The translations under genes were made by a program, and so were the position numbers. The notes beneath the pieces are model-generated. The model saw only the letters and a list, made by a program, of their open reading frames with translations, made no database searches and was not told the origin of the DNA. Shown one piece after another: positions 1 through 64,000 of a stretch of DNA of 64,000 nucleotides (position 1 is the stretch's first letter; each line of letters opens with the position of its first letter). This stretch comes from Pyxidicoccus parkwaysis (GTDB lineage Bacteria > Myxococcota > Myxococcia > Myxococcales > Myxococcaceae). The DNA is taken from NCBI RefSeq assembly GCF_017301735.1, contig NZ_CP071090.1:186001-250000 (forward strand), given 5' to 3'.

Positions 1-777
1 CAGCGGCGCGCCGGACAGCGTGGGCAGTCCGTCCAGCCGGCGGCGCATCACCGCCTCGGGAGGCGCGAGCCCCTCGGTTCCGCGGAGCAGCCGCACGGGG
101 CACCGGACTCCGGCCTGCACGGCCAGCCACTGCGCCTCGTCGTAGGACATGCCGAAGCGGCGGCGGTGGCGTGGATCAAACGTGAAGGCCACCCCGTCCT
201 CGAGGGCCTCCGTGCCGTGCCGCGCCAGGTGCAGCGCGGCCGCCTCCGGCAGCGAGGGATTGTTCTCCCGCAGACGCGCGGCGGCGGCCTCCACGCTGGG
301 GTAGCGCTTGCGATTCGGCGGACGGTGCGAGTCGTCGAGGAAGCCGCGCAAGCGCTCCAGCGCGCGGGCCGGGTCTCCGGCGGTGGGGCCCAGGCTTTCA
401 ATGAGGAAGACGCTCTTCACCGCCTCGGGCCGCGCGGCGGCGTAGGCCAGCGAGACGATGCCGCCCAGCGAGTGCCCGACGAGGTGCACCGCGTCCAGTC
501 CCAGGGCCGCGCGCACCGACTCCACGTCGAGGGTGTAGTCGCTGAAGTGGTAGTTGCTCCCGCCCGCCAGGTGCCCGCTCCGGCCCATGCCGCGGAAGTC
601 CAGCAGCACCAGGCGCCATTCGCGCGGCAGGTGCGCGGTGAGGGCGTCGAAGCTGTGCGAGTGGTCCAGCCATCCGTGGAGGAACAGGACGGCCGGCGTG
701 CCCGACGCATGGCGCTGGCGCACGTGGAGGGCGAGGCCCTCGGCATCGATGGTGAACGACTCGAAGGGTGCGGACAC
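1..777 (-). CDS. alpha/beta hydrolase (3' end cut by window edge)
   Basis: Serine hydrolase of the alpha/beta fold; the substrate cannot be told. The frame opens at a GTG at 777 preceded by AGGAGG five bases upstream and stays open for 259 codons to the window edge. After about 30 residues comes the strand/oxyanion motif FLHGWLDHS, then the nucleophile elbow GHSLGG near residue 100 (Ser nucleophile). The usual cap region follows. The catalytic Asp may lie in the visible C-terminal part, but the catalytic His near the C terminus is beyond the edge. Small esterases, epoxide hydrolases and haloalkane dehalogenases share this layout, so only the fold is certain. Confidence 0.85.
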   Translation of the reverse strand, partial: MSAPFESFTIDAEGLALHVRQRHASGTPAVLFLHGWLDHSHSFDALTAHLPREWRLVLLDFRGMGRSGHLAGGSNYHFSDYTLDVESVRAALGLDAVHLVGHSLGGIVSLAYAAARPEAVKSVFLIESLGPTAGDPARALERLRGFLDDSHRPPNRKRYPSVEAAAARLRENNPSLPEAAALHLARHGTEALEDGVAFTFDPRHRRRFGMSYDEAQWLAVQAGVRCPVRLLRGTEGLAPPEAVMRRRLDGLPTLSGAPL

Positions 778-873
778 GGGAGCCTCCTGCGCCCGTGCCT
801 TACCCTGTCGGGGGCCGCGAGAGAACCTTCGCCTGCGCCGGGTGTGGCCGGAGCGCGGCGGCGGGAGTCTCTT

Positions 874-1050
874 CTACCGCTCGGCGGGTGAGCGCGGCGG
901 GCCGCCGGTGTCGGGCTTGGAGAGCACCATCGCGAGCTGTCTCGCCTGGTTCTCCGTCGCGCAGCGGTACTCCTGCGTCTTGCCGTTGTCCTTCTCGATG
1001 CGAATCACCCAGACGTCGTTTTCCTGAGTCACCGTGGGACGTTGAGACAT
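874..1050 (-). CDS. small hypothetical protein, 58 aa
   Basis: A 58-residue protein starting with ATG at 1050, with GGAGG nine bases upstream. It begins MSQRPTVTQENDVWVIRIEK and has a short basic/acidic middle (KDNGKTQEYRC) followed by a probable helix (ATENQARQLAMVLSK) and a Pro-rich tail. No membrane segment or signal peptide is visible. The good ribosome-binding site and coding-like composition support a real gene. The opening strand pattern resembles small DUF2188-like beta proteins, but I do not recognise the family with confidence. Confidence 0.6.
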   Translation of the reverse strand: MSQRPTVTQENDVWVIRIEKDNGKTQEYRCATENQARQLAMVLSKPDTGGPPRSPAER

Positions 1051-1267
1051 GTGGCGGTTCCTCCCCACCGTGGGGAGAAAGCATGTCCCGTGCCGGACAT
1101 TGGAGGGGCCCCCAAGCGCTCGGAATTCCAGGACAGCACTCCAATCCCAGACGCGCGAGGTGACAAAAATTGTGCAGCCTTGCGACAAATCTGGCGCCGG
1201 TGGGTCGCACTTCCTTGCGTAGTACCCCAGGGTTGGGTCTGAGTGGACCCTCACTGGGGACGTATTG

Positions 1268-3193
1268 CTATTCCTCCATGGCGTCCGGCCACTCCCAGGC
1301 GGAGCGCCAGGCGCCGGTGGCCTGGGTGCCCTCGATGAAGCGCGCATAGAAGGGGTGGCCGCTGAGCGTGGCGGAGTCACCCACCACGAAGAGGTGCCGG
1401 CGCGCGCGGGTGAGGGCGACATTCATGCGGCGCAAGTCCGTGAGGAAGCCGAGCTGTCCCTCGCCGTTGGAGCGGGTGAGGGAGACGAGGATGGCGTCCT
1501 TCTCGCGCCCCTGGAAGGCGTCCACGGTGTCCACCTCCACGTCGGGGTGCAGTGCCTCCACGCGCTCGCGCAGGCGGTGGGCCTGGGCGCTGTAGGGCGT
1601 AATCACGGCCAGTTCGCGCGGTGACAGGCCGAGGGCGAGCAGGGCCTTCACGCGCTTCTCAATCAGCCCGGCCTCGCCGTCGTTGAAGAGGCTCTTGGTG
1701 GTGGGCTCCACCTCCTCGTCGAAGCCCTTGCCGGCGGTGTCGAGGTAGAGGACGGGCGGCGCGTCCACCTCGGCGCCGGGGTTGAGGACGTCCGCGAGCG
1801 TGCGGTCCGCCACGGAGGGGTGGGCGCGCAGCTCGCCGCCGTACATCTCGCGCGAGGGGAAGTCCATGATGCGCGCATTCATGCGGTACTGCTCGCGCAG
1901 CATGCGCTTGACGCCCTCGCCGTGGTCCTTGAGCAGGCGCTCGAAGAGGCTGACGCCGAGGCCGGCCTTGGCGGCCTCTTGAGAGAGGACGGTGGGCGGG
2001 AGCTGCTGCGGGTCTCCGGCGAGGATGACCTTGGGCGCGCGCAGGAAGCCGAGCAGCGCGAGGGGCTCGGTGGCCTGGGTGGCCTCGTCGAGGAGGGCGA
2101 GGTCGAACTCCTCGTTGGCGAGCACGCCGGAGTCGAGGCTGGCGAGGGTGACGCAGATGACGTCCGCGCGGGCGAGCACGGCGCGCACGGCCTTCTTCTC
2201 CAGCGCGCGGGCCTCGTCGAGCATGCCCTTGGCCTCGGAGGTGGACGCGCGCGCGTTGGCGAAGCGCTCGCGGCTGCGGCCCTGAGTGCGCTGGCGGCGC
2301 GCGTAGCCCAGCAGGGAGAAGGCCTCGTCGAAGAGCTCGCGCGAGACGGCGCGGTCCGGGTGGTCCTCCACGACGATGTCCAGCGTGTGCTCCTGCAGGC
2401 GCGGGGCGACGCGGGCGGGGTGGCCCACGCGGATGGCGCGCAGGCCCTTGTCCAGGCAGAGGTCCAGCAGGTGGTCCACGGCGGCGTTGCTGGCGGCGGT
2501 GCAGAGCAGACGTTGTCCGCGAGCGACGGCCTGAGCGGCGATTTCGGCGAGCACGGTGGACTTGCCGGTGCCGGGCGGGCCGTGGACGAGGAAGAAGTCC
2601 TCGGCGGCGAGCGCTCGGGCGGTGGCGTCGAGCTGCTCGGGGTTGAGGGGGCGGGTGGGCTCGAGCTCGCGCGGGTTGTCGAAGCGCGGAGGCTCGTTGC
2701 CGAGCACCACCTCGCGCTTGCGGCGCTCGGCGCCCTTGTCCATGGCCTTGATGCGCTGGAGGCCGGAGCGCAGGCGGTCATACGTGACGTCGTTGGGGAC
2801 GACGTCGAGGCGCAGGAGGCCCTCGTGGATGTAGGGCGGGGGCGAGCGGTCGAAGGCGAGCTGGATGCGCGTGGCGGTGGCGCGGGAGATGAGGGCGCGT
2901 GCGGGCTCCTTCACCTCGGCGCGGCGGGGGAGGACGGCGACGAGGTCGCCGTTGTGCAGGCGCGTGGGAAGGGCGCGGCGGTCCGCGCGGGCGAGGGTGA
3001 CGAGGAAGCGGCCGCCCAGGCCCACCTCCTCCTCGATGGACTCCAGGTCCAGGACGGACAGGCCGTGCTCCTCGCGCTCGGCGAGGGAGAGGCTCTCGGC
3101 GAGGGCGGCCAGGCGGGCTTTCTCGGCCTCGCGCTCCCGCGAGAGGAGCGCGCCGAGGTGGTCGAAGAAGGAGACGTCACGGGCCATGGGCAC
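1268..3193 (-). CDS. superfamily 1 DNA/RNA helicase, UPF1/IGHMBP2-like
   Basis: An ATP-dependent nucleic-acid helicase of the SF1B UPF1-like group, 641 residues. An N-terminal OB-like accessory region (about residues 1-175) precedes the Q motif (LNPEQLDA, about 183-190), Walker A (GPPGTGKST, 205-213), motif II with DEATQATEP, motif III (AGDPQQLPPT), and the second RecA domain with EQYRMN and VDAFQGREKD, ending in the motif VI stretch MNVALTRARRHLFVVGD. All ATPase and helicase motifs are intact. The frame opens with GTG at 3193, two codons before an ATG at 3187, so the start is uncertain by two residues. It transcribes away from the GyrB-like array. The cellular substrate, DNA or RNA, is not shown by the sequence. 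Confidence 0.93.
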   Translation of the reverse strand: MPMARDVSFFDHLGALLSREREAEKARLAALAESLSLAEREEHGLSVLDLESIEEEVGLGGRFLVTLARADRRALPTRLHNGDLVAVLPRRAEVKEPARALISRATATRIQLAFDRSPPPYIHEGLLRLDVVPNDVTYDRLRSGLQRIKAMDKGAERRKREVVLGNEPPRFDNPRELEPTRPLNPEQLDATARALAAEDFFLVHGPPGTGKSTVLAEIAAQAVARGQRLLCTAASNAAVDHLLDLCLDKGLRAIRVGHPARVAPRLQEHTLDIVVEDHPDRAVSRELFDEAFSLLGYARRQRTQGRSRERFANARASTSEAKGMLDEARALEKKAVRAVLARADVICVTLASLDSGVLANEEFDLALLDEATQATEPLALLGFLRAPKVILAGDPQQLPPTVLSQEAAKAGLGVSLFERLLKDHGEGVKRMLREQYRMNARIMDFPSREMYGGELRAHPSVADRTLADVLNPGAEVDAPPVLYLDTAGKGFDEEVEPTTKSLFNDGEAGLIEKRVKALLALGLSPRELAVITPYSAQAHRLRERVEALHPDVEVDTVDAFQGREKDAILVSLTRSNGEGQLGFLTDLRRMNVALTRARRHLFVVGDSATLSGHPFYARFIEGTQATGAWRSAWEWPDAMEE

Positions 3194-3376
3194 GTCATGC
3201 CACCGCGATGACGGGACGGCCAGCGCCGCGTCGGAGGCATGCCACCGGGCGTGCGCGGGGCGCGCTCGCGAGGGCGAGAGTTCCGGGCATGGGGACGGCC
3301 AGCGTCTCCTCGTGCGCCGTGTCGCCGGGCGTGCGCGGGAGGTATGTGCTCGTGGGGGCGGGCAGCGGTTCGGTGG

Positions 3377-3419
3377 CGCTCTCGACTTTTGTGTCGTCGG
3401 GCACGCTCCATCGAGAGCG
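3377..3419. promoter_or_regulatory. inverted repeat upstream of the GyrB-like array
   Basis: Nine-base arms CGCTCTCGA (3377-3385) and TCGAGAGCG (3411-3419) flank a 25-nt spacer. It lies about 60 bases upstream of the first GyrB-like start in the gap after the divergent helicase gene. It could be an operator or an RNA hairpin; nothing else decides between them. Confidence 0.3.
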
Positions 3420-3430
3420 GCCGGCCGCCT

Positions 3431-3450
3431 GGCGGGTAGACTGGCGTCAG
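3431..3450 (+). repeat. conserved 5' element of GyrB-like gene 1
   Basis: CGGGTAGACTGGCGTCAGGA matches 18 of 20 bases with 4654-4673 in front of the second paralogue. It includes TAGACT, which resembles a -10 hexamer. A shorter match (CGGGTAG, 5938-5944) precedes the third paralogue. It shows that the duplication included the 5' flank. Confidence 0.5.
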
Positions 3451-3477
3451 GAAGGAACGCGGATAACGGAGGGCAAC

Positions 3478-4614
3478 GTGCCGGACCACTCCAACATCTG
3501 GGCCAACCGCTCGCGGCCGGAGATGGTCGTCGGGGACACGGGCGTCAATGGGCTGCACCAGCTCGCCTGCCTCATGCTGGATGGGGGCTACTCGGACGCG
3601 CGACGAGGGACCTGTCAGGACTTCATGCTGGAGGTTGGCGCGGATGGCGCCCTCACCGTCGTCTCCACCGGCCGCGCCGCGTCCCCGGAGGAGCTGGCCG
3701 AGGCGGTGCTGGGACGCACCATGCAGAAGAGCTCGCGGCGGATGGAGTTGAAACTCGGCTGGGACAGCATGCTCGATGATTGGGGCTGGGGCGTCAGCCT
3801 GCCCGTCGCCCTCGCGCTCTCGTCTCGCTACGAGGTGGATACGTGGGACGGAGCACGTCAGTTGCGCCTGTCCGGCGTCGAGGGCCGTCCCATGGGGAAG
3901 CCCCGGGAAGTCCATCCGGCGGAGCCGCCGCCCGTCGCCGCCGAGAAGAGCCTCCGCATCCGCCTCGTCCCTGACGCCACCCTCTTCGAGACGACGACGC
4001 TCGATGCGGAGAAGCTCACGCGCCGCTGCCGTGAAATGGCGTTCCTCGCTCCCGGGTTGCGGGTCCTCTTCACGGACCATCGGACGGGAGAGAGCACGCA
4101 GCTGCACTACGCCGGAGGCATCGTCGAGCGGCTCCGGGAGCTCACCGGAGATGTGTCGCTCCATCCTCCCGAGCCGCTGTCCTTCGACGCCCAGTGGTAC
4201 GGCTTGCGCATCCGGTGCGTGCTCCACTGGTGTGACGACGAAAGCGGTGTGTACTCGTATGTCAAATCGGTGCCTACGCGCAGGCACGGCGTGCACGTGA
4301 ACGGCGTCTTCCTGGCTCTCCAGGAGGCCCTCTCGGTGCTCACGGGTGCGCAGGCCCGTGCCTTCCCCAGGGAGCGTCTCGAACGCGGGCTGCGGGCCAT
4401 CATCGCCCTGGAGGGCTCCGGACCGGACATGTCGTACTGGTGGCCCACCGATGACCGGCTCGACGTCGATGACCTCGCGCATGCCGTGCGCGACCAACTC
4501 GTCCCTCGGATGGTGGAGGCCCTGCGGGAGCACCCGCTGTTGCCCTGGCTCGTCGAGCACGCGCGAGCGCGGCCCCGTCCCGCCGTGGTGATGAAGCGCC
4601 GGCCGCGTTACTGA
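3478..4614 (+). CDS. GyrB N-terminal-like pseudoATPase, paralogue 1
   Basis: A 378-residue protein that aligns end to end with the gyrase B 43-kDa fragment (GHKL domain plus transducer) and has no TOPRIM domain. Retained landmarks are GLHQL, the strand-helix segment RCREMAFLAPGLRVLF, HYAGGI, the transducer segment around VLHWCDD, and the last helix ending in ARARPRP. The gyrase motif KRPGMYIG has decayed to SRPEMVVG. The catalytic Glu and Mg-binding Asn of gyrase (EVVDN) read CLMLDGG here, and the DDGRGIP loop reads VSTGRAASP, so ATP hydrolysis is not expected. The chosen GTG start has GGAGGG four bases upstream. An upstream in-frame extension to 3208 is possible but lacks homology. It is the most diverged of the three copies. 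Function is unknown. Confidence 0.85.
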   Translation: MPDHSNIWANRSRPEMVVGDTGVNGLHQLACLMLDGGYSDARRGTCQDFMLEVGADGALTVVSTGRAASPEELAEAVLGRTMQKSSRRMELKLGWDSMLDDWGWGVSLPVALALSSRYEVDTWDGARQLRLSGVEGRPMGKPREVHPAEPPPVAAEKSLRIRLVPDATLFETTTLDAEKLTRRCREMAFLAPGLRVLFTDHRTGESTQLHYAGGIVERLRELTGDVSLHPPEPLSFDAQWYGLRIRCVLHWCDDESGVYSYVKSVPTRRHGVHVNGVFLALQEALSVLTGAQARAFPRERLERGLRAIIALEGSGPDMSYWWPTDDRLDVDDLAHAVRDQLVPRMVEALREHPLLPWLVEHARARPRPAVVMKRRPRY

Positions 4615-4637
4615 ATCCACGGAGCCGCCTCGGGCTA

Positions 4638-4657
4638 CGAGGGCGGTGGTCACCGGG
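4638..4657 (+). repeat. 20-bp intergenic direct repeat, copy 1
   Basis: CGAGGGCGGTGGTCACCGGG is identical to 5876-5895. Each copy lies just downstream of one GyrB-like gene and upstream of the next, so the pair marks the boundaries of the tandem duplication unit. Confidence 0.8.
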
Positions 4658-4673
4658 TAGACTGTCGCCAGGA
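4654..4673 (+). repeat. conserved 5' element of GyrB-like gene 2
   Basis: CGGGTAGACTGTCGCCAGGA is the second copy of the element at 3431-3450. Here its last base is the A of the ATG of paralogue 2, whereas in paralogue 1 the start has moved 28 bases downstream. Confidence 0.5.
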
Positions 4674-5851
4674 TGGCTGAGAGCTACACGTACACGGCTG
4701 ACGACATCGTCGAGCTCGACTTCCTCCAGGGCGTGCGCAAGCGGCCGGGGATGTACGTCGGGAGCACGGACGCGAACGGGCTGCACCACCTCGTCTGCTC
4801 CATGCTGGAAGGCGTCTACTCAGACGCGCGGAGGGGCGCGTGCCGCGACTTCACGTTGGAGGTGGGCGCGGAGGGCACCATTTCCATCTTCTCCACCGGC
4901 CGCTTCGCGCCCCCTGTGGAGCTGGCTGAGATGGTGCAGGGACGCGGCCTGCAGTATCGGGAGCCGCTGGGGCCCGAGTGGAGTCGGGACAGCATGCTTC
5001 GTGATGTGGGCTGGGGCGTCAGCCTGCCCATCGCGCTCGGGCTTTCGTCCCGCTACGACGTGGACACGTGGGACGGAGCGCGCCAGTGGCGCCTGTCGGG
5101 AATCGAGGGCCGTCCCGTGGGGAAGCCCCGGGAAGTCCAGCCGGCGGAGCCGCTGCCCATCGTCGCGGAGAAGGGCGTCCGCATCCGCCTCGTCCTCGAC
5201 GCCACCCTCTTCGAGACCACGGCTGTCGATGCGAAAGTGCTCTCGCGACGCTGCCGCGAAATGGCGTTCCTCGCTCCTGGGCTGCGGGCCTGTTTCACGG
5301 ACCACCGAACAGGGGAGAGCACGCGCCTGCACTACGCGGGGGGAATCTCCGAGCGGCTCCTGGAGCTCATCGCGGACGTGCCACGCCTCCACCCCGAGCC
5401 GCTGACCTTCGAAGCTGAGTGGGAGGATACCCGCGTCCGGTGCGCGCTCCAGTGGTGCGAAGGTGAAGAATGCCGTGTCTGGTCCTACGACAACACGGTG
5501 CGCATGGACAGGCACAGGCGTCGCGCTCACGTGAACGCCCTCTTCATGGCGCTTCGCGAGGCCCTGTCAGACCTCTCGGGCAAGCCTGCCGCCCTCATCT
5601 CCAGGCCACGGCTCGCACGCGGTCTCCAGGCCGTCATCGCCGCGGACGGAGCGGACGTGGACCGGCTGCCCCTTGCGCGACAGACGATGGAACGTCTCGC
5701 CACGGATGGCCTGAGGAACGAGGTGCGCGACCAGTTGCGTCCTCGTGTGGTGGAGGCACTGCGCGGGCACGCGCTGATGCCCTGGCTCGTGGACCACGCG
5801 CGGGCGCGGCCACGACCCGCCGTCGTGTCGAGGCGCCGGCGGCGCGACTGA
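4673..5851 (+). CDS. GyrB N-terminal-like pseudoATPase, paralogue 2
   Basis: A 392-residue protein, the same length as the gyrase B 43-kDa fragment. It is the best preserved copy. The N-terminal arm (SYTYTADDIVELDF) matches gyrase's SYDSSSIKVLKGLD, including the dimer-arm Tyr, followed by VRKRPGMYVG (gyrase KRPGMYIG). Gyrase FEVVDN reads CSMLEG (Glu42 to Ser, Asn46 to Gly) and DDGRGIP reads STGRFAP (Asp73 lost). The lid motif GGLHGVG is reduced to RDVGWG. The transducer QTK loop reads QTM, losing the phosphate-contacting Lys. The hinge-to-transducer segment CALQWCEG matches gyrase VALQWND. The start is ATG at 4673 with only CCAGG upstream. It sits in tandem with its paralogues at 3478 and 5964, so co-expression is likely. 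No TOPRIM or DNA-cleavage partner is adjacent. Confidence 0.88.
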   Translation: MAESYTYTADDIVELDFLQGVRKRPGMYVGSTDANGLHHLVCSMLEGVYSDARRGACRDFTLEVGAEGTISIFSTGRFAPPVELAEMVQGRGLQYREPLGPEWSRDSMLRDVGWGVSLPIALGLSSRYDVDTWDGARQWRLSGIEGRPVGKPREVQPAEPLPIVAEKGVRIRLVLDATLFETTAVDAKVLSRRCREMAFLAPGLRACFTDHRTGESTRLHYAGGISERLLELIADVPRLHPEPLTFEAEWEDTRVRCALQWCEGEECRVWSYDNTVRMDRHRRRAHVNALFMALREALSDLSGKPAALISRPRLARGLQAVIAADGADVDRLPLARQTMERLATDGLRNEVRDQLRPRVVEALRGHALMPWLVDHARARPRPAVVSRRRRRD

Positions 5852-5875
5852 AACAAGCGGGGCCGTCTTAGGCGT

Positions 5876-5895
5876 CGAGGGCGGTGGTCACCGGG
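5876..5895 (+). repeat. 20-bp intergenic direct repeat, copy 2
   Basis: Exact second copy of 4638-4657, located between paralogues 2 and 3. Confidence 0.8.
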
Positions 5896-5963
5896 CGTGC
5901 GGACGGTCGCGCGAACAGCGGGGACGCAGGCGGGAAGCGGGTAGTCGATGAGAGGGGATACGA

Positions 5964-7109
5964 GTGACTGGGAGCGACAGGCCGTTGGACTTCATCGCGC
6001 TCGTGCGCAAGCGACCGGCGATGTACATCGGGGGCACGGACGCTCTCGGGCTGCACCACCTCGCCTTCTTCATCCTCGACGCCATCTACGCGGATGCACG
6101 GCGGGGCGCGTGCCGGGACTTCACACTGGAGGTGGGTGCGGAGGGCGCCGTTTCCGTCTTCTCCACTGGCCGCTTCGCGCCCCCGGCGGAGCTGGCCGAG
6201 GTGGCGCGGGGACTCGGCATGGGCCAACGGACCCCGTTGGGGCCCGAGTGGGGCCCGGGCAGCATGCTTCGTGACCTGGGCTGGGGCATGCAGATGCCCG
6301 TCTCCCTCGCGCTCTCGTCCCGTTACGAGGTGGACACGTGGGACGGAGCACGCCAGTGGCATCTATCAGGAGTCGACGGGTCTTCCTCGGGTGAGCCCCG
6401 GGAGGTCCAGCCAGCGGAGCCGTTGCCCGTGACTGCCGACAGCGGCATCCGCATTCGCCTCATCCCTGATGCCACCATCTTCAAGGTCACCACCTTCGAT
6501 GCGGAGCTGCTCACTCGCCGCTGTCGCGAGCTGACCTTCCTCGTCCCCGGGCTGCGGGCCCGTTTCACAGACCACCGGACGGGCCAGAGCACGCTGCTGC
6601 ACTACGCCGGAGGCGTGGCTGAGCGGCTCCTCGAGCTCACTGCGGACGTGCCATGTCTCCACCCCGAGCCGCTGGCCTTCGACGTTCAGTGGGAGGGCTT
6701 TCGCGTCCGTTGCGCGCTCCAGTGGTGCGAGGCTGGGGGCAGCCTGTGGTCCTACGCCAACACGGTGCGCACGCGCAGGGACGGCGCGCACGTGGATGGC
6801 GTCTTCCAGGCGCTCCAGGAGACCCTCTCCGCGCTCTCGGGCGAACCGGTCCCCTCCTTCTCGCGAGAGATGCTGGAGGGAGGACTGCGGGCCATCGTCG
6901 CCGCGGATGGCGCCGAGGAGCGCATGACCTTCGCGGGGCCCACCAAAGACCTGCTCGCCATCGAAGGGCTGGCGCAGGCAGTGGCCGGGCAGCTCCGCCC
7001 CGCGCTGGTGGAGACCCTGCGCGGGCACCCGCTGACGCGGTGGCTCGTCGCGCACGGGCGCGTCCGGCCGAGGCCCGCCGTCGTGACGAGGCCACGGTCC
7101 CGCGACTGA
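5964..7109 (+). CDS. GyrB N-terminal-like pseudoATPase, paralogue 3
   Basis: A 381-residue protein with the gyrase B 43-kDa layout. It keeps LVRKRPAMYIG, GLHHL, CRELTFLVPGLRARF, HYAGGV, CALQWCEA and a PTKD sequence at the QTK loop, so the loop Lys is retained here but not in the other two copies. The EVVDN segment reads FFILDA and the DDGRGIP loop STGRFAP, so the catalytic Glu, Mg-binding Asn and adenine-binding Asp are lost. The dimerisation arm seen in paralogue 2 is missing. The start is GTG at 5964 with GAGAGGGG about eight bases upstream. A hairpin at 7116-7151 ends the array. Function is unknown; binding to gyrase or topoisomerase IV subunits or to nucleotide without hydrolysis is only inference. 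Confidence 0.87.
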   Translation: MTGSDRPLDFIALVRKRPAMYIGGTDALGLHHLAFFILDAIYADARRGACRDFTLEVGAEGAVSVFSTGRFAPPAELAEVARGLGMGQRTPLGPEWGPGSMLRDLGWGMQMPVSLALSSRYEVDTWDGARQWHLSGVDGSSSGEPREVQPAEPLPVTADSGIRIRLIPDATIFKVTTFDAELLTRRCRELTFLVPGLRARFTDHRTGQSTLLHYAGGVAERLLELTADVPCLHPEPLAFDVQWEGFRVRCALQWCEAGGSLWSYANTVRTRRDGAHVDGVFQALQETLSALSGEPVPSFSREMLEGGLRAIVAADGAEERMTFAGPTKDLLAIEGLAQAVAGQLRPALVETLRGHPLTRWLVAHGRVRPRPAVVTRPRSRD

Positions 7110-7115
7110 AATAAA

Positions 7116-7151
7116 CGGGGCCGGTGCCCCTGCCCGGACGCACCGGCCCCG
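7116..7151. terminator. hairpin terminator between convergent genes
   Basis: Perfect 12-bp arms CGGGGCCGGTGC (7116-7127) and GCACCGGCCCCG (7140-7151) with a 12-nt loop. They sit 7 bases after the third GyrB-like stop and 11 bases from the protease stop on the other strand. There is no strong T tract on either side, but position and symmetry suit a bidirectional terminator. Confidence 0.75.
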
Positions 7152-7162
7152 CTTCACGACAA

Positions 7163-9487
7163 CTAGAGAATCCTTCCCCCGCTCACCACGAGGCCGTAGT
7201 CAGCGTCGATGGCCGTCGTCTCCGGGCGCGCGTCCTGAACGAGCTCGTCCGCCAGCACCTCCACGGTCCACGTGCCGGCGGCCGGGTTGGTGAGGAAGAC
7301 GTTCTCCACCGTGTCCAGCTTGTTGGACACGCCACCCGACGTGGACACGTTGCCCGCCGTCAGGCCGTTGTTGCCCCAGTAGACGACGCCGGACGGAGAC
7401 GTCACGCGCAGCGACAAGTCGTTGATGCGCGCCTGCGCCGCGCCCACCGTGCCGGCGGGGTCCGTGTACACCAGGGTGACGTTGAGCTCCGTCTGTCCGG
7501 TGGCCACGCTGACGCTGTACGTCTTCTTCGACAGCGGCGTGAGCACGTCCGTCTCGTTGATGATGCTCGTCACCGCCGCGCGGTCATACAGGCGCTTCAC
7601 GTCCGCGGTGCCCCAGCCCTGCTTGTACCGGTCGATGTCGCCGTTGGCGCCGCCCGCCGGCCAGTTGTAGCGGTACGCCATGTTGATCATCAGCGCCTTC
7701 GCGGTGGCCATCTGCGGGCGGCTCGCGAAGACGTCCGCGCCGCCGCCGAAGCCGGCCCACACGCCGTTGTGCCACATCTGGAACAGCAGCCCGAAGTGGC
7801 CCGACGTCTGCGGCGTGGCCGCGCTGGTGCCGCTGAAGTTGTAGTACGACGAGTCGCTCGAGTTGTTCGCCGCGCGGATGGCGTCGTAGAAGTACGCGAG
7901 GTCCGGCTTGATGCGGCCGTCCGCCGCCGGGCCGATGCTCGCGCCGCCGCCCCAGTGGTCATCCGCGCGGTTGATGTTGTCGTAGTGGTACATGCCGCCC
8001 ACGGAGACGATGTTCTTCGCCCACGCCTGCGGCCGCGAGTTGCGCGTGCCCGAGTTGCTCTGCGACTGCGTGCTCAGGATGGGGTACTTGAGCAGGTAGT
8101 CATCCACCTCGGCGGAGATGGTGGTGTACGTGGTGCCCAGCGCGCTGCCCACGCTCGACGTCTGGAACACCGCGCGGTAGCGGCCGGCCGGGTCCGTCAG
8201 CTCGCGGTTGATGTCGTAGCGGGACTTGGTGCCGCCGAACTGCGTGGACTCGCTGTAGAGGAAGAAGATGCCCTGGCCCGAGGGCAGAAGGCCCCGCGCG
8301 GAGGCGTCCACGCCCCGGGCGAAGTTGATGCTGTAGCACGAGGTGCCGTGGGCGCTGCCCGCGGTGGACGTGCTGTGGATGATGGGCGCGTTGGCCCACT
8401 CCTGGTGCGTGGTGCGCAGCTCCGTGTCGAAGACCTCGCCGCGCACGCCCTGGCCCGTCCAGCCCTTCAGCGTCTCCAGCGCGGCGGCGCCGCCAATGGC
8501 GCGCACGTTGTTCATGTCCACCTCACCGGGGCCGCCCCACCGGTCGATGAACTGCACCGCGTTGGAGCGCACCAGCCGCTCGAGCTGCGGCTGGGTGAGA
8601 GTGGCCTCCACGCGCCAGCCGCCCGGCTCCACGAGCTCCACCGTGCCGCCCAGCCTGCGCACCAGGCTCGCGACTTCCGCCTGCCGCGCCGCCCCGTGCT
8701 CGCCCACCATGATGGAGTAGCGCTGCGACTCCAGGCGCGCCGAGCGGCCGAGCAGCGCCTCGCGCAGCGGCGCCTCCACGCGGTACTCCGGATGGTACGG
8801 GCCCACCCACCGCACGTAGGGCAGCTCCGCCACGCGCTTGTGCGCGCTCGCGTCCATCTCCACCAGGAAGGTGTGGTCCGTCAAAAAGCGCAGCACCTTG
8901 CCGCCCGAGGCTTCAATCGCCGCGCGGAACTCCGGCAGCGGCGTGCCCTGGAACTGCACCAACTCCAGCGTGTTGTCCGGGTCCGCGGAGAGCAGCCCCG
9001 TCACCAGCGGCATGGCGCCGCGCACCGGGTCGAACTGCGTGCCCTCCAGGCGGATGAGGTAGCTGGTGGGCTGCACGCGGCCCATCAGCTCCGTGCCGCC
9101 CCGGCTGTAGGCGAAGAAGTCCTGGCGCACGCCGTCCGCGCCTTCCTCCTCCCACGTGTAGAGCTGCACCGCCGTGGCCGGCACGTCCACCGTGCGCAGG
9201 GAGCGCACCGCCGCGTCCGTGCGGTGGAACACGCGCCCCGCGCCGGTGACGAGCGCGAAGCGGCCCTCACCGCGCCCCTCGTAGCCCGCGACGAGGCCGG
9301 CCTTCGCCGCCGCGTCCGACTCCACGAGCCGTGCCTGCCCGGGTGCTTCCGCCGCGCGCGCCACGCCGGGCCGCGCATCCGGTGGTTGCGCCGCAAGCGC
9401 AGGCAGTGGAACGGCCAGGCCCCAGCCCAGGGCCAGGGCGGAGAGCGGGCGCCAGCAATCGCTGTACGACGAGAAGGGGAGCTTCAT
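7163..9487 (-). CDS. secreted subtilisin-like (S8) serine protease
   Basis: A 774-residue exported protease. The ATG at 9487 has AAAGGAG eight bases upstream; a longer frame to 9532 lacks this. Residues 1-32 form a signal peptide ending in ALAA. A long N-terminal region (about 50-330), probably a propeptide plus a fold of its own, precedes the catalytic domain with Asp354 (EVFDTE), His380 (SAHGTS), oxyanion Asn478 (QSNSG) and Ser555 (SGTSAATP). The spacing between Asp and His is short, as in the more divergent S8 members. The C-terminal 130 residues (TVENVFLTNPAAGTWTVEV) look like the proprotein convertase P-type beta-sandwich. It likely acts outside the cell in degradation of prey or environmental protein. 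Confidence 0.93.
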   Translation of the reverse strand: MKLPFSSYSDCWRPLSALALGWGLAVPLPALAAQPPDARPGVARAAEAPGQARLVESDAAAKAGLVAGYEGRGEGRFALVTGAGRVFHRTDAAVRSLRTVDVPATAVQLYTWEEEGADGVRQDFFAYSRGGTELMGRVQPTSYLIRLEGTQFDPVRGAMPLVTGLLSADPDNTLELVQFQGTPLPEFRAAIEASGGKVLRFLTDHTFLVEMDASAHKRVAELPYVRWVGPYHPEYRVEAPLREALLGRSARLESQRYSIMVGEHGAARQAEVASLVRRLGGTVELVEPGGWRVEATLTQPQLERLVRSNAVQFIDRWGGPGEVDMNNVRAIGGAAALETLKGWTGQGVRGEVFDTELRTTHQEWANAPIIHSTSTAGSAHGTSCYSINFARGVDASARGLLPSGQGIFFLYSESTQFGGTKSRYDINRELTDPAGRYRAVFQTSSVGSALGTTYTTISAEVDDYLLKYPILSTQSQSNSGTRNSRPQAWAKNIVSVGGMYHYDNINRADDHWGGGASIGPAADGRIKPDLAYFYDAIRAANNSSDSSYYNFSGTSAATPQTSGHFGLLFQMWHNGVWAGFGGGADVFASRPQMATAKALMINMAYRYNWPAGGANGDIDRYKQGWGTADVKRLYDRAAVTSIINETDVLTPLSKKTYSVSVATGQTELNVTLVYTDPAGTVGAAQARINDLSLRVTSPSGVVYWGNNGLTAGNVSTSGGVSNKLDTVENVFLTNPAAGTWTVEVLADELVQDARPETTAIDADYGLVVSGGRIL

Positions 9488-9675
9488 CTCGGTGTCTCCT
9501 TTGCGGCGGGTGGCTACGGCGTCAGGAAACAAGGAAAACGAGATGAACTAGATAATTCAGAGATTCACAGGGAGTCAATTCCCCCTACCGCCAGGTGACA
9601 TTCGCGAGGGGTGATGCCACTCCATGGAGAGGGCGTCAGACGTTGGCGCAGCGTGGCGTCGGGAGAGGCTCCGCC

Positions 9676-10149
9676 ATGGAACTGGTCCTGTTCATCGGCC
9701 TTCAGGGCTCCGGGAAGAGCAGCTTCCAGCGCCAGCGCTTCGCGGACACGCACGTGCTGGTGAGCAAGGACCTGTGGCCTCACGCGCGCCGCAAGGACGC
9801 GAGGCAGCGGCGGTACATCACCGAGGCGCTCGTGGCGGGGCGCTCGGTGGTGGTGGACAACACCCACCCGTCGCCCGAGGTGCGCGCGCCTCTCATTGCC
9901 CTCGGGCACGAGCACGGCGCGCGCGTCGTCGGCTACTACTTCGCGTCGGACCTGAAGCGGTGCCTGGAACGCAACGCGCAGCGGCAGGGACGGGCCAGGG
10001 TGCCGGAGGTGGCGCTGTTCGCCACGGTGAAGCAGCTGCGGCGTCCGGCCCGCGCCGAGGGCTTCGATGCGCTGTACCACGTGACGTTGACGGAGGAAGG
10101 CGACTTCCGCGTCGAGGAATGGAAGGAGGAGGCCGATGGAACCGGATGA
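9676..10149 (+). CDS. P-loop polynucleotide kinase-like protein
   Basis: A 157-residue AAA_33/zeta-toxin-like P-loop kinase. Walker A is GLQGSGKSS at residues 8-16. The strand VVVDNTHPS supplies the Walker B/kinase Asp typical of T4 Pnk and PNKP kinase domains. The lid region follows with ERNAQR and GRARVPEVAL. No phosphatase domain is present. The ATG at 9676 has GGGAGAGG seven bases upstream. Its stop lies 14 bases inside the next gene, a Thg1-like polymerase, so the two are translationally coupled. A 5'-OH RNA kinase that prepares ends for the 3'-5' polymerase is a reasonable inference. Which nucleic acid is phosphorylated is not shown. Confidence 0.85.
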   Translation: MELVLFIGLQGSGKSSFQRQRFADTHVLVSKDLWPHARRKDARQRRYITEALVAGRSVVVDNTHPSPEVRAPLIALGHEHGARVVGYYFASDLKRCLERNAQRQGRARVPEVALFATVKQLRRPARAEGFDALYHVTLTEEGDFRVEEWKEEADGTG

Positions 10150-10906
10150 GCTGGCGAACCGCATGCGACAGGGTGAGGTGTTCCACGGCCTCCGCCTGCT
10201 GCCGGGCGCGTGGACGGTGCTGCGCGTGGACGGGCGGGGCTTCTCGCGCTTCACCGGGGAGCGCTTCGAGAAGCCGTTCGACCCGGCCTTCCACCAGTTG
10301 ATGGTGCGCACCGCCAGCGCGCTCCTGGAGGACCTCCAGGGCGTGTTCGCGTACACGCAGAGCGACGAAATCTCCGTCCTCTTCCGGCCGGAGTGGTCGC
10401 TGTTCGACCGCTCCATGGAGAAGCTCGTCTCGCTGTCAGCGGGCCTCGCCAGCGCCACCTTCACGCACGCGGCGGGCGTGCCGGCCATGTTCGACGGCCG
10501 CGCGTGGCTGGGCACCAACGAGCGCGCGGTGCTGGACTACTTCCAGTGGCGGCAGTCGGACGGCACGCGGTGCGCGCTGCACGGCTGGTGCTACTGGACG
10601 CTGCGCAAGGAGGGCCGCTCGGCGTCGCAGGCCACGCGCGAATTGGACGGGCGCAACGTGGGCTACAAGAACGAACTGCTCTTCCAGCGCGGCATCAACT
10701 TCAACGAGGTGCCGCTCTGGCAGCGCCGGGGCTCCGCCATCTTCTGGGAGCAGTACGTGAAGGAGGGCGTGGACCCGCGCAACGGCCAACGCACGCAGAC
10801 GTCGCGCCGCCGGCTCAAGGTGGACTCGGAGCTTCCGATGAAGGAGGCCTACGAGGACTACGTGCGCGGCATCCTCGCCGCGTCCGAGCCCGAGCCCGCG
10901 ACGTGA
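10136..10906 (+). CDS. tRNA-His guanylyltransferase-like (Thg1-like) 3'-5' polymerase
   Basis: A 256-residue member of the Thg1/TLP family, which adds nucleotides to the 5' end of RNA in the 3'-5' direction. The two metal-binding segments are intact: RVDGRGFSRFT (Asp32) and FAYTQSDEISVLF (Asp77). The downstream fingers-like region has CALHGWCYWTLR where canonical Thg1 carries HINNLYN, and a conserved KNELLFQRGINFNEVP follows. Bacterial TLPs are known to repair 5'-truncated tRNAs on a template rather than add G-1 to tRNA-His, which bacteria encode. It overlaps the upstream kinase gene by 14 bases, supporting an RNA-repair operon. The ATG at 10136 lies in a GGAGGAGGCC context, a strong ribosome-binding site. 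Confidence 0.93.
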   Translation: MEPDELANRMRQGEVFHGLRLLPGAWTVLRVDGRGFSRFTGERFEKPFDPAFHQLMVRTASALLEDLQGVFAYTQSDEISVLFRPEWSLFDRSMEKLVSLSAGLASATFTHAAGVPAMFDGRAWLGTNERAVLDYFQWRQSDGTRCALHGWCYWTLRKEGRSASQATRELDGRNVGYKNELLFQRGINFNEVPLWQRRGSAIFWEQYVKEGVDPRNGQRTQTSRRRLKVDSELPMKEAYEDYVRGILAASEPEPAT

Positions 10907-10909
10907 GCG

Positions 10910-11788
10910 CTAGCCCGCGGTGTCCTGCCGCTCGCCCAGCGGCAGGACCTTCCACAGCCGGGGCTTGTCGTACTGGGGAGGAATCATCCCCAGCGGCCAG
11001 CCCTCGGCCGTGACTTCCGCGTACTGGTAGCTGCGCCCGCCGTGGCGAAAGCGAGTGCCGGTGCCGGGCAGCCCCACGCCCACCGCCGCGTGCGCCAGCG
11101 GGTCCGAGTACAGCAGCACCGCGTCGATGCCGGCCTGCCGCAGCAGCATCACCGCCAGCACCGCCTTGGAGTCGCAGTCACCGCGGTCCTCCGCCGGCAC
11201 CAGCGCCGGGGGCACGATGCCGAAGGGCTCGTCCTTGGGCAGCTCGTAGCGGATGCGCTGCACGAAGCCGAGGATGAGCTGCGCGGCCTGTGACGCATCC
11301 AGCCCGCGCTCGCGGATGGAGGTGACGAAGCGCTCGCCCAGCGCGTGCACGGGCTCCGCGTTGGTGCGCATCAGCTCCTCGTAGATGCAGCGCATGTCCG
11401 CGGTGCAGCCGGCCGGGGCGTTGTACGTGAAGCGCTCGGGGCCCAGCGAGCGGTAGCGCAGCCTGCGGCCCAGCGCGGCGTGCTCGTCCTCCAGCTCCTG
11501 CGTCAGCGCCTCGCTCAGCCCGTAGGCGAGGAAGTGCTGCGGCGGGCTGAGGCTCTCCGCCTTCCACTCGTAGTTGCGCGCGCGCTGCGGCGGCGTGCCG
11601 GGGGGAAGCAGCACCGTGCCCAGGTCCACCACGCGCACGCTGCTGGGAAAGCCGGGCAGCGGCGCGCGCACGTCCAGCTCCGCCAGCCGCCCCAACATGC
11701 CCAGCCCGCAGCAGCAGAAGCAGCTCCCGAAGGCGATGCCCGCGAGCAGCAGCTTCAGGAGCGTCTTCGGGGAGCCGGAGGAGGCCAT
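10910..11788 (-). CDS. membrane-anchored transglutaminase-like protein
   Basis: A 292-residue protein with an N-terminal hydrophobic anchor (residues 8-32, Cys-rich: FGSCFCCCGLGML) and a transglutaminase-like cysteine protease fold. The catalytic Cys is in EDRGDCDSKA and the His in DPLAHAAVGV; the third acidic residue is probably in the EVTAEGW segment. The extracytoplasmic placement is inferred from the anchor. ATG at 11788 has GGGAGGG eight bases upstream. It lies 19 bases after the DUF350 gene in the same direction, so the two are probably co-transcribed. Bacterial proteins of this fold act as peptidases or amidases; the substrate is unknown. Confidence 0.85.
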   Translation of the reverse strand: MASSGSPKTLLKLLLAGIAFGSCFCCCGLGMLGRLAELDVRAPLPGFPSSVRVVDLGTVLLPPGTPPQRARNYEWKAESLSPPQHFLAYGLSEALTQELEDEHAALGRRLRYRSLGPERFTYNAPAGCTADMRCIYEELMRTNAEPVHALGERFVTSIRERGLDASQAAQLILGFVQRIRYELPKDEPFGIVPPALVPAEDRGDCDSKAVLAVMLLRQAGIDAVLLYSDPLAHAAVGVGLPGTGTRFRHGGRSYQYAEVTAEGWPLGMIPPQYDKPRLWKVLPLGERQDTAG

Positions 11789-11807
11789 GCCCGCGCCCTC
11801 CCGTCCG

Positions 11808-12350
11808 TCACGCCGGCGCGCGCAGCGTCCCCTCGGGGAGCTGCGGGAAGGGGATGAGGCCGTTGAGCGCCGCCTGGAGCCCCGGCGCCGTCAGCAGCGC
11901 GAGCACCACCAGGATGGCGGAGAGGATGAGCGCCGCGGCGATGTTGCCCTTGCGCACCTCCGCGAGCTCATCGATGCCGGGCGTCATCCGGTCGAACATC
12001 AGGATGCCCATGGACAGCACCGCCACGCCCACGCCCAGGGACAGGCCCACCTGCAGCACGGCGACGGCAAGGAGCTTGCCCACCATCAGCGGCTGGAAGG
12101 GCGGGGTGCGCACGGTGAGGTCCACCGCGTCCGACGTGGCCTGCACAGCGTGCTGCACCAGCAGGCCCAGCGACAGCAGGCTCGCGGCGTGGACGACTCC
12201 GGCGGCGGTGTTCCCCTGGCGCAATTCCTCCACGGGGTTGGTGCCGAGGATGCGGCTCAGGCCGCGCAACCCGAGCCAGATTCCGAGCGCGGCCACGAGG
12301 CCGCCGAAGACCACCTTGACGAGGCCGACGAGCAGGAGGACGAGGTCCAT
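11808..12350 (-). CDS. DUF350 inner-membrane protein
   Basis: A 180-residue integral membrane protein with about five hydrophobic segments arranged as two repeated halves. Each half carries the DUF350 signature of an acidic turn followed by Gly-Asn and small residues (EELRQGNTAAGVV and ELAEVRKGNIAAALI). The duplication and these motifs fit the YjfL/DUF350 family, whose biochemical role is not established. It is the first gene of a two-gene minus-strand unit with the membrane-anchored transglutaminase, suggesting a shared envelope task. Confidence 0.85.
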   Translation of the reverse strand: MDLVLLLVGLVKVVFGGLVAALGIWLGLRGLSRILGTNPVEELRQGNTAAGVVHAASLLSLGLLVQHAVQATSDAVDLTVRTPPFQPLMVGKLLAVAVLQVGLSLGVGVAVLSMGILMFDRMTPGIDELAEVRKGNIAAALILSAILVVLALLTAPGLQAALNGLIPFPQLPEGTLRAPA

Positions 12351-12399
12351 AGCAGGCGCGGCGCCCGGGGTGCCGGACGCCGCGCCGGGGACTCTACGC

Positions 12400-13005
12400 T
12401 CAGGGAGTGCCGAAGTCCTGCGTCCAGTAGTGCTTGTAGGTGCTCGTCGGCGCGTAGAAGTAGCCGATGCCGATGTGGACCAGGCCGGGGTTCATGATGT
12501 TGTTGCAGTGGCCCGTGCTGCCCATCCAACCATTCACCACGGCGGCCGCGGTGGAGTAGCCCGCCGCGACGTTCTCCGCCGCCATCCGGTACGAGTAGCC
12601 CGCCGAGGTCATCCGCTGCCACGGCGTGGTGCCGTCCGAGCCGGTGTGGCTCATGAAGTTGTTCGTCCCCATGTCGCGCGAGTGGTGCCGCGCCGCACAG
12701 CGCAGCCGCGTGTCGAGCGTGAGCGCGGGCGCCGGGGCCTTCGCCACGCCGCCACAGGTGGCACCCGCGGCCCGGCGCTGGTTGACGAGCGTGAGCACCT
12801 CCGACTCCAGGCTGGCCCAGTTCGCGTCCCACGTCGTCACGTCATCGCAGTACGCGAAGGCGGTGACGGCGTTGGACGGCTCGGAGGTCTCCATGGCGGG
12901 GACGAGCGCGCCCTCGCCCGTCTCGGTGGCGGGAGTCTCGGGAGCGCCGCAGCCGCCGAGGACGGCGGCACCCAGGAGGAACAACGGAAGGGAGCGGGAG
13001 GCCAT
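12400..13005 (-). CDS. CAP (SCP/PR-1) domain lipoprotein
   Basis: A 201-residue lipoprotein. The ATG at 13005 follows AAAGGAA at five bases. A signal peptide ends in the lipobox LGGCG at about residues 17-21. The CAP domain covers the C-terminal 140 residues: VLTLVNQRRAAGA, LRCAARHHSRDM, NNFMSHTG, SAGYSYRMAAENVAAG, and the C-terminal pair GHCNNIMNP and HIGIGYF. The conserved His/Glu tetrad of CAP proteins is recognisable (H in ARHHS and MSH, E in AEN, H in GHC). Two Cys pairs may form disulphides. Its role outside the cell is unknown; bacterial CAP proteins are often linked to envelope or interaction functions. Confidence 0.88.
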   Translation of the reverse strand: MASRSLPLFLLGAAVLGGCGAPETPATETGEGALVPAMETSEPSNAVTAFAYCDDVTTWDANWASLESEVLTLVNQRRAAGATCGGVAKAPAPALTLDTRLRCAARHHSRDMGTNNFMSHTGSDGTTPWQRMTSAGYSYRMAAENVAAGYSTAAAVVNGWMGSTGHCNNIMNPGLVHIGIGYFYAPTSTYKHYWTQDFGTP

Positions 13006-13200
13006 GTCGGTTCCTTTCGTGAGACGTGAAGCGGCGCGCGCTTCGGGGGAAGCGGACCGCTCACGCATCCTGCCCGCTCCTCCCACGGAGTCGAGGGAGG
13101 GCCTGTCCAGGGCCCGAGTGCTCGCGTGGTTTCATCATCCCACCCTATTGCAGCAGCAATTCAATGGCCTCACGCAGCTCCAGCATGGGTGAAGACTTCC

Positions 13201-13241
13201 GGGACGCCAGCGCGAGGGGGGGAGAAACGCGCTGGCGTCCC
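13201..13241 (-). terminator. hairpin terminator after the ALDH-DUF779 operon
   Basis: Perfect 14-bp arms GGGACGCCAGCGCG (13201-13214) and CGCGCTGGCGTCCC (13228-13241), 13-nt loop. It begins 14 bases beyond the DUF779 stop on the minus strand. There is no T tract, as is common at high GC. Confidence 0.75.
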
Positions 13242-13255
13242 GGTGCCGGCCTCGA

Positions 13256-13666
13256 CTACTCCGGCGGGCCCCGCCTCGGTGGCGGGGCGTGCTTCATGCG
13301 CTCGTACTCCTCATCGGTGAAGACGCGGCTGCGCGTGAGGAAGCGCACGCCCAGCGGGGACTCCAGGCTGAAGCCCGCGCCACGTCCCGGCACCACGTCG
13401 ATGGTGAGGTGCGTGTGCTGCCAGTACTCGAACTGCGCGCCGCCGATGTAGACGGGGCAGCCTTCCACCTCGCCCAGGAAGACATCCCGCTGGCCGATGC
13501 GGAACTCGCGCTGCGGGTAGCACATGGGCGCGCTGCCATCGCAGCAGCCACCGGACTGATGGAACATCAGCGGCCCATTCGCGTCGCGCAGCTGGCGGAT
13601 GACGGCGGCGGCCTCGGGCGTCACCGCCACGCGGGCCACCTCCGCTTCGAGCTCCCCGGCCGCCAT
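13256..13666 (-). CDS. DUF779 protein (acetaldehyde dehydrogenase-linked)
   Basis: A 136-residue DUF779 protein. The conserved segments FHQSGGCCDGSAPMC, DVFLGEVEGCPVYIG and QFEYWQHTHLTIDVVPG are visible; the Cys-rich first motif may bind metal. The family is typically encoded beside acetaldehyde dehydrogenases of the ExaC/AldB type, as here: the ATG at 13666 shares one base with the dehydrogenase stop (TGATG), giving tight translational coupling. It ends before a perfect 14-bp hairpin. A role as an accessory factor of the dehydrogenase is inferred from context alone. Confidence 0.92.
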   Translation of the reverse strand: MAAGELEAEVARVAVTPEAAAVIRQLRDANGPLMFHQSGGCCDGSAPMCYPQREFRIGQRDVFLGEVEGCPVYIGGAQFEYWQHTHLTIDVVPGRGAGFSLESPLGVRFLTRSRVFTDEEYERMKHAPPPRRGPPE

Positions 13667-15186
13667 CAGAAGAAGCCCAGGGCCTTGGGGCTGTAGCTGA
13701 CCAGCAGGTTCTTCGTCTGCTGGTAGTGGTCCAGCATCTTCTTGTGATTCTCACGGCCGATGCCGGACTGCTTGTAGCCGCCGAAGGCCGCGTGCGCCGG
13801 GTAGAGGTGGTAGCAGTTGGTCCACACGCGTCCAGCCTCGATGGTGCGCCCGGCGCGGTAGGCCTGATTGATGTCGCGCGTCCACACGCCGGCACCCAGG
13901 CCGTACAGCGTCTCGTTGGCGATGCGCATGGCGTCGTCGAAGTCCTTGAACGTCGTGACGCTCACCACGGGCCCGAAGATTTCCTCCTGGAAGATGCGCA
14001 TCTTGTTGGTGCCCTGGAAGACGGTGGGCGACACGTAGTAGCCGTCCTTCAAGTCACCCGCCAGGTGCGCGCGCTCGCCGCCGGTGAGGACCTTGGCGCC
14101 CTCCTTCTTGCCGATGTCGATGTAGCCGAGAATCTTCTCGAGTTGGTCGCTGGACGCCTGCGCGCCGAGCATCGTCTCGGTGTCCAGCGGGTTGCCCGGC
14201 TTCACGCGCTTGACGCGCTCCAGGGCGCGCTCGATGAACTGATTGTAGATGCGCTCGCTGATGAGCGCGCGCGACGGGCAGGTGCAGACCTCGCCCTGGT
14301 TGAGGGCGAACATGGCGAAGCCCTCGAGCGCCTTGTCGAAGAAGTCGTCGTCCTTGGCGAGGACGTCGTCGAAGAAGATGTTGGGGCTCTTGCCGCCCAG
14401 CTCCAGCGTCACCGGGATGAGGTTCTCACTGGCGTACTGGAGGATGAGGCGGCCGGTCGTGGTCTCTCCGGTGAAGGCCACCTTCGCCACGCGGTTGCTG
14501 CTGGCCAGGGGCTTGCCGGCTTCGATGCCGAAGCCGTTGACGATGTTGAGCACGCCTTCCGGGAGGAGGTCCTGGATGAGCTCGGTGAGGACGAGGATGC
14601 CGACGGGCGTCTGCTCCGCGGGCTTGAGCACCACGCAGTTGCCCGCCGCCAGCGCCGGGGCGAGCTTCCACGCGGCCATCAGGATGGGGAAGTTCCAGGG
14701 GATGATTTGGGCCACGACGCCGAGCGGCTCGTGGAAGTGGTAGGCGACGGTGTCGGCGTCGAGCTCGCCCGCGGAGCCTTCCTGTGCGCGGATGCAGCCG
14801 GCGAAGTAGCGGAAGTGGTCGATGGCCAGCGGCAGGTCGGCGGCGAGCGTCTCGCGCACGGGCTTGCCGTTGTCCCACGTCTCGGCGACGGCGAGCAGCT
14901 CCAGGTTCTGCTCCATGCGGTCGGCAATCTTGTTGAGGATGTTGGCGCGCACGGTGGGCGAGGTGCGGCCCCAGGACAGGCGCGCGGCGTGGGCGGCATC
15001 GAGCGCCTTGTCGATGTCCTCGGCGGTAGAGCGGGGGACTTCACAGAAGGCCTGGCCGGTGACGGGGCTGATGTTCTGGAAGTACTGGCCACGAGCGGGC
15101 TCGACCCAGCGGCCGCCGATGAAGTTCTGATAGCGGGACTTGAACTTCACCTTCGAGCCGGGCTGATTGGGGGCGGCGTAGAGCAT
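13666..15186 (-). CDS. NAD-dependent aldehyde dehydrogenase, ExaC/AldB type
   Basis: A 506-residue aldehyde dehydrogenase that oxidises aldehyde to acid with NAD(P). Landmarks are the cofactor-binding IPWNFP and [16 protein letters not shown], the general base in LELGGKSPN, the catalytic Cys in [11 protein letters not shown], and [10 protein letters not shown]. Length is normal for the family. An acetaldehyde-like substrate is suggested by the coupled DUF779 gene and by the AcoR-type sigma-54 activator encoded upstream. ATG at 15186 has AAGGAG about eight bases upstream. A GG-N10-GC sigma-54 promoter lies at 15236-15250, so expression should depend on the activator. Confidence 0.95.
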
Positions 15187-15235
15187 GGACGCACTCCTTC
15201 ACGTGGGCTGCGGGTTGGGACGCCGCCGTCCCTGA

Positions 15236-15250
15236 GCAGCACGCGTGCCA
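15236..15250 (-). promoter_or_regulatory. sigma-54 (-24/-12) promoter of the ALDH operon
   Basis: On the minus strand TGGCACGCGTGCTGC has the invariant GG (15249-15248) and GC (15237-15236) ten bases apart, closely matching TGGCAC-N5-TTGC. It is 50 bases upstream of the dehydrogenase ATG and immediately downstream, in transcription direction, of palindromes that could bind the adjacent sigma-54 activator. Confidence 0.8.
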
Positions 15251-15297
15251 GCAGCCCTGCACCGACGTCGCGGCGCGTCGTGTCCCGCTCTGCAACA

Positions 15298-15329
15298 CTG
15301 TCGCGGACAGAGGTGACGCACGTCGCGAC
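15298..15329. promoter_or_regulatory. putative activator-binding palindromes
   Basis: Two GTCGCG-centred palindromes: CTGTCGCGGACAG (15298-15310, 5-bp arms around GCG) and GTCGCGAC (15322-15329, fully self-complementary). They lie 48-79 bases upstream of the -24 element, the normal enhancer position for a sigma-54 activator. A looser relative (GTCGTGTC) is at 15277-15284. Confidence 0.6.
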
Positions 15330-15361
15330 ACAAGCGTCCCGTGGCCCGCCGCGTCACGGTG

Positions 15362-15505
15362 GGGATTGCGAACTCGGTGCCGAGGTGCCGCGCTCAGGAG
15401 CGGGGCGGCAGCGTGAGGCCGAAGCGCTCCACCTTGGGAGTGCGAAGTCGGTGCCGAGGTGCCGCTCAGGAACGGGGCGGCAGCGTGAGGCCGAAGCGCT
15501 CGACC
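15362..15505 (-). repeat. tandem duplication of the regulator gene 3' end
   Basis: About 67 bases (15362-15433) repeat as 15436-15505 with a 74-base offset, two missing bases and a few substitutions. The second copy contains the end of the sigma-54 activator (…[12 protein letters not shown] and stop). The first is a non-coding duplicate directly downstream. Confidence 0.8.
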
Positions 15506-17616
15506 ATCCGGTACAACGTGCTGCGGGCGATGCCCAGCCGGCGAGCGGCCTGCGCCACGTTGCCACCACTGCGCGCGAGCGCGTCCTGGATGGCGTGGGC
15601 CTCCAGTTCTCGCAGCGCGCGTGGACCGGTCTCATCTGCCTGCGTGGGCGTGGGCTCTGCGGGCCGAAGTGCCTGGGCAACTCCGAGCGCAGGCCCCATT
15701 CCCAGGTCGGGCGGCAGCGCATCCACGTCGAGCACCGAAGCACCCGCGGCCCTCACGAGCGCGAGACGCAGCACCGTCTTCAACTCGCGCACGTTGCCGG
15801 GCCAGCGATGCGCGGAGAGGCGTGCGAGCGCGGCAGGGGACAACGAGGGCGGAACCTGTGCCGAGGACTCCGCCAGTCCATCCAGAATCGCCTGCGCCAG
15901 CTCTCCGAGGTCCGAGCGCTCGCGCAGCGGAGGCAGCCGCAACATGGCTCCCTGGAGGCGGTAGTAGAGGTCGGAGCGGAACGTGCCGGCCCGCACCGCC
16001 GCCTCGAGGTCCTTGCACGTGGCCCCGATGAGCCGGAAGCGCGAGTGCCGCACCCGCGACTCACCCACGCGCGAATAGCTCCCGTCCTCCAGCACGCGCA
16101 GCAGCAACACCTGGAGCGCGGGAGGCATCTCCGCGAGCTCATCGAGGAACAGCGTGCCACCATCCGCCGCCGCGAGCTTGCCGTCCGCGCCTCCCGAGCG
16201 TGCACCCGTGAAGGCACCCGGCGCATGGCCGAACAGCTCGCTCTCCAGCAGCGAGGGAGACAGCGCGCCACAGTTGACGGCGACGAAGGGGCCAGAGGCC
16301 ACCGCGCTCGCGGAGTGCAGGGCCCGTGCGAGGAGTTCCTTGCCGGTACCTGTCTCCGACAGCAGCAGCACCGGAAGCGCCGTCGGAGCGAAGCGCGCCG
16401 CCTCGCGCAGCGTGGCACAAAGGTGCGGGTCACTCCCCTTGAGCGCGGCCCAGGGGCCGTTCCCCGGGAGCGCGGTTCCTCTGCTCGGTGTCGCTGAGGC
16501 CCATGCGCCGCTTTCCGAGGTTGCGGCAACGTGTGGCCCGCGTCCCGGTGTCGCCGAGGTCCACGGTTCGCTTCCCGCGGTCGTCGGGCTCCATGCCCCG
16601 CTCTCTGGTGTCGCCGCGGTCGGTGCCTCCGCCGAACGTGTTCGCGACACGAGCGGCTCCAGCCTCACGAGCACCGCGAGCGTCGCGCCGCCGCCGCTCT
16701 CACCCACCGCCTCCGCATGGACCCGCCACGGCGTGCCCCGCTCGGAGGGCCGGACCTCCAGCGGTTCACCGCGCAGCGCCGCCGTCTTCAACTCCTGCCA
16801 CGACAGCCCGAGCACACCCATCGTGCTCGCGCCCGCTTCATCACCCAGCAGCACGCGCGCCGCACCGTTCGCATGCCGCACGCGCCCCGGCGCCTCGACG
16901 ATGAGCACCGGCCCATCCTCGCGAGCCAGCCGCGCTTCAATCCCACCGCGAGCCGCCACCGCCACGCGCGCCCAGGCCACTTCGCGCAGGCGGGCCTCGG
17001 CCGCGTACGCCATGCTCACCACCGCCACCAGCACGATGGGGTCCGCCGCGTTCGCGGGCCCCGTGACGTCGAGCACGCACACCAGTTCCCCGAACGGGTC
17101 ATGCACCGGCGCCGCGTAGCAGACGAGCCCATGGTGCCGCTGCGCATAGTGCGCCGGACCCACCACGGCCACCGACGACGACTCAGTCAGCGCGGTGCCG
17201 ATGGCATTGGTCCCCCGAGACGTCTCATCCCAGCGTGCACCCTCGATGAGGCGCACCGCGTCCGCATGGTCCCTGAAGTCCCCACCCGACGTGCGCGTGG
17301 CGAGGATGACGCCATCCGGGTCCGCGAGCAGCGCCACCCGTCCCGAAGGAAGAGGCGCCGCCGCGAGCACCTCCATCATTCCACCGAGCTCGTGCCACAC
17401 CGGCTCCAGCCGCGCGCGCCGCTCGATGAGGGCCTGATGTCCCACGCTGGGCCCTTCATCCGGCAGGCCCGTGCTCGGCGCGCCCAGCATGCGCGAGCGT
17501 TGCCAGCGCGCCAGGATGGGGTGCGGCTCCGAACGTGCACCGCCCTCGCGGTCGAGCGCACCGGCGAGGAACTGCTCCCAGAGGAGCGGGGAAGCGCTGA
17601 GCGTGAGCGTACCCAA
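15466..17616 (-). CDS. AcoR-type sigma-54-dependent transcriptional activator
   Basis: A 716-residue activator. The N-terminal part has the AcoR-like opening ([11 protein letters not shown]) and a GAF sensor domain (about 70-200). A PAS-like segment (about 235-330) follows, and then a 60-residue linker of decapeptide repeats. The AAA+ domain has Walker [11 protein letters not shown], the sigma-54 contact loop APGAFTGA, Walker B GTLFLDEL and arginine-finger region RSDLYYRL. A Fis-type helix-turn-helix ends the protein ([20 protein letters not shown]). All residues for sigma-54 activation are present. It lies directly upstream of the aldehyde dehydrogenase operon and is its likely regulator, sensing an aldehyde or alcohol. 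The start is a TTG at 17616 with a weak ribosome-binding site; in-frame TAA at 17628-17626 excludes a longer protein. Confidence 0.92.
16486..16635 (-). repeat. 30-bp in-frame repeats in the activator linker
   Basis: About five degenerate 30-bp units encode decapeptides such as [20 protein letters not shown] and [10 protein letters not shown] between the PAS-like and AAA+ domains. Alternate units are the closest to each other (60-bp spacing at 16486, 16546 and 16606). Confidence 0.7.
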
Positions 17617-17704
17617 GAGGTTCCATTATGCCGCGAGCCCTCGCGCTTCCCGCAACCCGGGGCCCGCTGTGTTCACTGACGCAATGCGCCGTCTTGCATG
17701 GGCC

Positions 17705-18877
17705 TCAAGGCTTCGCGGGCGGTGCCCAGAGTCGCTCGGCAGGCAGCTCCAGCACGGAGGCCGCGGCCGCATGCAGTGACTCGGGCGCGAGGCGTCCCTC
17801 CCGCGCGGCGCGGCCCAGCCACTCCTGGATGACGCCACCGGTGCGCTCGAAGCCATCCGCCTTGAGGAGCCCATAGAGCCCGGCGGCCAGCACGTGCATG
17901 CCGTCGTCGGCGCGGCGCCACCGCTCGCGAGCCGGCACCGCGACACCGAGCCGCTCGTTGATGAGCTGCTCCAGCGCCTCGGCGGTGTCCTCGTCGAAGA
18001 GACCTTCGAGCGTGGTGTACCCGAAGCTCGGGTCATGGTCCGCGACGATGCGGGTGAGCAGCGGGTCGCGTTGCAGCACTTCCATCGCGGCGCGAATGGC
18101 TGGGTGCTCCACGTCGAAGGGCGGGTGCAGGATTTCGTGCGCCGCGTTCCGGATGACCAGCTCGTCGGAGTACGTCAGGTGCGTGAGGAACCGCTGGCCG
18201 ATGACCTTGATGCCGTGCGGCTTGGAGAAGTGCATCAGGTCGATGGCGATGTCTTCTTCGAGCTTCCGGCCCAGCAGCCGCTCCTGCTCGGCGATGACGT
18301 CGACTCCGGCCAGTCGCTGTCGCAGCGCCGCTGCCCGTTGCTCCACCTGGGCTCCAATCACATCCCGGCGGAACCTGGGGAAGCCGGCGACCTCCAGCGC
18401 TTCGAGCACGCGCGTCAGTGCAGGTCGAGCCGTCAGGACCCAGTCCCACGCCGGAGCGTCCCAGTAGGGGCTGGCGCGGAAGCCCGGAAGCAGTTGTGTC
18501 TCGGCGTTGGCGAGCGCACCGCGCAGGTCCGCGAGCGTCGCCGTGGGCCCGGCGGAGAACACCAGACAGAGGAATGGCCCCATCAACCGGTCCTGCTCCT
18601 TCGACGAGGCCATGAGCTGCTGGAGCGTGGTGACGGCGTTGGCGGAGAAGCCGGGGGAGAACCTCGCCAGCTCGTCCGCGTAATAGCGCGCGTAGAAGGC
18701 ATCACCGGACAGGGCATTGAGGAAGCACAGCGCGTCCATGCCCTCGGAGCCGGCAATTCTCCATCGGGTACGGAACGTGGAAGCGGACGCGGGAGCGCGC
18801 GTGCCGTGAGAGGCGCAGCCCACCAGGGAGGCGAGCGGAAGGGCGAGCAGGGCGGACAGGAGGTCGCGACGATTCAT
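17705..18877 (-). CDS. lipoprotein with HExxH metallopeptidase-like motif
   Basis: A 390-residue lipoprotein. ATG at 18877 has GAGGC close upstream; the signal peptide MNRRDLLSALLALPLASLVG carries an RR pair and ends at a lipobox (LVGCAS). The mature domain is mainly helical. A possible zinc-peptidase motif, NAAHEILHPP (HExxH), lies about two-thirds along, with acidic residues following (EHPAIRA, DEDTAEALE) that might supply the third ligand. No family name could be assigned. It starts 18 bases after the AraC-type gene on the same strand and may be co-transcribed with it. Confidence 0.75.
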   Translation of the reverse strand: MNRRDLLSALLALPLASLVGCASHGTRAPASASTFRTRWRIAGSEGMDALCFLNALSGDAFYARYYADELARFSPGFSANAVTTLQQLMASSKEQDRLMGPFLCLVFSAGPTATLADLRGALANAETQLLPGFRASPYWDAPAWDWVLTARPALTRVLEALEVAGFPRFRRDVIGAQVEQRAAALRQRLAGVDVIAEQERLLGRKLEEDIAIDLMHFSKPHGIKVIGQRFLTHLTYSDELVIRNAAHEILHPPFDVEHPAIRAAMEVLQRDPLLTRIVADHDPSFGYTTLEGLFDEDTAEALEQLINERLGVAVPARERWRRADDGMHVLAAGLYGLLKADGFERTGGVIQEWLGRAAREGRLAPESLHAAAASVLELPAERLWAPPAKP

Positions 18878-18895
18878 GCGCCTCGGATGTAGCGC

Positions 18896-19627
18896 CTATC
18901 GCCGGGGCATTCTTGAAGCCAGTTGACCCTCGGCAATGGGAGCGCGCCGCAGCGTTGCAGGTGTCCTCCCCGTGAGCGCGACCACGTCGCGAGTCATGTG
19001 AGCCTGGTCGCTGAAGCCCAGCTCCAAGGCGACCTGCGCGAGCGGCAGCGTCGAGCGGGTAATCCGCTGCAAGGCCTGGAGCGCACGTACCTCCGCCCGG
19101 AAGCGCTTGGGTGAGACGCCATAGGCGCGCTTGAAGCCACGGGCCACCGTCTCCACCGCGAGGCCCGTCGCATCCGCCCAGTCCGTCAGCCCCAGCGAGG
19201 GATTGTCGCGCAGCGCGGCGGCGAGCAGGTCCGGCCAGTCCCCCGGGCCGGAGAGGGGCGCCATCAGCGACGAGGCCACGAGGTCCGCCGCGGCCCTCGC
19301 GTCCTTCTCGGCCGTGCGCACCACGAAGTCCACGTCGTGCAGCAGTCCCGCGGGGAGTGCCGGTGCCGAAGTCGGAAGCGGCAGGTTGAGGACGACGGCG
19401 CCGGTGGTGTCGAAGTGGTTCGCATGCGCCTCGAAGGCGCGGTGGAAGACCACGGAGCCCGCACGCAGCCGGAAGCGGCCGGAGTCTCCCGCCTCGACAT
19501 AGCCACCCGAGAGGATGACCGTCGCATACCCCGTCACATGCCGGTGGCGCTCCAGCCGGGTCGCCGCCGGGAAGCGCTGCCGTGTTGGCGGTTCCGTGGA
19601 GGTCTTCAGCTCGGACGTCGCGCCCAT
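18896..19627 (-). CDS. AraC-family transcriptional regulator
   Basis: A regulator of about 243 residues. The N-terminal half is a cupin-like sensing domain (RFRLRAGSVVFHRAFEAHANH). The C-terminal half holds the two AraC helix-turn-helix motifs (LTDWADATGLAVETVARGFKRAYG and ALELGFSDQAHMTRDVVALTG in pieces). The start at 19627 gives the usual family length. A longer frame opens at 19792 or 19819, but it would consume the divergent promoter region of the MFS gene. No good ribosome-binding site decides between them. It probably controls the divergent MFS transporter, itself, and perhaps the lipoprotein gene downstream. Confidence 0.82.
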   Translation of the reverse strand: MGATSELKTSTEPPTRQRFPAATRLERHRHVTGYATVILSGGYVEAGDSGRFRLRAGSVVFHRAFEAHANHFDTTGAVVLNLPLPTSAPALPAGLLHDVDFVVRTAEKDARAAADLVASSLMAPLSGPGDWPDLLAAALRDNPSLGLTDWADATGLAVETVARGFKRAYGVSPKRFRAEVRALQALQRITRSTLPLAQVALELGFSDQAHMTRDVVALTGRTPATLRRAPIAEGQLASRMPRR

Positions 19628-19819
19628 GGGAGGCCGATTGAACCACGGGTGGCCGGTCTCGCGCCCCGGAGACTCGGGAGCCGGCGGCAATCGTTCCGAT
19701 GTGCAACCCAGTGACAGGACCTTTCTGAGGACTCCAGCTCGTGATGAGAGGCGCTGGAGCAGCCACTCCCGCTCGTCTACGGTGTGCGCCATTCCAGCGG
19801 TGAACCCGAGGTGACGCAC

Positions 19820-21109
19820 ATGACGGCCCCAGCCGGGGAGGATGGAGCCGAGACGCGCGCCTCGCGCTTGCTGTTGCGCAACCGCCCGTTCCGCTCGCTG
19901 TGGACGGCGCGAGTCATCTCCTTCACGGGAGACTCACTCAGCCTCGTGGCGCTGATGCTCCACGTCGCCGGCACCACCGGTCAGGCGCTCGCGGTGTCGC
20001 TGTTGCTGCTCGTCGGAGACTTCGCTCCCGCGCTGCTGGGCCCCCTAACTGGAGCCATCAGCGACCGGTTCGAGCTCAAGCGGGTGATGGTGGTCTGCGA
20101 GCTCATCCAGGGCGTGCTCCTGCTGACGCTCGCGCTCGTCCTTCCGCCGCTGCCAGTGTTGCTGGTCCTGGTGGGACTGCGCTCGGTGGCCGGACACGTC
20201 TTCCAGCCCGCGTCCCGCTCCGCCGTGCCGGCGCTGGTGAAGGAACGCGAGTTGGAGGTCGCGAACTCCACCCTCGGCTTTGGCACCAACGCCGCCGAAG
20301 CGCTGGGCCCGCTCGTGGCCGCGGCGCTGCTGCCGTTCGTGGGTATCCAGGGCGTGCTCCTCATCGACGCCGCGTCGTTCTTCGTCTCCGCGCTCCTGCT
20401 GGTCTCCGTGCCTTCACTGCCTCCAGCTCCGAGCGAATCGCACGGCCCGGCGCCGTCGCTCTTGCGGCAGGCGAGGCTGGGCCTGGGCTACCTCTGGAGC
20501 ACTCCCGCCGTCCGCGTCATTGCGCTGGGCTTCTGTGCCGTCGTCGCGTTCAACGGCGTCGATGACGTGGCGTTGGTGGTGTTGGCGAAGGACACCTTCC
20601 ACGCGGGGGACTCGGCGGTGGGACTGCTGCTGGGCGCGGTGGGCGTCGGGCTGGTGTGCGGCTACGGGCTGCTGGCGCGCTACGGCGCGCTCGCGTCGAT
20701 GCCGCTGTTGCTCATCCTCGGCTTCGCGGTGAGCAGCGTGGGCAATCTGCTCACGGGCCTGGCCTGGGCCGTCTCCGCCGCGCTCGCGATGCAGACGGTG
20801 CGGGGGCTCGGCATCGCCGCGATGGACGTGGCCAGCAACACGCTGCTTCAGCGTGTGGTGCCACCAGGGATGCTCGGCCGCGTCTTCGGCAACCTCTACG
20901 GCGCGATTGGCGTGGCCGCCGCTGTGTCGTATCTCGGTGGCGGCCTGCTGCTGGATGCCACGTCGGCTCCGGTGACGCTGATGGTCGCCGGAGCCGGAGG
21001 CACGCTGGCCACGGTCGTGGTGGCGCTCACGCTGCCGGGCGCCCTGCGCAGGAGCCTGGCAGCGCGAGACGCGGGAGCCGCCGAGGTCAGACGAGCCGCT
21101 TCCCCCTGA
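19820..21109 (+). CDS. MFS exporter (MFS_3 / drug efflux type)
   Basis: A 429-residue major facilitator with 12 predicted membrane segments. The N-terminal cytoplasmic RNRPFRSLWTARVISFTGD and loop-2 signature GAISDRFELKRVMV are typical of the MFS_3 group, which includes enterobactin and macrolide exporters. ATG at 19820 has GAGGTGA five bases upstream; a shorter-RBS ATG lies at 19784. It is transcribed divergently from an AraC-type regulator. The last 23 bases overlap the convergent SnoaL-like gene. The export substrate is unknown. Confidence 0.88.
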   Translation: MTAPAGEDGAETRASRLLLRNRPFRSLWTARVISFTGDSLSLVALMLHVAGTTGQALAVSLLLLVGDFAPALLGPLTGAISDRFELKRVMVVCELIQGVLLLTLALVLPPLPVLLVLVGLRSVAGHVFQPASRSAVPALVKERELEVANSTLGFGTNAAEALGPLVAAALLPFVGIQGVLLIDAASFFVSALLLVSVPSLPPAPSESHGPAPSLLRQARLGLGYLWSTPAVRVIALGFCAVVAFNGVDDVALVVLAKDTFHAGDSAVGLLLGAVGVGLVCGYGLLARYGALASMPLLLILGFAVSSVGNLLTGLAWAVSAALAMQTVRGLGIAAMDVASNTLLQRVVPPGMLGRVFGNLYGAIGVAAAVSYLGGGLLLDATSAPVTLMVAGAGGTLATVVVALTLPGALRRSLAARDAGAAEVRRAASP

Positions 21110-21581
21110 CGAACTCCGCGCCCAGCAGATTGCCGCGATGGTGGATGGGGTCCAGCAGCACCTTGCGAATCTTCCAGCCCTCGGAGGTCTTCTCCACGTC
21201 GTGCGTGTAGCGGATGACGAGCGTCCACTCCTGGGGCACGCCGTTCAGCGAGAAGAAGTGGCCGACGTCGGCGTACGCCATCACCTGGGCCTCGGTGGCG
21301 TTCTTGAAGTGCGTCCGCACCGTGTTGGCCGTGGCGTGCTGGACGCGGGTGTACGGGGCCAGGGCGTCACTGCCCAGCTTGCCCATCTCTTCACGGGCGA
21401 GGGTGATGGGCTCTCCGCCGAAGAGCCGGGTGTAGTCCGCCACCAGCTTGGGCGTGAAGCAGTTCACCCAGCGGCTCCAGTCGCCGGTGTCCTTGCCGAA
21501 GTCGATGGCCTGCCCGTACTCCGCCACCAACTCCTGAACGGCAATCCAGTCCAGCACGTACTGCAGGTCCTGACCCTTCAT
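21087..21581 (-). CDS. SnoaL/NTF2-like fold protein
   Basis: A 164-residue single-domain protein with the cone-shaped NTF2/SnoaL_4 pattern: helix LDWIAVQELVAEYGQAID, WSRWVNCFTPKLVADYT, then strands TVRTHFKNATEAQVMAYADV and TLVIRYTHDVEKTSEGWKIRKV. ATG at 21581 is preceded by GGGAGGTG seven bases away. Such proteins are isomerases, dehydratases, hydroxylases or ligand binders; no catalytic set can be assigned here. It overlaps the MFS gene convergently by 23 bases, so it is an independent unit. Confidence 0.85.
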   Translation of the reverse strand: MKGQDLQYVLDWIAVQELVAEYGQAIDFGKDTGDWSRWVNCFTPKLVADYTRLFGGEPITLAREEMGKLGSDALAPYTRVQHATANTVRTHFKNATEAQVMAYADVGHFFSLNGVPQEWTLVIRYTHDVEKTSEGWKIRKVLLDPIHHRGNLLGAEFVRGKRLV

Positions 21582-21631
21582 GTCGGTACACCTCCCGTGA
21601 GGAGCCCGGAGCTTCCGACGAATGAGGGGCG

Positions 21632-22522
21632 CTACGAAAGGGGAGGGGGCCGCATGGACACCGCTGTAACAGGAGCAACCCGGTTCCAGTGCTCCCGGAT
21701 GCGCGGGAAGACAGCGCGGAAGAGGGCGAACCACAGCACGCCCGCGAGCACGTCCACGGCATAGTGGTAGCGCAGCACCAGCGTGGACCACACGATGGCG
21801 ATGGCTACGGGAAGCAGCGCCCGGAAGCGGCGCGGATGCCCGAGCCGGTCATGCTCCAGCAGCACGAGCGTGATGTACGTGTGCAGGCTCGGGAAGATGT
21901 CGTAGGCGGACGAGCCGCCCGCCACCACCGCCGCGTTCAGCGAAGTGAGCCAGCCACCTTCAATGGGCACGCGGAACAGCGAGGGCCAAGCCACCGAGGG
22001 CCCGAGTCCGGGCACGAGGTAGTAACCCGCGATGCCTGGCACGTACGCGGAGAATACGTGGACGAAGAACCGCTCCGCCCGCGCGCGGGGGCCGATGACG
22101 GCCCACGCCATCGCCAGGTGCAGGTACGCGTGGAACGCGAGGTAGCCCGCGCTGAACACGTCATTCACCCACGGCCGGCTCCAGCGCTGGAACCACACTG
22201 CCGGCGTGACGCCGAACAGTCGCTCGTCCAGGGCGAGCAACGCCACGTCGTACGAAGGCAGCCCGAGCGCGGGCACCGTGTGTTTCACGGACGAGTAGAA
22301 GAAGAACGTCGCCGCATACGCGAGCAGCAACCGCACGCGGAACACATGCGCGAAGCCGTCCAACCGGGCGAGCAGCACCACTCCGGCCACGAACAACACC
22401 GTGGCTCCGAGCACCTGCCCGGTGATGGGCGCACCGAAGCCCGCGACGAGCACGAGCGCCAGCGAGAGGGCCGCGCCGAAGCCCGTGAGCAGCACCTCGT
22501 GCAGGTACGGCCGCTCAGACAT
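21632..22522 (-). CDS. PAP2-superfamily membrane phosphatase / phosphotransferase
   Basis: A 296-residue membrane protein with six or more hydrophobic segments. The PAP2 active-site motifs are visible as FPSLHTY (motif 2, catalytic His) and RYHYAVDVLAG (motif 3); motif 1 is the weak form of the PAP2_3 (Aur1/inositolphosphotransferase-like) group. Such enzymes dephosphorylate or exchange phosphate-linked lipid head groups in the membrane. Its ATG overlaps the end of the desaturase gene by eight bases (ATGTCTGA), so the pair is coupled and probably acts on membrane lipid. Confidence 0.85.
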   Translation of the reverse strand: MSERPYLHEVLLTGFGAALSLALVLVAGFGAPITGQVLGATVLFVAGVVLLARLDGFAHVFRVRLLLAYAATFFFYSSVKHTVPALGLPSYDVALLALDERLFGVTPAVWFQRWSRPWVNDVFSAGYLAFHAYLHLAMAWAVIGPRARAERFFVHVFSAYVPGIAGYYLVPGLGPSVAWPSLFRVPIEGGWLTSLNAAVVAGGSSAYDIFPSLHTYITLVLLEHDRLGHPRRFRALLPVAIAIVWSTLVLRYHYAVDVLAGVLWFALFRAVFPRIREHWNRVAPVTAVSMRPPPLS

Positions 22523-23474
22523 CCGGCGTGGCGCTCCTCGCCGCGCGCACGAGCGAGCCGCTGAGTACGCCGCGCACGAACGAGAAGTAGGACGGGATGA
22601 AGGGCGCTCCCTGGGCCAGCAGTTCCGCGCGCAGCGTGCGGTGCAATTCGGGGAGGTTGTACCAGGGCACGCGCGGGTACAGATGGTGCTCGAGGTGGTA
22701 GTTCTCGTTGCACATGAAGAAGCGCGTCACCGGGTTGGACAGGATGGTGCGCGAGCCACGGACCGGATGGTTGCTCTCGGGGAGGAACGTGTGCTGGCTC
22801 ATGCCCCGGATGTTCACCAGCGTGTTGATGACCAGCATGGGCATCACCCACGCGTGGAGCAGCACCGTTCCGGGCACGAAGGCCCCGGCGAGCACGGCGG
22901 CCACCGCGAGCAGCGCCACCTCCAGTTCAATCCACCGGCGCTCGGAGGATGTTCCGTGCCGCCAGCCCAGGATGGGAATCATCGTGATGTAGGCCGGGTA
23001 GCCGAGCAGCAGCCGCCCCACGTGCATCGCCAGCTCCAGCCAGCGGCGTCCGGTGTAGTTGCCGTAGTGGTCCGGGTCCTTCCCTCCGCCGAGGTCCACG
23101 TGGTGCCGCAGGTGGAGCACCTTGTACGCCGCGAAGTTCTGCAGCACGGGCAGCGCGCACAGCATGCCTCCGAGCCGGTTGAGCCACCTGCGCCGCGACA
23201 GGCTGCCGTGCACCGCCTCGTGGGTGAACAGGCTGATGCCATGCAGGGACGCCGCGGCGGCGAGGTACAGCACCGCGCGAGCAAGCCACGCGGGTGCCGA
23301 AGTCTCCGCCGAGAGTCGGACGGACAGCACCGCCGCGACGAGGTACAGCGCCAGGAAGGTCAGGAGCCGGGGAAGGTGCCTGGCGTCGACCTGCTCCAGC
23401 GTGCGCAACCGGGCGGGTGTGAGGGACTCTGTCTGCGGCGGCATGGGCTGGTCCGGTGCGGACGAAGATGCCAT
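22515..23474 (-). CDS. membrane fatty acid desaturase
   Basis: About 319 residues with four or more membrane segments and the three His boxes of the membrane di-iron desaturase/hydroxylase family: HEAVH, HLRHH and NYHLEHHLYP. It introduces a double bond or hydroxyl into a lipid acyl chain in the membrane. The start is uncertain: ATG at 23474 is chosen, with 23444 as an alternative, and neither has a strong ribosome-binding site. It is divergent from the DUF3419 gene with under 80 bases between them, and it is coupled to the PAP2 gene behind it. Confidence 0.92.
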   Translation of the reverse strand: MASSSAPDQPMPPQTESLTPARLRTLEQVDARHLPRLLTFLALYLVAAVLSVRLSAETSAPAWLARAVLYLAAAASLHGISLFTHEAVHGSLSRRRWLNRLGGMLCALPVLQNFAAYKVLHLRHHVDLGGGKDPDHYGNYTGRRWLELAMHVGRLLLGYPAYITMIPILGWRHGTSSERRWIELEVALLAVAAVLAGAFVPGTVLLHAWVMPMLVINTLVNIRGMSQHTFLPESNHPVRGSRTILSNPVTRFFMCNENYHLEHHLYPRVPWYNLPELHRTLRAELLAQGAPFIPSYFSFVRGVLSGSLVRAARSATPDV

Positions 23475-23521
23475 ACAGTTGGCGTTTCCGTCGACGCCAC
23501 CTCTCGCCGCCGTGCCTGCCC

Positions 23522-24496
23522 GTGAGCTCAACACCGCACCGACTGAAGTTCGCCGTCGTTCGAGAAGACCCCGAGCTGGAATTGGCGCTCGTCGAGCGCA
23601 CGCGGGCTCGGGCCGTGCTCACGGTGGCGTCCGGTGGCTGCACCCTTCTCACCCTCGCGCGGCGTCACCCCCAACTGGAGCTGGTCGGCTTCGACTTCAA
23701 CCCGCGCCAGCTCGCGCACGTGCGTGAGAAGGCGGGTGCGCTCGGCTCCGTGCCGCTGGTGCGCTTCAACGTGGGCAGCGCGGACCCCGCGGGCGTGAAT
23801 CAGCGCGGCGAGTTCGAGGGCCTCTTCCGCACGCTCCGCCGCTTCATCGAGGAGTTCGTCGCGCCCGCGCGCGAGTTGGCGGCGTTCTTCGCGCCGGCCA
23901 CGCCGGACACGGAGCGACGCGCGCTGCTCGCCCGCTGGTTCGCTTCGCCGTACTGGCCGGTGGCGTTCGAGCTCGCGCTCGCGGTGCCCTTCCTCCATGC
24001 GATGTTCGGCCCGGCGGCGACGCAGCACGCGGCGCCCGGCTCATATCCCGGCTACTTCCAGTCCGTCTTCGAGCGGGGCCTGCGCCGCGAGGACGCCCCG
24101 CGCAATCCGTTCCTCCAGCACGTGCTGCTGGGCTACTACGAGTTGGCGGACGCACCGGAGTACGTGCGCGCGGGCCGGCCCGTGCCTCTCACGCTGGTGG
24201 AGGGCTCGCTGCCGGACGTCCCCGGGCTGGGGCGCTTCGACGTCATCTCGCTGTCCAACATCTTCGACTGGTCGGATGACGCGCTCGTCGCGAGCTGGGC
24301 GGGGCTGCTCTCCCGTGAGGCTCGGCCGGGCTGTGCGGTGCTCCTCCGGCAGCTCAACAACCAGCGCAACCTGCGGCGCTTCTTCGAGCCGGCCTTCTCG
24401 TTCGACGATGCGCTCGGAGCGGAGCTGCTCGCGAAGGACCGCAGCCTCTTCTACGAACGCATCGAGGTCGGTTTCCGCAAGGCCCCGGGCAGATGA
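23522..24496 (+). CDS. DUF3419 / BtaA-like 3-amino-3-carboxypropyltransferase
   Basis: A SAM-dependent transferase of the DUF3419 family, about 324 residues. The family includes BtaA, which moves the 3-amino-3-carboxypropyl group of SAM to diacylglycerol in betaine-lipid synthesis. The SAM-site motif VLTVASGGCTLLTLA, followed by VGFDFNPRQL, matches the family. The C-terminal segment DVISLSNIFDWSDD and the arginine strand VLLRQLNNQRNL are also typical. The start is a GTG at 23522 without a clear ribosome-binding site; the frame can extend to 23456. Its stop overlaps the GNAT gene by four bases (ATGA). The acceptor molecule is not known. Confidence 0.82.
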   Translation: MSSTPHRLKFAVVREDPELELALVERTRARAVLTVASGGCTLLTLARRHPQLELVGFDFNPRQLAHVREKAGALGSVPLVRFNVGSADPAGVNQRGEFEGLFRTLRRFIEEFVAPARELAAFFAPATPDTERRALLARWFASPYWPVAFELALAVPFLHAMFGPAATQHAAPGSYPGYFQSVFERGLRREDAPRNPFLQHVLLGYYELADAPEYVRAGRPVPLTLVEGSLPDVPGLGRFDVISLSNIFDWSDDALVASWAGLLSREARPGCAVLLRQLNNQRNLRRFFEPAFSFDDALGAELLAKDRSLFYERIEVGFRKAPGR

Positions 24497-25413
24497 GTGG
24501 CGTGCGCTTCGTCGTGGCGCGGCCCGACTCGCTCGGGCCCTATGTGGAACGGCTGCGCCAGTTGGAGCAGGGCATCCTGTATCCGCTCGCGGATGGGGCG
24601 GACCACTTCTTCATCGACCACGGGCCGGAGTACCACCCGTTCTTCTCGTCCCTGGGGGACGCGTACTTCCTGCTCGCCCTGCGCGGTGACGAGCTGCTGG
24701 GCTCCGTGACTGGCGTGGCCCGGAAGGTCCAGCGCGGTGAGCGCGCGCTGGATGCGCTCTACATCTGTGACCTCAAGCTGGTTCCCCACGCGCGAGGCAC
24801 GGGGCTGTCGCGGCGGCTCATCTTCGAGGGGCTCAAGTACCTGTTCCGCATCCCCGCCCTGCGCCGCACGCGCTTCCTGTACGGTGCGGCGATGCGAGGT
24901 GCGCGCGGTGATGTGATGCGCACCGCGAGAGGGTGGAACCCGCTGCGGATGGGGCGACCGGCGAGCCGGCTCGCGCTCTACTTCGTCCCTCCGTCGAAGC
25001 TCGCGGCGCTGGAACCGCGCGGTGGGCCCGCGCGTCCCATGGGGGACGGACTCTGCCTGGGGCCGGCACCCGGGCGGAGGCTGGAAGGAGCGGGCTGGTG
25101 CAGCACGGCGGGCGCGAAGGACCTGCAGCGACTGTCGACCCGGAGCCCCTGGCCGCTGGTCCACCTCGCCGCGCCGCCGAGCGCCTGGACGCACGGCTGG
25201 GCGTCCTATCTGCGCGCCTGTGGTGAGGAATTGGCGGCGCGAGGCACGGACGCGCTGGCCTGCTTCAGCATCGACGAGCGGCTGGAGGACCACGTCGGCT
25301 GGTTGCGTGGCGCCGGGCTTCCTCCCGACTCGGTGTGTACCGTGTATTCACTCGACCTCTCCCTCCCGATAGAAGCGCCAGCATGGGTGCACCTTCCCTC
25401 GTCCGAAATCTGA
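24493..25413 (+). CDS. GNAT-family N-acyltransferase
   Basis: A 306-residue acyltransferase. The N-terminal 150 residues show the GNAT fold: LLALRGDELLGSVTGVAR, then the acetyl-CoA motif A ICDLKLVPHARGTGLSRRL (R-x-x-G-x-G type), and a conserved strand RTRFLYGAAM. A further 150-residue C-terminal part has no recognised motif. It is the middle gene of a coupled trio (4-nt overlap before, 31-nt overlap after), which suggests that it acylates the amino group made by the DUF3419 enzyme. That step is inference. Confidence 0.78.
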   Translation: MSGVRFVVARPDSLGPYVERLRQLEQGILYPLADGADHFFIDHGPEYHPFFSSLGDAYFLLALRGDELLGSVTGVARKVQRGERALDALYICDLKLVPHARGTGLSRRLIFEGLKYLFRIPALRRTRFLYGAAMRGARGDVMRTARGWNPLRMGRPASRLALYFVPPSKLAALEPRGGPARPMGDGLCLGPAPGRRLEGAGWCSTAGAKDLQRLSTRSPWPLVHLAAPPSAWTHGWASYLRACGEELAARGTDALACFSIDERLEDHVGWLRGAGLPPDSVCTVYSLDLSLPIEAPAWVHLPSSEI

Positions 25414-26084
25414 AGCTGCGTCAGCACATCGCCGGGCTGAAGGCGGAGTGGAACGTCCTGGACGTGCCCTACCTGCGTGCGCTGCGGGACGGCTCCTTCG
25501 AGCGCGCGGACTTCGTGGAGACACAGGTCCAGTTCTTCGCGGCCGTCGCGCACTTCACGCGGCCCATGGCCATCCTCGCCAGCCGGCTGCCCCGGCCCGA
25601 GCAGCGGCTGCCCCTGGTGGAGAACGTCTTCGACGAGCATGGGCGCGGCAATCTGGCGCATGGCCACGAGCGCACGTTCCGCCTGTTGCTGGAGCGGCTC
25701 GGCGTGGAGGGGGCTCGCGTGGGCCGCATGCCCTGGCCGGAGGTGCGTGCCTTCAACGCCGCGCTGACGGGAGTGGCCTCGTTCGACTCGACGCTCACGG
25801 GGCTCGCGGTGTTCGGCCTCATCGAGGACCTGTTCAGCGGAATCTCGCTGGAGTTGGGGCGCGGCATCGTCTCGCGCGGCTGGCTCGATGCGGCGCAGGT
25901 GGTGCACTACCCCACGCACGCGACGCTCGATGAGGAGCATGCGGACGGCTTCTACCGGCAGCTCGACGGGCCGTACGACGCGGACGCGCGCACCGCGGAG
26001 GAAATCGAGCAGGGTCTGCTCCTCGGCGGACACCTGTTCCTGAGCCTCTACGACGACCTCTACCGGGCGCGCGGACGCAGGTAG
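25383..26084 (+). CDS. haem-oxygenase-like di-iron oxidase (PqqC/TenA-like fold)
   Basis: A 233-residue all-helical protein of the 'iron-containing redox enzyme' group. Candidate metal ligands are spread over the helices as in HDO enzymes: FVETQVQFF, ENVFDEHGRG followed by LAHGHE, GLIEDLF, and HATLDEEHADGFY. Known members perform oxidative C-C cleavage, desaturation or ring formation on acids and amino acids. The ATG at 25383 gives the expected length; a GTG at 25335 is possible. It overlaps the GNAT gene by 31 bases and ends convergent to a TPR gene. Confidence 0.78.
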   Translation: MGAPSLVRNLKLRQHIAGLKAEWNVLDVPYLRALRDGSFERADFVETQVQFFAAVAHFTRPMAILASRLPRPEQRLPLVENVFDEHGRGNLAHGHERTFRLLLERLGVEGARVGRMPWPEVRAFNAALTGVASFDSTLTGLAVFGLIEDLFSGISLELGRGIVSRGWLDAAQVVHYPTHATLDEEHADGFYRQLDGPYDADARTAEEIEQGLLLGGHLFLSLYDDLYRARGRR

Positions 26085-26093
26085 CCGGGGCGG

Positions 26094-26744
26094 TCAGCGC
26101 CGCGTCAGGGCGGAGCGCAGCCAACGCCACCCTGTTCCCAGGCCCGGTGAGATTCGCAGGAGTGTCCAGTGGACCCGCGCGGCCGCTGGCCCCTGCGCTC
26201 CCTGGGCCAATGGTTCGAGCAACGCCAGGGCCTCTGCGCGTTGTCCCTGGCGTGCGAGCAGCAGGGCCAGGTCCAGCTTGGGCTCGAAGAGGTCGGGGTC
26301 GAGCGCCAGCGCCTCCTGCAGGAGGGCGATGGCTTCGCGCCGCTCATTCCTCCGGCTGAAGTGGAACCGTCCGCGAATCAATGCACGGACCGCGTCAGCG
26401 CGGCGGTCCCTGGAGAGGTTGAGCTGCGACAACTGCCGCCAGAGGTCCACGCGGTGGGGGAACGTGTCGGCGGCCTGCGTGTAGACGGCGATGGCCTTGT
26501 CGGCGAAGCCTTTCTCGAGGTGTGCCTGGGCCGCGGTGTGGAAGCTCTGGAGGGCGGCTTCGGACTGGTGGGCTCGGGCCAGGAGCGGTGCCAGCTTGCC
26601 GTGGATGACCGGGTCCTTCGGTTCGAGCTCCAGCGCCTTGCGATAGCCCGCGATGGCCTTCTTGAGCCGGCCCTTGGAGCGCGCGACATCTGCTTCTGCG
26701 ATGAGCTCGGAACGCGTCCTGGGTGTCTTCCCTCGGAAGAACAT
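26094..26744 (-). CDS. TPR-repeat protein
   Basis: A 216-residue cytoplasmic protein composed of about five tetratricopeptide repeats, for example GRLKKAIAGYRKALELEPKD, GFADKAIAVYTQAADTFPH and REAIALLQEALALDPD. It begins with a basic segment (MFFRGKTPRTRSELIAEAD). TPR arrays mediate protein-protein contacts. There is no linked domain that names a partner, and the neighbours are convergent or divergent, so no operon context helps. Confidence 0.85.
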   Translation of the reverse strand: MFFRGKTPRTRSELIAEADVARSKGRLKKAIAGYRKALELEPKDPVIHGKLAPLLARAHQSEAALQSFHTAAQAHLEKGFADKAIAVYTQAADTFPHRVDLWRQLSQLNLSRDRRADAVRALIRGRFHFSRRNERREAIALLQEALALDPDLFEPKLDLALLLARQGQRAEALALLEPLAQGAQGPAAARVHWTLLRISPGLGTGWRWLRSALTRR

Positions 26745-26846
26745 GGCGCACAGTCTACTTCGTCAGTGGGGTAACGCGGGGACGCCCAACTTTTCGGATG
26801 ACAGCGGACCGCCGCGACGGATGTGACAGAGTGCGGCCACACGCTC

Positions 26847-27473
26847 ATGGACGAGAAGCGCTACCCCATTCCGGCGGGGCTCCACCGGGTGGAGCAGGAC
26901 ATCCAGCGGAGCCGCTTCATCACCACCGCCGCGCCCGCGCCGACGGTGGAGGACGCGAAGGCGTTCATCGCCCGCGTGCGCGGGGAGTTCCCCGACGCGA
27001 ACCACAACTGCTGGGCGTATGTCGTGGGGCCTCCCGGCTCGACGGCGCAGGTGGGCATGAGCGACGACGGCGAGCCCCACGGCACCGCGGGCCGGCCGAT
27101 GCTCACCGCGCTGCTGCACGGCGGAGTGGGTGACGTGGCCGTGGTCGTCACGCGCTTCTTCGGCGGCACGCTGCTCGGGAAGGGCGGGCTGGTGCGTGCC
27201 TACACGGGCTGTGTGCAGCAGGCGCTGGAGAGCCTCCCCACCACGGAGCGTGTGCGGAAGGTCCGACTCTCCGTCGAGCTGGAGTACGCGAGCATCGACG
27301 GAGTGCGCCGGCTGCTCCCCGACTACGAGGCCACGGTGGTGTCCGAGGAGTACGGCGCGACGGTGGGCTACCGCTTCGAATTGCCCGTCACGCGCGTGGG
27401 CGCGTTCCGCACGGCGCTGACGGACCTGACGCAGGGACAGGTGCTCCTCGGGGAGGTGGAGTCCGAAGGTTGA
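26847..27473 (+). CDS. YigZ/IMPACT family protein
   Basis: A 208-residue protein of the YigZ/UPF0029 family. The N-terminal domain shows KSRF-like IQRSRFITT, the signature [14 protein letters not shown] and [23 protein letters not shown]-terminal DUF1949 ferredoxin-like domain follows (about residues 135-205). Relatives bind RNA or ribosome-associated factors, but the bacterial role is unclear. ATG at 26847 matches the family N terminus; a GTG at 26823 would add eight residues. Confidence 0.9.
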
Positions 27474-27506
27474 CCCTGGGGCCCGCACGGTGGAGCCTCC
27501 GTAGCG

Positions 27507-28841
27507 ATGAGTGCAGGTCCCGACCTCTTCTCCGCCTCCGTCGATTTGAACCGCTTCGCACCGCTCGCCGAGCGGATGCGCCCGCGCACGCCCGATGAGT
27601 TCATCGGGCAGAGCCATCTGCTCGGGCCGGGGGCGCCGCTGCGCCAGCTCATGGAGCGGAAGTCGATTGTGTCGTCCCTCTTCTGGGGACCACCGGGCGT
27701 GGGCAAGACGACGCTCGCGCGCATGCTGGCGTCCAGCGTGGACGCGGAGTTCGTCATCCTCTCGGCCGTGTCCGACGGCATTCCCCGCATCCGCGAGGTG
27801 GTGGCCGAGGCGGAGCTCCAGCGCAACCGCTACTCGCGGCGCACGGTGCTCTTCGTCGACGAAATCCACCGCTGGGCGAAGAACGTCCAGGAGCAGGCGT
27901 TGCCCCACGTGGAGAGCGGGCTGCTCGTCCTGCTCGGCGCGACGACGGAGAACGTCAGCTTCGAGGTGCGGCCCGCGCTCATCAGCCGGTGCCGGGTCTT
28001 CCAGCTCAAGGAGCTCACGCTGGCGGACCTCCAGCGCGCGCTCACGCGTGCGCTCGCGGACGAGAAGCGGGGGCTCGGCGCGCGGAAGCTGACGGTGGGC
28101 GACGAGGCGCTGACGCTGCTGGCGAAGGGCGGCGCGGGCGACGTGCGCAAGGCGCTCGGCGCGTTGGAGTTGGCGGCGAGTCTCACCTCCGACGGCGCGG
28201 AAATCACGGTGGAGACGGCGCGCGAGGCCGTGGGCACCAGCCTGTCGAGGCACGACAAGGATGGGGACGAGCACTTCGATTTGCTCAGCGCGCTCCAGAA
28301 GTCGTGCCGGGGCTCCAACGCGCAGGGCGCCATCTTCTGGGCGGCGAAGCTGCTGCAGACGGGCGATGTGGTGTCGCTGTGGCGCCGGCTGAAGGTGGTC
28401 GCGGTGGAGGACGTTGGCATGGCGATGCCCGAGGCCATCACCATCGTCCGGGCCTGTGAGGAGGGCTTCCACTCCGTGGGCATGCCGGAGGGGCGCCTCT
28501 TTATCGCGCATGCGGTGGTGACGCTGGCCACGGCGAAGAAGAGCAACCGCGCGTATCAGGCGATGAACGCGGCGATGGAGGCGCTGGAGCAGAATCCCAA
28601 CGCCGCGCCGCCGCTGAACCTGCGCAACGCACCCACGGAGCTGATGAAGGACCTGGGCCACGGCAAGGGCTACCAGCCGCCGTGGAACTTCAAGGACCAC
28701 TACGCGCCGGGACAGACGTACCTGCCACCGCCGCTGGAGCGCGCCGTCTTCTACCGCCCGAGCAAGGAAGGCTACGAGGCGGAGGTGCACGAGCGCATGA
28801 CGCAGTGGTGGCGCGACGACAAGGCCGCGAAGGGCGAGTAG
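27507..28841 (+). CDS. rarA: replication-associated recombination ATPase RarA
   Basis: A 444-residue AAA+ ATPase of the RarA/MgsA/WRNIP1 family, which acts on stalled replication forks. The N-terminal segment LAERMRPRTPDEFIGQSHLL is diagnostic. Walker A is WGPPGVGKTTLAR, Walker B RTVLFVDEIHR, sensor 1 LLGATTEN and the arginine finger region RPALISRC. The C-terminal tetramerisation domain includes the family sequences RRLKVVAVEDVGMA and YQPPWNFKDHYAPGQTYLP in parts. It is of normal length and lies 33 bases after yigZ on the same strand. Confidence 0.96.
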   Translation: MSAGPDLFSASVDLNRFAPLAERMRPRTPDEFIGQSHLLGPGAPLRQLMERKSIVSSLFWGPPGVGKTTLARMLASSVDAEFVILSAVSDGIPRIREVVAEAELQRNRYSRRTVLFVDEIHRWAKNVQEQALPHVESGLLVLLGATTENVSFEVRPALISRCRVFQLKELTLADLQRALTRALADEKRGLGARKLTVGDEALTLLAKGGAGDVRKALGALELAASLTSDGAEITVETAREAVGTSLSRHDKDGDEHFDLLSALQKSCRGSNAQGAIFWAAKLLQTGDVVSLWRRLKVVAVEDVGMAMPEAITIVRACEEGFHSVGMPEGRLFIAHAVVTLATAKKSNRAYQAMNAAMEALEQNPNAAPPLNLRNAPTELMKDLGHGKGYQPPWNFKDHYAPGQTYLPPPLERAVFYRPSKEGYEAEVHERMTQWWRDDKAAKGE

Positions 28842-28851
28842 GCCATCATCG

Positions 28852-29016
28852 GATGTCATTGAGGGTGGCGCGGTATCCTCGCCTCGCGTGCGCTGCGGCC
28901 CCTCCGGCTTCGCCTTTCCGCTCGGGACGACGCAGGTCTACGTGACGTCCACCAACGCGGTGGGCAATCCGTCTGTTTGCGACGTCGCCGTTGCTAGCGT
29001 GGCCGAAGGGGCATGA
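28852..29016 (+). pseudogene. C-terminal remnant of a HYR (hyalin repeat) domain protein
   Basis: The frame reads VIEGGAVSSPRVRCGPSG, FAFPLGTTQVYVTSTNAVGN and PSVCDVAVASVAEGA, then TGA at 29014-29016. The FPLGTTxVxxTxTxAxGNxxxC pattern is the hallmark of HYR domains, with both Cys of the domain present. There is no start or ribosome-binding site, and the upstream half of the domain and the rest of the protein are missing, so it is a relic. It overlaps the 3' end of the convergent lycopene-cyclase-domain gene by 23 bases. Confidence 0.6.
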
Positions 29017-29683
29017 AGCGCCAGCCACAGGCCCATGCCGGAACGATTGTCGCGCCAAAGCCCGCGCCCAGCCCATACAGCACCTCATCGAGTGGAACGC
29101 CGAGGAGCTTCCCGGTCAGCAGCACGCCAGGCCTCCAGGTGCGTTCGAAGACGCCGGGCACCAACGCGCCGAACACGAGGCACAGGGCGAGGTAGATGCC
29201 GGCCGACACCAGCGCTCCGAGCAGGCTGGGAACGGCGAGGTCACCGCGCATCAGCAGGAGGATCGCGGAAACAGACACCATCGACATCACCGCCGCGTAG
29301 AGGATGGTCAGCCCCGCCGCGAGCAGTGCGAAGGTCACCGAGAGCGCCAGCACGAAGGCGCCCGCCGCCCGCAGCCACGGTCGCACGCGAGTCTCATGAG
29401 GCACAGGCGTCCGGCGGAACGCCACCGCGTAGGCCGTGGAGGAGAATGCGCCCAGCCCCGCGACGAACAGCACATCCTCGATTCCGAAGCCGAGGTGGTC
29501 CGCCAGGTTGAAGAGGAAGCGCGGCGTCCAATACTCCGGATAGAAGAGCCACTCCGTCGCCGCGAAGGGCAGGGACATCGCCACGGCCCGCTTCATCAGC
29601 GCGCGCAGGTCCGGACGCACGAGCCAGATGCAGCCCCCCGGCACCAGGAACAGCACCGAGAGGACGAGGAACTCGTAGCGCAC
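28994..29683 (-). CDS. lycopene cyclase-domain membrane protein
   Basis: A 229-residue membrane protein with seven likely hydrophobic segments. It has the two-half organisation of CrtYc/CrtYd-type lycopene cyclases: EWLFYPEYWTP followed by LGFGIEDVLF in the first half, and LGVPLDEVLYGLGAGFGA in the second. The acidic ED and DE pairs correspond to the family's active-site acids, although the first PxEE-type motif reads FGIED. GTG at 29683 has GGAGG five bases upstream; the longer frame from 29737 lacks support. No carotenoid genes are adjacent. It may be a cyclase or a divergent family member with another substrate. Confidence 0.75.
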   Translation of the reverse strand: MRYEFLVLSVLFLVPGGCIWLVRPDLRALMKRAVAMSLPFAATEWLFYPEYWTPRFLFNLADHLGFGIEDVLFVAGLGAFSSTAYAVAFRRTPVPHETRVRPWLRAAGAFVLALSVTFALLAAGLTILYAAVMSMVSVSAILLLMRGDLAVPSLLGALVSAGIYLALCLVFGALVPGVFERTWRPGVLLTGKLLGVPLDEVLYGLGAGFGATIVPAWACGWRFMPLRPR

Positions 29684-29825
29684 GGCCGCCTCCAGAGGAA
29701 GGGAGGGACGGTCGTCATTGCACTGTCCCCACCGCATCCTTCCCGGAGCTGTCGCCCTCGCGCCCGATGAATTCAGCGCCGTTCCGTCCAGCGGACACTC
29801 GGCTCAATCACAGCCGAGGCGTGAA

Positions 29826-30374
29826 TCAAGGGTCCAAGAGGGAGACCTCGTAGTCGACGGCGCCGTTGCTCACCCGCGTATCCGTCCCCTTCACGTCCAC
29901 CGCCACGTCGACAGTGCCCTCGGAGGGTGGCCCCTGACGCTCCAAGATGAAGAGGTAATCGAGCTCACAGCCCCGGGTATTTTCGCACTCGACGGCGATG
30001 TCACTCAGGGTTCCCGTGGAGGACGGGCTCGAGGTCGCCCTCATCACCACCGACCTCTCCAGGTGCACCGTCCCGTTCCTCGGGTCCACCAACAGGTACC
30101 GGAGCCAGGGTTCGACTCTCGCGGTCTCGCCCTCCGCGCGGCGCCACTCCCAGGCCGCATCGACGTACACCGAGAGACTGCGCACCTTCACACGCTCGCC
30201 AAACCGGGGAAGGAGACTGACGCGCAGATGCCGCTCGATGCGCGGCGCTTCGGGCGTGAGGGTGAAGACCCCGCGAGGCGCCGTGGTGGTGAGGTACACG
30301 TCGTTCTCGCACGCGGTCGTCATCAGGCTGAGTCCGCCCAGGAATGCCCAGGCGATGGCTCGTGCAGGTCTCAT
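29826..30374 (-). CDS. lipoprotein of unknown function
   Basis: A 182-residue lipoprotein with a signal peptide ending in the lipobox MTTACEN. The mature part is rich in beta strands (TRVSLLPRFGERVKVRSLSV in part, SDIAVECENTRGCELDYLFI) and has one Cys pair. The initiating ATG overlaps the stop of the upstream secreted-protein gene by four bases, so the two are made together. I do not recognise the family. Confidence 0.75.
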   Translation of the reverse strand: MRPARAIAWAFLGGLSLMTTACENDVYLTTTAPRGVFTLTPEAPRIERHLRVSLLPRFGERVKVRSLSVYVDAAWEWRRAEGETARVEPWLRYLLVDPRNGTVHLERSVVMRATSSPSSTGTLSDIAVECENTRGCELDYLFILERQGPPSEGTVDVAVDVKGTDTRVSNGAVDYEVSLLDP

Positions 30375-30961
30375 CGCTCGAAGACCTCCACCGTGAATCC
30401 CTTCGGCATGTCACTGCTGCCCATGGCGTGCACCGCGGCTTCGAACGTCCACTCCACCTCCACGGTGCCCTCACCCACGCCCGGCTGGAGTTCGACTTGG
30501 AGCGTCTCGTTCCAATCGCAGCGCCTCGCGGAGGGAATGCAGTCGTCCAGGGGGAAGGACCCGGTGTCGATGGCGGCTGGCGCACCGTCGGCTTCGAGGA
30601 CCGTCACGCCGCTCCAGAAGTCCCGATTCTCAGTCAGGCCCGCACGCAGCCAGGGCCGCTCGGGATTCTTGGGGTCGGTGGGAATCCAGCGCACGGTGAG
30701 CCGGGCCCTCATTTCGCCTCGGAGCCTGTTGACGTCCTCGCCCAGGTTGGCGTGAACCCCGATGTCACGCGTGATGACTCGCGCGGGTGTCGTCAGTCGC
30801 AGGGGAGTCCCCTGAATCGCTCTCACGACATCGGGGGATTGTGGCTGGGAGGTGGCCACGGTGCCCAGACAGGCCGTGAGCAGGGCAAGGCGCGCGGTCC
30901 ACCGGCGCACGTTGGAGGAGGGATTCGAGGGAGGGGCTGGCAGGGGCATGGTTCGGCGCAT
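30371..30961 (-). CDS. secreted protein of unknown function
   Basis: About 196 residues with an N-terminal export signal (RWTARLALLTACLGTVATS) and a beta-rich mature domain of about 160 residues containing a single Cys pair (DDCIPSARRCDWNE). Candidate starts are ATG at 30961, ATG at 30949 and a GTG at 31021; none has a good ribosome-binding site. It is coupled to the following lipoprotein gene by an ATGA overlap. The two mature parts have similar size and beta-strand content (RARLTVRWIP; KVRSLSVYVD), so they may be distant relatives or partners on the cell surface. Confidence 0.7.
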   Translation of the reverse strand: MRRTMPLPAPPSNPSSNVRRWTARLALLTACLGTVATSQPQSPDVVRAIQGTPLRLTTPARVITRDIGVHANLGEDVNRLRGEMRARLTVRWIPTDPKNPERPWLRAGLTENRDFWSGVTVLEADGAPAAIDTGSFPLDDCIPSARRCDWNETLQVELQPGVGEGTVEVEWTFEAAVHAMGSSDMPKGFTVEVFER

Positions 30962-31108
30962 CGTCGTGGAAGGGCCGGCTGGGCGTGTGCCTCGTGAGCA
31001 ATCGATGTGCCATTGCATCACGAGACTCAGAAACCCACGCCCTCCCGTGGAAAGCGTGACGCCCGTGTCAGACTTTGGAGCCGTTGGCCCGTGCGCGAAT
31101 GTCGCGGC

Positions 31109-32005
31109 TCAGCGGAGCGCGAGCGCAACGAGCGGGAGCGACACCATGGCCGTGGTGGCGGTGATGGCCGAGGCCACGCGGACCAGGATGCGCCGCGAGC
31201 CGGGAGGCGCGGGCCGCGTCAGCACCACGCCCAGCGCCGCCAGCGCGGGCAGCAGCAGCCACAGGTCCGCATGCAGTCCCACGGACTCCAGGCCGAGCGG
31301 CGCCAGCACCAGCGTGAGGGCATTCAGCGCCAGGATGACCCACGCGGCGTGCTCGCCGCCGACGCGTGCGGGGAGCGTGAGCTTGCGGCTCTCGCGGTCG
31401 GACGGCTCATCGGGCAGCGCGGTGGCGATGGCACAGGCCAGGTGCGTGGGCAGCAGGCACGCGACGAGCCACCACGGAAAGCGGCCGAAGTCTCCGCCCT
31501 GCGCGAGGTAGCCATAGAGCGGTAGCACGCCGCTCACGCCCACCATCTGCAGGAGCTCACCGCCGCCCCGGTAAGAGAGCCGCAGCGGCGCATAGCTGTA
31601 GGCCCACAGCAGCGCCAGCGCCGCCAGGGCCAGCGGCACGAGCAGTGGCACACCGCGCGTCACCGCGAGCCCCACCGACACCGCTACCAGTCCGACCGCG
31701 CACACGAGCGCGGCGATACCAAGCGCCCGGGACGAGAGCCGCCCTTCCACGAGCACGCGCGAGCCGCCGGAGAAGAGGGTGGCCGTCCGGTTGAGGCGGT
31801 CCGTCTCCTGGTCCGCCCAATCATTCGCGTAGACGATGAAGAGCTGGTCCAGCAGGCCGAAGAGCTGCACGCCGAGCAGCGTCCCAATGTCCAGCGGGCG
31901 CCCCGTCAGCCGCACCGCGACGAATTGCCCGAGCAGCAGCGGCAGCGCGATGTACGACTGCGACGGCAGCCGCGAGGCCTGGAGCCAGGCGCGAAGGGAC
32001 GTCAT
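31109..32005 (-). CDS. UbiA-family prenyltransferase (third gene of operon)
   Basis: A 298-residue integral membrane prenyltransferase with about eight or nine membrane segments. It keeps both Asp-rich motifs for Mg-diphosphate: YANDWADQETDRLN (NDxxDxxxD) and DEPSDRESRK (DxxxDxxxxK). UbiA enzymes attach isoprenoid chains to aromatic or other acceptors in the membrane. ATG at 32005 overlaps the stop of the upstream gene by four bases. It is only distantly similar to the first gene of the operon, another UbiA, so the two likely have different substrates. Neither can be named MenA or UbiA proper from sequence alone. Confidence 0.9.
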   Translation of the reverse strand: MTSLRAWLQASRLPSQSYIALPLLLGQFVAVRLTGRPLDIGTLLGVQLFGLLDQLFIVYANDWADQETDRLNRTATLFSGGSRVLVEGRLSSRALGIAALVCAVGLVAVSVGLAVTRGVPLLVPLALAALALLWAYSYAPLRLSYRGGGELLQMVGVSGVLPLYGYLAQGGDFGRFPWWLVACLLPTHLACAIATALPDEPSDRESRKLTLPARVGGEHAAWVILALNALTLVLAPLGLESVGLHADLWLLLPALAALGVVLTRPAPPGSRRILVRVASAITATTAMVSLPLVALALR

Positions 32006-32727
32006 GAGGCGGAGCCTCGCGACAGGCCCAGCCGGTTCGCCGCCTTCGTGCGCAGGTCGGCGAAGGGCAGGTGCCAGCGCGGGTCTCCATCCATCCGCCA
32101 CGCCTTCACCGGGATGAGGTCCTCGCGCGCGAGCGCCTGGTGCAGCCGTGCCTCTTCCTCGGGCTCGCGCGAGAAGCCGAACGGGTTGCGGAACTTCGCG
32201 CCCTTCAGTTGCGAGTACTTCGTGTCATCGCGAGCCACGAGCACCAGCAGTTCCTGACGCCGGCCTTCGAGATAGTCGAAGAAGGTGGCATCGAAGGGAC
32301 GGATGGCGGCGCGCTGCTCCGGTTCGCGCATCACCCAGCGGGCCCAGTCGTAGCCGAAGACGAAGTCGTGCGCGTAGCGGAAGCGCAGCTCGGACCGGAC
32401 GCCGAAGCCGTGGCACAGCGCCACCACCCGCCGCGCGAAGGCCTCCATGTCACCCGGCGCCCCTGCTTCCCACAGGCAGCGCGCCAGGTAGTCGAGGTCC
32501 CAGAAGATGTTGTCGGGGAAGTCCTCCGCGAGCGCCTCGACGGTGGCGCGCAGCCCTTCGACGAAGGCACGCAGGCACGCCTCGTCGCCCTGGCCCGCTG
32601 TTATCCGCTCCGCCAGCTCGCAGGGGGTGAGGGCTCGGGCGCGGTCCGGTGCGAGCGACGCGCGTGCGCCGAGCAACGAATCCAGAGGCTCCAGCCGGGC
32701 ACGCAGCGCGGGGGCGAGCCTGTTCAT
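32002..32727 (-). CDS. unknown protein between two UbiA genes
   Basis: A 241-residue soluble protein of no recognised family. It is helical and acidic/basic mixed, with conserved-looking aromatic segments DNIFWDLDYLARCLWEAG, YAHDFVFGYDWARWVM and KGAKFRNPFGFSREPEEEAR. There is no signal peptide or membrane segment. ATG at 32727 has GGGAG seven bases upstream, and both ends overlap UbiA genes by four bases. Such coupling suggests an auxiliary or tailoring role in the same prenyl-lipid pathway. Confidence 0.75.
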   Translation of the reverse strand: MNRLAPALRARLEPLDSLLGARASLAPDRARALTPCELAERITAGQGDEACLRAFVEGLRATVEALAEDFPDNIFWDLDYLARCLWEAGAPGDMEAFARRVVALCHGFGVRSELRFRYAHDFVFGYDWARWVMREPEQRAAIRPFDATFFDYLEGRRQELLVLVARDDTKYSQLKGAKFRNPFGFSREPEEEARLHQALAREDLIPVKAWRMDGDPRWHLPFADLRTKAANRLGLSRGSAS

Positions 32728-33680
32728 GCCGACACTCCCGAGAACAGTCCGAGGCCGCTCATGAGCACGAGCCCGGACAGCATGAACGTCCCCCACCAGA
32801 TGGCGCGGTGCAGCTCCAGCTTGTACGCGGACTGCGCGCCGAAGGCATTCGTTACCGCGTCCGCGCTGCGCCTGCGCACGCGCATCGCGAAGAAGAGCAC
32901 CACGGCCGCGGGAAGGACGGTGCGCAGCGGGGCCAGGCGCATCACGCCCGGCACGACGAGCCACAGCAGCGCACCGAGCACCAGCAACACCTCCGAGCCC
33001 CGGCGCGCGGCGGCGTTGCCCCGCACCGACGCCCACGTGCGCTTGCCTCCGGCACGGTCGCTCTCCTCGTCGGACAGGCCGCTGGCCAGGGCGCTCGACA
33101 GCGACAGCGCGAGCAGTCCCGGCAACAACGCCACGAGCCCCGCCGGAGCCCACTGCCCGCACTGCGCATACGCATGCAGCGCGGGAAGCATGGCGCCAAC
33201 GCCCACCATCTCCAGCACCTCGCCACCGCCCCGGTAGTTGAGCCGCAGGGGCGGCAGCGAGTAGGCGATGAAGACGAACAGCGCCAGCGCGGAGAGGGGT
33301 GCCAGCAGGGGACGCTCCAGCGTGGTGCCAGCCAGCGCGGCCAGCAGCAGCGCGACGACGCCCGCGCCCAGCCCGGCGGCGAGCAGCGCTTCGGCGGGAA
33401 GGATTCCGTCCGGAATCGTCTTGGGCGAGCCGGCCTTCGGGAACATGCGGCGCTTGAGCGCGTCCACCGCGCGGTCGCCCCAGTCGTTGAGCAGGACGAT
33501 GAAGGCGACGTCCGCCACCATCCACAGCGCGCCGAACGCGAGCGCCCCCACGGAGACGCGCCCCGCCTGGGCGGCGCCCACCGCCTGCCCGAAGAGGGCG
33601 GGGACGAAGACCTTCGGCCAGCTCGCGGGCTTGAGGGCGTACCACCACCGCCCGGCCAGGCCCATGGACTCGACGTGCAT
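32724..33680 (-). CDS. UbiA-family prenyltransferase (first gene of operon)
   Basis: A 318-residue membrane prenyltransferase. It opens with WWYALKPASWPKVFVPA, has motif 1 VLLNDWGDRAVDALKRRMFP and motif 2 DEESDRAGGKRTW, with eight or nine membrane segments. The start is taken as ATG at 33680 with GGGAGGG eleven bases upstream; GTG at 33692 or ATG at 33665 are alternatives. It is the promoter-proximal gene of a three-gene operon. The motif 2 acidic residues are present, so catalysis is expected; the acceptor is unknown. Confidence 0.9.
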   Translation of the reverse strand: MHVESMGLAGRWWYALKPASWPKVFVPALFGQAVGAAQAGRVSVGALAFGALWMVADVAFIVLLNDWGDRAVDALKRRMFPKAGSPKTIPDGILPAEALLAAGLGAGVVALLLAALAGTTLERPLLAPLSALALFVFIAYSLPPLRLNYRGGGEVLEMVGVGAMLPALHAYAQCGQWAPAGLVALLPGLLALSLSSALASGLSDEESDRAGGKRTWASVRGNAAARRGSEVLLVLGALLWLVVPGVMRLAPLRTVLPAAVVLFFAMRVRRRSADAVTNAFGAQSAYKLELHRAIWWGTFMLSGLVLMSGLGLFSGVSA

Positions 33681-33732
33681 GCGTCCCGTCACCCTCCCGA
33701 AGCCCGGAGGTTCTGCCCTCCAGCGGGCAGCG

Positions 33733-35115
33733 TCAATGCTTCACTCCCCACAGCCGCCACACCCAGAACTTGTGCAGCCGCCGGTCCCCGAGCTCGCTGA
33801 CGAGGGGCACCGCGTCGCTCATCGCGGTGAAGCGGTCCGTCAGCTCCTCCGGCGGTCCGGGGCCTCCCTCCTCCATGACCCAGAGCACCTCCTGTCCGGG
33901 GGACAGCGGGACTTGCGGCCACAAGTCATACTGGCTGAACCGCGCCGGCGGCGCCGTGTCCGTGACGCCGCCCGCGTAGTACGCCACCTGCGACGCGAGC
34001 TGATACTCGGGCGCGTAGATGGCGGCCACGTTGCGCGCGTCCAAGCCGGGGAACAGCTTCTCCGGCGTCGCCAGCTCGCTCAGCACCGTCCACCCGCGCG
34101 TGCGGGACAGCACCCGGTCCTTCTCGAGGCGCACCACCGGGAAGAACACGTGCGAGCCCACCACCAGCACCACCGCCAGGCTGGAGACGGCGACGGCTCG
34201 CTGCCACACCGGGCGCATGCCGGCCACGCCCACGCATGCGGCCACGTACGCCGCCGCCGGCCAGTTGGCCTCGCCCTGCGTGCGCGCCGCCGCGTAGCCG
34301 AAGAAGAGCAGCGGCACCACCGCCGCCATGCGCAGCAGGAACTGCTCGCGCGGGCCGCGCACCGCGTACACCAGCGCGAGGGGGAACAGCACCGGGCCGC
34401 CCAGCGCGAGCTGCCCCGCGAGGTACTGGCCGAGGGAGGCCCATCCGCCGCGCGCGCCGCTCAGGCCGTGGTGGAGCTGGAAGAGGAAGCCCACCCACTC
34501 GTGCCGCGCATTCCAAAGCACCACCGGCACGAAGCACAGCAGCGCCAGCGCGCCCGTGAGCCACGCGCCCCAGGGCAGCCGCCGCGCTCGCGCCGCCGCG
34601 AGCAGGAAGGCGAGGCCCAGCAGCACCGCCGGGTACTTCGACAGCAGCGCCAGCCCGCAGGCCAGCCCCGCCCAGACCCAGCGCTCGCGCCACAGGGCCC
34701 ACAGCCCCAGCGTCCAGAAGAGGAGCAGCGGCGAGTCCGGCGTCGCCCACACGCCGGCCACCACGCCCGCGGGCACCACGCTCCACAGCGCCGCCGCGCG
34801 CCATGCCACCTCGCGGCTGCCGTACACGTCCCGCGCCAGGCCCCACACCGCGGCCACCGTGCCCGCGCCGCACACGAGCGCCGTGGCGTGCACGCCGAGC
34901 ACGGCGATGAGCCAGGCCACCATGGGCGGATGGTCGTAGTAGCCCCACGCGAGGTGCCTCGCCCACTGCCAGTAGTACGCCGTGTCGGAATAGACGTCCG
35001 TCCCCAGCGCGAGCACGAGCCGCACCACCGCCGCCACCGTGAGCACGGCGAGGCAGGCCCTCGGGCCCAGGCCGGCGGGAGGGGAGGAGGCGGGTGAGGG
35101 GGGCGGCGGACTCAC
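33733..35115 (-). CDS. GT39-family (ArnT/PMT-like) membrane glycosyltransferase
   Basis: A 460-residue polytopic protein that transfers a sugar from a polyprenyl-phosphate donor. The first extracytoplasmic loop carries the catalytic-acid region TDVYSDTAYYWQWARHL and YYDHPPMVAWLI, typical of GT39/GT83. About eleven membrane segments are visible, with LSKYPAVLLGLAFLLA and the periplasmic motif ARTQGEANWPAAAY. The GTG at 35115 is chosen. A longer frame to 35184 would enter the divergent promoter region. It is divergent from the DUF255 gene. Likely targets are lipid A or other surface glycans. Confidence 0.9.
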   Translation of the reverse strand: MSPPPPSPASSPPAGLGPRACLAVLTVAAVVRLVLALGTDVYSDTAYYWQWARHLAWGYYDHPPMVAWLIAVLGVHATALVCGAGTVAAVWGLARDVYGSREVAWRAAALWSVVPAGVVAGVWATPDSPLLLFWTLGLWALWRERWVWAGLACGLALLSKYPAVLLGLAFLLAAARARRLPWGAWLTGALALLCFVPVVLWNARHEWVGFLFQLHHGLSGARGGWASLGQYLAGQLALGGPVLFPLALVYAVRGPREQFLLRMAAVVPLLFFGYAAARTQGEANWPAAAYVAACVGVAGMRPVWQRAVAVSSLAVVLVVGSHVFFPVVRLEKDRVLSRTRGWTVLSELATPEKLFPGLDARNVAAIYAPEYQLASQVAYYAGGVTDTAPPARFSQYDLWPQVPLSPGQEVLWVMEEGGPGPPEELTDRFTAMSDAVPLVSELGDRRLHKFWVWRLWGVKH

Positions 35116-35231
35116 GCCTTTGGACAAAGCGCACCGGGCGCCCGTTGGCCAGAGGCCTGTGGTGACCTTTCTGCTTGCTCGCACCGTGGGCGCTTCCTAT
35201 CTCCGGGTCAGGCCCACACCCAGGAGTCCCC

Positions 35232-37325
35232 ATGGCCGCGCACACCCCGCCCTCCGGCCCCACCAACCGGCTGGGCCAGGAGCCCTCGCCCTACCTGCGC
35301 CAGCATGCCCACAACCCGGTGGACTGGTACCCCTGGGGCGACGAGGCACTCGCGCGCGCGAGGGCCGAGAACAAGCCCATCCTGTTGTCGGTGGGCTACT
35401 CCGCCTGCCATTGGTGCCACGTCATGGCGCATGAGTCCTTCGAGTCGCCGGACATCGCCCGGCTGATGAACGAGGGCTTCATCAACATCAAGGTGGACCG
35501 CGAGGAGCGGCCGGACCTGGACCAGATATACCAGGGCGTGGTGCAGCTCATGGGGCAGGGCGGAGGCTGGCCGCTCACGGTGTTCCTCACGCCGGACCTG
35601 AAGCCCTTCTACGGCGGCACCTACTTCCCGCCGCAGGACAGGTACGGCCGTCCCGGCTTCCCCCGGCTGCTGGCCTCGCTGCGTGACGCGTGGGTGAACA
35701 AGCAGGACGAAATCCAGAAGCAGGCCCGGCTCTTCGAGGAGGGCCTGGGCGAGCTGGCCGCCTACGGCCTGGACGCGGCCGCGGGCGCGGTGTCCGCCGG
35801 GGACGTAGTGGCCATGGGCAAATACATGGCCCAGCAGGTGGACCCGGTGCACGGCGGCTTCGGTGGGGCGCCCAAGTTCCCCAACCCGATGAACCTCGCG
35901 CTGATGCTGCGCGCATGGCGGCGCGGCGCTGGGGCGGCGCTGAAGGACGGCGTGTTCCGCACGCTGGAGCGCATGGCGCTGGGCGGCATCTACGACCAGC
36001 TCGGCGGAGGCTTCCACCGGTACTCGGTGGACGAGCGGTGGCTGGTGCCCCACTTCGAGAAGATGCTCTACGACAACGCGCAGCTGCTGCACCTGTACGC
36101 GCAGGCGCAGCAGGTGGAGCCCCGGCCGCTGTGGCGCAAGGTGGTGGAGGAGACGGTGGAGTACGTCCGCCGTGAGATGACGGACGCGGGCGGCGCCTTC
36201 TACGCGGCCCAGGACGCGGACAGCGAGGGCGAGGAGGGGAAGTTCTTCGTCTGGCGCCCGGAGCAGCTCCAGGCCGCGCTGCCGGAGTCCCAGTCCGAGC
36301 TGGTGCTGCGCCACTTCCGCGTCACGCCCCCGGGCAACTTCGAGCACGGCGCGACGGTGCTGGAAGTCGCAGTCCCTTCGGAGGAGCTGGCGAAGCAGTG
36401 CGGGCTGTCGCTGGAGCACGTGGAGCGGGAGTTGGCCACGGCCAGGCAGACGCTCTTCGACGCGCGCGAGCAGCGGGTGAAGCCGGGGCGGGACGACAAG
36501 ATTCTGGCGGGTTGGAATGGGCTGATGATTCGCGGGCTGGCGCTCGCCTCGCGCGTCTTCGAGCGGCCGGACTGGGCGCGGCAGGCGGCGACGGCCGCGG
36601 ATTTCGTGCTCGCGAAGCTGTGGGACGGGACGCGGCTGGCGCGCTCGTACCAGGACGGGCAGGCGCGCATCGACGGCTTCCTGGAGGACTACGGCGACCT
36701 GGCCTCAGGGCTCACCGCGCTCTACCAGGCGACCTTCGACGCGAAGTATCTGGAGGCGGCGGACGCGCTGGTGCGGCGCGCGGTGGAGCTCTTCTGGGAC
36801 GCGGAGAAGGCGGCGTACCTCACCGCGCCTCGCGGACAGAAGGACCTGGTGGTGGCGACGTATGGCCTGTTCGACAACGCGTTCCCCTCGGGCGCGTCCA
36901 CGCTGACGGAGGCGCAGGTGGAGTTGGCGGCGCTCACCGGGGACAAGCGGCACCTGGAACTGCCGGAGAAGTACGTGGCGCGGATGCGCGACGGGCTGGT
37001 GAAGAACGCCATGGGCTATGGCTACCTGGGGCTCGCGGCGGACGCGCTCGTGGACGGCGCGGCGGGCGTCACCTTCTCCGGGACGCGCGAAGCGGTGGCG
37101 CCGCTGGTGGGGTCGGCGAATCGCGTCTACGCGCCCACGTTCTCCTTCGGGTGGAAGGAGGCGGGCGCGCCGGTGCCTGCCCTGTTGCAGGAAATCTTCG
37201 AGGGCCGTGAGCCCGTGGGCGGGAAGGGCGCCGCGTACCTGTGCCGGGGCTTCGTTTGCGAGCGGCCCCTCACGGACGCGGAGGCGCTGGCCCAGCGGCT
37301 GGCCGCGCCCCCGGCGGGTGCCTGA
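35232..37325 (+). CDS. DUF255 thioredoxin-domain protein (YyaL/SSP411 family)
   Basis: A 697-residue protein. An N-terminal thioredoxin-like DUF255 domain (about 1-170) has the signature [13 protein letters not shown], the redox-type site SACHWCHVM and [13 protein letters not shown] six-hairpin (alpha/alpha)6 toroid like that of GlcNAc epimerases and glycosidases follows ([26 protein letters not shown]). Both Cys of CHWC are present. The biochemical role is not established in the family. ATG at 35232 has AGGAG five bases upstream. It stands alone, divergent from the GT39 gene. Confidence 0.93.
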
Positions 37326-37413
37326 GCGCGGCGTTCAAGACTTGAACCGGGCGTGGGCACTGGCCCCGGCCGGAGCGCAGGCCCAGCGCTCGGAAGCGGC
37401 GTGGGCATCGTGC

Positions 37414-38727
37414 TCAGGGCGACATCGTGGCCTCGACCTCCTCCACGTGCTCGAGGCGCCGGTAGCCTTCGCCTTCCCGGGCCGCCGTCGTCGCGTCGAC
37501 GTCGGTGAGTGTGAAGTCATCCACCGTGAGCGTCCCCACCCTGTCCAGCGACATGCCGAGGCTCAGCCGGAGGGCCGTGCTGGGGGCTCCCGCCGTCGTC
37601 CACTCGGCGAAGGTGTAGCTGCTGGCGGCCGGCAGCAGGGGGCCCTGGCTCCAGTAGCTCCAGGCGCCCGAGCTGTCTCGGATGTAGGCCTTGAAGCGGA
37701 CCTGCACGGTGGACTTGTACCAGGCGGAGATGCGGTAGCGGTGGCCGGCGGTCGACGCCGGTGCGCACGTGCCGCTGTCCTGCAGGCTGATGAGCTTGCG
37801 GTCGCCGTTGGTGTAGCTGCTGATGCGCACCTGCTGCGCCCAGCTCCCGCTATGCGCGTCCGAGGTCCGCGTCCAGGTGAACGTGTTGGTGCCGAAGCCG
37901 CCGCGCTGCCAGCAGTCCGGCGTGCCGTCGCCGTTGCTGTCCGTCTCCAGCGATGGGTTCTTGAACAGCTGCGAGGGCGGCCACGACACGGGTGGCTTCA
38001 GCGAGCCGCCGATGACGGTGTCCATGACCACGACAGTGGTGCCTCGCGAGACGCGCGGGGCCAGCCAGTCCAGGAAGGCCATCAGGTTGGCCGGTGAGAT
38101 GGAGTACTGCTGCGGCGGGTTGCACGGGCCGCAGATGTGGTGGAAGACGATGGGCACCCAGCCTCCGCCGGAGTTCTCCGCGTTGGTCACATAGGCCTTG
38201 AGCGTGTCCAGCGAGGTCGTGTCCTGCACCGAGCCGTGCGTGCGAATGGTATACGCATCCCTGGGAGGCACCGACTCCGCGTAGGGACTGCCGCTGCCGC
38301 CGCCCGGCACTCGCAGCCCGCCGCTCTCCCGGGCTGAGTTGTAGTTGCAATCAATGACAATCTGCCGCGTGGTGGAGTCCTCGTCGCCGAACGGATACGC
38401 GAAGGACGTCACCCGGAAGCCGGCGTTGAGCAGCGCCACCCGGTCATTGCAGATTTCCTTCCGCTGCTCGTCCGGGGAGAGCGAAGTGAGGTGCGGGTGG
38501 GTCAGCGTATGGCCGCCAATCTCGTGCCCGGCGTCCCGGAGGGCGCGTACCTGGTCGAGCGTCAGGCGGTCCGACATGCCCAGCTTGCCGCTGTTGATGA
38601 AGAAGGTGCCGCGCATGCCCCGCGCCTGGAGCATGGACGCGGCCTGGAGCTGGCTTGCCAGACAGTCATCGAAGTTCAGCGAGACGAAGACCTGTCCCGG
38701 CGCCAGCGCACGTGTTTGGGTATTCAT
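37414..38727 (-). CDS. polysaccharide deacetylase (CE4) with C-terminal beta-sandwich
   Basis: A 437-residue carbohydrate esterase. The NodB domain (about 10-250) shows motif 1 SLNFDDC (two Asp), the metal motif HTLTHPHLT (HxxxH), motif 3 SARESGGLR and a catalytic-His motif IVFHHICG. The C-terminal 150 residues form a carbohydrate-binding-like sandwich (NPSLETDSNGDGTPDCWQRG onward), an architecture usual for extracellular enzymes. The chosen ATG at 38727 has GAGGGGGGA upstream, but the protein then has no signal peptide (MNTQTRALAPGQVFVSL). The upstream in-frame extension to 38868 has no hydrophobic segment either. Confidence 0.9.
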   Translation of the reverse strand: MNTQTRALAPGQVFVSLNFDDCLASQLQAASMLQARGMRGTFFINSGKLGMSDRLTLDQVRALRDAGHEIGGHTLTHPHLTSLSPDEQRKEICNDRVALLNAGFRVTSFAYPFGDEDSTTRQIVIDCNYNSARESGGLRVPGGGSGSPYAESVPPRDAYTIRTHGSVQDTTSLDTLKAYVTNAENSGGGWVPIVFHHICGPCNPPQQYSISPANLMAFLDWLAPRVSRGTTVVVMDTVIGGSLKPPVSWPPSQLFKNPSLETDSNGDGTPDCWQRGGFGTNTFTWTRTSDAHSGSWAQQVRISSYTNGDRKLISLQDSGTCAPASTAGHRYRISAWYKSTVQVRFKAYIRDSSGAWSYWSQGPLLPAASSYTFAEWTTAGAPSTALRLSLGMSLDRVGTLTVDDFTLTDVDATTAAREGEGYRRLEHVEEVEATMSP

Positions 38728-38817
38728 GATGTCCCCCCTCGGGATGATTTCTGTCATCCCCCTGCACGAAGTCTGTGCATGCGGGGCGTCATGGGCATTG
38801 CCGTTGCTGCCCAAACG

Positions 38818-38857
38818 CGCGGGGCGCGGAAGGCCCTTCCAGGCCCCGCGCCCCGCG
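38818..38857 (-). terminator. hairpin terminator after the 38884-40137 lipoprotein gene
   Basis: Perfect 12-bp arms CGCGGGGCGCGG (38818-38829) and CCGCGCCCCGCG (38846-38857) with a 16-nt loop. The hairpin begins 26 bases beyond the lipoprotein stop on the minus strand and is followed by GTTTGGG. Confidence 0.75.
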
Positions 38858-38883
38858 GTGTCACTCATGGATGCCGTTGAGGA

Positions 38884-40137
38884 CTAGAACAGCCGGATGG
38901 TGCTCGGCTGGGCTCCCGAGCGGACGCTGCGGAGCTGCTGCGCGTTGCCGTACACGTTGGCCTCGCTGCAGGCACCCAGCGCGCCGATGTAGCGCACGTT
39001 GATGGTGTCCGCGGCGCCGCGCGGGCGGACGATGATGCCGCTGAAGCGCACCAGCGTGTTGCGGTCGTCCGAGTCGAACGGCGTCTCCGGCGTCTTGAAG
39101 CCCACCGTCAGCGTCAGGCCGTCCGCGGACACGTCGGCCGTCACCGTCTCCGAGGCACCGTTGTTGGGCTGGTCCGTCACGAAGCGGCCCATGTTGCCGT
39201 CCGCGTCGATGTCCGTGGTGAGCAGCTGCGCCACCCGGCAGTCCGCCGTGCGCGGCGCCAGCTCCACCGGGCGGTTGAACGTCACCACCAGCTTGCCGTC
39301 GTTGCCCAGCAGCGCGTCCGGGTCATCCGCGTTGGAGTACACCGCGTAGAGGACCGCGTCCGTCGCTCCGGGGCTGGTGACGGACATGGCCTGCTCCTGC
39401 TGGCTCATGCCCGCGACGATGTCCGACTGGCCCGACAGCACCCGCCCGTCCACCGCGCTGCCCAGCACCGCCTCGCAGTGGTACGTGGCGCCGTTGACGA
39501 GCTGCGCGCCCGGAATCACCGCGATGCCGTTGGCGTCCGACGTGGCGCTCACCGTCGTGCTGCCCGTCGCCTCCGGCGCCAGGAAGCTGCCCGCCGTCTG
39601 CAGCGTGTTGGTCTGGTCGATGCGGTACTGGCAGTTCACCTTCACGTCCGGCACCGCGCGGCCGTTCAGATTCACCAGGAAGCGGTAGTCCACCGCGAAG
39701 CCCGTGGGGAACATGCGCAGATTGACGACTTCCTGCGCACCCTCATGCTTCACGTCGTCCGCCCACGTCTGCATGGTGTAGCGGCCCATGAAGCGCTCGT
39801 AGCCCGGCGCCTGCGCGAAGATGGGGAACTCCTCGCCCAGCGGAATGTCGTCAATCTGGTAGCAGCCGTCCGCGTCGATGCCGTTCTCGCCCGACAGGTC
39901 TCCCTTGCCGCAGGGCTTCGCGCGGTGGAACTCGCCGCGGATGACCGCGTACACCTGGGACTTGGAGGCGTCGTCGTCGTCGAGGTTGTTCTTGCCGTCG
40001 CTCGCCTGGAAGAAGTTCATGCGCTGGCCGCTCTGGCCATCCACCACGAACCCGACGATGCGTCCCTCGCCCCCGCTGCCGCAGCCCATGGCCGCCGCGA
40101 GCGTGAGCACACCCAATGCCTGCTTCAGTGTCTTCAT
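38884..40137 (-). CDS. large lipoprotein with Ig-like/carboxypeptidase-regulatory features
   Basis: A 417-residue lipoprotein with signal peptide MKTLKQALGVLTLAAAMG and lipobox AMGCGS. The mature region opens with a CarboxypepD_reg-like strand set (GRIVGFVVDGQSGQRM, GCYQIDDIPLGEEFPIFAQA), then Ig-like domains (NGIAVIPGAQLVNGATYHC; KLVVTFNRPVEL). DDDD and DIDADGN segments could bind calcium. It probably sits on the outer membrane surface. A strong hairpin at 38818-38857 ends transcription. No family name assigned. Confidence 0.8.
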   Translation of the reverse strand: MKTLKQALGVLTLAAAMGCGSGGEGRIVGFVVDGQSGQRMNFFQASDGKNNLDDDDASKSQVYAVIRGEFHRAKPCGKGDLSGENGIDADGCYQIDDIPLGEEFPIFAQAPGYERFMGRYTMQTWADDVKHEGAQEVVNLRMFPTGFAVDYRFLVNLNGRAVPDVKVNCQYRIDQTNTLQTAGSFLAPEATGSTTVSATSDANGIAVIPGAQLVNGATYHCEAVLGSAVDGRVLSGQSDIVAGMSQQEQAMSVTSPGATDAVLYAVYSNADDPDALLGNDGKLVVTFNRPVELAPRTADCRVAQLLTTDIDADGNMGRFVTDQPNNGASETVTADVSADGLTLTVGFKTPETPFDSDDRNTLVRFSGIIVRPRGAADTINVRYIGALGACSEANVYGNAQQLRSVRSGAQPSTIRLF

Positions 40138-40254
40138 GTTGGCCCCCCTCTGGTTGGTTGAGGCGGGCCGCTCAATAGTCGAATCGTCAACGCATGGCCA
40201 GGGTCCCGCGGGACAGGGGCGCGGAAAACCCGGCCTGCGCGGAGGGACAGACGC

Positions 40255-41769
40255 TCACTTCACGTCCGTCACCTTCAGCGAGCCGATGAGGGGGGTGATT
40301 TCCGCGTTGCCCTCCTCGCCGAAGCCGAAGTGCGTGGCGTCCGCCACCACCTGGTTGAAGGTGGGGTCCATCTGCGTCCACTCGCCCACGAAGGCCTCCA
40401 CCCACTCGTGCCAGTAGAGGGCGGGCACGCCGTCCTGGTTCACCATGTAGATGACGCCGTCCACGCGCCGCGCCGGAATGCCCGCCGCGCGCAGCAGGGC
40501 CACCGCCAACAGCGAGTGCTCCGTGCAGTCCCCGCGCCGCTGGCTCAGCACGTCCGTGGCCCGGTCCGCGCTGGCGCCGTAGTCCTTGGTCAGCATGGAG
40601 GCCACCCACGTATTGATTTTCTTCGCCGCGCGGTACGCGTCCTTCTCGTCACCGACAATCTTCTGCGCCTGCTCGCGGATGGCCGGGGCGTCGCTCTCCA
40701 CGATGATGGAGGACTTGAGGTTCTCTCCCCCATCCGGGTCCGCCAAAGGGCGCGGCTTGCGGGCAAGCTCCTGCGGCGCGGCGGCCTGCAGCGTCACCTC
40801 CACCTGGCCGTCCGGCAGCGGCTTGAACTTCTGCCGGTACGTCTCCTCGCGGAACTTCTCCGGCAGCCCCTGCACCACCAGCGTCACCTTGCCGGGCACC
40901 GCGCGCGCGGACTCGGGCAGCGGCTTGGGCAGCACCACGCGCGTGAGGCCGAACACCTCCACCAAATCCAACCGCTTCGCGACGGCCTCGCGCTCCTTGC
41001 GCGCCTGCATCGTCTGGCCGAAGTCCACCAGCACCACCTCGCCGCGCTGGGTGATGAACGAGGTGACGGGCACCTTCTCCTTCTCCGACAGGGTGCTCAC
41101 CTTGCTGAGCTGCACCTTCACGCCGTTGACCACCCGCTGCTCCTGCGGCTCCACGGTGGTGGTGAGGCCGTAGGTCTCCAAATCCAACCCGTCCAGCGAG
41201 AAGCCCGTCACCTTCGCCTTGCGCAGCAGCGCCACGCGCGTCGGGTCCGCGTCCTCCACGCGCTCCTTCGAGGGGGGCAGCCTGGGCAGTTCCTCGTCCG
41301 GGCGGCCCGGGCGCTTGCGCACCACGCGGATGCCGTCGTCGGTGGCCGTGCCCTCCAGCAGCTGGTCTCCGCCGTCACCCTTCTGCATCACGGTGAAGGA
41401 CACCAGGCGCCCGCCGGGCTTCGCCTCGTAGATGCGCTCCTCGCGGTGCAGGCGCTCGGACAGGCGCGTGGACACCATGGCCTTGAAGACGAGCTGGTTG
41501 GTGGCCTTCACCCGCGCGGGCGTGCCGGGCAAGAGCTCCACGTCCGTGAAGAGCCAGCCCACCTTCTTGTCCATGAGGTAGAGGCCGAAGTACTCGCCCC
41601 CCTTCGGACGGGGGGCCTTCACCACGTCCGAGACTTCGGCCGGGGCCTTCGCGGGCGCCATCTTGGACGCCGCGGCACCCGGGGTCTGGGCGAGGGCTGG
41701 GGGCGCGCCCGCCAGCAGGGCGCACAGGGACACGGCGGCGAGGGACGTCAGGCGGAGCGGGCGGGTCAT
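40255..41769 (-). CDS. exported transglutaminase-like protein
   Basis: A 504-residue protein with a signal peptide ending in PPALAQ, a long N-terminal beta-rich region (about 45-350) and a C-terminal transglutaminase core. The catalytic triad is visible as Cys in QRRGDCTEHS, His in ALYWHEWVEA and Asp in QMDPTFNQ. The gene starts at ATG 41769 (GGGG four to seven bases upstream). It acts in the periplasm or outside; known relatives are peptidases or amidases rather than true cross-linking enzymes. The substrate is unknown. Confidence 0.9.
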   Translation of the reverse strand: MTRPLRLTSLAAVSLCALLAGAPPALAQTPGAAASKMAPAKAPAEVSDVVKAPRPKGGEYFGLYLMDKKVGWLFTDVELLPGTPARVKATNQLVFKAMVSTRLSERLHREERIYEAKPGGRLVSFTVMQKGDGGDQLLEGTATDDGIRVVRKRPGRPDEELPRLPPSKERVEDADPTRVALLRKAKVTGFSLDGLDLETYGLTTTVEPQEQRVVNGVKVQLSKVSTLSEKEKVPVTSFITQRGEVVLVDFGQTMQARKEREAVAKRLDLVEVFGLTRVVLPKPLPESARAVPGKVTLVVQGLPEKFREETYRQKFKPLPDGQVEVTLQAAAPQELARKPRPLADPDGGENLKSSIIVESDAPAIREQAQKIVGDEKDAYRAAKKINTWVASMLTKDYGASADRATDVLSQRRGDCTEHSLLAVALLRAAGIPARRVDGVIYMVNQDGVPALYWHEWVEAFVGEWTQMDPTFNQVVADATHFGFGEEGNAEITPLIGSLKVTDVK

Positions 41770-41832
41770 CACGCCCCTTCTAACGGGGGAAGGGGCCGTT
41801 GTCTTCAACCGGCCCGCGCCCGAGTCCCTGGA

Positions 41833-42300
41833 CTACAACCGCTTGGTGAGGATGATGAGGTCGTCCCCCACCTTGTAGAAGTCGCGGATGCGCGCCTCCT
41901 CACCGTACTTCATGGACGCGTAGAAGCCGCGCGTGGGGCCGTAGGCCTCCGTGGCGCTCGTCTCCACGCGGATGAGGCGGGCCCGGCGGCGGCGCAAGTC
42001 GCCCTCCATGCCGGACACCAGCGCCGCGCCCACGCCCTGGCCCCGCACCTCGGGCGCGGAGGCAATCCAGTACAGGTCGTAGGTGTCCTCCGTCATCGGC
42101 GTGGGGCCGTAGCAGACGTAGCCCACCATCTGCCCGTCCCGCTCCGCGACGATGATGGAGTAGTCCTTGTTGCCGCCCGTCAGCGCGATGTCCACCAGCT
42201 CGATGGCGACCTCAACCTCCTGCGGCGAGAAGGTTTCGATCCTTCGAATCAGCGCGGCGAGGGGCTCCCTGTCCTTTGCGGCGAGTGGCCGGATGTCCAT
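41833..42300 (-). CDS. GNAT-family N-acetyltransferase
   Basis: A 155-residue single GNAT domain. Motif A reads YWIASAPEVRGQGVGAALV (R-G-Q-G-V-G acetyl-CoA loop), preceded by the strand MVGYVCYGP and followed by IRVETSATEAYGPTRGFY, typical of the Rim/Ats group. ATG at 42300 lies 89 bases inside the end of the ATP-grasp gene, so translation is coupled. Its substrate is presumably linked to the ATP-grasp product, such as an amino acid or peptide. This is inference. Confidence 0.9.
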   Translation of the reverse strand: MDIRPLAAKDREPLAALIRRIETFSPQEVEVAIELVDIALTGGNKDYSIIVAERDGQMVGYVCYGPTPMTEDTYDLYWIASAPEVRGQGVGAALVSGMEGDLRRRRARLIRVETSATEAYGPTRGFYASMKYGEEARIRDFYKVGDDLIILTKRL

Positions 42301-43291
42301 GTGCTCTCTCGAGAGAGACCTCCACGAGCCGGGCTGCCAGGGCCGCATAGTCCATGCCCGCGGCCTTGGCGGCCTTGGCGAACCCTGCGCTCGGGTGAAG
42401 GTCACAGTTGGGGTTGATGTCGATGACGTAGGGCACGCCCTCCGGAGACACCCGGAGGTCGACCCGTCCATAGTCCTGACAGTCCAGTGCTGCAAAGGCT
42501 TCCAGCGCCACCTGCACGCACCTCGCCTCCAGCGACGCGTCCACCTGGCAGGGCCCGCTGGTCGTGTCGCGGTACTCGTCCGACTCCGGCTCCCACTTGG
42601 CGGTGTAGGAGACGATGTTCGGCCGCTCCTCGAAAGTACGGCCGAAGTGAATCTCCGTCAGCGGCAGCGGCTGGCGCGGCTGGTTGCCCAGCAGCGGGAC
42701 GTAGATTTCACGTCCCGGAATGAACTGCTCCACCAGCGCGGGCTGATGGAAGGTGCGGAGCACCGCGTCACAGGCACGCACCAGCGCGGCGCGGTCATGG
42801 ACGACGGAGTCCGCCGTCACGCCCACGCTGGCGTCCTCGCGCGCGGGCTTGACGATGAGGGGCCACGGCAAATCAATGGCGAGCGCGTCCTCGAGCTTCT
42901 GCACCACGCGGAAGGCGGGAGTGGGCACGCCGCGCGCGCTCAGCACCTCCTTGGCCTTCGGCTTGTGGAGCGCCAGCCCCAGCGAGAGGGCGGACGAGCC
43001 GGTGTAGGGCAGCCCGAGCGCATCCAGCAGGCAGGGGACCGCCATCTCTCCACGGCTGTCCGCCGCGAGCGACTCGCAGAGGTTGACGACGAGGTCCGGC
43101 TGGCGCCGGCGCAGCGTGTCCACGAAGTCCAGCCGGTCGCCTTCGATGGCGAGCGGCTCGGCGAGGGTGTCTCCGCGGGAGAGCGCCTCGGCCAGCGCCG
43201 AGGCGACGCGCACGACATCCTCGCGGGCCTCCCGTCCGGGGTCGTCCTCGAGGAGGTCGTGGTCGCGGTTGTGCAGCAGGATGATGTGCAT
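42212..43291 (-). CDS. ATP-grasp ligase, D-Ala-D-Ala ligase-like
   Basis: A 359-residue ATP-grasp enzyme with a pre-ATP-grasp domain (MHIILLHNRD to VVNLCESLAAD), the ATP-binding strand LPWPLIVKPAREDASVGV, the hinge ALVEQFIPGREIYVPL, and the C-terminal metal-binding EGVPYVIDINPNCDLHP (Asp and two Asn for Mg). It ligates a carboxylate to an amine with ATP. It resembles Ddl, but no cell-wall genes are adjacent and the C terminus carries an extra 40 residues that overlap the GNAT gene. A role in a small peptide or amino-acid derivative is more likely than peptidoglycan. Confidence 0.9.
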   Translation of the reverse strand: MHIILLHNRDHDLLEDDPGREAREDVVRVASALAEALSRGDTLAEPLAIEGDRLDFVDTLRRRQPDLVVNLCESLAADSRGEMAVPCLLDALGLPYTGSSALSLGLALHKPKAKEVLSARGVPTPAFRVVQKLEDALAIDLPWPLIVKPAREDASVGVTADSVVHDRAALVRACDAVLRTFHQPALVEQFIPGREIYVPLLGNQPRQPLPLTEIHFGRTFEERPNIVSYTAKWEPESDEYRDTTSGPCQVDASLEARCVQVALEAFAALDCQDYGRVDLRVSPEGVPYVIDINPNCDLHPSAGFAKAAKAAGMDYAALAARLVEVSLERAHGHPATRRKGQGAPRRADSKDRNLLAAGG

Positions 43292-43346
43292 TCGTAGGTG
43301 GCGGAAGGGTTAGCACGTCCCCCGCATCGATCCCAGTCCGTGGATG

Positions 43347-43416
43347 ACGGTTGGCTACCTCCTGGGCTACCTCCCGGAAGGGTATGAAGTACGGTTGGCT
43401 ACCTCCCGGAGAGGTA
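43347..43416 (+). promoter_or_regulatory. repeated operator-like elements upstream of the HD gene
   Basis: ACGGTTGGCTACCTCC occurs at 43347-43362 and 43391-43406. Overlapping these are two palindromes, TACCTCCCGGAAGGGTA (43368-43384, imperfect) and TACCTCCCGGAGAGGTA (43400-43416, perfect 6-bp arms), 32 bp apart or three helical turns. They lie 24-93 bases before the HD start and probably bind a dimeric repressor. Confidence 0.55.
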
Positions 43417-43439
43417 TCCAGGAGTATGGAAAGAGGACC

Positions 43440-44735
43440 ATGCGCATCCGCGACCCCATCCACGGCACCATCCCCGTCTCTGACGCGGAGAAGGCCGTCA
43501 TCGACAGCCGGCACTACCAGCGGCTTCGCTACGTGCGCCAGCTGGGCTTCGGAGACCTCGCCTTTCCGGGCGCCACGCACACGCGCCACGTCCACTCCCT
43601 GGGCGCCATGCACGTGGCCTCGCGCGTCTTCGGCGCGGTGGCCTCGCGCTCGTCACTGCCGGACGAGGTGCGGGAGCGCTTCTGTGCGGCCGTCCGCCTG
43701 GCGGTGCTCTGCCATGACTTGGGCCACATGCCGCTGTCCCATGCCTCGGAGCGGATTGCTCCGAAGCGCTCCCTCCTGCGCCTGCCCTCCTGGCTGGACT
43801 CCACTGCGGAGGGGGAGCAGGCCACCCACGAGGACTTCACGGCGAAAATCCTCCTCGACAGCTCGCTGACGCCCATCATCCAGCAGCACTTCGGCACGCT
43901 GGACATCACCCCCATGGCGGCGGTGGCGCTGATTACCGGCGCGAAGCCGCCCAGGGACCCGGGCTTCACGCACCAGGGCGTGGACTGGTCACCGCTGCTG
44001 CGGGCCATCGTCTCCGGTGAGTTGGACGCGGACCGCATGGACTACCTGCTGCGGGACTCCTTCTACACGGGAGTCAACTACGGCCGGTACGACATGGATT
44101 GGATCATCAACAACCTCAACCCGGCGGTGAAGGACGGGCGGGCGTACCTCGCGCTGAGCCGGGCGGCGGCCTTCGCCTTCGAGGACTTCCTGCTGAGCCG
44201 CTACCACATGTTCGTGTCGGTGTACCTGCACCACACGTCGGTCAACTTCGACTACATGCTGCGGCGCTACTACGAGGAGTCACCCGGCGAGTTCGAGATT
44301 CCAGCAGACTCGGAAGCCTTCCTCCTCTGCGACGACGCGGCGCTCTGGTACACGCTGCGCCGCTCGAAGAACCGCTGGGCGGAGCGCATCACCCGGCGGC
44401 AGGGCTTCAAGCTGCTGGCGCAATTCACCGAGCGTGACACGGGCTACGATTTGGACGTGCTGCGCAGCGCGCTGGTGACGCACAACTTCGAACACTACGT
44501 CGTCGAGTCGCAGAACGTGCTCAGCAAGTACGCCTCGGGCCCGGGAGGCAAGGGACCGAGCCTGTTCATCATCGACGCTTCGACGGGGCGTTTGACGGAA
44601 GTGGCGCGCTACACGCCGCTGTATCAGCGATACAGTGGCGCGGTGCGCCTCAGCCGTCTGTACGTACGGCCGGACCAGGCGGAGAAGGCGCACGAGCTGA
44701 TGGGCCGGCTCCTCGGCCAGACGGTGCAACCATGA
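43440..44735 (+). CDS. HD-domain phosphohydrolase (dNTPase/SamHD1-like)
   Basis: A 431-residue HD-superfamily enzyme. It starts with the family sequence IRDPIHGTIPVSDAEKAVID, then RLRYVRQLG, H of TRHVHSLGAM, the catalytic HD in CHDLGHMPLSHASE, and the second-shell SGELDADRMDYLLRDS. These are the elements of the SamHD1/YdhJ-type metal-dependent phosphohydrolases that act on nucleotides. ATG at 43440 matches the family N terminus. The frame opens at 43344 but would cross the operator-like repeats. Its stop overlaps the Nudix-MBL gene by four bases, suggesting a nucleotide clean-up unit. Confidence 0.92.
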   Translation: MRIRDPIHGTIPVSDAEKAVIDSRHYQRLRYVRQLGFGDLAFPGATHTRHVHSLGAMHVASRVFGAVASRSSLPDEVRERFCAAVRLAVLCHDLGHMPLSHASERIAPKRSLLRLPSWLDSTAEGEQATHEDFTAKILLDSSLTPIIQQHFGTLDITPMAAVALITGAKPPRDPGFTHQGVDWSPLLRAIVSGELDADRMDYLLRDSFYTGVNYGRYDMDWIINNLNPAVKDGRAYLALSRAAAFAFEDFLLSRYHMFVSVYLHHTSVNFDYMLRRYYEESPGEFEIPADSEAFLLCDDAALWYTLRRSKNRWAERITRRQGFKLLAQFTERDTGYDLDVLRSALVTHNFEHYVVESQNVLSKYASGPGGKGPSLFIIDASTGRLTEVARYTPLYQRYSGAVRLSRLYVRPDQAEKAHELMGRLLGQTVQP

Positions 44736-46264
44736 GCGAGCGTCTTCCCGGTCTGGGCCTCGGCCTGGACGCGTCCCACACCCCCGTCGAGCCCCGTCCG
44801 TCCTCGGTGGCCGTGCTCTACCGGCGCGCGCCTAGTGGCGTGGAGGTGTACTGGGTGAAGCGCGGCAAGCAGCTCGCCTTCGCGGGCGGCTTCTATGCCT
44901 TCCCGGGCGGGAAGCTGGACGCGGCGGACGCCGAGGTGCCGGTGCACGGCGCCTCGGGAGAGGAGGCCGCGCTGCGCTCGGCCGCGGCGCGCGAGCTGTT
45001 CGAGGAGGCGGGCGTGCTGGTGGCGCAGGGCGCGGAGGCCCTGTCACCGGAGAAGGTGAAGGAGCTGCGCAAGGCGCTGCTGGAGGGGAAGCGGGGCTGG
45101 GCCGAGCTCTTGAAGTCGGAGGGGCTGGAGCTGCGGGCGGAGGACTTCCGCGCGGCGGGCCGGTGGGTGACGCCGCCGTCCCTGCCGGTGCGCTTCGACA
45201 CGCGCTTCTACCTGGTGGAGGCCCACGCGCACGCGAGCGCGGAGTGGTGGCCGGGAGAGCTGGCCGAGGGCGCGTGGGTGACGCCGGCCGAGGCGCTGGC
45301 GCGGTGGGGGGACGGCACGGCGCTGTTGCACCCGCCCGCGCTGCACGCCTTCCAGGTGCTGGGCCACTTCACGGACGAGGCGGACGCGCGGGCCCGGATG
45401 ACGACGCCGCCGTACTGCCCGGGCTACATCGCGCAGCGCATCGAGTTCCAGCAGGGCGTGCGCGTCATCGCGCTGGAGACGCCCACGCTGCCGCCGGCCG
45501 CGCACACGAATGCGTACGTGCTGGGCAACGGCGAGCTGCTGGTGGTGGACCCGGGCTCCTCGGACGTGAAGCAGTACGCGAAGCTGCTGTCGCTGGTGTC
45601 GGGGCTGAAGGCGGAGGGCTTCAAGGTGGTGGCGGTGGTGCTCACCCACCACCATGGAGACCACATCGGCGGAGCGCGCGCGGTGAAGGAGCGGCTGGGC
45701 GTGCCGCTGTGGTGCCATGCGCGCACGGCGGACCGGCTGGACTTCCCGGTGGAGCGGCTGCTGGAGGACGGCGAGGTGCTGGAGTTGGCGGGTGACGTGC
45801 CGCAGCGCTGGCACGTGCTGCACACGCCGGGACATGCACAGGGCCACATCTGCCTCGTGGACGAGCGCAGCCGCGCGGCGGTGGTGGGGGACATGGTGGC
45901 GGGCGTGGGCACCATCGTCATCGACCCGCCCGAGGGCAACATGCGCGAGTACCTGGCGCAGTTGGCGCGGCTGCGGGACTGGCCGGTGACGACGCTGTAC
46001 CCGGCGCATGGACAGCCCATGCCGGACGGGCCCGCGAAGCTGGAGGAGTACCTCAAGCATCGCGCGCTGCGCGAGTCGCTCATCCTCCAGGCCCTGCCGG
46101 CGGAGGGCGCCACGCTGGCGCAGGTGGTGGCCACGGCCTACGCGGACACGCCGCCGCTGCTGCACCCGGTGGCCGAGCGCAGCGCACTGGCGACGCTGGA
46201 GAAGCTGATGGAAGAGGGGCGCGTGCGCGAGGAGTCCCTGCAGTACTTCCGCGTCGGGACTTGA
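44732..46264 (+). CDS. Nudix hydrolase - metallo-beta-lactamase fusion
   Basis: A 510-residue two-domain enzyme. The N-terminal Nudix domain (about 20-245) has the box GGFYAFPGGKLD, then RSAAARELFEEAGVLV with an insertion of about 15 residues relative to GX5EX7REUXEEXGU. The C-terminal MBL domain (about 250-510) has LTHHHGDHIGG (HxHxDH), HTPGHAQGHICL, and AVVGDMVAG for the two zinc ions, and resembles LACTB2. A Nudix-MBL fusion could remove a nucleoside diphosphate then hydrolyse a thioester, phosphodiester or RNA. It is coupled to the HD phosphohydrolase by an ATGA overlap. A stretch of its 3' end is repeated at 46897-46933. Confidence 0.92.
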   Translation: MSERLPGLGLGLDASHTPVEPRPSSVAVLYRRAPSGVEVYWVKRGKQLAFAGGFYAFPGGKLDAADAEVPVHGASGEEAALRSAAARELFEEAGVLVAQGAEALSPEKVKELRKALLEGKRGWAELLKSEGLELRAEDFRAAGRWVTPPSLPVRFDTRFYLVEAHAHASAEWWPGELAEGAWVTPAEALARWGDGTALLHPPALHAFQVLGHFTDEADARARMTTPPYCPGYIAQRIEFQQGVRVIALETPTLPPAAHTNAYVLGNGELLVVDPGSSDVKQYAKLLSLVSGLKAEGFKVVAVVLTHHHGDHIGGARAVKERLGVPLWCHARTADRLDFPVERLLEDGEVLELAGDVPQRWHVLHTPGHAQGHICLVDERSRAAVVGDMVAGVGTIVIDPPEGNMREYLAQLARLRDWPVTTLYPAHGQPMPDGPAKLEEYLKHRALRESLILQALPAEGATLAQVVATAYADTPPLLHPVAERSALATLEKLMEEGRVREESLQYFRVGT

Positions 46265-46291
46265 GGCACGCGCCCCCGGGGCACCTACGGG

Positions 46292-46723
46292 CTACTGGTT
46301 GCCCTGCTCCTTGTCGATGGTCTTCGCCTGGTTGTGGGTCTTGTTCTCGACGTCGAAGCTGGTGCGGACCTGGTCGCCTTCCTTGAACTCTTTCTTGAGA
46401 TGGGCGTTGATGTTCTCACCCTTCTTGAGGGGCTTGCCCTGAATCATCGTGGTGTGGCTCACCGCGATGGGGACCACCTCGCCGTTGTCGGTCTGGATGA
46501 GGAGCGCCGTCTCCCGCGTCTCCACCACCTTGCCCATCAGCTGGTGCTTGCCCTCGGCCGGCTTCGACTGCTCGCTGTACGACGACGACGTCTGCTTGGT
46601 GGTCGACGACGTTTGCTTGCTGGACGACGACGGGTCCTGCGTGCCCGGGTCCGACTCGCTCTGCGCCAGCGCGGCCCCGCCCAGCGTCAGTCCGACAATC
46701 AGGCCCATGAGTTGGAGCTTCAT
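46292..46723 (-). CDS. small exported protein
   Basis: A 143-residue protein. ATG at 46723 has GGAGGG eight bases upstream; the signal peptide MKLQLMGLIVGLTLGGAALA ends at Ala-Gln. A Ser/Thr/Gln-rich linker (SSSSKQTSSTTKQTSSS) leads to an 80-residue beta-rich domain (GKVVETRETALLIQTDNGEV, EFKEGDQVRTSFDVENKT). It shares pattern with the lipoprotein at 55356-55784 (strand LIQTDNG/IAVADAN, then G-x-x-VRxSF). Both may be periplasmic OB-like binders. The family was not recognised. Confidence 0.8.
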   Translation of the reverse strand: MKLQLMGLIVGLTLGGAALAQSESDPGTQDPSSSSKQTSSTTKQTSSSYSEQSKPAEGKHQLMGKVVETRETALLIQTDNGEVVPIAVSHTTMIQGKPLKKGENINAHLKKEFKEGDQVRTSFDVENKTHNQAKTIDKEQGNQ

Positions 46724-46896
46724 GATGGTTTCCCTCCTCCGTGGGAGACGGCGTGAAACGCGTCCCTGCCGAGAACGTGGGCATGTGCGACGCGGCACGC
46801 CATGGGATGAAGGGGACTGGCGAGGGATGTGCGAGCCGCTCGGCTCCCAGCCTCCCCACTCCGGAGTGTTCGCTGCCCGGCCTTCCGCGCCGATTC

Positions 46897-46955
46897 AGAA
46901 GCTGATGGAAGAGGGGCGCGTGCGCGAGGAGTCGCTTCAGGACTTTCGCGTGTAG
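46897..46955 (+). repeat. duplicated 3' end of the Nudix-MBL gene
   Basis: 46897-46933 is identical to 46200-46236 (37 bases), then diverges to the stop at 46953-46955. Both encode KLMEEGRVREESLQ followed by YFRVGT or DFRV and a stop. There is no start codon in place for an independent gene. The copies flank the small exported-protein gene and lie in the same orientation. Confidence 0.85.
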
Positions 46956-46985
46956 GCGCTCCGATTCGAGTGCAGGATGGGTGAC

Positions 46986-47972
46986 ATGCTCGTCACCGAG
47001 GATGCACTCCGGCGGTTCATCGTCTCGTTGCGAAAGGGCTCCATGGCAGCGGCGCCTTCGCCCGCCGTGCGGGACTTCGCTGAGCGCGCCCGCACGCTCG
47101 ACCCGCGCGGACTCGTTCGTGAAGGCACGGCGCTCCTGAAGGCGGAAGAGGAGGCCGCCGTCGCACGCGTGGTGCTGCGCACGCTGCGGGGCCTGCTGGG
47201 GGACATCGAGGAGCATGGCGACTACAGCGAGTTCGCCGACGAGGCGCCATTCGTGCGGCGCGCCGTCTCCACCTGGAAGAAGCGGGTGGACGACGACGAG
47301 GACGACGTGCTGCTCGCTGACGACCTCGAGTCATCCCTGGTGGCGGTGGTGCCGTCGGCCGACATCACGCAAGCGGAGGTGAAGGCCTGGAAGGTGCTGA
47401 GCAAGAGCCGCCGCCTCGCCACGGCCCTGACGGCCCTCGTGAAGAAGCCTGTCTCACCGTGGTTCGCCGAGCTGGCCGTGGCGTACATCGGGCGCGAGGT
47501 GACGCGCATCGCGAAGAGCCCGCGGGCTGAGTCCTGGCAGTCGAAGCTCGACGACGTGCCGGTGCTGCTCGGCTTGCTGCCCAGGCTGGGCACGCCTCCC
47601 ATCTTCACTCCGCGCGTGCTGCGCGCCGCCAACCTGGTGGTGCTCTGTCACAAGCACGCTCCCACGCGTGAGGCCCTGGCCGCGATGGGCGCTCTCGAGG
47701 CCTCCAAGGCCGACTCGGAGCGCGCCGCGCGCATCACCCGGATGGCCGCCGTCAGGGCCGGCGTCCGCGCCGCGAATGCGCGACGTGCAACGAAGACGGC
47801 ACAACGGACGACGAAGACAGCGCGCAAGACGACGAAGACAGCGCGCAAGACGACGAAGACGGCGCGCAAGCCGATGAAGACAGCAGCGCACAAGACGACG
47901 AAGACGGCGCGCAAGGCGACGAAGACGGCGCGCAAGGCGACGAAGACGGCGCGCAAGAAGACGACCCGCTGA
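46986..47972 (+). CDS. unknown protein with histone H1-like Lys-rich tail
   Basis: A 328-residue protein (331 from the ATG at 46977). The N-terminal 260 residues are helical with an acidic patch (KKRVDDDEDDVLLADDLESS). The C-terminal 65 residues are eight near-perfect heptads of the type TTKTARK, one variant reading PMKTAAHK, resembling the basic tails of bacterial H1-like proteins (HctA, AlgP). Such tails bind DNA or RNA non-specifically. The start at 46986 has AGGA eight bases upstream, better than 46977. The body is not recognised. The stop codon falls inside the first unit of a 28-bp tandem repeat. Confidence 0.78.
   Translation: MLVTEDALRRFIVSLRKGSMAAAPSPAVRDFAERARTLDPRGLVREGTALLKAEEEAAVARVVLRTLRGLLGDIEEHGDYSEFADEAPFVRRAVSTWKKRVDDDEDDVLLADDLESSLVAVVPSADITQAEVKAWKVLSKSRRLATALTALVKKPVSPWFAELAVAYIGREVTRIAKSPRAESWQSKLDDVPVLLGLLPRLGTPPIFTPRVLRAANLVVLCHKHAPTREALAAMGALEASKADSERAARITRMAAVRAGVRAANARRATKTAQRTTKTARKTTKTARKTTKTARKPMKTAAHKTTKTARKATKTARKATKTARKKTTR
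47787..47969 (+). repeat. 21-bp in-frame repeats encoding the basic tail
   Basis: Units such as ACGAAGACGGCGCGCAAG plus three bases recur about eight times with a 21-bp period, encoding (T/A)TKTARK. The near-identity at DNA level suggests slippage or recent expansion. Confidence 0.85.
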
Positions 47973-48077
47973 AGCGCCGGGCCGCTGCCGTGCCCGCTGA
48001 CGCGCCGGGCTGCTGCCGTGCCCGCTGAAGCGCCGTGCCGCTGCCGTGCCTGCTGAAGCGTCGGGCCTCTGCCGTGC
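47966..48077 (+). repeat. 28-bp tandem repeat, four units
   Basis: Four consecutive 28-bp units begin at 47966, 47994, 48022 and 48050, of the form CCGCTGAAGCGCCGGGCC plus GCTGCCGTGC, with one to five differences. The array starts on the last codons of the H1-tail gene and ends one base before the convergent gene's stop at 48078. Confidence 0.9.
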
Positions 48078-48854
48078 TCAGAAGCGGCCCATCAACCCGA
48101 GGCGGGGGCCGTGCTCCGTCATCCCCGCCAGGGGAACGACGTGGACCTGGGACTGGCGGGAGAGGCGGGCCGGAGGTGCGGCGGGTGTGGAGGACTGGGA
48201 CAGCTCATAGCCCGCGGTGGCGCCGACAATGGGCATCACCAGCAGCGCGAGCGAGAGCGCGTCGCTGTCCCCCGAGTCGAGCAGCAGCGCGCCCAGCAGC
48301 GCGCCGCCCCAGCCCACGAGGCTTCCACCCGTGGTGGCGAGCAGCGTGCCCCGGCCTCCCATGACCCGGCCGCCCGTCCACGTGCCGGCGGGGATGCCAA
48401 TCAGCACACCGGCGAAGCCGCCCACCAGCGAGACGACGCGGCAGTCGTCGCAGCCCACCGTGGGCAGCGCCAGGACGTAGCCGGCCACCAACCCCACGGT
48501 GCCAGCGACGATGCCGCCTGCTGTTCCGCCCACCAACTCCACGGCCACTCGGGGCACCGGGTCTTCCTTGCGAGCGTCGGCACGGCCGGGCAGGGCGGGC
48601 TCGCTGAGGGCCGTCGTGGAGGCCTCGTCATGGCTCGCGGCCCCGCGCGGGTTCTCGCCCTCGGCGGGAGGCCTTCCGCGCAACGGCTGGTCCGTCCCGG
48701 ACGCGGGGATGAGCGGAGGTGGGGTCAGCTCGGGGGCGGGGGCCTGGGCCGGCTCCTCTCCGGATGCCTCCTGGCCCCACGCGGGAGCCGTGCCCGCGAG
48801 GAGGAGGAGCGTCAGCCAGAAGGGGAGGGCGCGCGAGGACTTCACCGGGGCCAC
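48078..48854 (-). CDS. exported Gly-rich membrane-associated protein, unknown
   Basis: A 258-residue protein with a signal peptide (SSRALPFWLTLLLLAGTAPAWG), a Pro/Glu-rich low-complexity segment (residues 30-95) and a C-terminal half of Gly-zipper-like hydrophobic stretches (GGTAGGIVAGTVGLVAGYVL, GGSLVGWGGALLGALLL) with one Cys pair (GCDDCR). It may insert in the outer or inner membrane. The start is a GTG at 48854 or 48845; neither has a clear ribosome-binding site. No family assigned. Confidence 0.7.
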   Translation of the reverse strand: MAPVKSSRALPFWLTLLLLAGTAPAWGQEASGEEPAQAPAPELTPPPLIPASGTDQPLRGRPPAEGENPRGAASHDEASTTALSEPALPGRADARKEDPVPRVAVELVGGTAGGIVAGTVGLVAGYVLALPTVGCDDCRVVSLVGGFAGVLIGIPAGTWTGGRVMGGRGTLLATTGGSLVGWGGALLGALLLDSGDSDALSLALLVMPIVGATAGYELSQSSTPAAPPARLSRQSQVHVVPLAGMTEHGPRLGLMGRF

Positions 48855-48888
48855 GCTACCGCAACGCGGGGCCCTCCGTCGCGCCGGC

Positions 48889-50739
48889 TCAGCTCGCGGA
48901 AGCCTCGCTCACACGCTGCGCGCGGCTGCGGCGGCGCAGCATCAGCCAGACGAGAGGAGCGGCGGCCAGGAGCGCCTGGGGAACGAGCGAGATGGCGTCC
49001 GGATAGATGCCCAGCAGGTCCGAAGTGAAGAAGCGCATCGGCGCCAGCGGCAGGGCGCCCACCTCCTGCAGCGAGTGCAGGCCCTTGCCCAGCAGCATGA
49101 CGGCGGTGACGACGAGGACGACGGTGGACGCGTTGAAGAGCGTCTTCATGGGCAGCCGGTAGCCCATGCGGTTGACGAAGAGGACCAGCACGACGATGGC
49201 CAGCACGCCGAGCAGCGCGCCCCAGGCCACGCCCGCCGGAGAGTCCAGCGCGAGGCCCTGGAGGAAGATGGCCGTCTCGAAGCTCTCGCGCAGCACGGCG
49301 GTGAAGGAGATGAAGAACAGGCCCGCGAGGCTGCCGCGCCCCAGTGCGCCCTGCATCTTCTGGCGCAGCTCGCCCATGAACTGGCTCATGTTGGAGCGCG
49401 CGTTGAGCCACAGCGCCGCGTACAGCAGCATGCCCACCGCGAGCAGCGCGGCCAGGCCCTCCATCCACTCGCGCTGCGCGCCGGCAAGCAGGTGGCGGAA
49501 CATCACGTAGGAGATGGCGCCCACCACCAGCGCGGACATCCACCCGGCATTCACCACGCGCACGTGCTCGGTGGCCTTCATCTTCTTCAGCGCCGCCAGC
49601 AGCGCGGCGACGATGATGGTGGCCTCGAAGCCCTCTCGCAGCATGATGAGCAGCGTCAGCCACATCGTGGACACGAGGTCCGCCGAGCTGCCCGTGCCCC
49701 GGCGCGCCTGGTCCAGGAGGGACACCAGTTCACGGCCGTCGTCCTGCAGGTGCGGGCTGCCGCTCTCCGCCGCGAGCCGCGCCTGGAGGAAGGCCTTCTC
49801 CATCTTCAGCACCAGGTCCGGGTCGCGCGAGCGCAGCTTGGGCTCCACCGGCTCCACGCCGTTGAGGTACGCGTCCAGCAGCGCGGCCTTCGCGCCCGCG
49901 GCGTTGCCGGCGGCGCCCTGACGCATGGCCTCTTCGATTCCCTCGCGCGCGGCGAGCAGCGAGCGCTCCTCGTCCGCGTCCGGCAGCTTGCGGCGCAGGC
50001 ACGAGAGGTTCTCCTGGCCGAACTCCTTCACCAGGTCGTCATCAGTGGTGTTGGCCAGCTTCTCCAGCGAGGCCTTCGGCGGGGTGCTGTCACACGGGGG
50101 CTGGCGCAGGGTGAAGACGAAGAAGGCGAGCGACCAGCGCTCCTCCTCGGAGAGGGTGGGGTAGGCCGGCATCGCGGTGCCGGGCACGCCGAAGCTGGTG
50201 GTGTTGAAGGCCTTGTACGGGGTGAGGCCGCCCATGACGTCCGCGTCCTGGAACTTCGCGGGGGCGGGCTCCATGTTGGCCGCGATGGTCACGTCCGAGT
50301 GGCCGTCACCGCCGTGGCACGCCGCGCAGTTGGTCTTGTAGAGCGCCTCGCCGCGCTTGAGGTCCGGCACGCGGCGCGGGCTGCGCGCGAGGCCACCGGC
50401 CAGCACCAGGTCCTCCACCAGCGCGCCGCAGTCCTTGCTCACGCCCTGCGCGTCCTGCGCGTGGTTCACCCGCTCCTGGATGGCCTTCACGCGCGGCACG
50501 AAGGCCTCCGCCGCGGGGCCCAGGTCCTTCGCCGCGTCCAGCGCCTCGGCCGCGAAGCTCTTCTGCTCCGCGAGCTCGAACTCCGACTGGGACTCGATGG
50601 CGTTGGGGTAGTCCGCCTCCAGGTACTGGAGGATGCCGATCAGCCGGTGCCAGGTGCGCTCTCCGGAGTTGCCCTCGGCGCGAGCCGACAGCGGGAGCAC
50701 GAACAGCAGGCACAGCACGGACAGGGCGGCGCGATTCAT
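48889..50739 (-). CDS. cytochrome c - FTR1 iron permease fusion
   Basis: A 616-residue protein. A signal peptide (ends SARAEG) precedes a periplasmic helical region and a cytochrome c domain with one haem site CAACH and a distal Met candidate in GTAMPAYPTLSEEE. The C-terminal half is an FTR1/EfeU-type permease with seven membrane segments and the two iron motifs MLREGFEA and LRESFETA (R-E-x-x-E). It imports iron with a redox step, the haem domain taking the place of EfeO/EfeB partners. ATG at 50739 has GGGTGGG close upstream. A Fur-box-like sequence at 50774-50792 suggests iron repression. Confidence 0.93.
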   Translation of the reverse strand: MNRAALSVLCLLFVLPLSARAEGNSGERTWHRLIGILQYLEADYPNAIESQSEFELAEQKSFAAEALDAAKDLGPAAEAFVPRVKAIQERVNHAQDAQGVSKDCGALVEDLVLAGGLARSPRRVPDLKRGEALYKTNCAACHGGDGHSDVTIAANMEPAPAKFQDADVMGGLTPYKAFNTTSFGVPGTAMPAYPTLSEEERWSLAFFVFTLRQPPCDSTPPKASLEKLANTTDDDLVKEFGQENLSCLRRKLPDADEERSLLAAREGIEEAMRQGAAGNAAGAKAALLDAYLNGVEPVEPKLRSRDPDLVLKMEKAFLQARLAAESGSPHLQDDGRELVSLLDQARRGTGSSADLVSTMWLTLLIMLREGFEATIIVAALLAALKKMKATEHVRVVNAGWMSALVVGAISYVMFRHLLAGAQREWMEGLAALLAVGMLLYAALWLNARSNMSQFMGELRQKMQGALGRGSLAGLFFISFTAVLRESFETAIFLQGLALDSPAGVAWGALLGVLAIVVLVLFVNRMGYRLPMKTLFNASTVVLVVTAVMLLGKGLHSLQEVGALPLAPMRFFTSDLLGIYPDAISLVPQALLAAAPLVWLMLRRRSRAQRVSEASAS

Positions 50740-50773
50740 GCCCACCCGTCTACCAGCCGGGGGCCTGTATTTC

Positions 50774-50792
50774 AATCTTGAGAATCAATATC
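50774..50792 (-). promoter_or_regulatory. Fur box-like operator
   Basis: On the minus strand GATATTGATTCTCAAGATT agrees with the Fur consensus GATAATGATAATCATTATC at 13 of 19 positions. It lies in a short AT-rich island 35 bases upstream of the iron permease start, in otherwise GC-rich DNA. Confidence 0.65.
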
Positions 50793-50956
50793 AAAATTAC
50801 GGCACTTCAGACGCTCGATAAGGCGGGAGTGGGCGTGCCGTGGGGCAGTGGGTCATGGGCATGGCGTCCATGTGGGATGCCCGGGATGCCGCATGCGAGC
50901 CCCGGCGCGAGTGGCCGAAGGCGTTCCGGTTCTTCCGCCTGTACCGGTGACGTGCT

Positions 50957-51436
50957 TCAGCGCTCGTAGGTGAGGAACGCGTGCGGCAACTCTGCCTCGA
51001 GGTGCTGCTCGTCCTCGAGGAGCCTCCAGCCGGAGAGGTCCACCTCGGGGAAGTACGTGTCGCCAGGGAACTCGCGGGCGATGCGCGTGAGGTAGAGCCG
51101 GTTCCACCGGTCCATCGTCTGCGCGTAGAGGTCCGCGCCTCCCGCGATGAACACCTCGTCATCGCCGCGCGCGCGGGCCAGCAAGAGCGCCTCGTCCACC
51201 GAGTGCGCCACCATGACGCCCGCGGGCGCGTAGTCCTGCTGCCGCGTGACGACGACGAAGGTGCGGCCCGGGAGCGGGCGGCCGATGGACTCGTACGTCT
51301 TGCGGCCCATGACCAGCGTGTGGCCCATGGTGAGCTTCTTGAAGCGGGCCAGGTCCGCGGAGAGCTTCCACGGGAGCTGGTTGCCGGCGCCGATGACCCG
51401 GTTGGAGGCCATGGCGACGATGGCGGACAGTCTCAT
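50957..51436 (-). CDS. folA: dihydrofolate reductase
   Basis: A 159-residue DHFR that reduces dihydrofolate to tetrahydrofolate with NADPH. Standard motifs are present: [20 protein letters not shown] (Trp and catalytic acid region with Asp in SADL), [16 protein letters not shown], and the nucleotide-binding [12 protein letters not shown]. Length is normal. The ATG overlaps the thymidylate synthase stop by four bases, so the thyA-folA pair is coupled, linking folate turnover to dTMP synthesis. Confidence 0.97.
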
Positions 51437-52227
51437 ACGGCCACGGGCGCCTTGATGGCGGGGTGCGGCTCATAGCCCTCGAGCGTGAAGTCCTCGTACT
51501 TGAAGGCGAAGAGGTCCTTCACGTCGGGGTTGAGGCGCATGCGCGGCAGCGGGCGCGGCTCTCGCGAGAGCTGCGTCTTCGCCTGCTCGACGTGGTTGAG
51601 GTACAGGTGCGCGTCGCCCACGGTGTGGATGAACTCGTGCGCGGTGAGGCCCGTCACCTGCGCCACCATCATCGTCAGCAGCGCATACGAGGCGATGTTG
51701 AACGGCAGCCCGAGGAAGATGTCCGCGCTGCGCTGGTAGAGCTGGCAGGACAGCTTCCCGTTGGCCACGTAGAACTGGAAGAGCACGTGGCAGGGCGGCA
51801 GCTTCATGGAGGGCAGGTCCGCCACGTTCCACGCGCTGACGATGTGCCGGCGCGAGTCGGGGTTCTTCTTCAGCCCCTCCACCAGAATCTTCATCTGGTC
51901 GATGTGCTCACCGTTGGGCGCCGTCCACGAGCGCCACTGGTGGCCGTACACGGGCCCGAGGCTTCCGTCCGCGTTGGCCCACTCGTCCCAGATGGTGACG
52001 TTGTTCGCCTGGAGCGAGCGCACGTTGGTGTCCCCCGCGAGCATCCACAGGAGCTCGTGGAGGATGGACTTCACGTGCAGCTTCTTCGTGGTGACGAGCG
52101 GGAAGCCCTGCGTGAGGTCGAACCGCAGTTGGTGGCCGAAGACGCTGAGCGTGCCAGTGCCGGTCCGGTCGCCCTTCTTCGTCCCCTGGGTGAGGACGTG
52201 GTCGAGCAGGGAGAGATATTGCCGCAT
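51433..52227 (-). CDS. thyA: thymidylate synthase
   Basis: A 264-residue ThyA that methylates dUMP to dTMP using methylene-tetrahydrofolate. The sequence begins [20 protein letters not shown] and shows [51 protein letters not shown], the nucleophile in [12 protein letters not shown], and [18 protein letters not shown]. All catalytic positions are in place and length is exact for the short ThyA form. It is divergent from the cobalamin adenosyltransferase gene with a 100-base gap, and is followed by folA with a 4-base overlap. Confidence 0.98.
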
Positions 52228-52327
52228 GCGGCCATGTAGGATCGCTTGCGCCGGGGATCAAGTCCTTGACGACGCTCGCGCCTTCCCGTGGACGGCACAC
52301 ACGCGGTGCCGTTAGAAGCGCCCGGCG

Positions 52328-52894
52328 ATGAAGATCTATACGAAGAGCGGAGACGCCGGGGAGACGGGTCTGTTCGGTGGCGGACGCGTGCCCAAGGACG
52401 ACGAGCGCGTGGACGCGTATGGCGAGGTGGACGAGCTCAACGCCACCATCGGCCTCGCACGCGGCTTCCCGATGCCCACGGACATGGACGCGCTCCTGCA
52501 GCGCGTCCAGGACCAGCTCTTCACGTTGGGTGCGGTGCTGGCGACGCCCACGGGGACGAAGGCGTCCTCGTACATTCCGGAGCTGAAGGCGGAGTGGGCG
52601 GAGGACATGGAGCGCGCCATCGACAGCTTCGAGGCCGAGCTGCCGAAGATGACCCACTTCGTCCTCCCCGGGGGCACCCAGGCCGCCGCGGCGCTGCACC
52701 TGGCGCGCACGGTGTGCCGCCGCACGGAACGACGTACGGTGCCGCTGTTGCGTGAAGGGAAGATTCCCCAGGCCGTGGTCGTCTATTTGAACCGGCTGTC
52801 GGATTTGCTGTTCGTCATGGCGCGGCTGGCCAACCACCGGGCTGGCGTGCCGGACGTGAAGTGGATACCGGAGAAGCCGAAGAGCACGCCGTAG
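52328..52894 (+). CDS. cob(I)alamin adenosyltransferase, PduO type
   Basis: A 188-residue ATP:corrinoid adenosyltransferase that makes adenosylcobalamin. The N-terminal ATP-binding TKSGDAGETGLFGGGRVPKDD, DAYGEVDELNATIGLA, and the helical motif HFVLPGGTQAAAALHLARTV with the conserved CRRTERRTVPL and LNRLSDLLFVMARL are all typical of the PduO/MMAB group. ATG at 52328 fits the family start, but the ribosome-binding site is weak. queG begins ten bases after its stop; QueG is itself cobalamin-dependent, so the pair makes sense as an operon. Confidence 0.95.
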   Translation: MKIYTKSGDAGETGLFGGGRVPKDDERVDAYGEVDELNATIGLARGFPMPTDMDALLQRVQDQLFTLGAVLATPTGTKASSYIPELKAEWAEDMERAIDSFEAELPKMTHFVLPGGTQAAAALHLARTVCRRTERRTVPLLREGKIPQAVVVYLNRLSDLLFVMARLANHRAGVPDVKWIPEKPKSTP

Positions 52895-52904
52895 AAGACG
52901 TCTG

Positions 52905-53924
52905 ATGAAGCCGCTGCCCACCGCCCAGCTCCGTGAGCTCGCCAGTCTCGTTGGCTTCGACCTGGTGGGCTTCGCGCGCGCCGAGCCGATTCCGCCTGCC
53001 TTCCTGATGGAGTGGCTGGAGTCCGGCTACGCGGCGGACATGGACTGGATGGGAGAGCGGGCCGCCGAGCGCCTGGACGTGCGGACGCTGCTCCCGGGCG
53101 CGAAGACGGTGGTGTCCTTCGCAAACAACTACTGGCGCGACGACGCGGAGACGGTGGGCTCGCCCATTGCCCGCTACGCGCGGGGGCGCGACTACCACTC
53201 CACGCTGCGCGACAGGATGAAGGCCTTCCGCAAGTCGGTGGTCGCCATGTTCCCGGGCCTGGGCACCTATGGGAGCGTGGACAGCGGCCCGCTGATGGAG
53301 AAGGTGTGGGCGGCGCGCGCGGGGCTCGGGTACGTGGGGAAGAATGGCTGCTTCATCACCGAGCCGTATGGCTCGTGGGTGCTGCTGGCCACGCTGGTGC
53401 TCGACGCGGAAGTGGATGACTACGGCCAGGGGCCGGCGGCGGACCGCTGTGGCTCGTGCCGCCGCTGTCTCATGTCGTGTCCCACGGGCGCGCTGGTGGG
53501 CAACGGCCGCGTGGATGCGCGGGCGTGCCTGTCCTACCAGACCATCGAGAACCGCGAGCGCGAGGTGCCCGAGGCGTTCCGTCTCAAGTTCGACAACCTC
53601 ATCTTCGGCTGCGACATCTGCCAGCAGGTGTGCCCGCTGAACCGGCGGCCGGTGTTCGCGGAGCACCCGCGCTTCGCTCCGCGAGCGATTGCCGAGCTGG
53701 GCACACTGGAGCTGGCGGGGCTGACACCGGAACAGTACGAGCACCTGGTGCCCGGTACAGCGTTGGCACGCGCTCGCTACGACGGGCTCCGGCGCAATGC
53801 GGTGTATGCACTGGGCGTCGCGAAGCAGGCGGACGCGCGGCAGTTGCTCGAAAAGCTCTGCGGCGATGACAGCGAGTTGGTACGTACTGCGGCGCAATGG
53901 GCGCTCAGCCAGCTCGACCCCTGA
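52905..53924 (+). CDS. queG: epoxyqueuosine reductase
   Basis: A 339-residue cobalamin- and 4Fe-4S-dependent enzyme that reduces epoxyqueuosine to queuosine in tRNA. The two ferredoxin-like clusters read CGSCRRCLMSCPTGAL and CDICQQVCPLNRR. The conserved KVWAARAGLGYVGKNGC and the cobalamin-site ARYARGRDYHSTL are present. A C-terminal HEAT-like extension (about 280-339) is the tRNA-binding part. It follows the adenosyltransferase gene by ten bases and overlaps the EamA gene by 28 bases. Confidence 0.97.
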   Translation: MKPLPTAQLRELASLVGFDLVGFARAEPIPPAFLMEWLESGYAADMDWMGERAAERLDVRTLLPGAKTVVSFANNYWRDDAETVGSPIARYARGRDYHSTLRDRMKAFRKSVVAMFPGLGTYGSVDSGPLMEKVWAARAGLGYVGKNGCFITEPYGSWVLLATLVLDAEVDDYGQGPAADRCGSCRRCLMSCPTGALVGNGRVDARACLSYQTIENREREVPEAFRLKFDNLIFGCDICQQVCPLNRRPVFAEHPRFAPRAIAELGTLELAGLTPEQYEHLVPGTALARARYDGLRRNAVYALGVAKQADARQLLEKLCGDDSELVRTAAQWALSQLDP

Positions 53925-54868
53925 CCTCCACCGCTGCCTCGACTTCCCTCGCTCCTGTGTACGCCGCGATGTGCGTCCAGGTGCTCATCAGCGCGGGCAC
54001 GTACCTCGCGGGCAAGCGGGCCATGACGGAGTTGCCGCCGCTCACGGTGGTGATGTGGCGCTTCATCCTGAGCGGCGCGGTGTTCGTGCTGCTGCTGGGG
54101 GTGACGCCGGGGCCGAAGCTACCGCCGCGCCATGAGTGGAAGCGGGTGCTGGGACTGGGGCTGCTGGCGGGGCCGGTGAATCAGGCGTTCTTCTTCTATG
54201 GCTTGTCGAAGTCCTCGGCGGCGCACGCGGCGCTGTTCTATTCGCTGACGCCGATGGGCGTGTACCTGCTGAGCCTGGCGCGAGGGCAGGAGCGGGTCTC
54301 GGTGCGCGCGGTGGGCGGCATCGTCACGGCATTTGCGGGCGTGGTGGTGTTGTTGCTGGGGCGGGGGCTGGCGGACGCGAGCGGCTCGTTGCTGGGAGAC
54401 GTGCTCATCCTCGGCGCGGTGGTGGCGTGGGTGCTGTACACGACGGAGGGCAAGCCCTTCGTGGCGGAGCACGGGACGATTCGCGCGACGGCGTGGAGCA
54501 TGACGGCGGCCACGCTGATGATGCTGCTGATGGCGCCCTTCATGGCGAGGCCCGCCGAGGTGCTGGCGGCGAGCGCCGTGGCGAAGGGCTCCATCGTGTA
54601 CCTGGGGCTGCTGACGTCGGTGGTGGCGTACCTCATCTGGTACTACGCGCTGTCGAAGGTGCCGGCGTCGAAGGTGGCCATCTTCTCGAACCTCCAGCCG
54701 CCGGCCACCGCGATTGCGGCGTGGCTGCTGCTTGGCGAGGCGCTGCACTGGGAGCTTGCGGTGGGCGGCGTGCTCGTGCTCGCGGGCGTGCGGTTGACGC
54801 AGACCGCGCACGTGAAGCCGCCGCCCTCGGCGCCGCTACCTCCGGAGGGAGAGCGGCAGGCGGCGTAG
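53897..54868 (+). CDS. EamA-family (DMT) transporter
   Basis: A 323-residue inner-membrane transporter with ten hydrophobic segments in two EamA repeats: residues about 20-150 (MTELPPLTVVMWRFILSGAV; SSAAHAALFYSLTPMGVYLL) and about 160-305 (VTSVVAYLIWYYALSKVPAS-like; FSNLQPPATAIAAWLLLGEAL). Substrate is unknown; the family exports amino acids and metabolites. ATG at 53897 overlaps queG by 28 bases. The C terminus is Pro-rich and cytoplasmic. Confidence 0.9.
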   Translation: MGAQPARPLTSTAASTSLAPVYAAMCVQVLISAGTYLAGKRAMTELPPLTVVMWRFILSGAVFVLLLGVTPGPKLPPRHEWKRVLGLGLLAGPVNQAFFFYGLSKSSAAHAALFYSLTPMGVYLLSLARGQERVSVRAVGGIVTAFAGVVVLLLGRGLADASGSLLGDVLILGAVVAWVLYTTEGKPFVAEHGTIRATAWSMTAATLMMLLMAPFMARPAEVLAASAVAKGSIVYLGLLTSVVAYLIWYYALSKVPASKVAIFSNLQPPATAIAAWLLLGEALHWELAVGGVLVLAGVRLTQTAHVKPPPSAPLPPEGERQAA

Positions 54869-54875
54869 CGCGCGT

Positions 54876-55193
54876 TTATTCGAGGCGCAGGTCCGGTGAG
54901 AGGCTCTCCGTGTGTCCGCGCGAGAGGAGCACGAGGTCCTTCTTCGGCTGCACCTGCTCCGGCGCGTAGAGCTGCACGAGGATGCGGTCGTCGCAACGGA
55001 TGGCCCACTCCTGGAACTCCTCTTCGGGCACGTCGAGGTCGGGATGGCGTGGGCCGAAGCCGGGGATGTAGCAGACGACGCCTTCGAGGTCCTTGAAGAG
55101 CCAGCGCTTGATGCGGACGCGGTCTCCGAGGCGGACCTCCTCGCGCGTGCCGAAGTAGTAGGGCCTGGAGCCCGTGGGCTTTTCGCCGCTCAT
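54876..55193 (-). CDS. small SH3-like protein of unknown function
   Basis: A 105-residue protein with an SH3/KOW-like beta pattern (VRLGDRVRIKRWLFKDLEGV; RILVQLYAPEQVQPKKDLVL). It has one Cys near the centre and two Trp. There is no signal peptide. It ends seven bases from the convergent EamA stop. The start is ATG at 55193. No functional family is recognised. Confidence 0.7.
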   Translation of the reverse strand: MSGEKPTGSRPYYFGTREEVRLGDRVRIKRWLFKDLEGVVCYIPGFGPRHPDLDVPEEEFQEWAIRCDDRILVQLYAPEQVQPKKDLVLLSRGHTESLSPDLRLE

Positions 55194-55355
55194 GTGGAAG
55201 TCGCCGCCCCGTGAGCCACGCCGGGGCTCCTCGGGGCGTCATGTCTACCTCATGCGTCGCCCGGCGCGGCAGCCGGACGCCGAGCCGTGCCTTCAGTTGT
55301 TGCACGGCCAGCGTGGGGAACCAGCGCCTGTGGCACGCCTCGCCATGGGGGCGTG

Positions 55356-55784
55356 CTACGGGTTCTGCGGCGGAGGCGGAGGCGTGGTCTCGTGATGGCC
55401 CTGGAGCTTCTGCTCCAGCTGCTGGGCCTGGTCGCCGCTGAGGACCTCGATCTTGGAGGTCTTCTCGGCGCCGGTGGCGGGCTCGAAGGAGACTCGCACC
55501 GCGGTTCCCTCGGAGAGCTGGCTCAGCTCCACCCGCTTCCCGTCGCGCTCAATCTTGGTGTTGGCGTTGATGTTGAACCAGGCGACGGGCTCGTTGAGAT
55601 TGTTGGCGTCGGCCACTGCGATGTTGTTGCCGTGGACCTGGGTGATGACGCCGTCCCGGTGTTGATAGACGCCTGGTATGGCGGCGCTGACATCCTTGCC
55701 CGCTTCCTTCGTACCCGCGCAACCCATCCCGAGCCCCAGCGCGCCCAGTGCACCGAGGAGCATCACTGTCTTTCGCATCATCAT
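55356..55784 (-). CDS. small lipoprotein
   Basis: A 142-residue lipoprotein beginning with three consecutive ATG codons (55784, 55781, 55778). The signal peptide ends at lipobox GMGCAG. A beta-rich domain of about 85 residues follows (GVITQVHGNNIAVADANNLN, FNINANTKIERDGKRVELSQ, EGTAVRVSFEPATGAEKTSK), then a Gln/Pro-rich tail. It has a pattern match to the exported protein at 46292-46723. Function unknown. Confidence 0.8.
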   Translation of the reverse strand: MMMRKTVMLLGALGALGLGMGCAGTKEAGKDVSAAIPGVYQHRDGVITQVHGNNIAVADANNLNEPVAWFNINANTKIERDGKRVELSQLSEGTAVRVSFEPATGAEKTSKIEVLSGDQAQQLEQKLQGHHETTPPPPPQNP

Positions 55785-55942
55785 GTCGTCCAGCTCTTTC
55801 CGGGGAGGGACATCGCCCGACCCTCGGCAAGCTGGGGTGCGGCGGCGTCAGGTTTCAATAGAGACGCCGCGGCGAGCATGGACGCGAGCCGTGCTCCGTC
55901 CGGCTGAGGACCTGGTGCACGAGGAGGACGAACCCTGGTTGC

Positions 55943-56863
55943 TCAGTCCCCGTTCGGGTCCCAGTCCGAGATGTCCTTCTTGGGCTCGGGAGCCGGCGTC
56001 GGCTTGTGTGGCGCCTTCGTCGTCGCCGTCGCGGGCTTGCGCGAGGGCGGCGGCGCCGGCAGCACGGCGGGCTCCTCGTCCAGCAGCGGGTCCTTCTTCT
56101 CCACCTCCGTGCTCGCGGAGGCCGCGGGCTTCTCCGGCTCCGTCTTCACGGGCTCGCGCGCGGGCGCGGGAGCGGACTTCGCCGACGCACCCTTCGCCCC
56201 CGACTTCGCCACGGGCGCGGGCTCCGGCTTCTCGTCCAGGGGCTCCAGGCCCTCCAGCCCCAGCGACTTCTCGGGCTCCGGCTCCGCGTCCGACGCGCGG
56301 TACCCGCTGCGCTTCCCGGACGACCCCGTCACCATCTCCTCCGCATCCGCGCGGCCCGACGTCGCCCGCGAGCCCTGGGCTCCACCCCTCGGCCGGGGCG
56401 CGTCCGGCGGTGGAGGCACCTCCTCGCGAGGCGCCTCCGAGGCCCGGTAGGACTCCCGCTTCGTCGCCCCACCCTCGGAGTTGGACGAAGGCGTGTCACC
56501 ATACGGGTCGTCCTTGTGGGAGCGCTTCGGTGCCGCCGCCTCGTCGGCCCACGGGTCCACCTCCCGTGAGTCCTTCTTCGACGGCTTCTTCGCTGTCCCG
56601 CTCTTCCGTGACGGACGGGGCTCGTCATCCGCCACGCCGGGCGGCAAATCCTTCAGCGACGAGTGCCGGTTGGCGCAGTGGTCCAGCGTGTCCTGGCACT
56701 GGGCCAGGCACTCGGTGAGCTGTTTGATGGCGCGCCCGCTGCCGCCGTGTTCGATGGCGCAGTCCTCCTTGCAGGTGGCGTAGTCCTCCTGGCAACCGGT
56801 GGGGACGGCCGCGGCGGCGGGGGCGGAGGCGAAGAGCAGGGCGAGGAGCGGGTAGGCACGCAT
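55943..56863 (-). CDS. secreted Cys-rich, disordered protein
   Basis: A 306-residue protein. A signal peptide (MRAYPLLALLFASAPAAAA) precedes a 50-residue helical Cys-rich segment with a CxxxC pattern repeated (CQEDYATCKEDCAIEH, CLAQCQDTLDHC). The remaining 230 residues are low complexity, rich in Pro, Glu, Lys and Ser, including two similar blocks KRESYRASEA and KRSGYRASDAEPE. The N-terminal cysteines may form disulphides or bind metal. No known family. Confidence 0.72.
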   Translation of the reverse strand: MRAYPLLALLFASAPAAAAVPTGCQEDYATCKEDCAIEHGGSGRAIKQLTECLAQCQDTLDHCANRHSSLKDLPPGVADDEPRPSRKSGTAKKPSKKDSREVDPWADEAAAPKRSHKDDPYGDTPSSNSEGGATKRESYRASEAPREEVPPPPDAPRPRGGAQGSRATSGRADAEEMVTGSSGKRSGYRASDAEPEPEKSLGLEGLEPLDEKPEPAPVAKSGAKGASAKSAPAPAREPVKTEPEKPAASASTEVEKKDPLLDEEPAVLPAPPPSRKPATATTKAPHKPTPAPEPKKDISDWDPNGD

Positions 56864-56956
56864 GACGAATGCGAAAACTACCAGTCTTCTTCCCTCGCGG
56901 CGTCAGGTGCCCGCGCTATGGTCCGCGGTGTTGGCACTCACGCCAAGAGGAGGCAC

Positions 56957-57847
56957 ATGGCCGTCAGGGTGGGCATCATCGGGAGCCACGGTCTCGGTCA
57001 GACGCTCGGGGTCCTCGGTCGGGGAGAATCCCACACCCTGGAGACACCCTTCGGCCCCCACGCCGGCTCCATCGTCACCACGGAGCTGGAGGGCGTGTCC
57101 GTCGTCTACGTGTCCCGCCACGGCCCCGGCCACCTCTACAACGCCACCCGGGCTCCGTACCGCGCCAACCTCTTCGCCCTGAAGATGCTCGGCGTCACCC
57201 ACGTGCTCGCCACCGGCACCGTCAGCAGCCTGCGCGAGCACCTCCAGCCGCTCCAACTCGTCCTGCCGGACCAGGTCATCGACCGCACCTACCGCCGGCC
57301 CTGCACCTTCTACGACGACGTCGCCGTCCACGTGGAGCTCGGCCATCCCTTCTGCTCCACGCTCCGGCAGGTGCTCGCCTCGGCCGCGGACCCGCTGGGC
57401 CCCACCGTCCACCGCGACGCCACCTATGTCTGCATCGAGGGCCCCTCGCTCAGCACGCGCGCGGAGAGCCTCCTGTACCAGTCCTCCGGCGCGGACGTGG
57501 TGGGCATGACGGCCATGCCCGAGGCCCGCCTCGCCCGCGAGGCCGAATTGCACTACGCCATGGTGGCCCTCCTCGCTGACTACGACGCGTGGCACACGCC
57601 GCCGCAGGACACGGCGCACGAGGACCGCCTCATGCAGGCCTCCCACCACGTGCAGGCGGCCACCCTCAGCGCCGCCGCGCTCATCCGCCGCGCGCTGCCT
57701 CGCATCGCGGAAGGGCGGGGCAACGCCTGCCGCTGTGACTCCGCGCTCGCGCTGGCCATCGCCACCGAGCGCACCCGCATCCCCGACGAGGTCCGCACCC
57801 GGCTTCGTCCGCTTCTGGGCAGATACCTCCCGCCGAACGTCGTCTGA
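56957..57847 (+). CDS. methylthioadenosine phosphorylase-like protein
   Basis: A 296-residue member of the PNP/MTAP family, which cleaves purine nucleosides with phosphate. Matches to MTAP include VGIIGSHGL, SRHGPGHLYNATRAPYRAN, SLREHLQPLQLVLPDQVIDR, IEGPSLSTRAES, DVVGMTAMPEARLAREAELH and ADYDAW. At the phosphate loop GGTGL reads GSHGL (Thr to His), and EGPRFS reads EGPSLS, so activity may be altered. ATG at 56957 has GAGGAGG four bases upstream. It is followed after 102 bases by a YihY gene. Confidence 0.9.
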   Translation: MAVRVGIIGSHGLGQTLGVLGRGESHTLETPFGPHAGSIVTTELEGVSVVYVSRHGPGHLYNATRAPYRANLFALKMLGVTHVLATGTVSSLREHLQPLQLVLPDQVIDRTYRRPCTFYDDVAVHVELGHPFCSTLRQVLASAADPLGPTVHRDATYVCIEGPSLSTRAESLLYQSSGADVVGMTAMPEARLAREAELHYAMVALLADYDAWHTPPQDTAHEDRLMQASHHVQAATLSAAALIRRALPRIAEGRGNACRCDSALALAIATERTRIPDEVRTRLRPLLGRYLPPNVV

Positions 57848-57949
57848 GCCGACGCCTGGCCGGACGGGCGCCTGTCTGCCCGCCTGCTGCCAACCCGCCG
57901 CGTCATCCCCACCTTCGTTCCCCCGGGGGAATGCGAGCGAGGAGGGGAG

Positions 57950-58999
57950 ATGCGACTGCCCAGGCTCAAGTACCTGACGTGGCGTGAGTTCGCCCGGCGC
58001 TTCGTGAAGGAGTTCCAGGAGGACACCGTCACGGACATCGCCGCGCAGCTGTCGTACTACCTGCTGTTCTCGCTGTTTCCGTTCCTGTTCTTCCTCTTCA
58101 CGCTCGTCGCGTACATGCCCTTCGCGCCCGGCGCGGTGGACGCCATGGTGGACCGCATCCGTCCCCTCGTCCCCGGCGAGGCGCTGGACCTGGTGACGGC
58201 CCACCTGCAATCGCTGGTGAATCAGCCCCGGCCCAAGCTGCTGACGGCCGGTCTCGTCATCGCGTTGTGGACGGCGTCGCGCGGCGTGGATGCCCTGCGC
58301 AAGGCGCTCAACCTCGCCTACGACGTGCCGGAGTCACGCCCCATCTGGAAGACGCAGGGGCTGGCCATGCTGGTGACGCTGATGGGCTCGCTGCTCGTGC
58401 CCCTGTCCTTCACCCTGTTCCTGCTGGGCGGCCGGCTGGGCGGGTGGCTCGCGAACAAGCTCCACATCGTCAACGCGTTCTACGTCGTCTGGTCCTGGCT
58501 GCGCTGGCCCTTCACGGCGGCGCTCGTGATGCTGGGGCTCGCGCTCTGCTACTACCTGCTCCCCGACGTGAAGCAGCGGTTCAAGTACATCACCCCCGGC
58601 TCCGTGTTCGGCACGGGCATCTGGCTGGTGAGCACGTGGGGCTTCACGCAGTACGTGGAGCACTTCGGCAAGTACAACGTCACCTACGGCTCCATCGGTG
58701 GCGTGGTGGTGCTGCTCCTGTGGCTCTACATCTCCGGGCTCATCTTCATCGTCGGCGGCGAAATCAACGCCATCCTCGAGCACGCCTCCGTGGAGGGGAA
58801 GGAGAAGGGGGCGCGCGACTTCAACCAGCCCGCGCCGCTGGAGCCGCCCATCATGACGCCCGGGGCGGCGAAGAGCGCCAGCAGCGCCCACAAGTCGCGG
58901 CTGGCGCGCTTCCGGTGGAGGCGGCGCGTGGCCCGGGGCCAGTCCCCCGAGCCCACGCTGCCGGAGATGGAGGGCGAGCCCCCCTCCCACCTGCACTGA
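57950..58999 (+). CDS. YihY / virulence factor BrkB-family membrane protein
   Basis: A 349-residue membrane protein with six hydrophobic segments. Family signatures are DIAAQLSYYLLFSLFPFLFF, TASRGVDALRKALNLAYDV, YYLLPDVKQRFKYITPGSV and YGSIGGVVVLLLWLYISGLI followed by GGEINAILE. A basic cytoplasmic tail of about 70 residues follows. Once called RNase BN, the family has no proven RNase activity. ATG at 57950 has GAGGAGGGG upstream. It ends three bases from the convergent M48 gene stop. Confidence 0.93.
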   Translation: MRLPRLKYLTWREFARRFVKEFQEDTVTDIAAQLSYYLLFSLFPFLFFLFTLVAYMPFAPGAVDAMVDRIRPLVPGEALDLVTAHLQSLVNQPRPKLLTAGLVIALWTASRGVDALRKALNLAYDVPESRPIWKTQGLAMLVTLMGSLLVPLSFTLFLLGGRLGGWLANKLHIVNAFYVVWSWLRWPFTAALVMLGLALCYYLLPDVKQRFKYITPGSVFGTGIWLVSTWGFTQYVEHFGKYNVTYGSIGGVVVLLLWLYISGLIFIVGGEINAILEHASVEGKEKGARDFNQPAPLEPPIMTPGAAKSASSAHKSRLARFRWRRRVARGQSPEPTLPEMEGEPPSHLH

Positions 59000-59002
59000 G
59001 CG

Positions 59003-59827
59003 CTACTTCTTGCCCAGCTTCTGCTGGATGGCCGGCAGCCCGCCCGGCGCGTTGTTGCTGCCGCGCAGGTTGTTCTGCGCGATGAACTTCTGCAGGTGGG
59101 AGATGCGGTCCTTGTTCGTCGGGTGCGTGCTCAGCCACTTCATGAAGGCCGGCGAGCTGCCCTGCTGCTTCTCCAGCTTCTCGAAGAAGGTGATGAGGCC
59201 GCGCGGGTCATAGCCGGCGCCGGAGGAATAGCGCGCGCCGTACTCGTCCGCCTCGGTCTCCTCGCTGCGGCCGTACGCGAGCATCGTCCCGCCGCCCACG
59301 AGCTGCGCGGCGATGGTGGCCACCGCGCTGGGATTCTTTCCGAGCGCCGCCTGGGTGACGGTCTGCAGGCCCATCTGGCTCACCATGGCGCGCGCGGAGT
59401 GCCGGGCCACCACGTGGCCCGCCTCGTGCGCCATGACGCCGGCCAGCTCCGCCTCGTTGTCCGCCGCCAGCAGCAGGCCCGTGTAGACGTACAGGTAGCC
59501 GCCCGGCGTGGCGAACGCGTTCACCGTCTTCGGGTCGTCGATGACGTTGACCGTCCACTTCACGCCCGGCCGGTCCTTGGTGGCCTGCCGGAGGATGGGG
59601 GAGGAGATGCTCTTCACATAGTCGACGACGCTCGGGTCCTGGACGTACTTGACCTTCTCCTTCGTCTCCAGCTCCTGCTTCACCTGCTTGCCCAGCTCCG
59701 CCTCCTGCTCGTCGGAGATGAGGGTGGCCGCGATGGCCTTCTCGGCGGAGATGCGCTGCTTGGCGCAGCCCGTGGAGAGACCCGTCGCCAGGGTGAGGCC
59801 CAGTACCGCTATGAGGATTCGCTGCAT
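59003..59827 (-). CDS. M48-family zinc metalloprotease lipoprotein
   Basis: A 274-residue periplasmic lipoprotein. The signal peptide ends in the lipobox LSTGCAK. The M48 domain shows VNAFATPGGYLYVYTGLLLA, the zinc site GVMAHEAGHVVARHS (HExxH) and the third ligand in SEETEADEYGARY. The C-terminal STHPTNKDRISHLQKFI is typical of BepA/LoiP-like proteases, which check outer-membrane proteins. Domain is short and lacks the BepA TPR half. Confidence 0.94.
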   Translation of the reverse strand: MQRILIAVLGLTLATGLSTGCAKQRISAEKAIAATLISDEQEAELGKQVKQELETKEKVKYVQDPSVVDYVKSISSPILRQATKDRPGVKWTVNVIDDPKTVNAFATPGGYLYVYTGLLLAADNEAELAGVMAHEAGHVVARHSARAMVSQMGLQTVTQAALGKNPSAVATIAAQLVGGGTMLAYGRSEETEADEYGARYSSGAGYDPRGLITFFEKLEKQQGSSPAFMKWLSTHPTNKDRISHLQKFIAQNNLRGSNNAPGGLPAIQQKLGKK

Positions 59828-60105
59828 GACCGGGGTGCCTTCCTTTCCGTCAGTGGTGCTTCTTGCGCGAGCCGGACTCTTGGGCAGCGCCCGCTTCTCG
59901 GCAAGCGTCGCGTACGGCTTCGTCTTTCAGGGACGTGAGGCGCGCGGAATCCATCCAAACGGCGGCCGCGTCACCCCGCGCATCAATCAGGGGGCTGCGT
60001 CACCCCGCGCCCCCTCCAGGGGGCCCGGCGAGCCTTGCGGCACGCGAGCGCGGTACGGACCTTTGAAGGTACGGGTGCCCCGGACGGGGCGCCGGGGAGG
60101 CGCGC

Positions 60106-61059
60106 ATGTCACGTCCCGTTTGGGTGGGCTCGCTGAGCTTCGGCCTGGTGAGCGTGCCGGTGAGGCTCTACAGCGCCGTCAGCCCGGCGCAGGTGCAATT
60201 CCACCTGCTGCACGACGCGGACGGCGCCCGCATCCAGAACAAGCGGGTGTGCTCGGCGGACGGCGCGGAGGTGCCGTACGAGCACGTGGTGAAGGGCTAC
60301 GAGCTCGAGGACGGCCGCCACGTGACGGTGACGCGCGGGGAATTGGAGGCCTTCGACCCGGACTCCAGCCACGTCATCGAGTTGGAGGAATTCGTGGAGG
60401 CGGTGGAGATAGACCCCGTCTACTACGACACGCCCTACCACCTGGTCCCCGCGGAAGGGGCCGAGCGCGCGTACTCGCTGCTGGTGGCCACGCTCCAGGA
60501 GGCGGGCCGCGTGGGCATCGGCCGCTTCGTCCTCTACCAGAAGGGGCACCTGTGCGCGGTGCGGCCCCATGGACGGGGGCTGCTGCTGTCCACGCTCCAC
60601 TACGCGGAGGAGGTCATCTCGCAGGACAGCCTCGCGGAACTGGCGCTCGCGGGGGAGCGCCCCCAGGAGCGCGAGCTGGAGGCGGCGCTGCACCTCGTGG
60701 AGGCCCGCGCCACGCACTTCGAGCCGCACCGCTACCACGACGTCCACCGCGAGCGGCTGCTGGCCTTCCTGGAGCGCCGCGCCGCGCGCACGCGTCCCAG
60801 GGGCGCGGAGCGGCGGCCCGTGGTGCACGCGGGGGCCACGGCGGAGCCTCCCTCGCGGAGTGACTTGCTCGCGGCGCTGGAGCGGAGCGTGGCCGCGCTC
60901 AAGGCCGGGCAGCCGCTGCCACCCGAGACGGGCTCGCTGCGGCTGCGCCCGCAGGCCATGGCGCGCGAGGCCCGTGAGCGGAGCGGAGCAGGGACTTCCG
61001 GCTCCACCGCCCAAAAGTCCCAACCGATGGAGGACGAGGGCGAGAAGCCCTCATCCTGA
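60106..61059 (+). CDS. ku: Ku, non-homologous end-joining protein
   Basis: A 317-residue bacterial Ku that binds DNA double-strand ends as a homodimer. The N terminus MSRPVWVGSLSFGLVSVPVRLYSA (in part) and the segments FHLLHDADGARIQNKRVC, VVKGYELEDGRHVTVTRGEL, VYYDTPYHLVPAEG and GRFVLYQKGHLCAVRPHG are diagnostic. The C-terminal 80 residues are basic, Pro/Arg/Ser-rich and probably recruit LigD. No ligD lies within this window. ATG at 60106 fits the family start; a longer frame upstream has no homology. Preceding 278 bases hold two GCGTCACCCCGCGC repeats but no gene. Confidence 0.96.
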   Translation: MSRPVWVGSLSFGLVSVPVRLYSAVSPAQVQFHLLHDADGARIQNKRVCSADGAEVPYEHVVKGYELEDGRHVTVTRGELEAFDPDSSHVIELEEFVEAVEIDPVYYDTPYHLVPAEGAERAYSLLVATLQEAGRVGIGRFVLYQKGHLCAVRPHGRGLLLSTLHYAEEVISQDSLAELALAGERPQERELEAALHLVEARATHFEPHRYHDVHRERLLAFLERRAARTRPRGAERRPVVHAGATAEPPSRSDLLAALERSVAALKAGQPLPPETGSLRLRPQAMAREARERSGAGTSGSTAQKSQPMEDEGEKPSS

Positions 61060-61089
61060 GCCTTCCACCGGGAAGCAGGACGGCGACGA

Positions 61090-61698
61090 CTACTTCAGCC
61101 GGCCCTCGCAGGCGTCGTAGTCGAGGTTGGAGAAGTACGCGTCCACGTACTTGCCGCGCTCGTTCGCCTTGTAGTCCGGGGTGAAGGCGTGCTCCCACGC
61201 GTCCATGATGACGATGGGCTTGAAGCCGGCGATGTTGTTGGTCTCGTGCAGGGTGATCCAGTGGTTGGACAGCCAGCCGGTGCGCGGGTCCTGGAACGTG
61301 ACGGCCCAACCGATGCCAGGCATGGTGGCCACGGCCTTGAAGTCCGTGAACCAGTTCTCGAAGGAGCCGAAGCTCTCCTCCATGGCCTTCTTCAGCTTCC
61401 CCGGAGGCGTGGCGCCCGAGCCGCCCGGCTTCATGTTGCCGAAGTAGTACTCGTGGAGGACCATGCCGTTGTACTCGAAGCCCAGCCGGCGGGTCATTTC
61501 CGCATACGCGGGGTTGGTGCCCGCGGCCTCACCCTTGAGCTGGAGGCCCGAGAGCGACTCGGTCAGCTTGTTGGTGCGGTTGACGTAGCCCTCGTACAGC
61601 TTGAAGTGCGTCTCGAGCACCGCGTCGCTCAGGCCCTTGAGGCCCTTGAGTTGGGGGAACTGCATCGGCGCGTACTTCTTCTGTGGGACATCCGCCAT
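61090..61698 (-). CDS. Fe/Mn superoxide dismutase
   Basis: A 202-residue SOD. Metal ligands are visible as His in VLETHFKLYEGYV, His in MVLHEYYFGNM, and Asp and His in IVIMDAWEHAF. The FQDPRTGWLSNHWITLHET segment contains the second-sphere positions. ATG at 61698 has GGAGG five bases upstream. Iron versus manganese cannot be told: the usual HHxxYV reads THFKLYEGYV, so this is a divergent member. It is cytoplasmic (no signal). It is convergent to ku. Confidence 0.92.
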   Translation of the reverse strand: MADVPQKKYAPMQFPQLKGLKGLSDAVLETHFKLYEGYVNRTNKLTESLSGLQLKGEAAGTNPAYAEMTRRLGFEYNGMVLHEYYFGNMKPGGSGATPPGKLKKAMEESFGSFENWFTDFKAVATMPGIGWAVTFQDPRTGWLSNHWITLHETNNIAGFKPIVIMDAWEHAFTPDYKANERGKYVDAYFSNLDYDACEGRLK

Positions 61699-61852
61699 GC
61701 TGCCTCCAGGGTAGGGTTTGCGGCCCGGTCGGAAGGCGCCTCCATAGCGGAGGCGTGAGGCCCCGGCGTGAAGAACTTCGGACAGGTGTGCGCGGCACGA
61801 CATGTAAGAAATGCGCGCGGCGCCCCGGGCCTGGTGCTATGTGCCGGGGCGG

Positions 61853-62698
61853 ATGCCTGAGCTTCCGGAAGTAGAGATTGCCCGGCGCAACCTGGTGCGT
61901 TGGTTCAAGGGCCGGCGCCTCGTGCGGGCCGAGGCCGACGACACCCGCATCTTCCGTGGCGCCGAGCGCCGTCAATTCTCCGAGCTGTCCGGAAAGCTGG
62001 AGTCCCTCGTCCGCCGGGGCAAGTACCTCCTCTTCACCTTCGAGGAGGGACGGGGCCTGCTGGGCCACCTCGGCATGACGGGCAAGTTCGTCCGGCGCAC
62101 GGAAGGGCAGAAGGAGCCCTACAGCCGCGCCCGCTTCCACCTCGACGACGGCCGCGTCATCCACTTCGGCGACGCGCGCATGTTCGGCCGGCTGGAGCCG
62201 GCCCCCGCCGCGGACCTGCGGGAACTGGACGTGGTGAAGGCGCTGGGGAGGGACCCGCTGGCGGACGGCCTCACCGCGGGCCAGCTCGAGAAGGCGGTGG
62301 CCCCGTCCCGGCAGGACCTGAAGGTGGCGCTGATGGACCAGGGCCGCATCGCCGGGCTGGGCAACATCCACGCCGCCGAGGCCCTCTTCCGCGCCGGCCT
62401 CCACCCCTCCCGGGAGCCCGAGTCCCTCACCCCCGACGACTGGAAGCGGCTGGTGGCCGCCATCCGGGCCACCATCGACTTCGGCCTCAAGGAGCAGGAG
62501 GGGGAGGAGCCGGTGTACCTGGAGGAGGGCCGCTCCGAGAACCCGTTCCTCGTCTACGGCCGTGCCGGCGGCCCATGCTCCAAGTGCGGAACCCCCGTCG
62601 AGTCCTTCACCCAGGGCGGTCGCACCACCCACTTCTGTCCGAAATGCCAGCCCCGCTCAGGCGTTCACGCGTCGAAGCCTCGGGCCGGTAAGCGTTGA
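61853..62698 (+). CDS. mutM: formamidopyrimidine-DNA glycosylase (Fpg/Nei)
   Basis: A 281-residue DNA glycosylase/AP lyase that removes oxidised purines. The catalytic N terminus MPELPEVEIARRNLV (Pro1 after Met removal, Glu2) starts at ATG 61853. LLGHLGMTGKF, HFGDARMFGRLEP, and the helix-two-turn-helix segment KVALMDQGRIAGLGNIHAAE are all typical. The C-terminal zinc finger has CSKCG and CPKC. All key residues are present. Upstream in-frame extension to 61811 is excluded because Pro must follow the initiator Met. Confidence 0.96.
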   Translation: MPELPEVEIARRNLVRWFKGRRLVRAEADDTRIFRGAERRQFSELSGKLESLVRRGKYLLFTFEEGRGLLGHLGMTGKFVRRTEGQKEPYSRARFHLDDGRVIHFGDARMFGRLEPAPAADLRELDVVKALGRDPLADGLTAGQLEKAVAPSRQDLKVALMDQGRIAGLGNIHAAEALFRAGLHPSREPESLTPDDWKRLVAAIRATIDFGLKEQEGEEPVYLEEGRSENPFLVYGRAGGPCSKCGTPVESFTQGGRTTHFCPKCQPRSGVHASKPRAGKR

Positions 62699-62774
62699 CA
62701 CCCCCATGTCCCGTGGCTTGAATCGCCCGCCTTTCAGACCCTGCCGCCCCGCGCGGCCCTGGAGAATGTTGCCC

Positions 62775-64000
62775 ATGTCTCACGCCCTGCTGGCGGCGCT
62801 GCTCGTCGCTTCGTCCACGGCCACCGCGCAGACGCCGGTGCCCGACGGTGGCACGCCCGCGCCCGCGCCCGCCGCCACCGAGGCCGCGCCCGCCGCGCCC
62901 GCTGCTTCCTCCACTGCACAGGCCCCCGCCGCCGCTGGCGCCACCTCGGGTGAGTCCGTCACCCACGAGGACCTGGACGCCGCCAAGCAGGAGCTGCGCG
63001 AGGAGATCCGCGCCGAGGCCGCCAAGCAGTCCGTCACCTCCACGGAGTGGAACGAGGAGTTCCCCGAGGAGAAGAAGAAGCTCGAGGTCTTCACGCTCGA
63101 CGGCTACTTCCGCGTGCGCCCCACGCTCTTCTACAAGTTCGACCTGGGCAAGCCCGTGGGCAGGGAGCTCTTCCCGCGCTCGCCGCGCAGCCCCTCGGAG
63201 AACACCCAGTCCTTCGCCACCATGCGCCTGCGCCTGGAGCCGGTGTTCAACGTCTCCGAGCAGGTGAGCATCAAGACGGAGGTGCTCGGCCTGGACAACG
63301 TCGTGCTGGGCTCGCAGCCGGACTACCTGTACCCGGGTGACCAGCGGAACCTCTTCGGCATCTTCTCGGAGAGCCAGGACTCCGCGGTGGACATCCTGAA
63401 GGACTCCATCAAGCTGCGCCGCGCCTACGGCGAGGTGAAGACGCCGGTGGGCATCCTGCGCTTCGGCCGCATGGGCAGCCAGTGGGGCCTGGGCATGCTG
63501 CGCAACGACGGCACCTGCTTCGACTGCGACTTCGGCGACACGGTGGACCGCATCCAGTTCGTCACCAACCCCTTCGAGGGTTGGTACGTGACGCCCATGC
63601 TCGACTTCAACGCCGAGGGCGTCGTCTCGAACCCCGGCTCTGGCGGCGAGCCGGTGGACCTCACGCAGTCCGACGACAGCCACGGCCTGGTGCTGGCCAT
63701 CGCGCGCCGGGACACGGACTCGGTCATCCGCTCCAAGCTGGAGAACAACCAGGGCGTGCTCCAGTACGGCCTGCACTTCACCTACCGCACCCAGAACTGG
63801 GAGTACGACGCCAACGTCCCCATCGGCGGGACGGCCGGCTTCATTCCCCGCTCCGCGGAGCTGTACGTCCCGGACCTGTGGCTGCGCTACGAGGAGCGCA
63901 CCTGGCGCCTGGAGTTCGAGCTCGCCGGCCAGTTCGGCAACATCGGCAACCGCGCCACGGACGTGAGCGGCGTCAACGACCCCACGCAGAACCAGAGCCT
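62775..64000 (+). CDS. outer-membrane beta-barrel-like protein (3' end cut by window edge)
   Basis: At least 408 residues to the window edge. ATG at 62775 has GGAGA nine bases upstream. A signal peptide ends in STATAQ. A Pro/Ala-rich stretch (residues 23-65) and a coiled-coil-like segment (EDLDAAKQELREEIRAEAAK) precede a beta-rich domain with alternating aromatic and polar strands (YFRVRPTLFYKFDL, MRLRLEPVFNVSEQVSI, LRRAYGEVKTPVGILRFGRM), porin-like in appearance. It resembles myxobacterial proteins of the TIGR04551 type, but I give this only as an impression. Cys pair FDCDF may be a disulphide with TCF just before. Confidence 0.82.
   Translation, partial: MSHALLAALLVASSTATAQTPVPDGGTPAPAPAATEAAPAAPAASSTAQAPAAAGATSGESVTHEDLDAAKQELREEIRAEAAKQSVTSTEWNEEFPEEKKKLEVFTLDGYFRVRPTLFYKFDLGKPVGRELFPRSPRSPSENTQSFATMRLRLEPVFNVSEQVSIKTEVLGLDNVVLGSQPDYLYPGDQRNLFGIFSESQDSAVDILKDSIKLRRAYGEVKTPVGILRFGRMGSQWGLGMLRNDGTCFDCDFGDTVDRIQFVTNPFEGWYVTPMLDFNAEGVVSNPGSGGEPVDLTQSDDSHGLVLAIARRDTDSVIRSKLENNQGVLQYGLHFTYRTQNWEYDANVPIGGTAGFIPRSAELYVPDLWLRYEERTWRLEFELAGQFGNIGNRATDVSGVNDPTQNQS

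Follow-up and report, generated by a model that had tools for sequence, protein, structure and literature searches.

Among the closest described systems to the genes reported here is the BtaA/BtaB pathway of betaine lipid (DGTS) synthesis, in which BtaA, the DUF3419 relative whose reaction has been described, acts by transfer to an acceptor, and BtaB methylates. Among GNAT acyltransferases, OlsB and FeeM N-acylate the alpha-amine of amino acids from acyl-ACP to give lipoamino acids, and to our knowledge neither is of the N-myristoyltransferase (NMT) type. The NMTs use the C-terminal carboxylate of Gln496 as catalytic base; in the truncated human enzyme a different carboxylate can take over without a change in kcat (PMC7048800). 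The definition of NMT-type double-GNATs includes a C-terminus that reaches the active site; HisAT, a double-GNAT fold acting on free amino acids, works best with short acyl chains, and NMT-type folds in bacteria have been noted as structures (PMC12219266, the bacterial folds in its section 10). The haem-oxygenase-like di-metal oxidases (HDOs), for which a three-His/three-carboxylate ligand set serves as a criterion, form a family in which a review counts approximately a dozen members of validated function (PMC13108848, section 4), and the portions of the HDO literature consulted mention no DUF3419 partner of HrmI/BelK, BesC or CADD.

Here we report a locus in which DUF3419, double-GNAT and HDO genes stand together. 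The relevant features of the window, by which we mean the whole 64,000-nucleotide stretch of DNA that was analysed, are as follows.

19784-21109, MFS gene, window neighbour not counted in the system
21087-21581, SnoaL gene, window neighbour not counted in the system
21632..22522 (-), PAP2_3-family membrane phosphatase/phosphotransferase (PF14378, 45.6 bits, cut-off 27), lineage-specific accessory
22515..23474 (-), membrane fatty-acid-desaturase-family enzyme (PF00487, 171.9 bits, cut-off 29.7), lineage-specific accessory
23475..23521 (no strand), short divergent intergenic region in the window sequence, presumed shared promoter region
23522..24496 (+), DUF3419 protein (BtaA-related), SAM-dependent putative aminocarboxypropyl transferase, core gene 1 (PF11899, 63.3 bits, cut-off 28.2)
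24493..25413 (+), predicted NMT-type double-GNAT acyltransferase, core gene 2 (structure model; Pfam match sub-threshold)
25383..26084 (+), haem-oxygenase-like di-metal oxidase (HDO), core gene 3 (PF14518, 65.3 bits, cut-off 28.9)
26094-26744, TPR gene, window neighbour not counted in the system

All five open reading frames of the divergent cluster that the sequence-only reading had proposed were confirmed at these positions. The genes overlap by 8 nt (PAP2/desaturase), 4 nt (DUF3419/GNAT) and 31 nt (GNAT/HDO); with the ATG at 23474 taken as the desaturase start, the divergent gap measures 47 nt, and the GTG start codon of the DUF3419 gene is uncertain. Each of the 30 loci compared (one from the own genome, 26 from the genus and three from the family) holds all five genes, the PAP2 gene being only partly visible since these loci terminate within it. 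The flanking MFS, SnoaL and TPR genes were left out of the system because they hardly recur in a set of wider loci (L033-L052), where L045 alone has MFS and SnoaL next to the cluster and no locus has TPR there.

The three plus-strand genes have a far wider distribution. Among 195 genomes of the phylum (E < 1e-20), close DUF3419, GNAT and HDO homologs occur in 39, 37 and 39 genomes, respectively, and 37 of the 39 genomes with DUF3419 hold all three, the genes being neighbors in 36 of these 37; in genome G151 the HDO gene lies on a separate contig. With gene sets taken by hand from the genome match tables and ancestry ignored, the co-occurrence of DUF3419 and GNAT gives a Fisher p of 7e-38 over the 195 genomes, and of 2e-14 outside the own genus (10 of 12), also ignoring ancestry. 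In two patchy genera (two of six genomes in g4, two of seven in g8), strong copies of the trio are either all present or all absent. A GTDB scan seeded with DUF3419 alone returned 58 loci, 54 of them with GNAT and HDO within ~4 kb, in the orders DUF-GNAT-HDO, DUF-HDO-GNAT and HDO-DUF-GNAT; the hosts belong to the Myxococcota, Poribacteria, Planctomycetota and Pseudomonadota and include a 1.6-Mb Rickettsiaceae metagenome-assembled genome (MAG), several of the hosts outside Myxococcota being MAGs for which mis-binning is possible. Homologs scattered without their partners, sought as evidence against a common function, were not what we found. The recurrence of the five genes, together with that of the plus-strand three across phyla, lies far beyond chance, and DUF3419, double-GNAT and HDO form a real, self-contained biosynthetic module. 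Conserved co-occurrence across phyla holds for the trio and not for the desaturase and PAP2, which are lineage-specific.

On mobile elements the trio was seen on a Mycobacterium riyadhense plasmid, in the order DUF3419-HDO-GNAT-MmpL. A search of plasmids with the DUF3419 protein of the window gave zero matches, and one with the Mycobacterium DUF3419 recovered, apart from the query, a single protein, a BtaA-family member from Streptomyces whose operon is a different one. The HDO matches seven plasmid records; of the two contexts opened, M. riyadhense has the trio and one from Streptomyces has no DUF3419 annotated nearby. Viral contigs searched for DUF3419 relatives gave none that could be confirmed. 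Exporters stand beside the trio in two lineages, each type in one: an MmpL-family exporter above cut-off follows it in Mycobacterium, and an EmrB-family protein, above cut-off and accompanied by an EmrA-like adaptor below cut-off, follows it in Kistimonas and an Oceanospirillales MAG.

The DUF3419 protein, single-copy in its own genome, is modeled as a methyltransferase fold (pLDDT 95.2). Like BtaA, it carries the DUF3419 domain above the Pfam cut-off and keeps the residues E15-D16, D58, D249-W250, R276, R307 and Y311 common to most BtaA-like proteins compared. In contrast to BtaA, 39 of 40 trio sequences form a separate clade (SH-aLRT 99, against 98 for the canonical BtaA clade, in a quick tree with SH-aLRT support only), and trio DUF3419 proteins are accompanied by an acyltransferase and an HDO. 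In 39 of 40 trio proteins, D58 and G96 are 24-42 residues apart, versus 68-72 in the six longer proteins compared, so that ~30 residues are missing. The highly diverged Mycobacterium DUF3419 retains the longer stretch and sits on a long branch near the trio clade, its placement being unsure. CntL and nicotianamine synthase carry out the type of reaction proposed here; they were not recovered as sequence relatives, and weak Foldseek matches of the model include CntL (E 0.011) and MtNAS (E 0.015). These systems differ from the trio in that no opine dehydrogenase occurs among the 29 Pfam-annotated neighbor proteins of the trio. We know of no enzyme of the trio DUF3419 clade with known activity, and its members could instead cyclise SAM or methylate.

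The second protein scores 18.7 bits against its Pfam cut-off of 20.7, and its model (pLDDT 92.2) has a double-GNAT fold. In Foldseek and VIA-align comparisons the best matches were N-myristoyltransferases, with HisAT, an amino-acid alpha-amine acyltransferase, as another top match; absence of a fold from the VIA-align lists was given no weight. Residues 1-306 of the model align with HsNMT1 153-496 (Z 17.9, rmsd 3.5, 255 residues), a whole-length superposition that supports the prediction of an NMT-type double-GNAT with two fused GNAT domains; sequence identity is ~10%. The last residue, Ile306 (codon 25408-25410), is aligned in the model to residue 496 of HsNMT1, so the C-terminus is predicted to reach the putative active site, as in the NMT type, and to superpose on the NMT catalytic carboxylate. 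Of the 74 distinct GNAT matches whose stop is visible, 73 have an Ile or Leu followed by stop as their exact C-terminus; one relative that stands alone, outside the trio, ends in Val. The model and the fixed last residue together suggest that the C-terminal carboxylate serves as catalytic base. Unlike the known NMT and HisAT enzymes, to which its whole-length fold likens it, this protein is bacterial and linked to SAM and O2 chemistry. It resembles OlsB and FeeM in the N-acylation of an amino acid alpha-amine that it is predicted to perform.

The HDO shares PF14518 membership, the 3His/3carboxylate ligands and sequence kinship with HrmI, BesC and CADD, its PDB relatives by sequence. In a single-sequence search of the PDB the lysine N-oxygenase HrmI alone was a clear relative (E 8.5e-6), and in a profile search CADD ranked above it. 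Ligand positions were assigned by alignment with HrmI and CADD, and also by the ligand spacing of SznF. E85, H95, E148, H179 and D183 are present in 39 of 39 aligned proteins and H186 in 38, with Asn in the other, so that, with the positions assigned in this way, the di-metal ligand set is retained. The HDO is not exclusive to the trio, as relatives occur outside it in G074 and as a second copy in G115.

We propose that the trio makes an N-acylated, oxidised, SAM-derived amino acid by transfer from SAM, N-acylation and O2-dependent oxidation, a reading that we put at about 0.5. DUF3419 would transfer the aminocarboxypropyl group from SAM; the double-GNAT would acylate the alpha-amine thus introduced, using acyl-CoA, probably long-chain, with its C-terminal carboxylate as general base as in N-myristoyltransferase; and the HDO would use O2 at its di-metal centre to oxidise the product, its ligand set and relatives pointing to N-hydroxylation, desaturation or C-C cleavage. 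The resulting lipoamino acid, possibly a hydroxamate, would be exported in some lineages or membrane-bound, and in Myxococcus and near relatives the divergent desaturase and PAP2 may tailor or anchor it further. What we observe is the module with its breadth, the folds predicted for DUF3419 and GNAT, the conservation of catalytic residues and the lack of BtaB; which reactions take place, in what order, on which acceptor and to which product is inferred from these. An acylated and oxidised aminocarboxypropyl product had been suggested from the sequence alone, and the suggestion stands in part: the trio, the acylation step (through the modeled N-myristoyl/histidine acyltransferase fold with its C-terminus at the NMT catalytic base) and the oxidation step (through the conserved ligands) are strengthened, while membrane-lipid remodelling and a lipid acceptor are not. 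We found no description of the trio product. More tentatively, and at somewhat less than even odds, the product would be an undescribed natural product class of five bacterial phyla, an N-acylated, possibly N-hydroxylated aminocarboxypropyl compound made by three enzymes alone from SAM, fatty acyl-CoA and O2, with an NMT-type GNAT using its C-terminal carboxylate on a small molecule, not a protein. If true, bacterial chemistry would gain a new lipoamino-acid or hydroxamate product class, DUF3419 a role beyond betaine lipids, the HDO family a further reaction, and the bacterial NMT-type double-GNATs seen as structures (PMC12219266) a function. The proposal is directly testable in Myxococcus xanthus, because the genome of strain AM003 has all five genes (L058).

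The homology of DUF3419 to BtaA also admits a new membrane lipid, in which DUF3419 would use diacylglycerol to form diacylglyceryl-homoserine, the GNAT would N-acylate it in place of BtaB methylation, the HDO would oxidise it, PAP2 would supply diacylglycerol and the desaturase would edit the chains. The desaturase and PAP2 adjoin the trio in all 30 loci from the own genus and its nearest relatives, and in L074 they share its strand in the order trio, desaturase, PAP2; both observations argue for this reading, as do the MmpL-family exporter in Mycobacterium and an unrelated desaturase-family gene that lies ~0.9 kb upstream of the L034 trio. Nevertheless, no other lineage examined has desaturase or PAP2 orthologs next to the trio, and the shortened D58-G96 stretch also speaks against it; this stretch and the exporters in two lineages leave a lipid acceptor unsupported. 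We regard a membrane lipid as possible but doubtful. Ordinary DGTS synthesis with BtaB elsewhere, for which the DUF3419 domain score would speak, was rejected as next to negligible in probability. A BtaB-type methyltransferase gene adjoins 29 of 29 control BtaA genes (two of these loci supplied the queries), whereas in loci L001-L124, many of which span just 4 kb, the only matches at E <= 1e-5 are two weak ones ~6 kb away in L043 and L062, which are the same locus. The trio proteins also lie outside the BtaA clade, and the own genome, searched for a BtaB that could complete the pathway, has no close one (26 generic methyltransferase-domain matches, best E 4e-7), in line with the earlier claim that BtaB is absent.

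Hydroxamate siderophores are made by N-hydroxylation and then N-acylation, and the enzyme types of the trio match this logic: the HDO would N-hydroxylate an amine, the GNAT acylate that nitrogen, and DUF3419 add a chelating arm of the amino-carboxypropyl kind that opine metallophores have. The kinship to HrmI and the exporters adjoining the trio in two lineages fit a hydroxamate metallophore or hydroxamic acid, but CADD outranks HrmI in the profile search, no metal receptor or importer was recognised among the 29 Pfam-annotated neighbor proteins (a minority of the neighbors), and no iron-type operator was recognised by eye in the divergent region of the 30 genomes, which makes this reading unlikely. 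Cyclisation or lysis of SAM by DUF3419 without an acceptor (giving homoserine lactone or azetidine-carboxylate), followed by GNAT acylation of the amine to acyl-homoserine-lactone-like or acyl-azetidine products, would need only universal substrates and so fit the Rickettsiaceae MAG; methyltransferase-fold enzymes making azetidine-carboxylate from SAM are described (PMC10491745). It is rather improbable, given that BtaA transfers to an acceptor and that no signal receptor was found among the same 29 proteins, again a minority of the neighbors. Very improbable is a trio that modifies a peptide, with the GNAT as a true bacterial protein N-acyltransferase: the closest folds of its model are indeed NMTs, but the double-GNAT HisAT acts on free amino acids (PMC12219266), and we recognised no gene for a precursor next to the trio, a weak point as ORFs under 60-80 aa were uncalled.

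The desaturase and PAP2 are a lineage-specific addition to the trio, limited to Myxococcus sensu lato, two genera related to it and a single additional MAG; strong desaturase orthologs (E < 1e-100) occur in 30 of the 195 genomes, all trio-positive. Membrane-lipid remodelling as claimed from the sequence is therefore at most a local addition to the general system. The desaturase has the domain and the His boxes (HEAVH, HLRHH, HLEHH) of its family, and PAP2 carries the motifs PSLH and RYHYAVD. The best NCBIfam match of the desaturase is GntB, at 82.3 bits versus an equivalog cut-off of 380, which falls short of a GntB assignment. A rhizobitoxine-like reading, in which the desaturase would, like RtxC, act on a homoserine ether, is attractive because BtaA-type chemistry makes homoserine ethers; it was kept only as an idea, since two of three plasmid desaturase contexts are ferredoxin/FAD-oxidoreductase operons (the third is without annotation) and the desaturase is missing from most trio lineages. 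Some operons that hold the trio also include a PF04185 phosphoesterase (L040/L085) or an Exo_endo_phos protein (L077). Diacylglycerol fed by such phospholipases was not adopted as an explanation, each candidate being confined to one lineage and both having, by eye, secreted-lipoprotein-like N-termini. In the divergent gap, aligned over 30 genomes, inspection by eye revealed neither a Fur nor a Pho operator; conservation is patchy, and the best block includes the probable start codon of the desaturase.

The DUF3419 protein (BtaA-related), the double-GNAT acyltransferase (GNAT) and the haem-oxygenase-like di-metal oxidase (HDO) encoded in the window, hereafter the trio, form a real, widely conserved three-enzyme pathway. 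The five genes that the sequence-only reading had assigned to a divergent cluster, namely the trio and, opposite it, a desaturase (PF00487) and a PAP2-type phosphatase/phosphotransferase, were all recovered as ORFs at the following positions.

21632-22522, minus strand, PAP2_3 enzyme, ORF confirmed
22515-23474, minus strand, desaturase, start best taken as ATG 23474
23522-24496, plus strand, DUF3419 protein, start GTG 23522, uncertain
24493-25413, plus strand, GNAT, ORF confirmed
25383-26084, plus strand, HDO, ORF confirmed

The DUF3419 start is uncertain because some relatives of the same genus seem to begin nearer the LKFAVVRED motif. Overlaps of 8, 4 and 31 nt join PAP2 to desaturase, DUF3419 to GNAT and GNAT to HDO, respectively. 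All three histidine boxes are retained in the desaturase, as are the PSLH and RYHYAVD motifs in the PAP2 enzyme. The genome is a single contig of 13.2 Mb, and Pyxidicoccus and Myxococcus are the nearest named relatives in a GTDB scan.

Of 195 genomes of the phylum, 39 gave a strong match (E < 1e-20) to DUF3419, 37 to the GNAT and 39 to the HDO, the counts at E <= 0.001 being 54, 39 and 80, the last including many distant HDO paralogues. All three genes are strongly matched in 37 genomes and adjacent in 36 of these, the exception being G151, in which the HDO lies on another contig. DUF3419 occurs without the GNAT in two genomes: in G153 the match reaches a contig end, and in G156 the protein is of a different subtype, adjoining a PlsC-type acyltransferase. 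A strong HDO without DUF3419 or GNAT is likewise found in two (G107 and G074). Outside the genus of the window's genome, 10 of 12 DUF3419-positive genomes have the GNAT (Fisher 2e-14, a p-value that ignores shared ancestry). More telling than such p-values is the joint presence and absence in two patchy genera, g4 (trio in two of six genomes, not all of which are complete) and g8 (two of seven), where strong copies of all three genes come and go together. The otherwise close DUF3419 gene of G138 (L007) contains a single in-frame TGA, reflecting decay or sequencing error.

The co-occurrence that the sequence-only reading had proposed to check also holds for the trio across phyla. A single GTDB scan seeded with the DUF3419 alignment alone yielded 58 loci, 54 of which keep a GNAT and an HDO within ~4 kb of DUF3419; at least 10 of the 58 are contigs also present in the 195-genome search, so that the two counts are not independent. 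The full trio is missing from L064 and L100, which lie at contig ends, from L081, which has the GNAT and carries the HDO on another contig (its genome is identical to G151), and from L110, with the PlsC-associated DUF3419 subtype. By record title the hosts include Myxococcota, Candidatus Poribacteria (9), Planctomycetota (2) and Pseudomonadota, MAG titles being potentially misleading as host names (the planctomycete L075 groups among Myxococcota in the tree). The Pseudomonadota hosts are a complete Betaproteobacteria chromosome (L102), Kistimonas (L103), an Oceanospirillales MAG (L109) and a Rickettsiaceae MAG (L107). Gene order varies between DUF-GNAT-HDO, DUF-HDO-GNAT and HDO-DUF-GNAT (L063 and L069), and in L077 the HDO is divergent from the rest. 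On a Mycobacterium riyadhense plasmid, DUF3419-HDO-GNAT is followed by an MmpL-family transporter. In Kistimonas and the Oceanospirillales MAG, an EmrB-family exporter with its EmrA-like adaptor lies downstream of the trio. L069 has an adaptor from the same BLAST cluster on the other strand, at a distance of ~2 kb; the remaining recurrent neighbours, as clustered by BLAST, are each limited to single lineages (Pfam annotation covered 29 neighbouring proteins).

The desaturase and PAP2 genes are a local addition to the trio, which also occurs without them. All five genes stand together in 30 of 30 loci (the window's genome, 26 of its genus and three of its family), and strong desaturase orthologues (E < 1e-100) are present in exactly these 30 of the 195 genomes, never without the trio. 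In L074 the order is DUF3419, GNAT, HDO, desaturase and PAP2 on a single strand, the last two genes each overlapping the preceding one by 4 nt; besides this locus, close matches to both were found in 12 of 57 GTDB loci, all from the window's genus or its near relative. In G148 a different desaturase-family gene (PF00487; L034:4976-6061) precedes the trio by ~0.9 kb. The record L059, titled Comamonas sp. KCTC 72670, holds all five genes at identities of the Myxococcus level (81% for DUF3419), and its title looks wrong.

Ordinary betaine-lipid (DGTS) synthesis, in which a DUF3419 enzyme works with a methyltransferase, was considered as an explanation and rejected. A DUF3419 search of 398 Pseudomonadota genomes served as positive control and gave matches in 32 of them; 29 of the 32 matches were full-length and high-scoring, and these, which we take to be BtaA, adjoin in all 29 loci a methyltransferase that we take to be BtaB (two of the 29 supplied the queries). 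Among L001-L124, many of which span only 4 kb, a weak BtaB-like match was seen only in L043 and L062 (the same locus), at 27% over 180 residues and ~6 kb away. The window's genome has one DUF3419 gene, and the BtaB query retrieved no close BtaB there: all 26 matches at E <= 0.01 (best 4e-7) were to generic methyltransferase domains. A quick maximum-likelihood tree, built from 57 proteins, groups 39 of 40 trio DUF3419s together (SH-aLRT 99) and separates them from nine BtaA (98), with the Mycobacterium protein on a long branch of unsure placement. Like BtaA, the trio proteins share E15-D16, D58, Y206, D249-W250, R276, R307 and Y311, with few exceptions on either side, whereas 24-42 residues separate D58 from G96 in 39 of 40 of them, against 68-72 in the six longer proteins compared (three BtaA, two planctomycete relatives and L041); the exception, from Mycobacterium, has 71. 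The DUF3419 model (pLDDT 95.2) adopts the fold of SAM methyltransferases (best Z 12.4, 161 residues), and a Foldseek search with it gave no match at E <= 0.001. The betaine-lipid comparison stands for the first enzyme alone.

The GNAT model, built from 40 trio sequences (pLDDT 92.2, pTM 0.90), found its best Foldseek matches in N-myristoyltransferases (NMTs) and a histidine acetyltransferase. VIA-align superposed model residues 1-306 on residues 153-496 of human NMT1 (Z 17.9, rmsd 3.5, 255 residues), with the last GNAT residue, 306, meeting Gln496. The C-terminal carboxylate of Gln496 is the catalytic base of NMT according to PMC7048800, and the HisAT paper PMC12219266 makes this feature the definition of NMT-type double-GNATs and reports such structures from bacteria. 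In 101 loci with a visible stop, the GNAT ends in Ile in 98 and Leu in one, the other two being a frameshifted copy (eight further loci run off the locus end); among 74 distinct sequences matched, 72 end in Ile, one in Leu and one is frameshifted. The fixed terminus persists in proteins only 21-30% identical to that of the window, and in loci whose GNAT and following gene are free of overlap, so the constraint seems to act on the protein. This pattern, taken with the modelled superposition, points to a C-terminal carboxylate that would act as catalyst on an amine, the simplest candidate being the alpha-amine of the aminocarboxypropyl group that DUF3419 would supply. There are good structural grounds for predicting N-acylation by the trio. 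A stand-alone GNAT (L161:6397-7212), 47% identical to the Poribacteria member and with no DUF3419 or HDO in the 13 kb examined, shares the position of the C-terminus but has Val there, not Ile.

Among the known HDO reactions on amino or fatty acids are N-oxygenation, desaturation, C-C cleavage and the formation of azetidines or alkynes, a variety that makes the reaction of the trio HDO not predictable. Its PDB relatives are HrmI in a single-sequence search (E 8.5e-6) and CADD, HrmI and BesC in a profile search. All 39 aligned proteins have E85, H95, E148, H179 and D183, and 38 have H186; these residues correspond to the common three-His/three-carboxylate set described in the HDO review PMC13108848. 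The family is not exclusive to the trio, relatives occurring alone in G074 and as a second copy in G115. In one genome of the window's genus, a second, stand-alone HDO (L158:6098-6811; 59% identity) has, by eye, LysR- and SDR-like neighbours and no DUF3419 or GNAT in the 12 kb examined. A C-terminal extension, RxVxGPHSxAxG, is conserved in most aligned HDO relatives and absent from the aligned Myxococcus members.

Most likely, the trio works in the order DUF3419, double-GNAT, HDO. DUF3419 would convert SAM and an acceptor into an aminocarboxypropyl derivative and MTA, the double-GNAT would acylate the alpha-amine of this derivative from acyl-CoA, and the HDO would then carry out an O2-dependent oxidation; in Myxococcus and near relatives, the membrane desaturase and PAP2-type phosphotransferase would act further. 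The acceptor could be diacylglycerol, giving a new lipid, a possibility that we do not favour given the shorter trio DUF3419; equally open is the use of a small acceptor or none. A hydroxamate, arising by N-hydroxylation and N-acylation, would be an attractive special case. The new lipid or lipoamino acid of the sequence-only reading is a fair guess for the class of the product. Every enzyme of the cluster belongs to a known superfamily. Literature searches on aminocarboxypropyl transfer, BtaA, HDO, N-acyltransferase and hydroxamate returned no description of the module among the matches listed, subscription literature being mostly outside their scope and an earlier description thus possible; the papers found to name DUF3419 deal, by their titles, with algae, betaine lipids and a smut fungus. 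The trio is a conserved pathway for which no description was found, with a putative product class.

Other DUF3419 relatives occupy different surroundings. L041 and L110 carry a DUF3419 gene whose product is the tree neighbour of the trio clade; genes for a PlsC-type acyltransferase and a NUDIX-SnoaL protein come after it. Other genomes of the family (L047, L048, L049, L052 and partly L051) encode a second DUF3419-like protein, very diverged, whose gene shares a conserved operon with that of a DoxX-like protein, to which L048, L049 and L052 add a squalene/phytoene synthase and two ArsA-type ATPases (Pfam on L048 only); a Streptomyces plasmid (L163) likewise has a DoxX-like/BtaA-family pair. The planctomycete of L105 (G197) carries two BtaA-like genes (L114 and L122) besides the trio, one of which, by eye, follows an MMPL-like protein and lies opposite a phosphatidylserine-decarboxylase-like gene.
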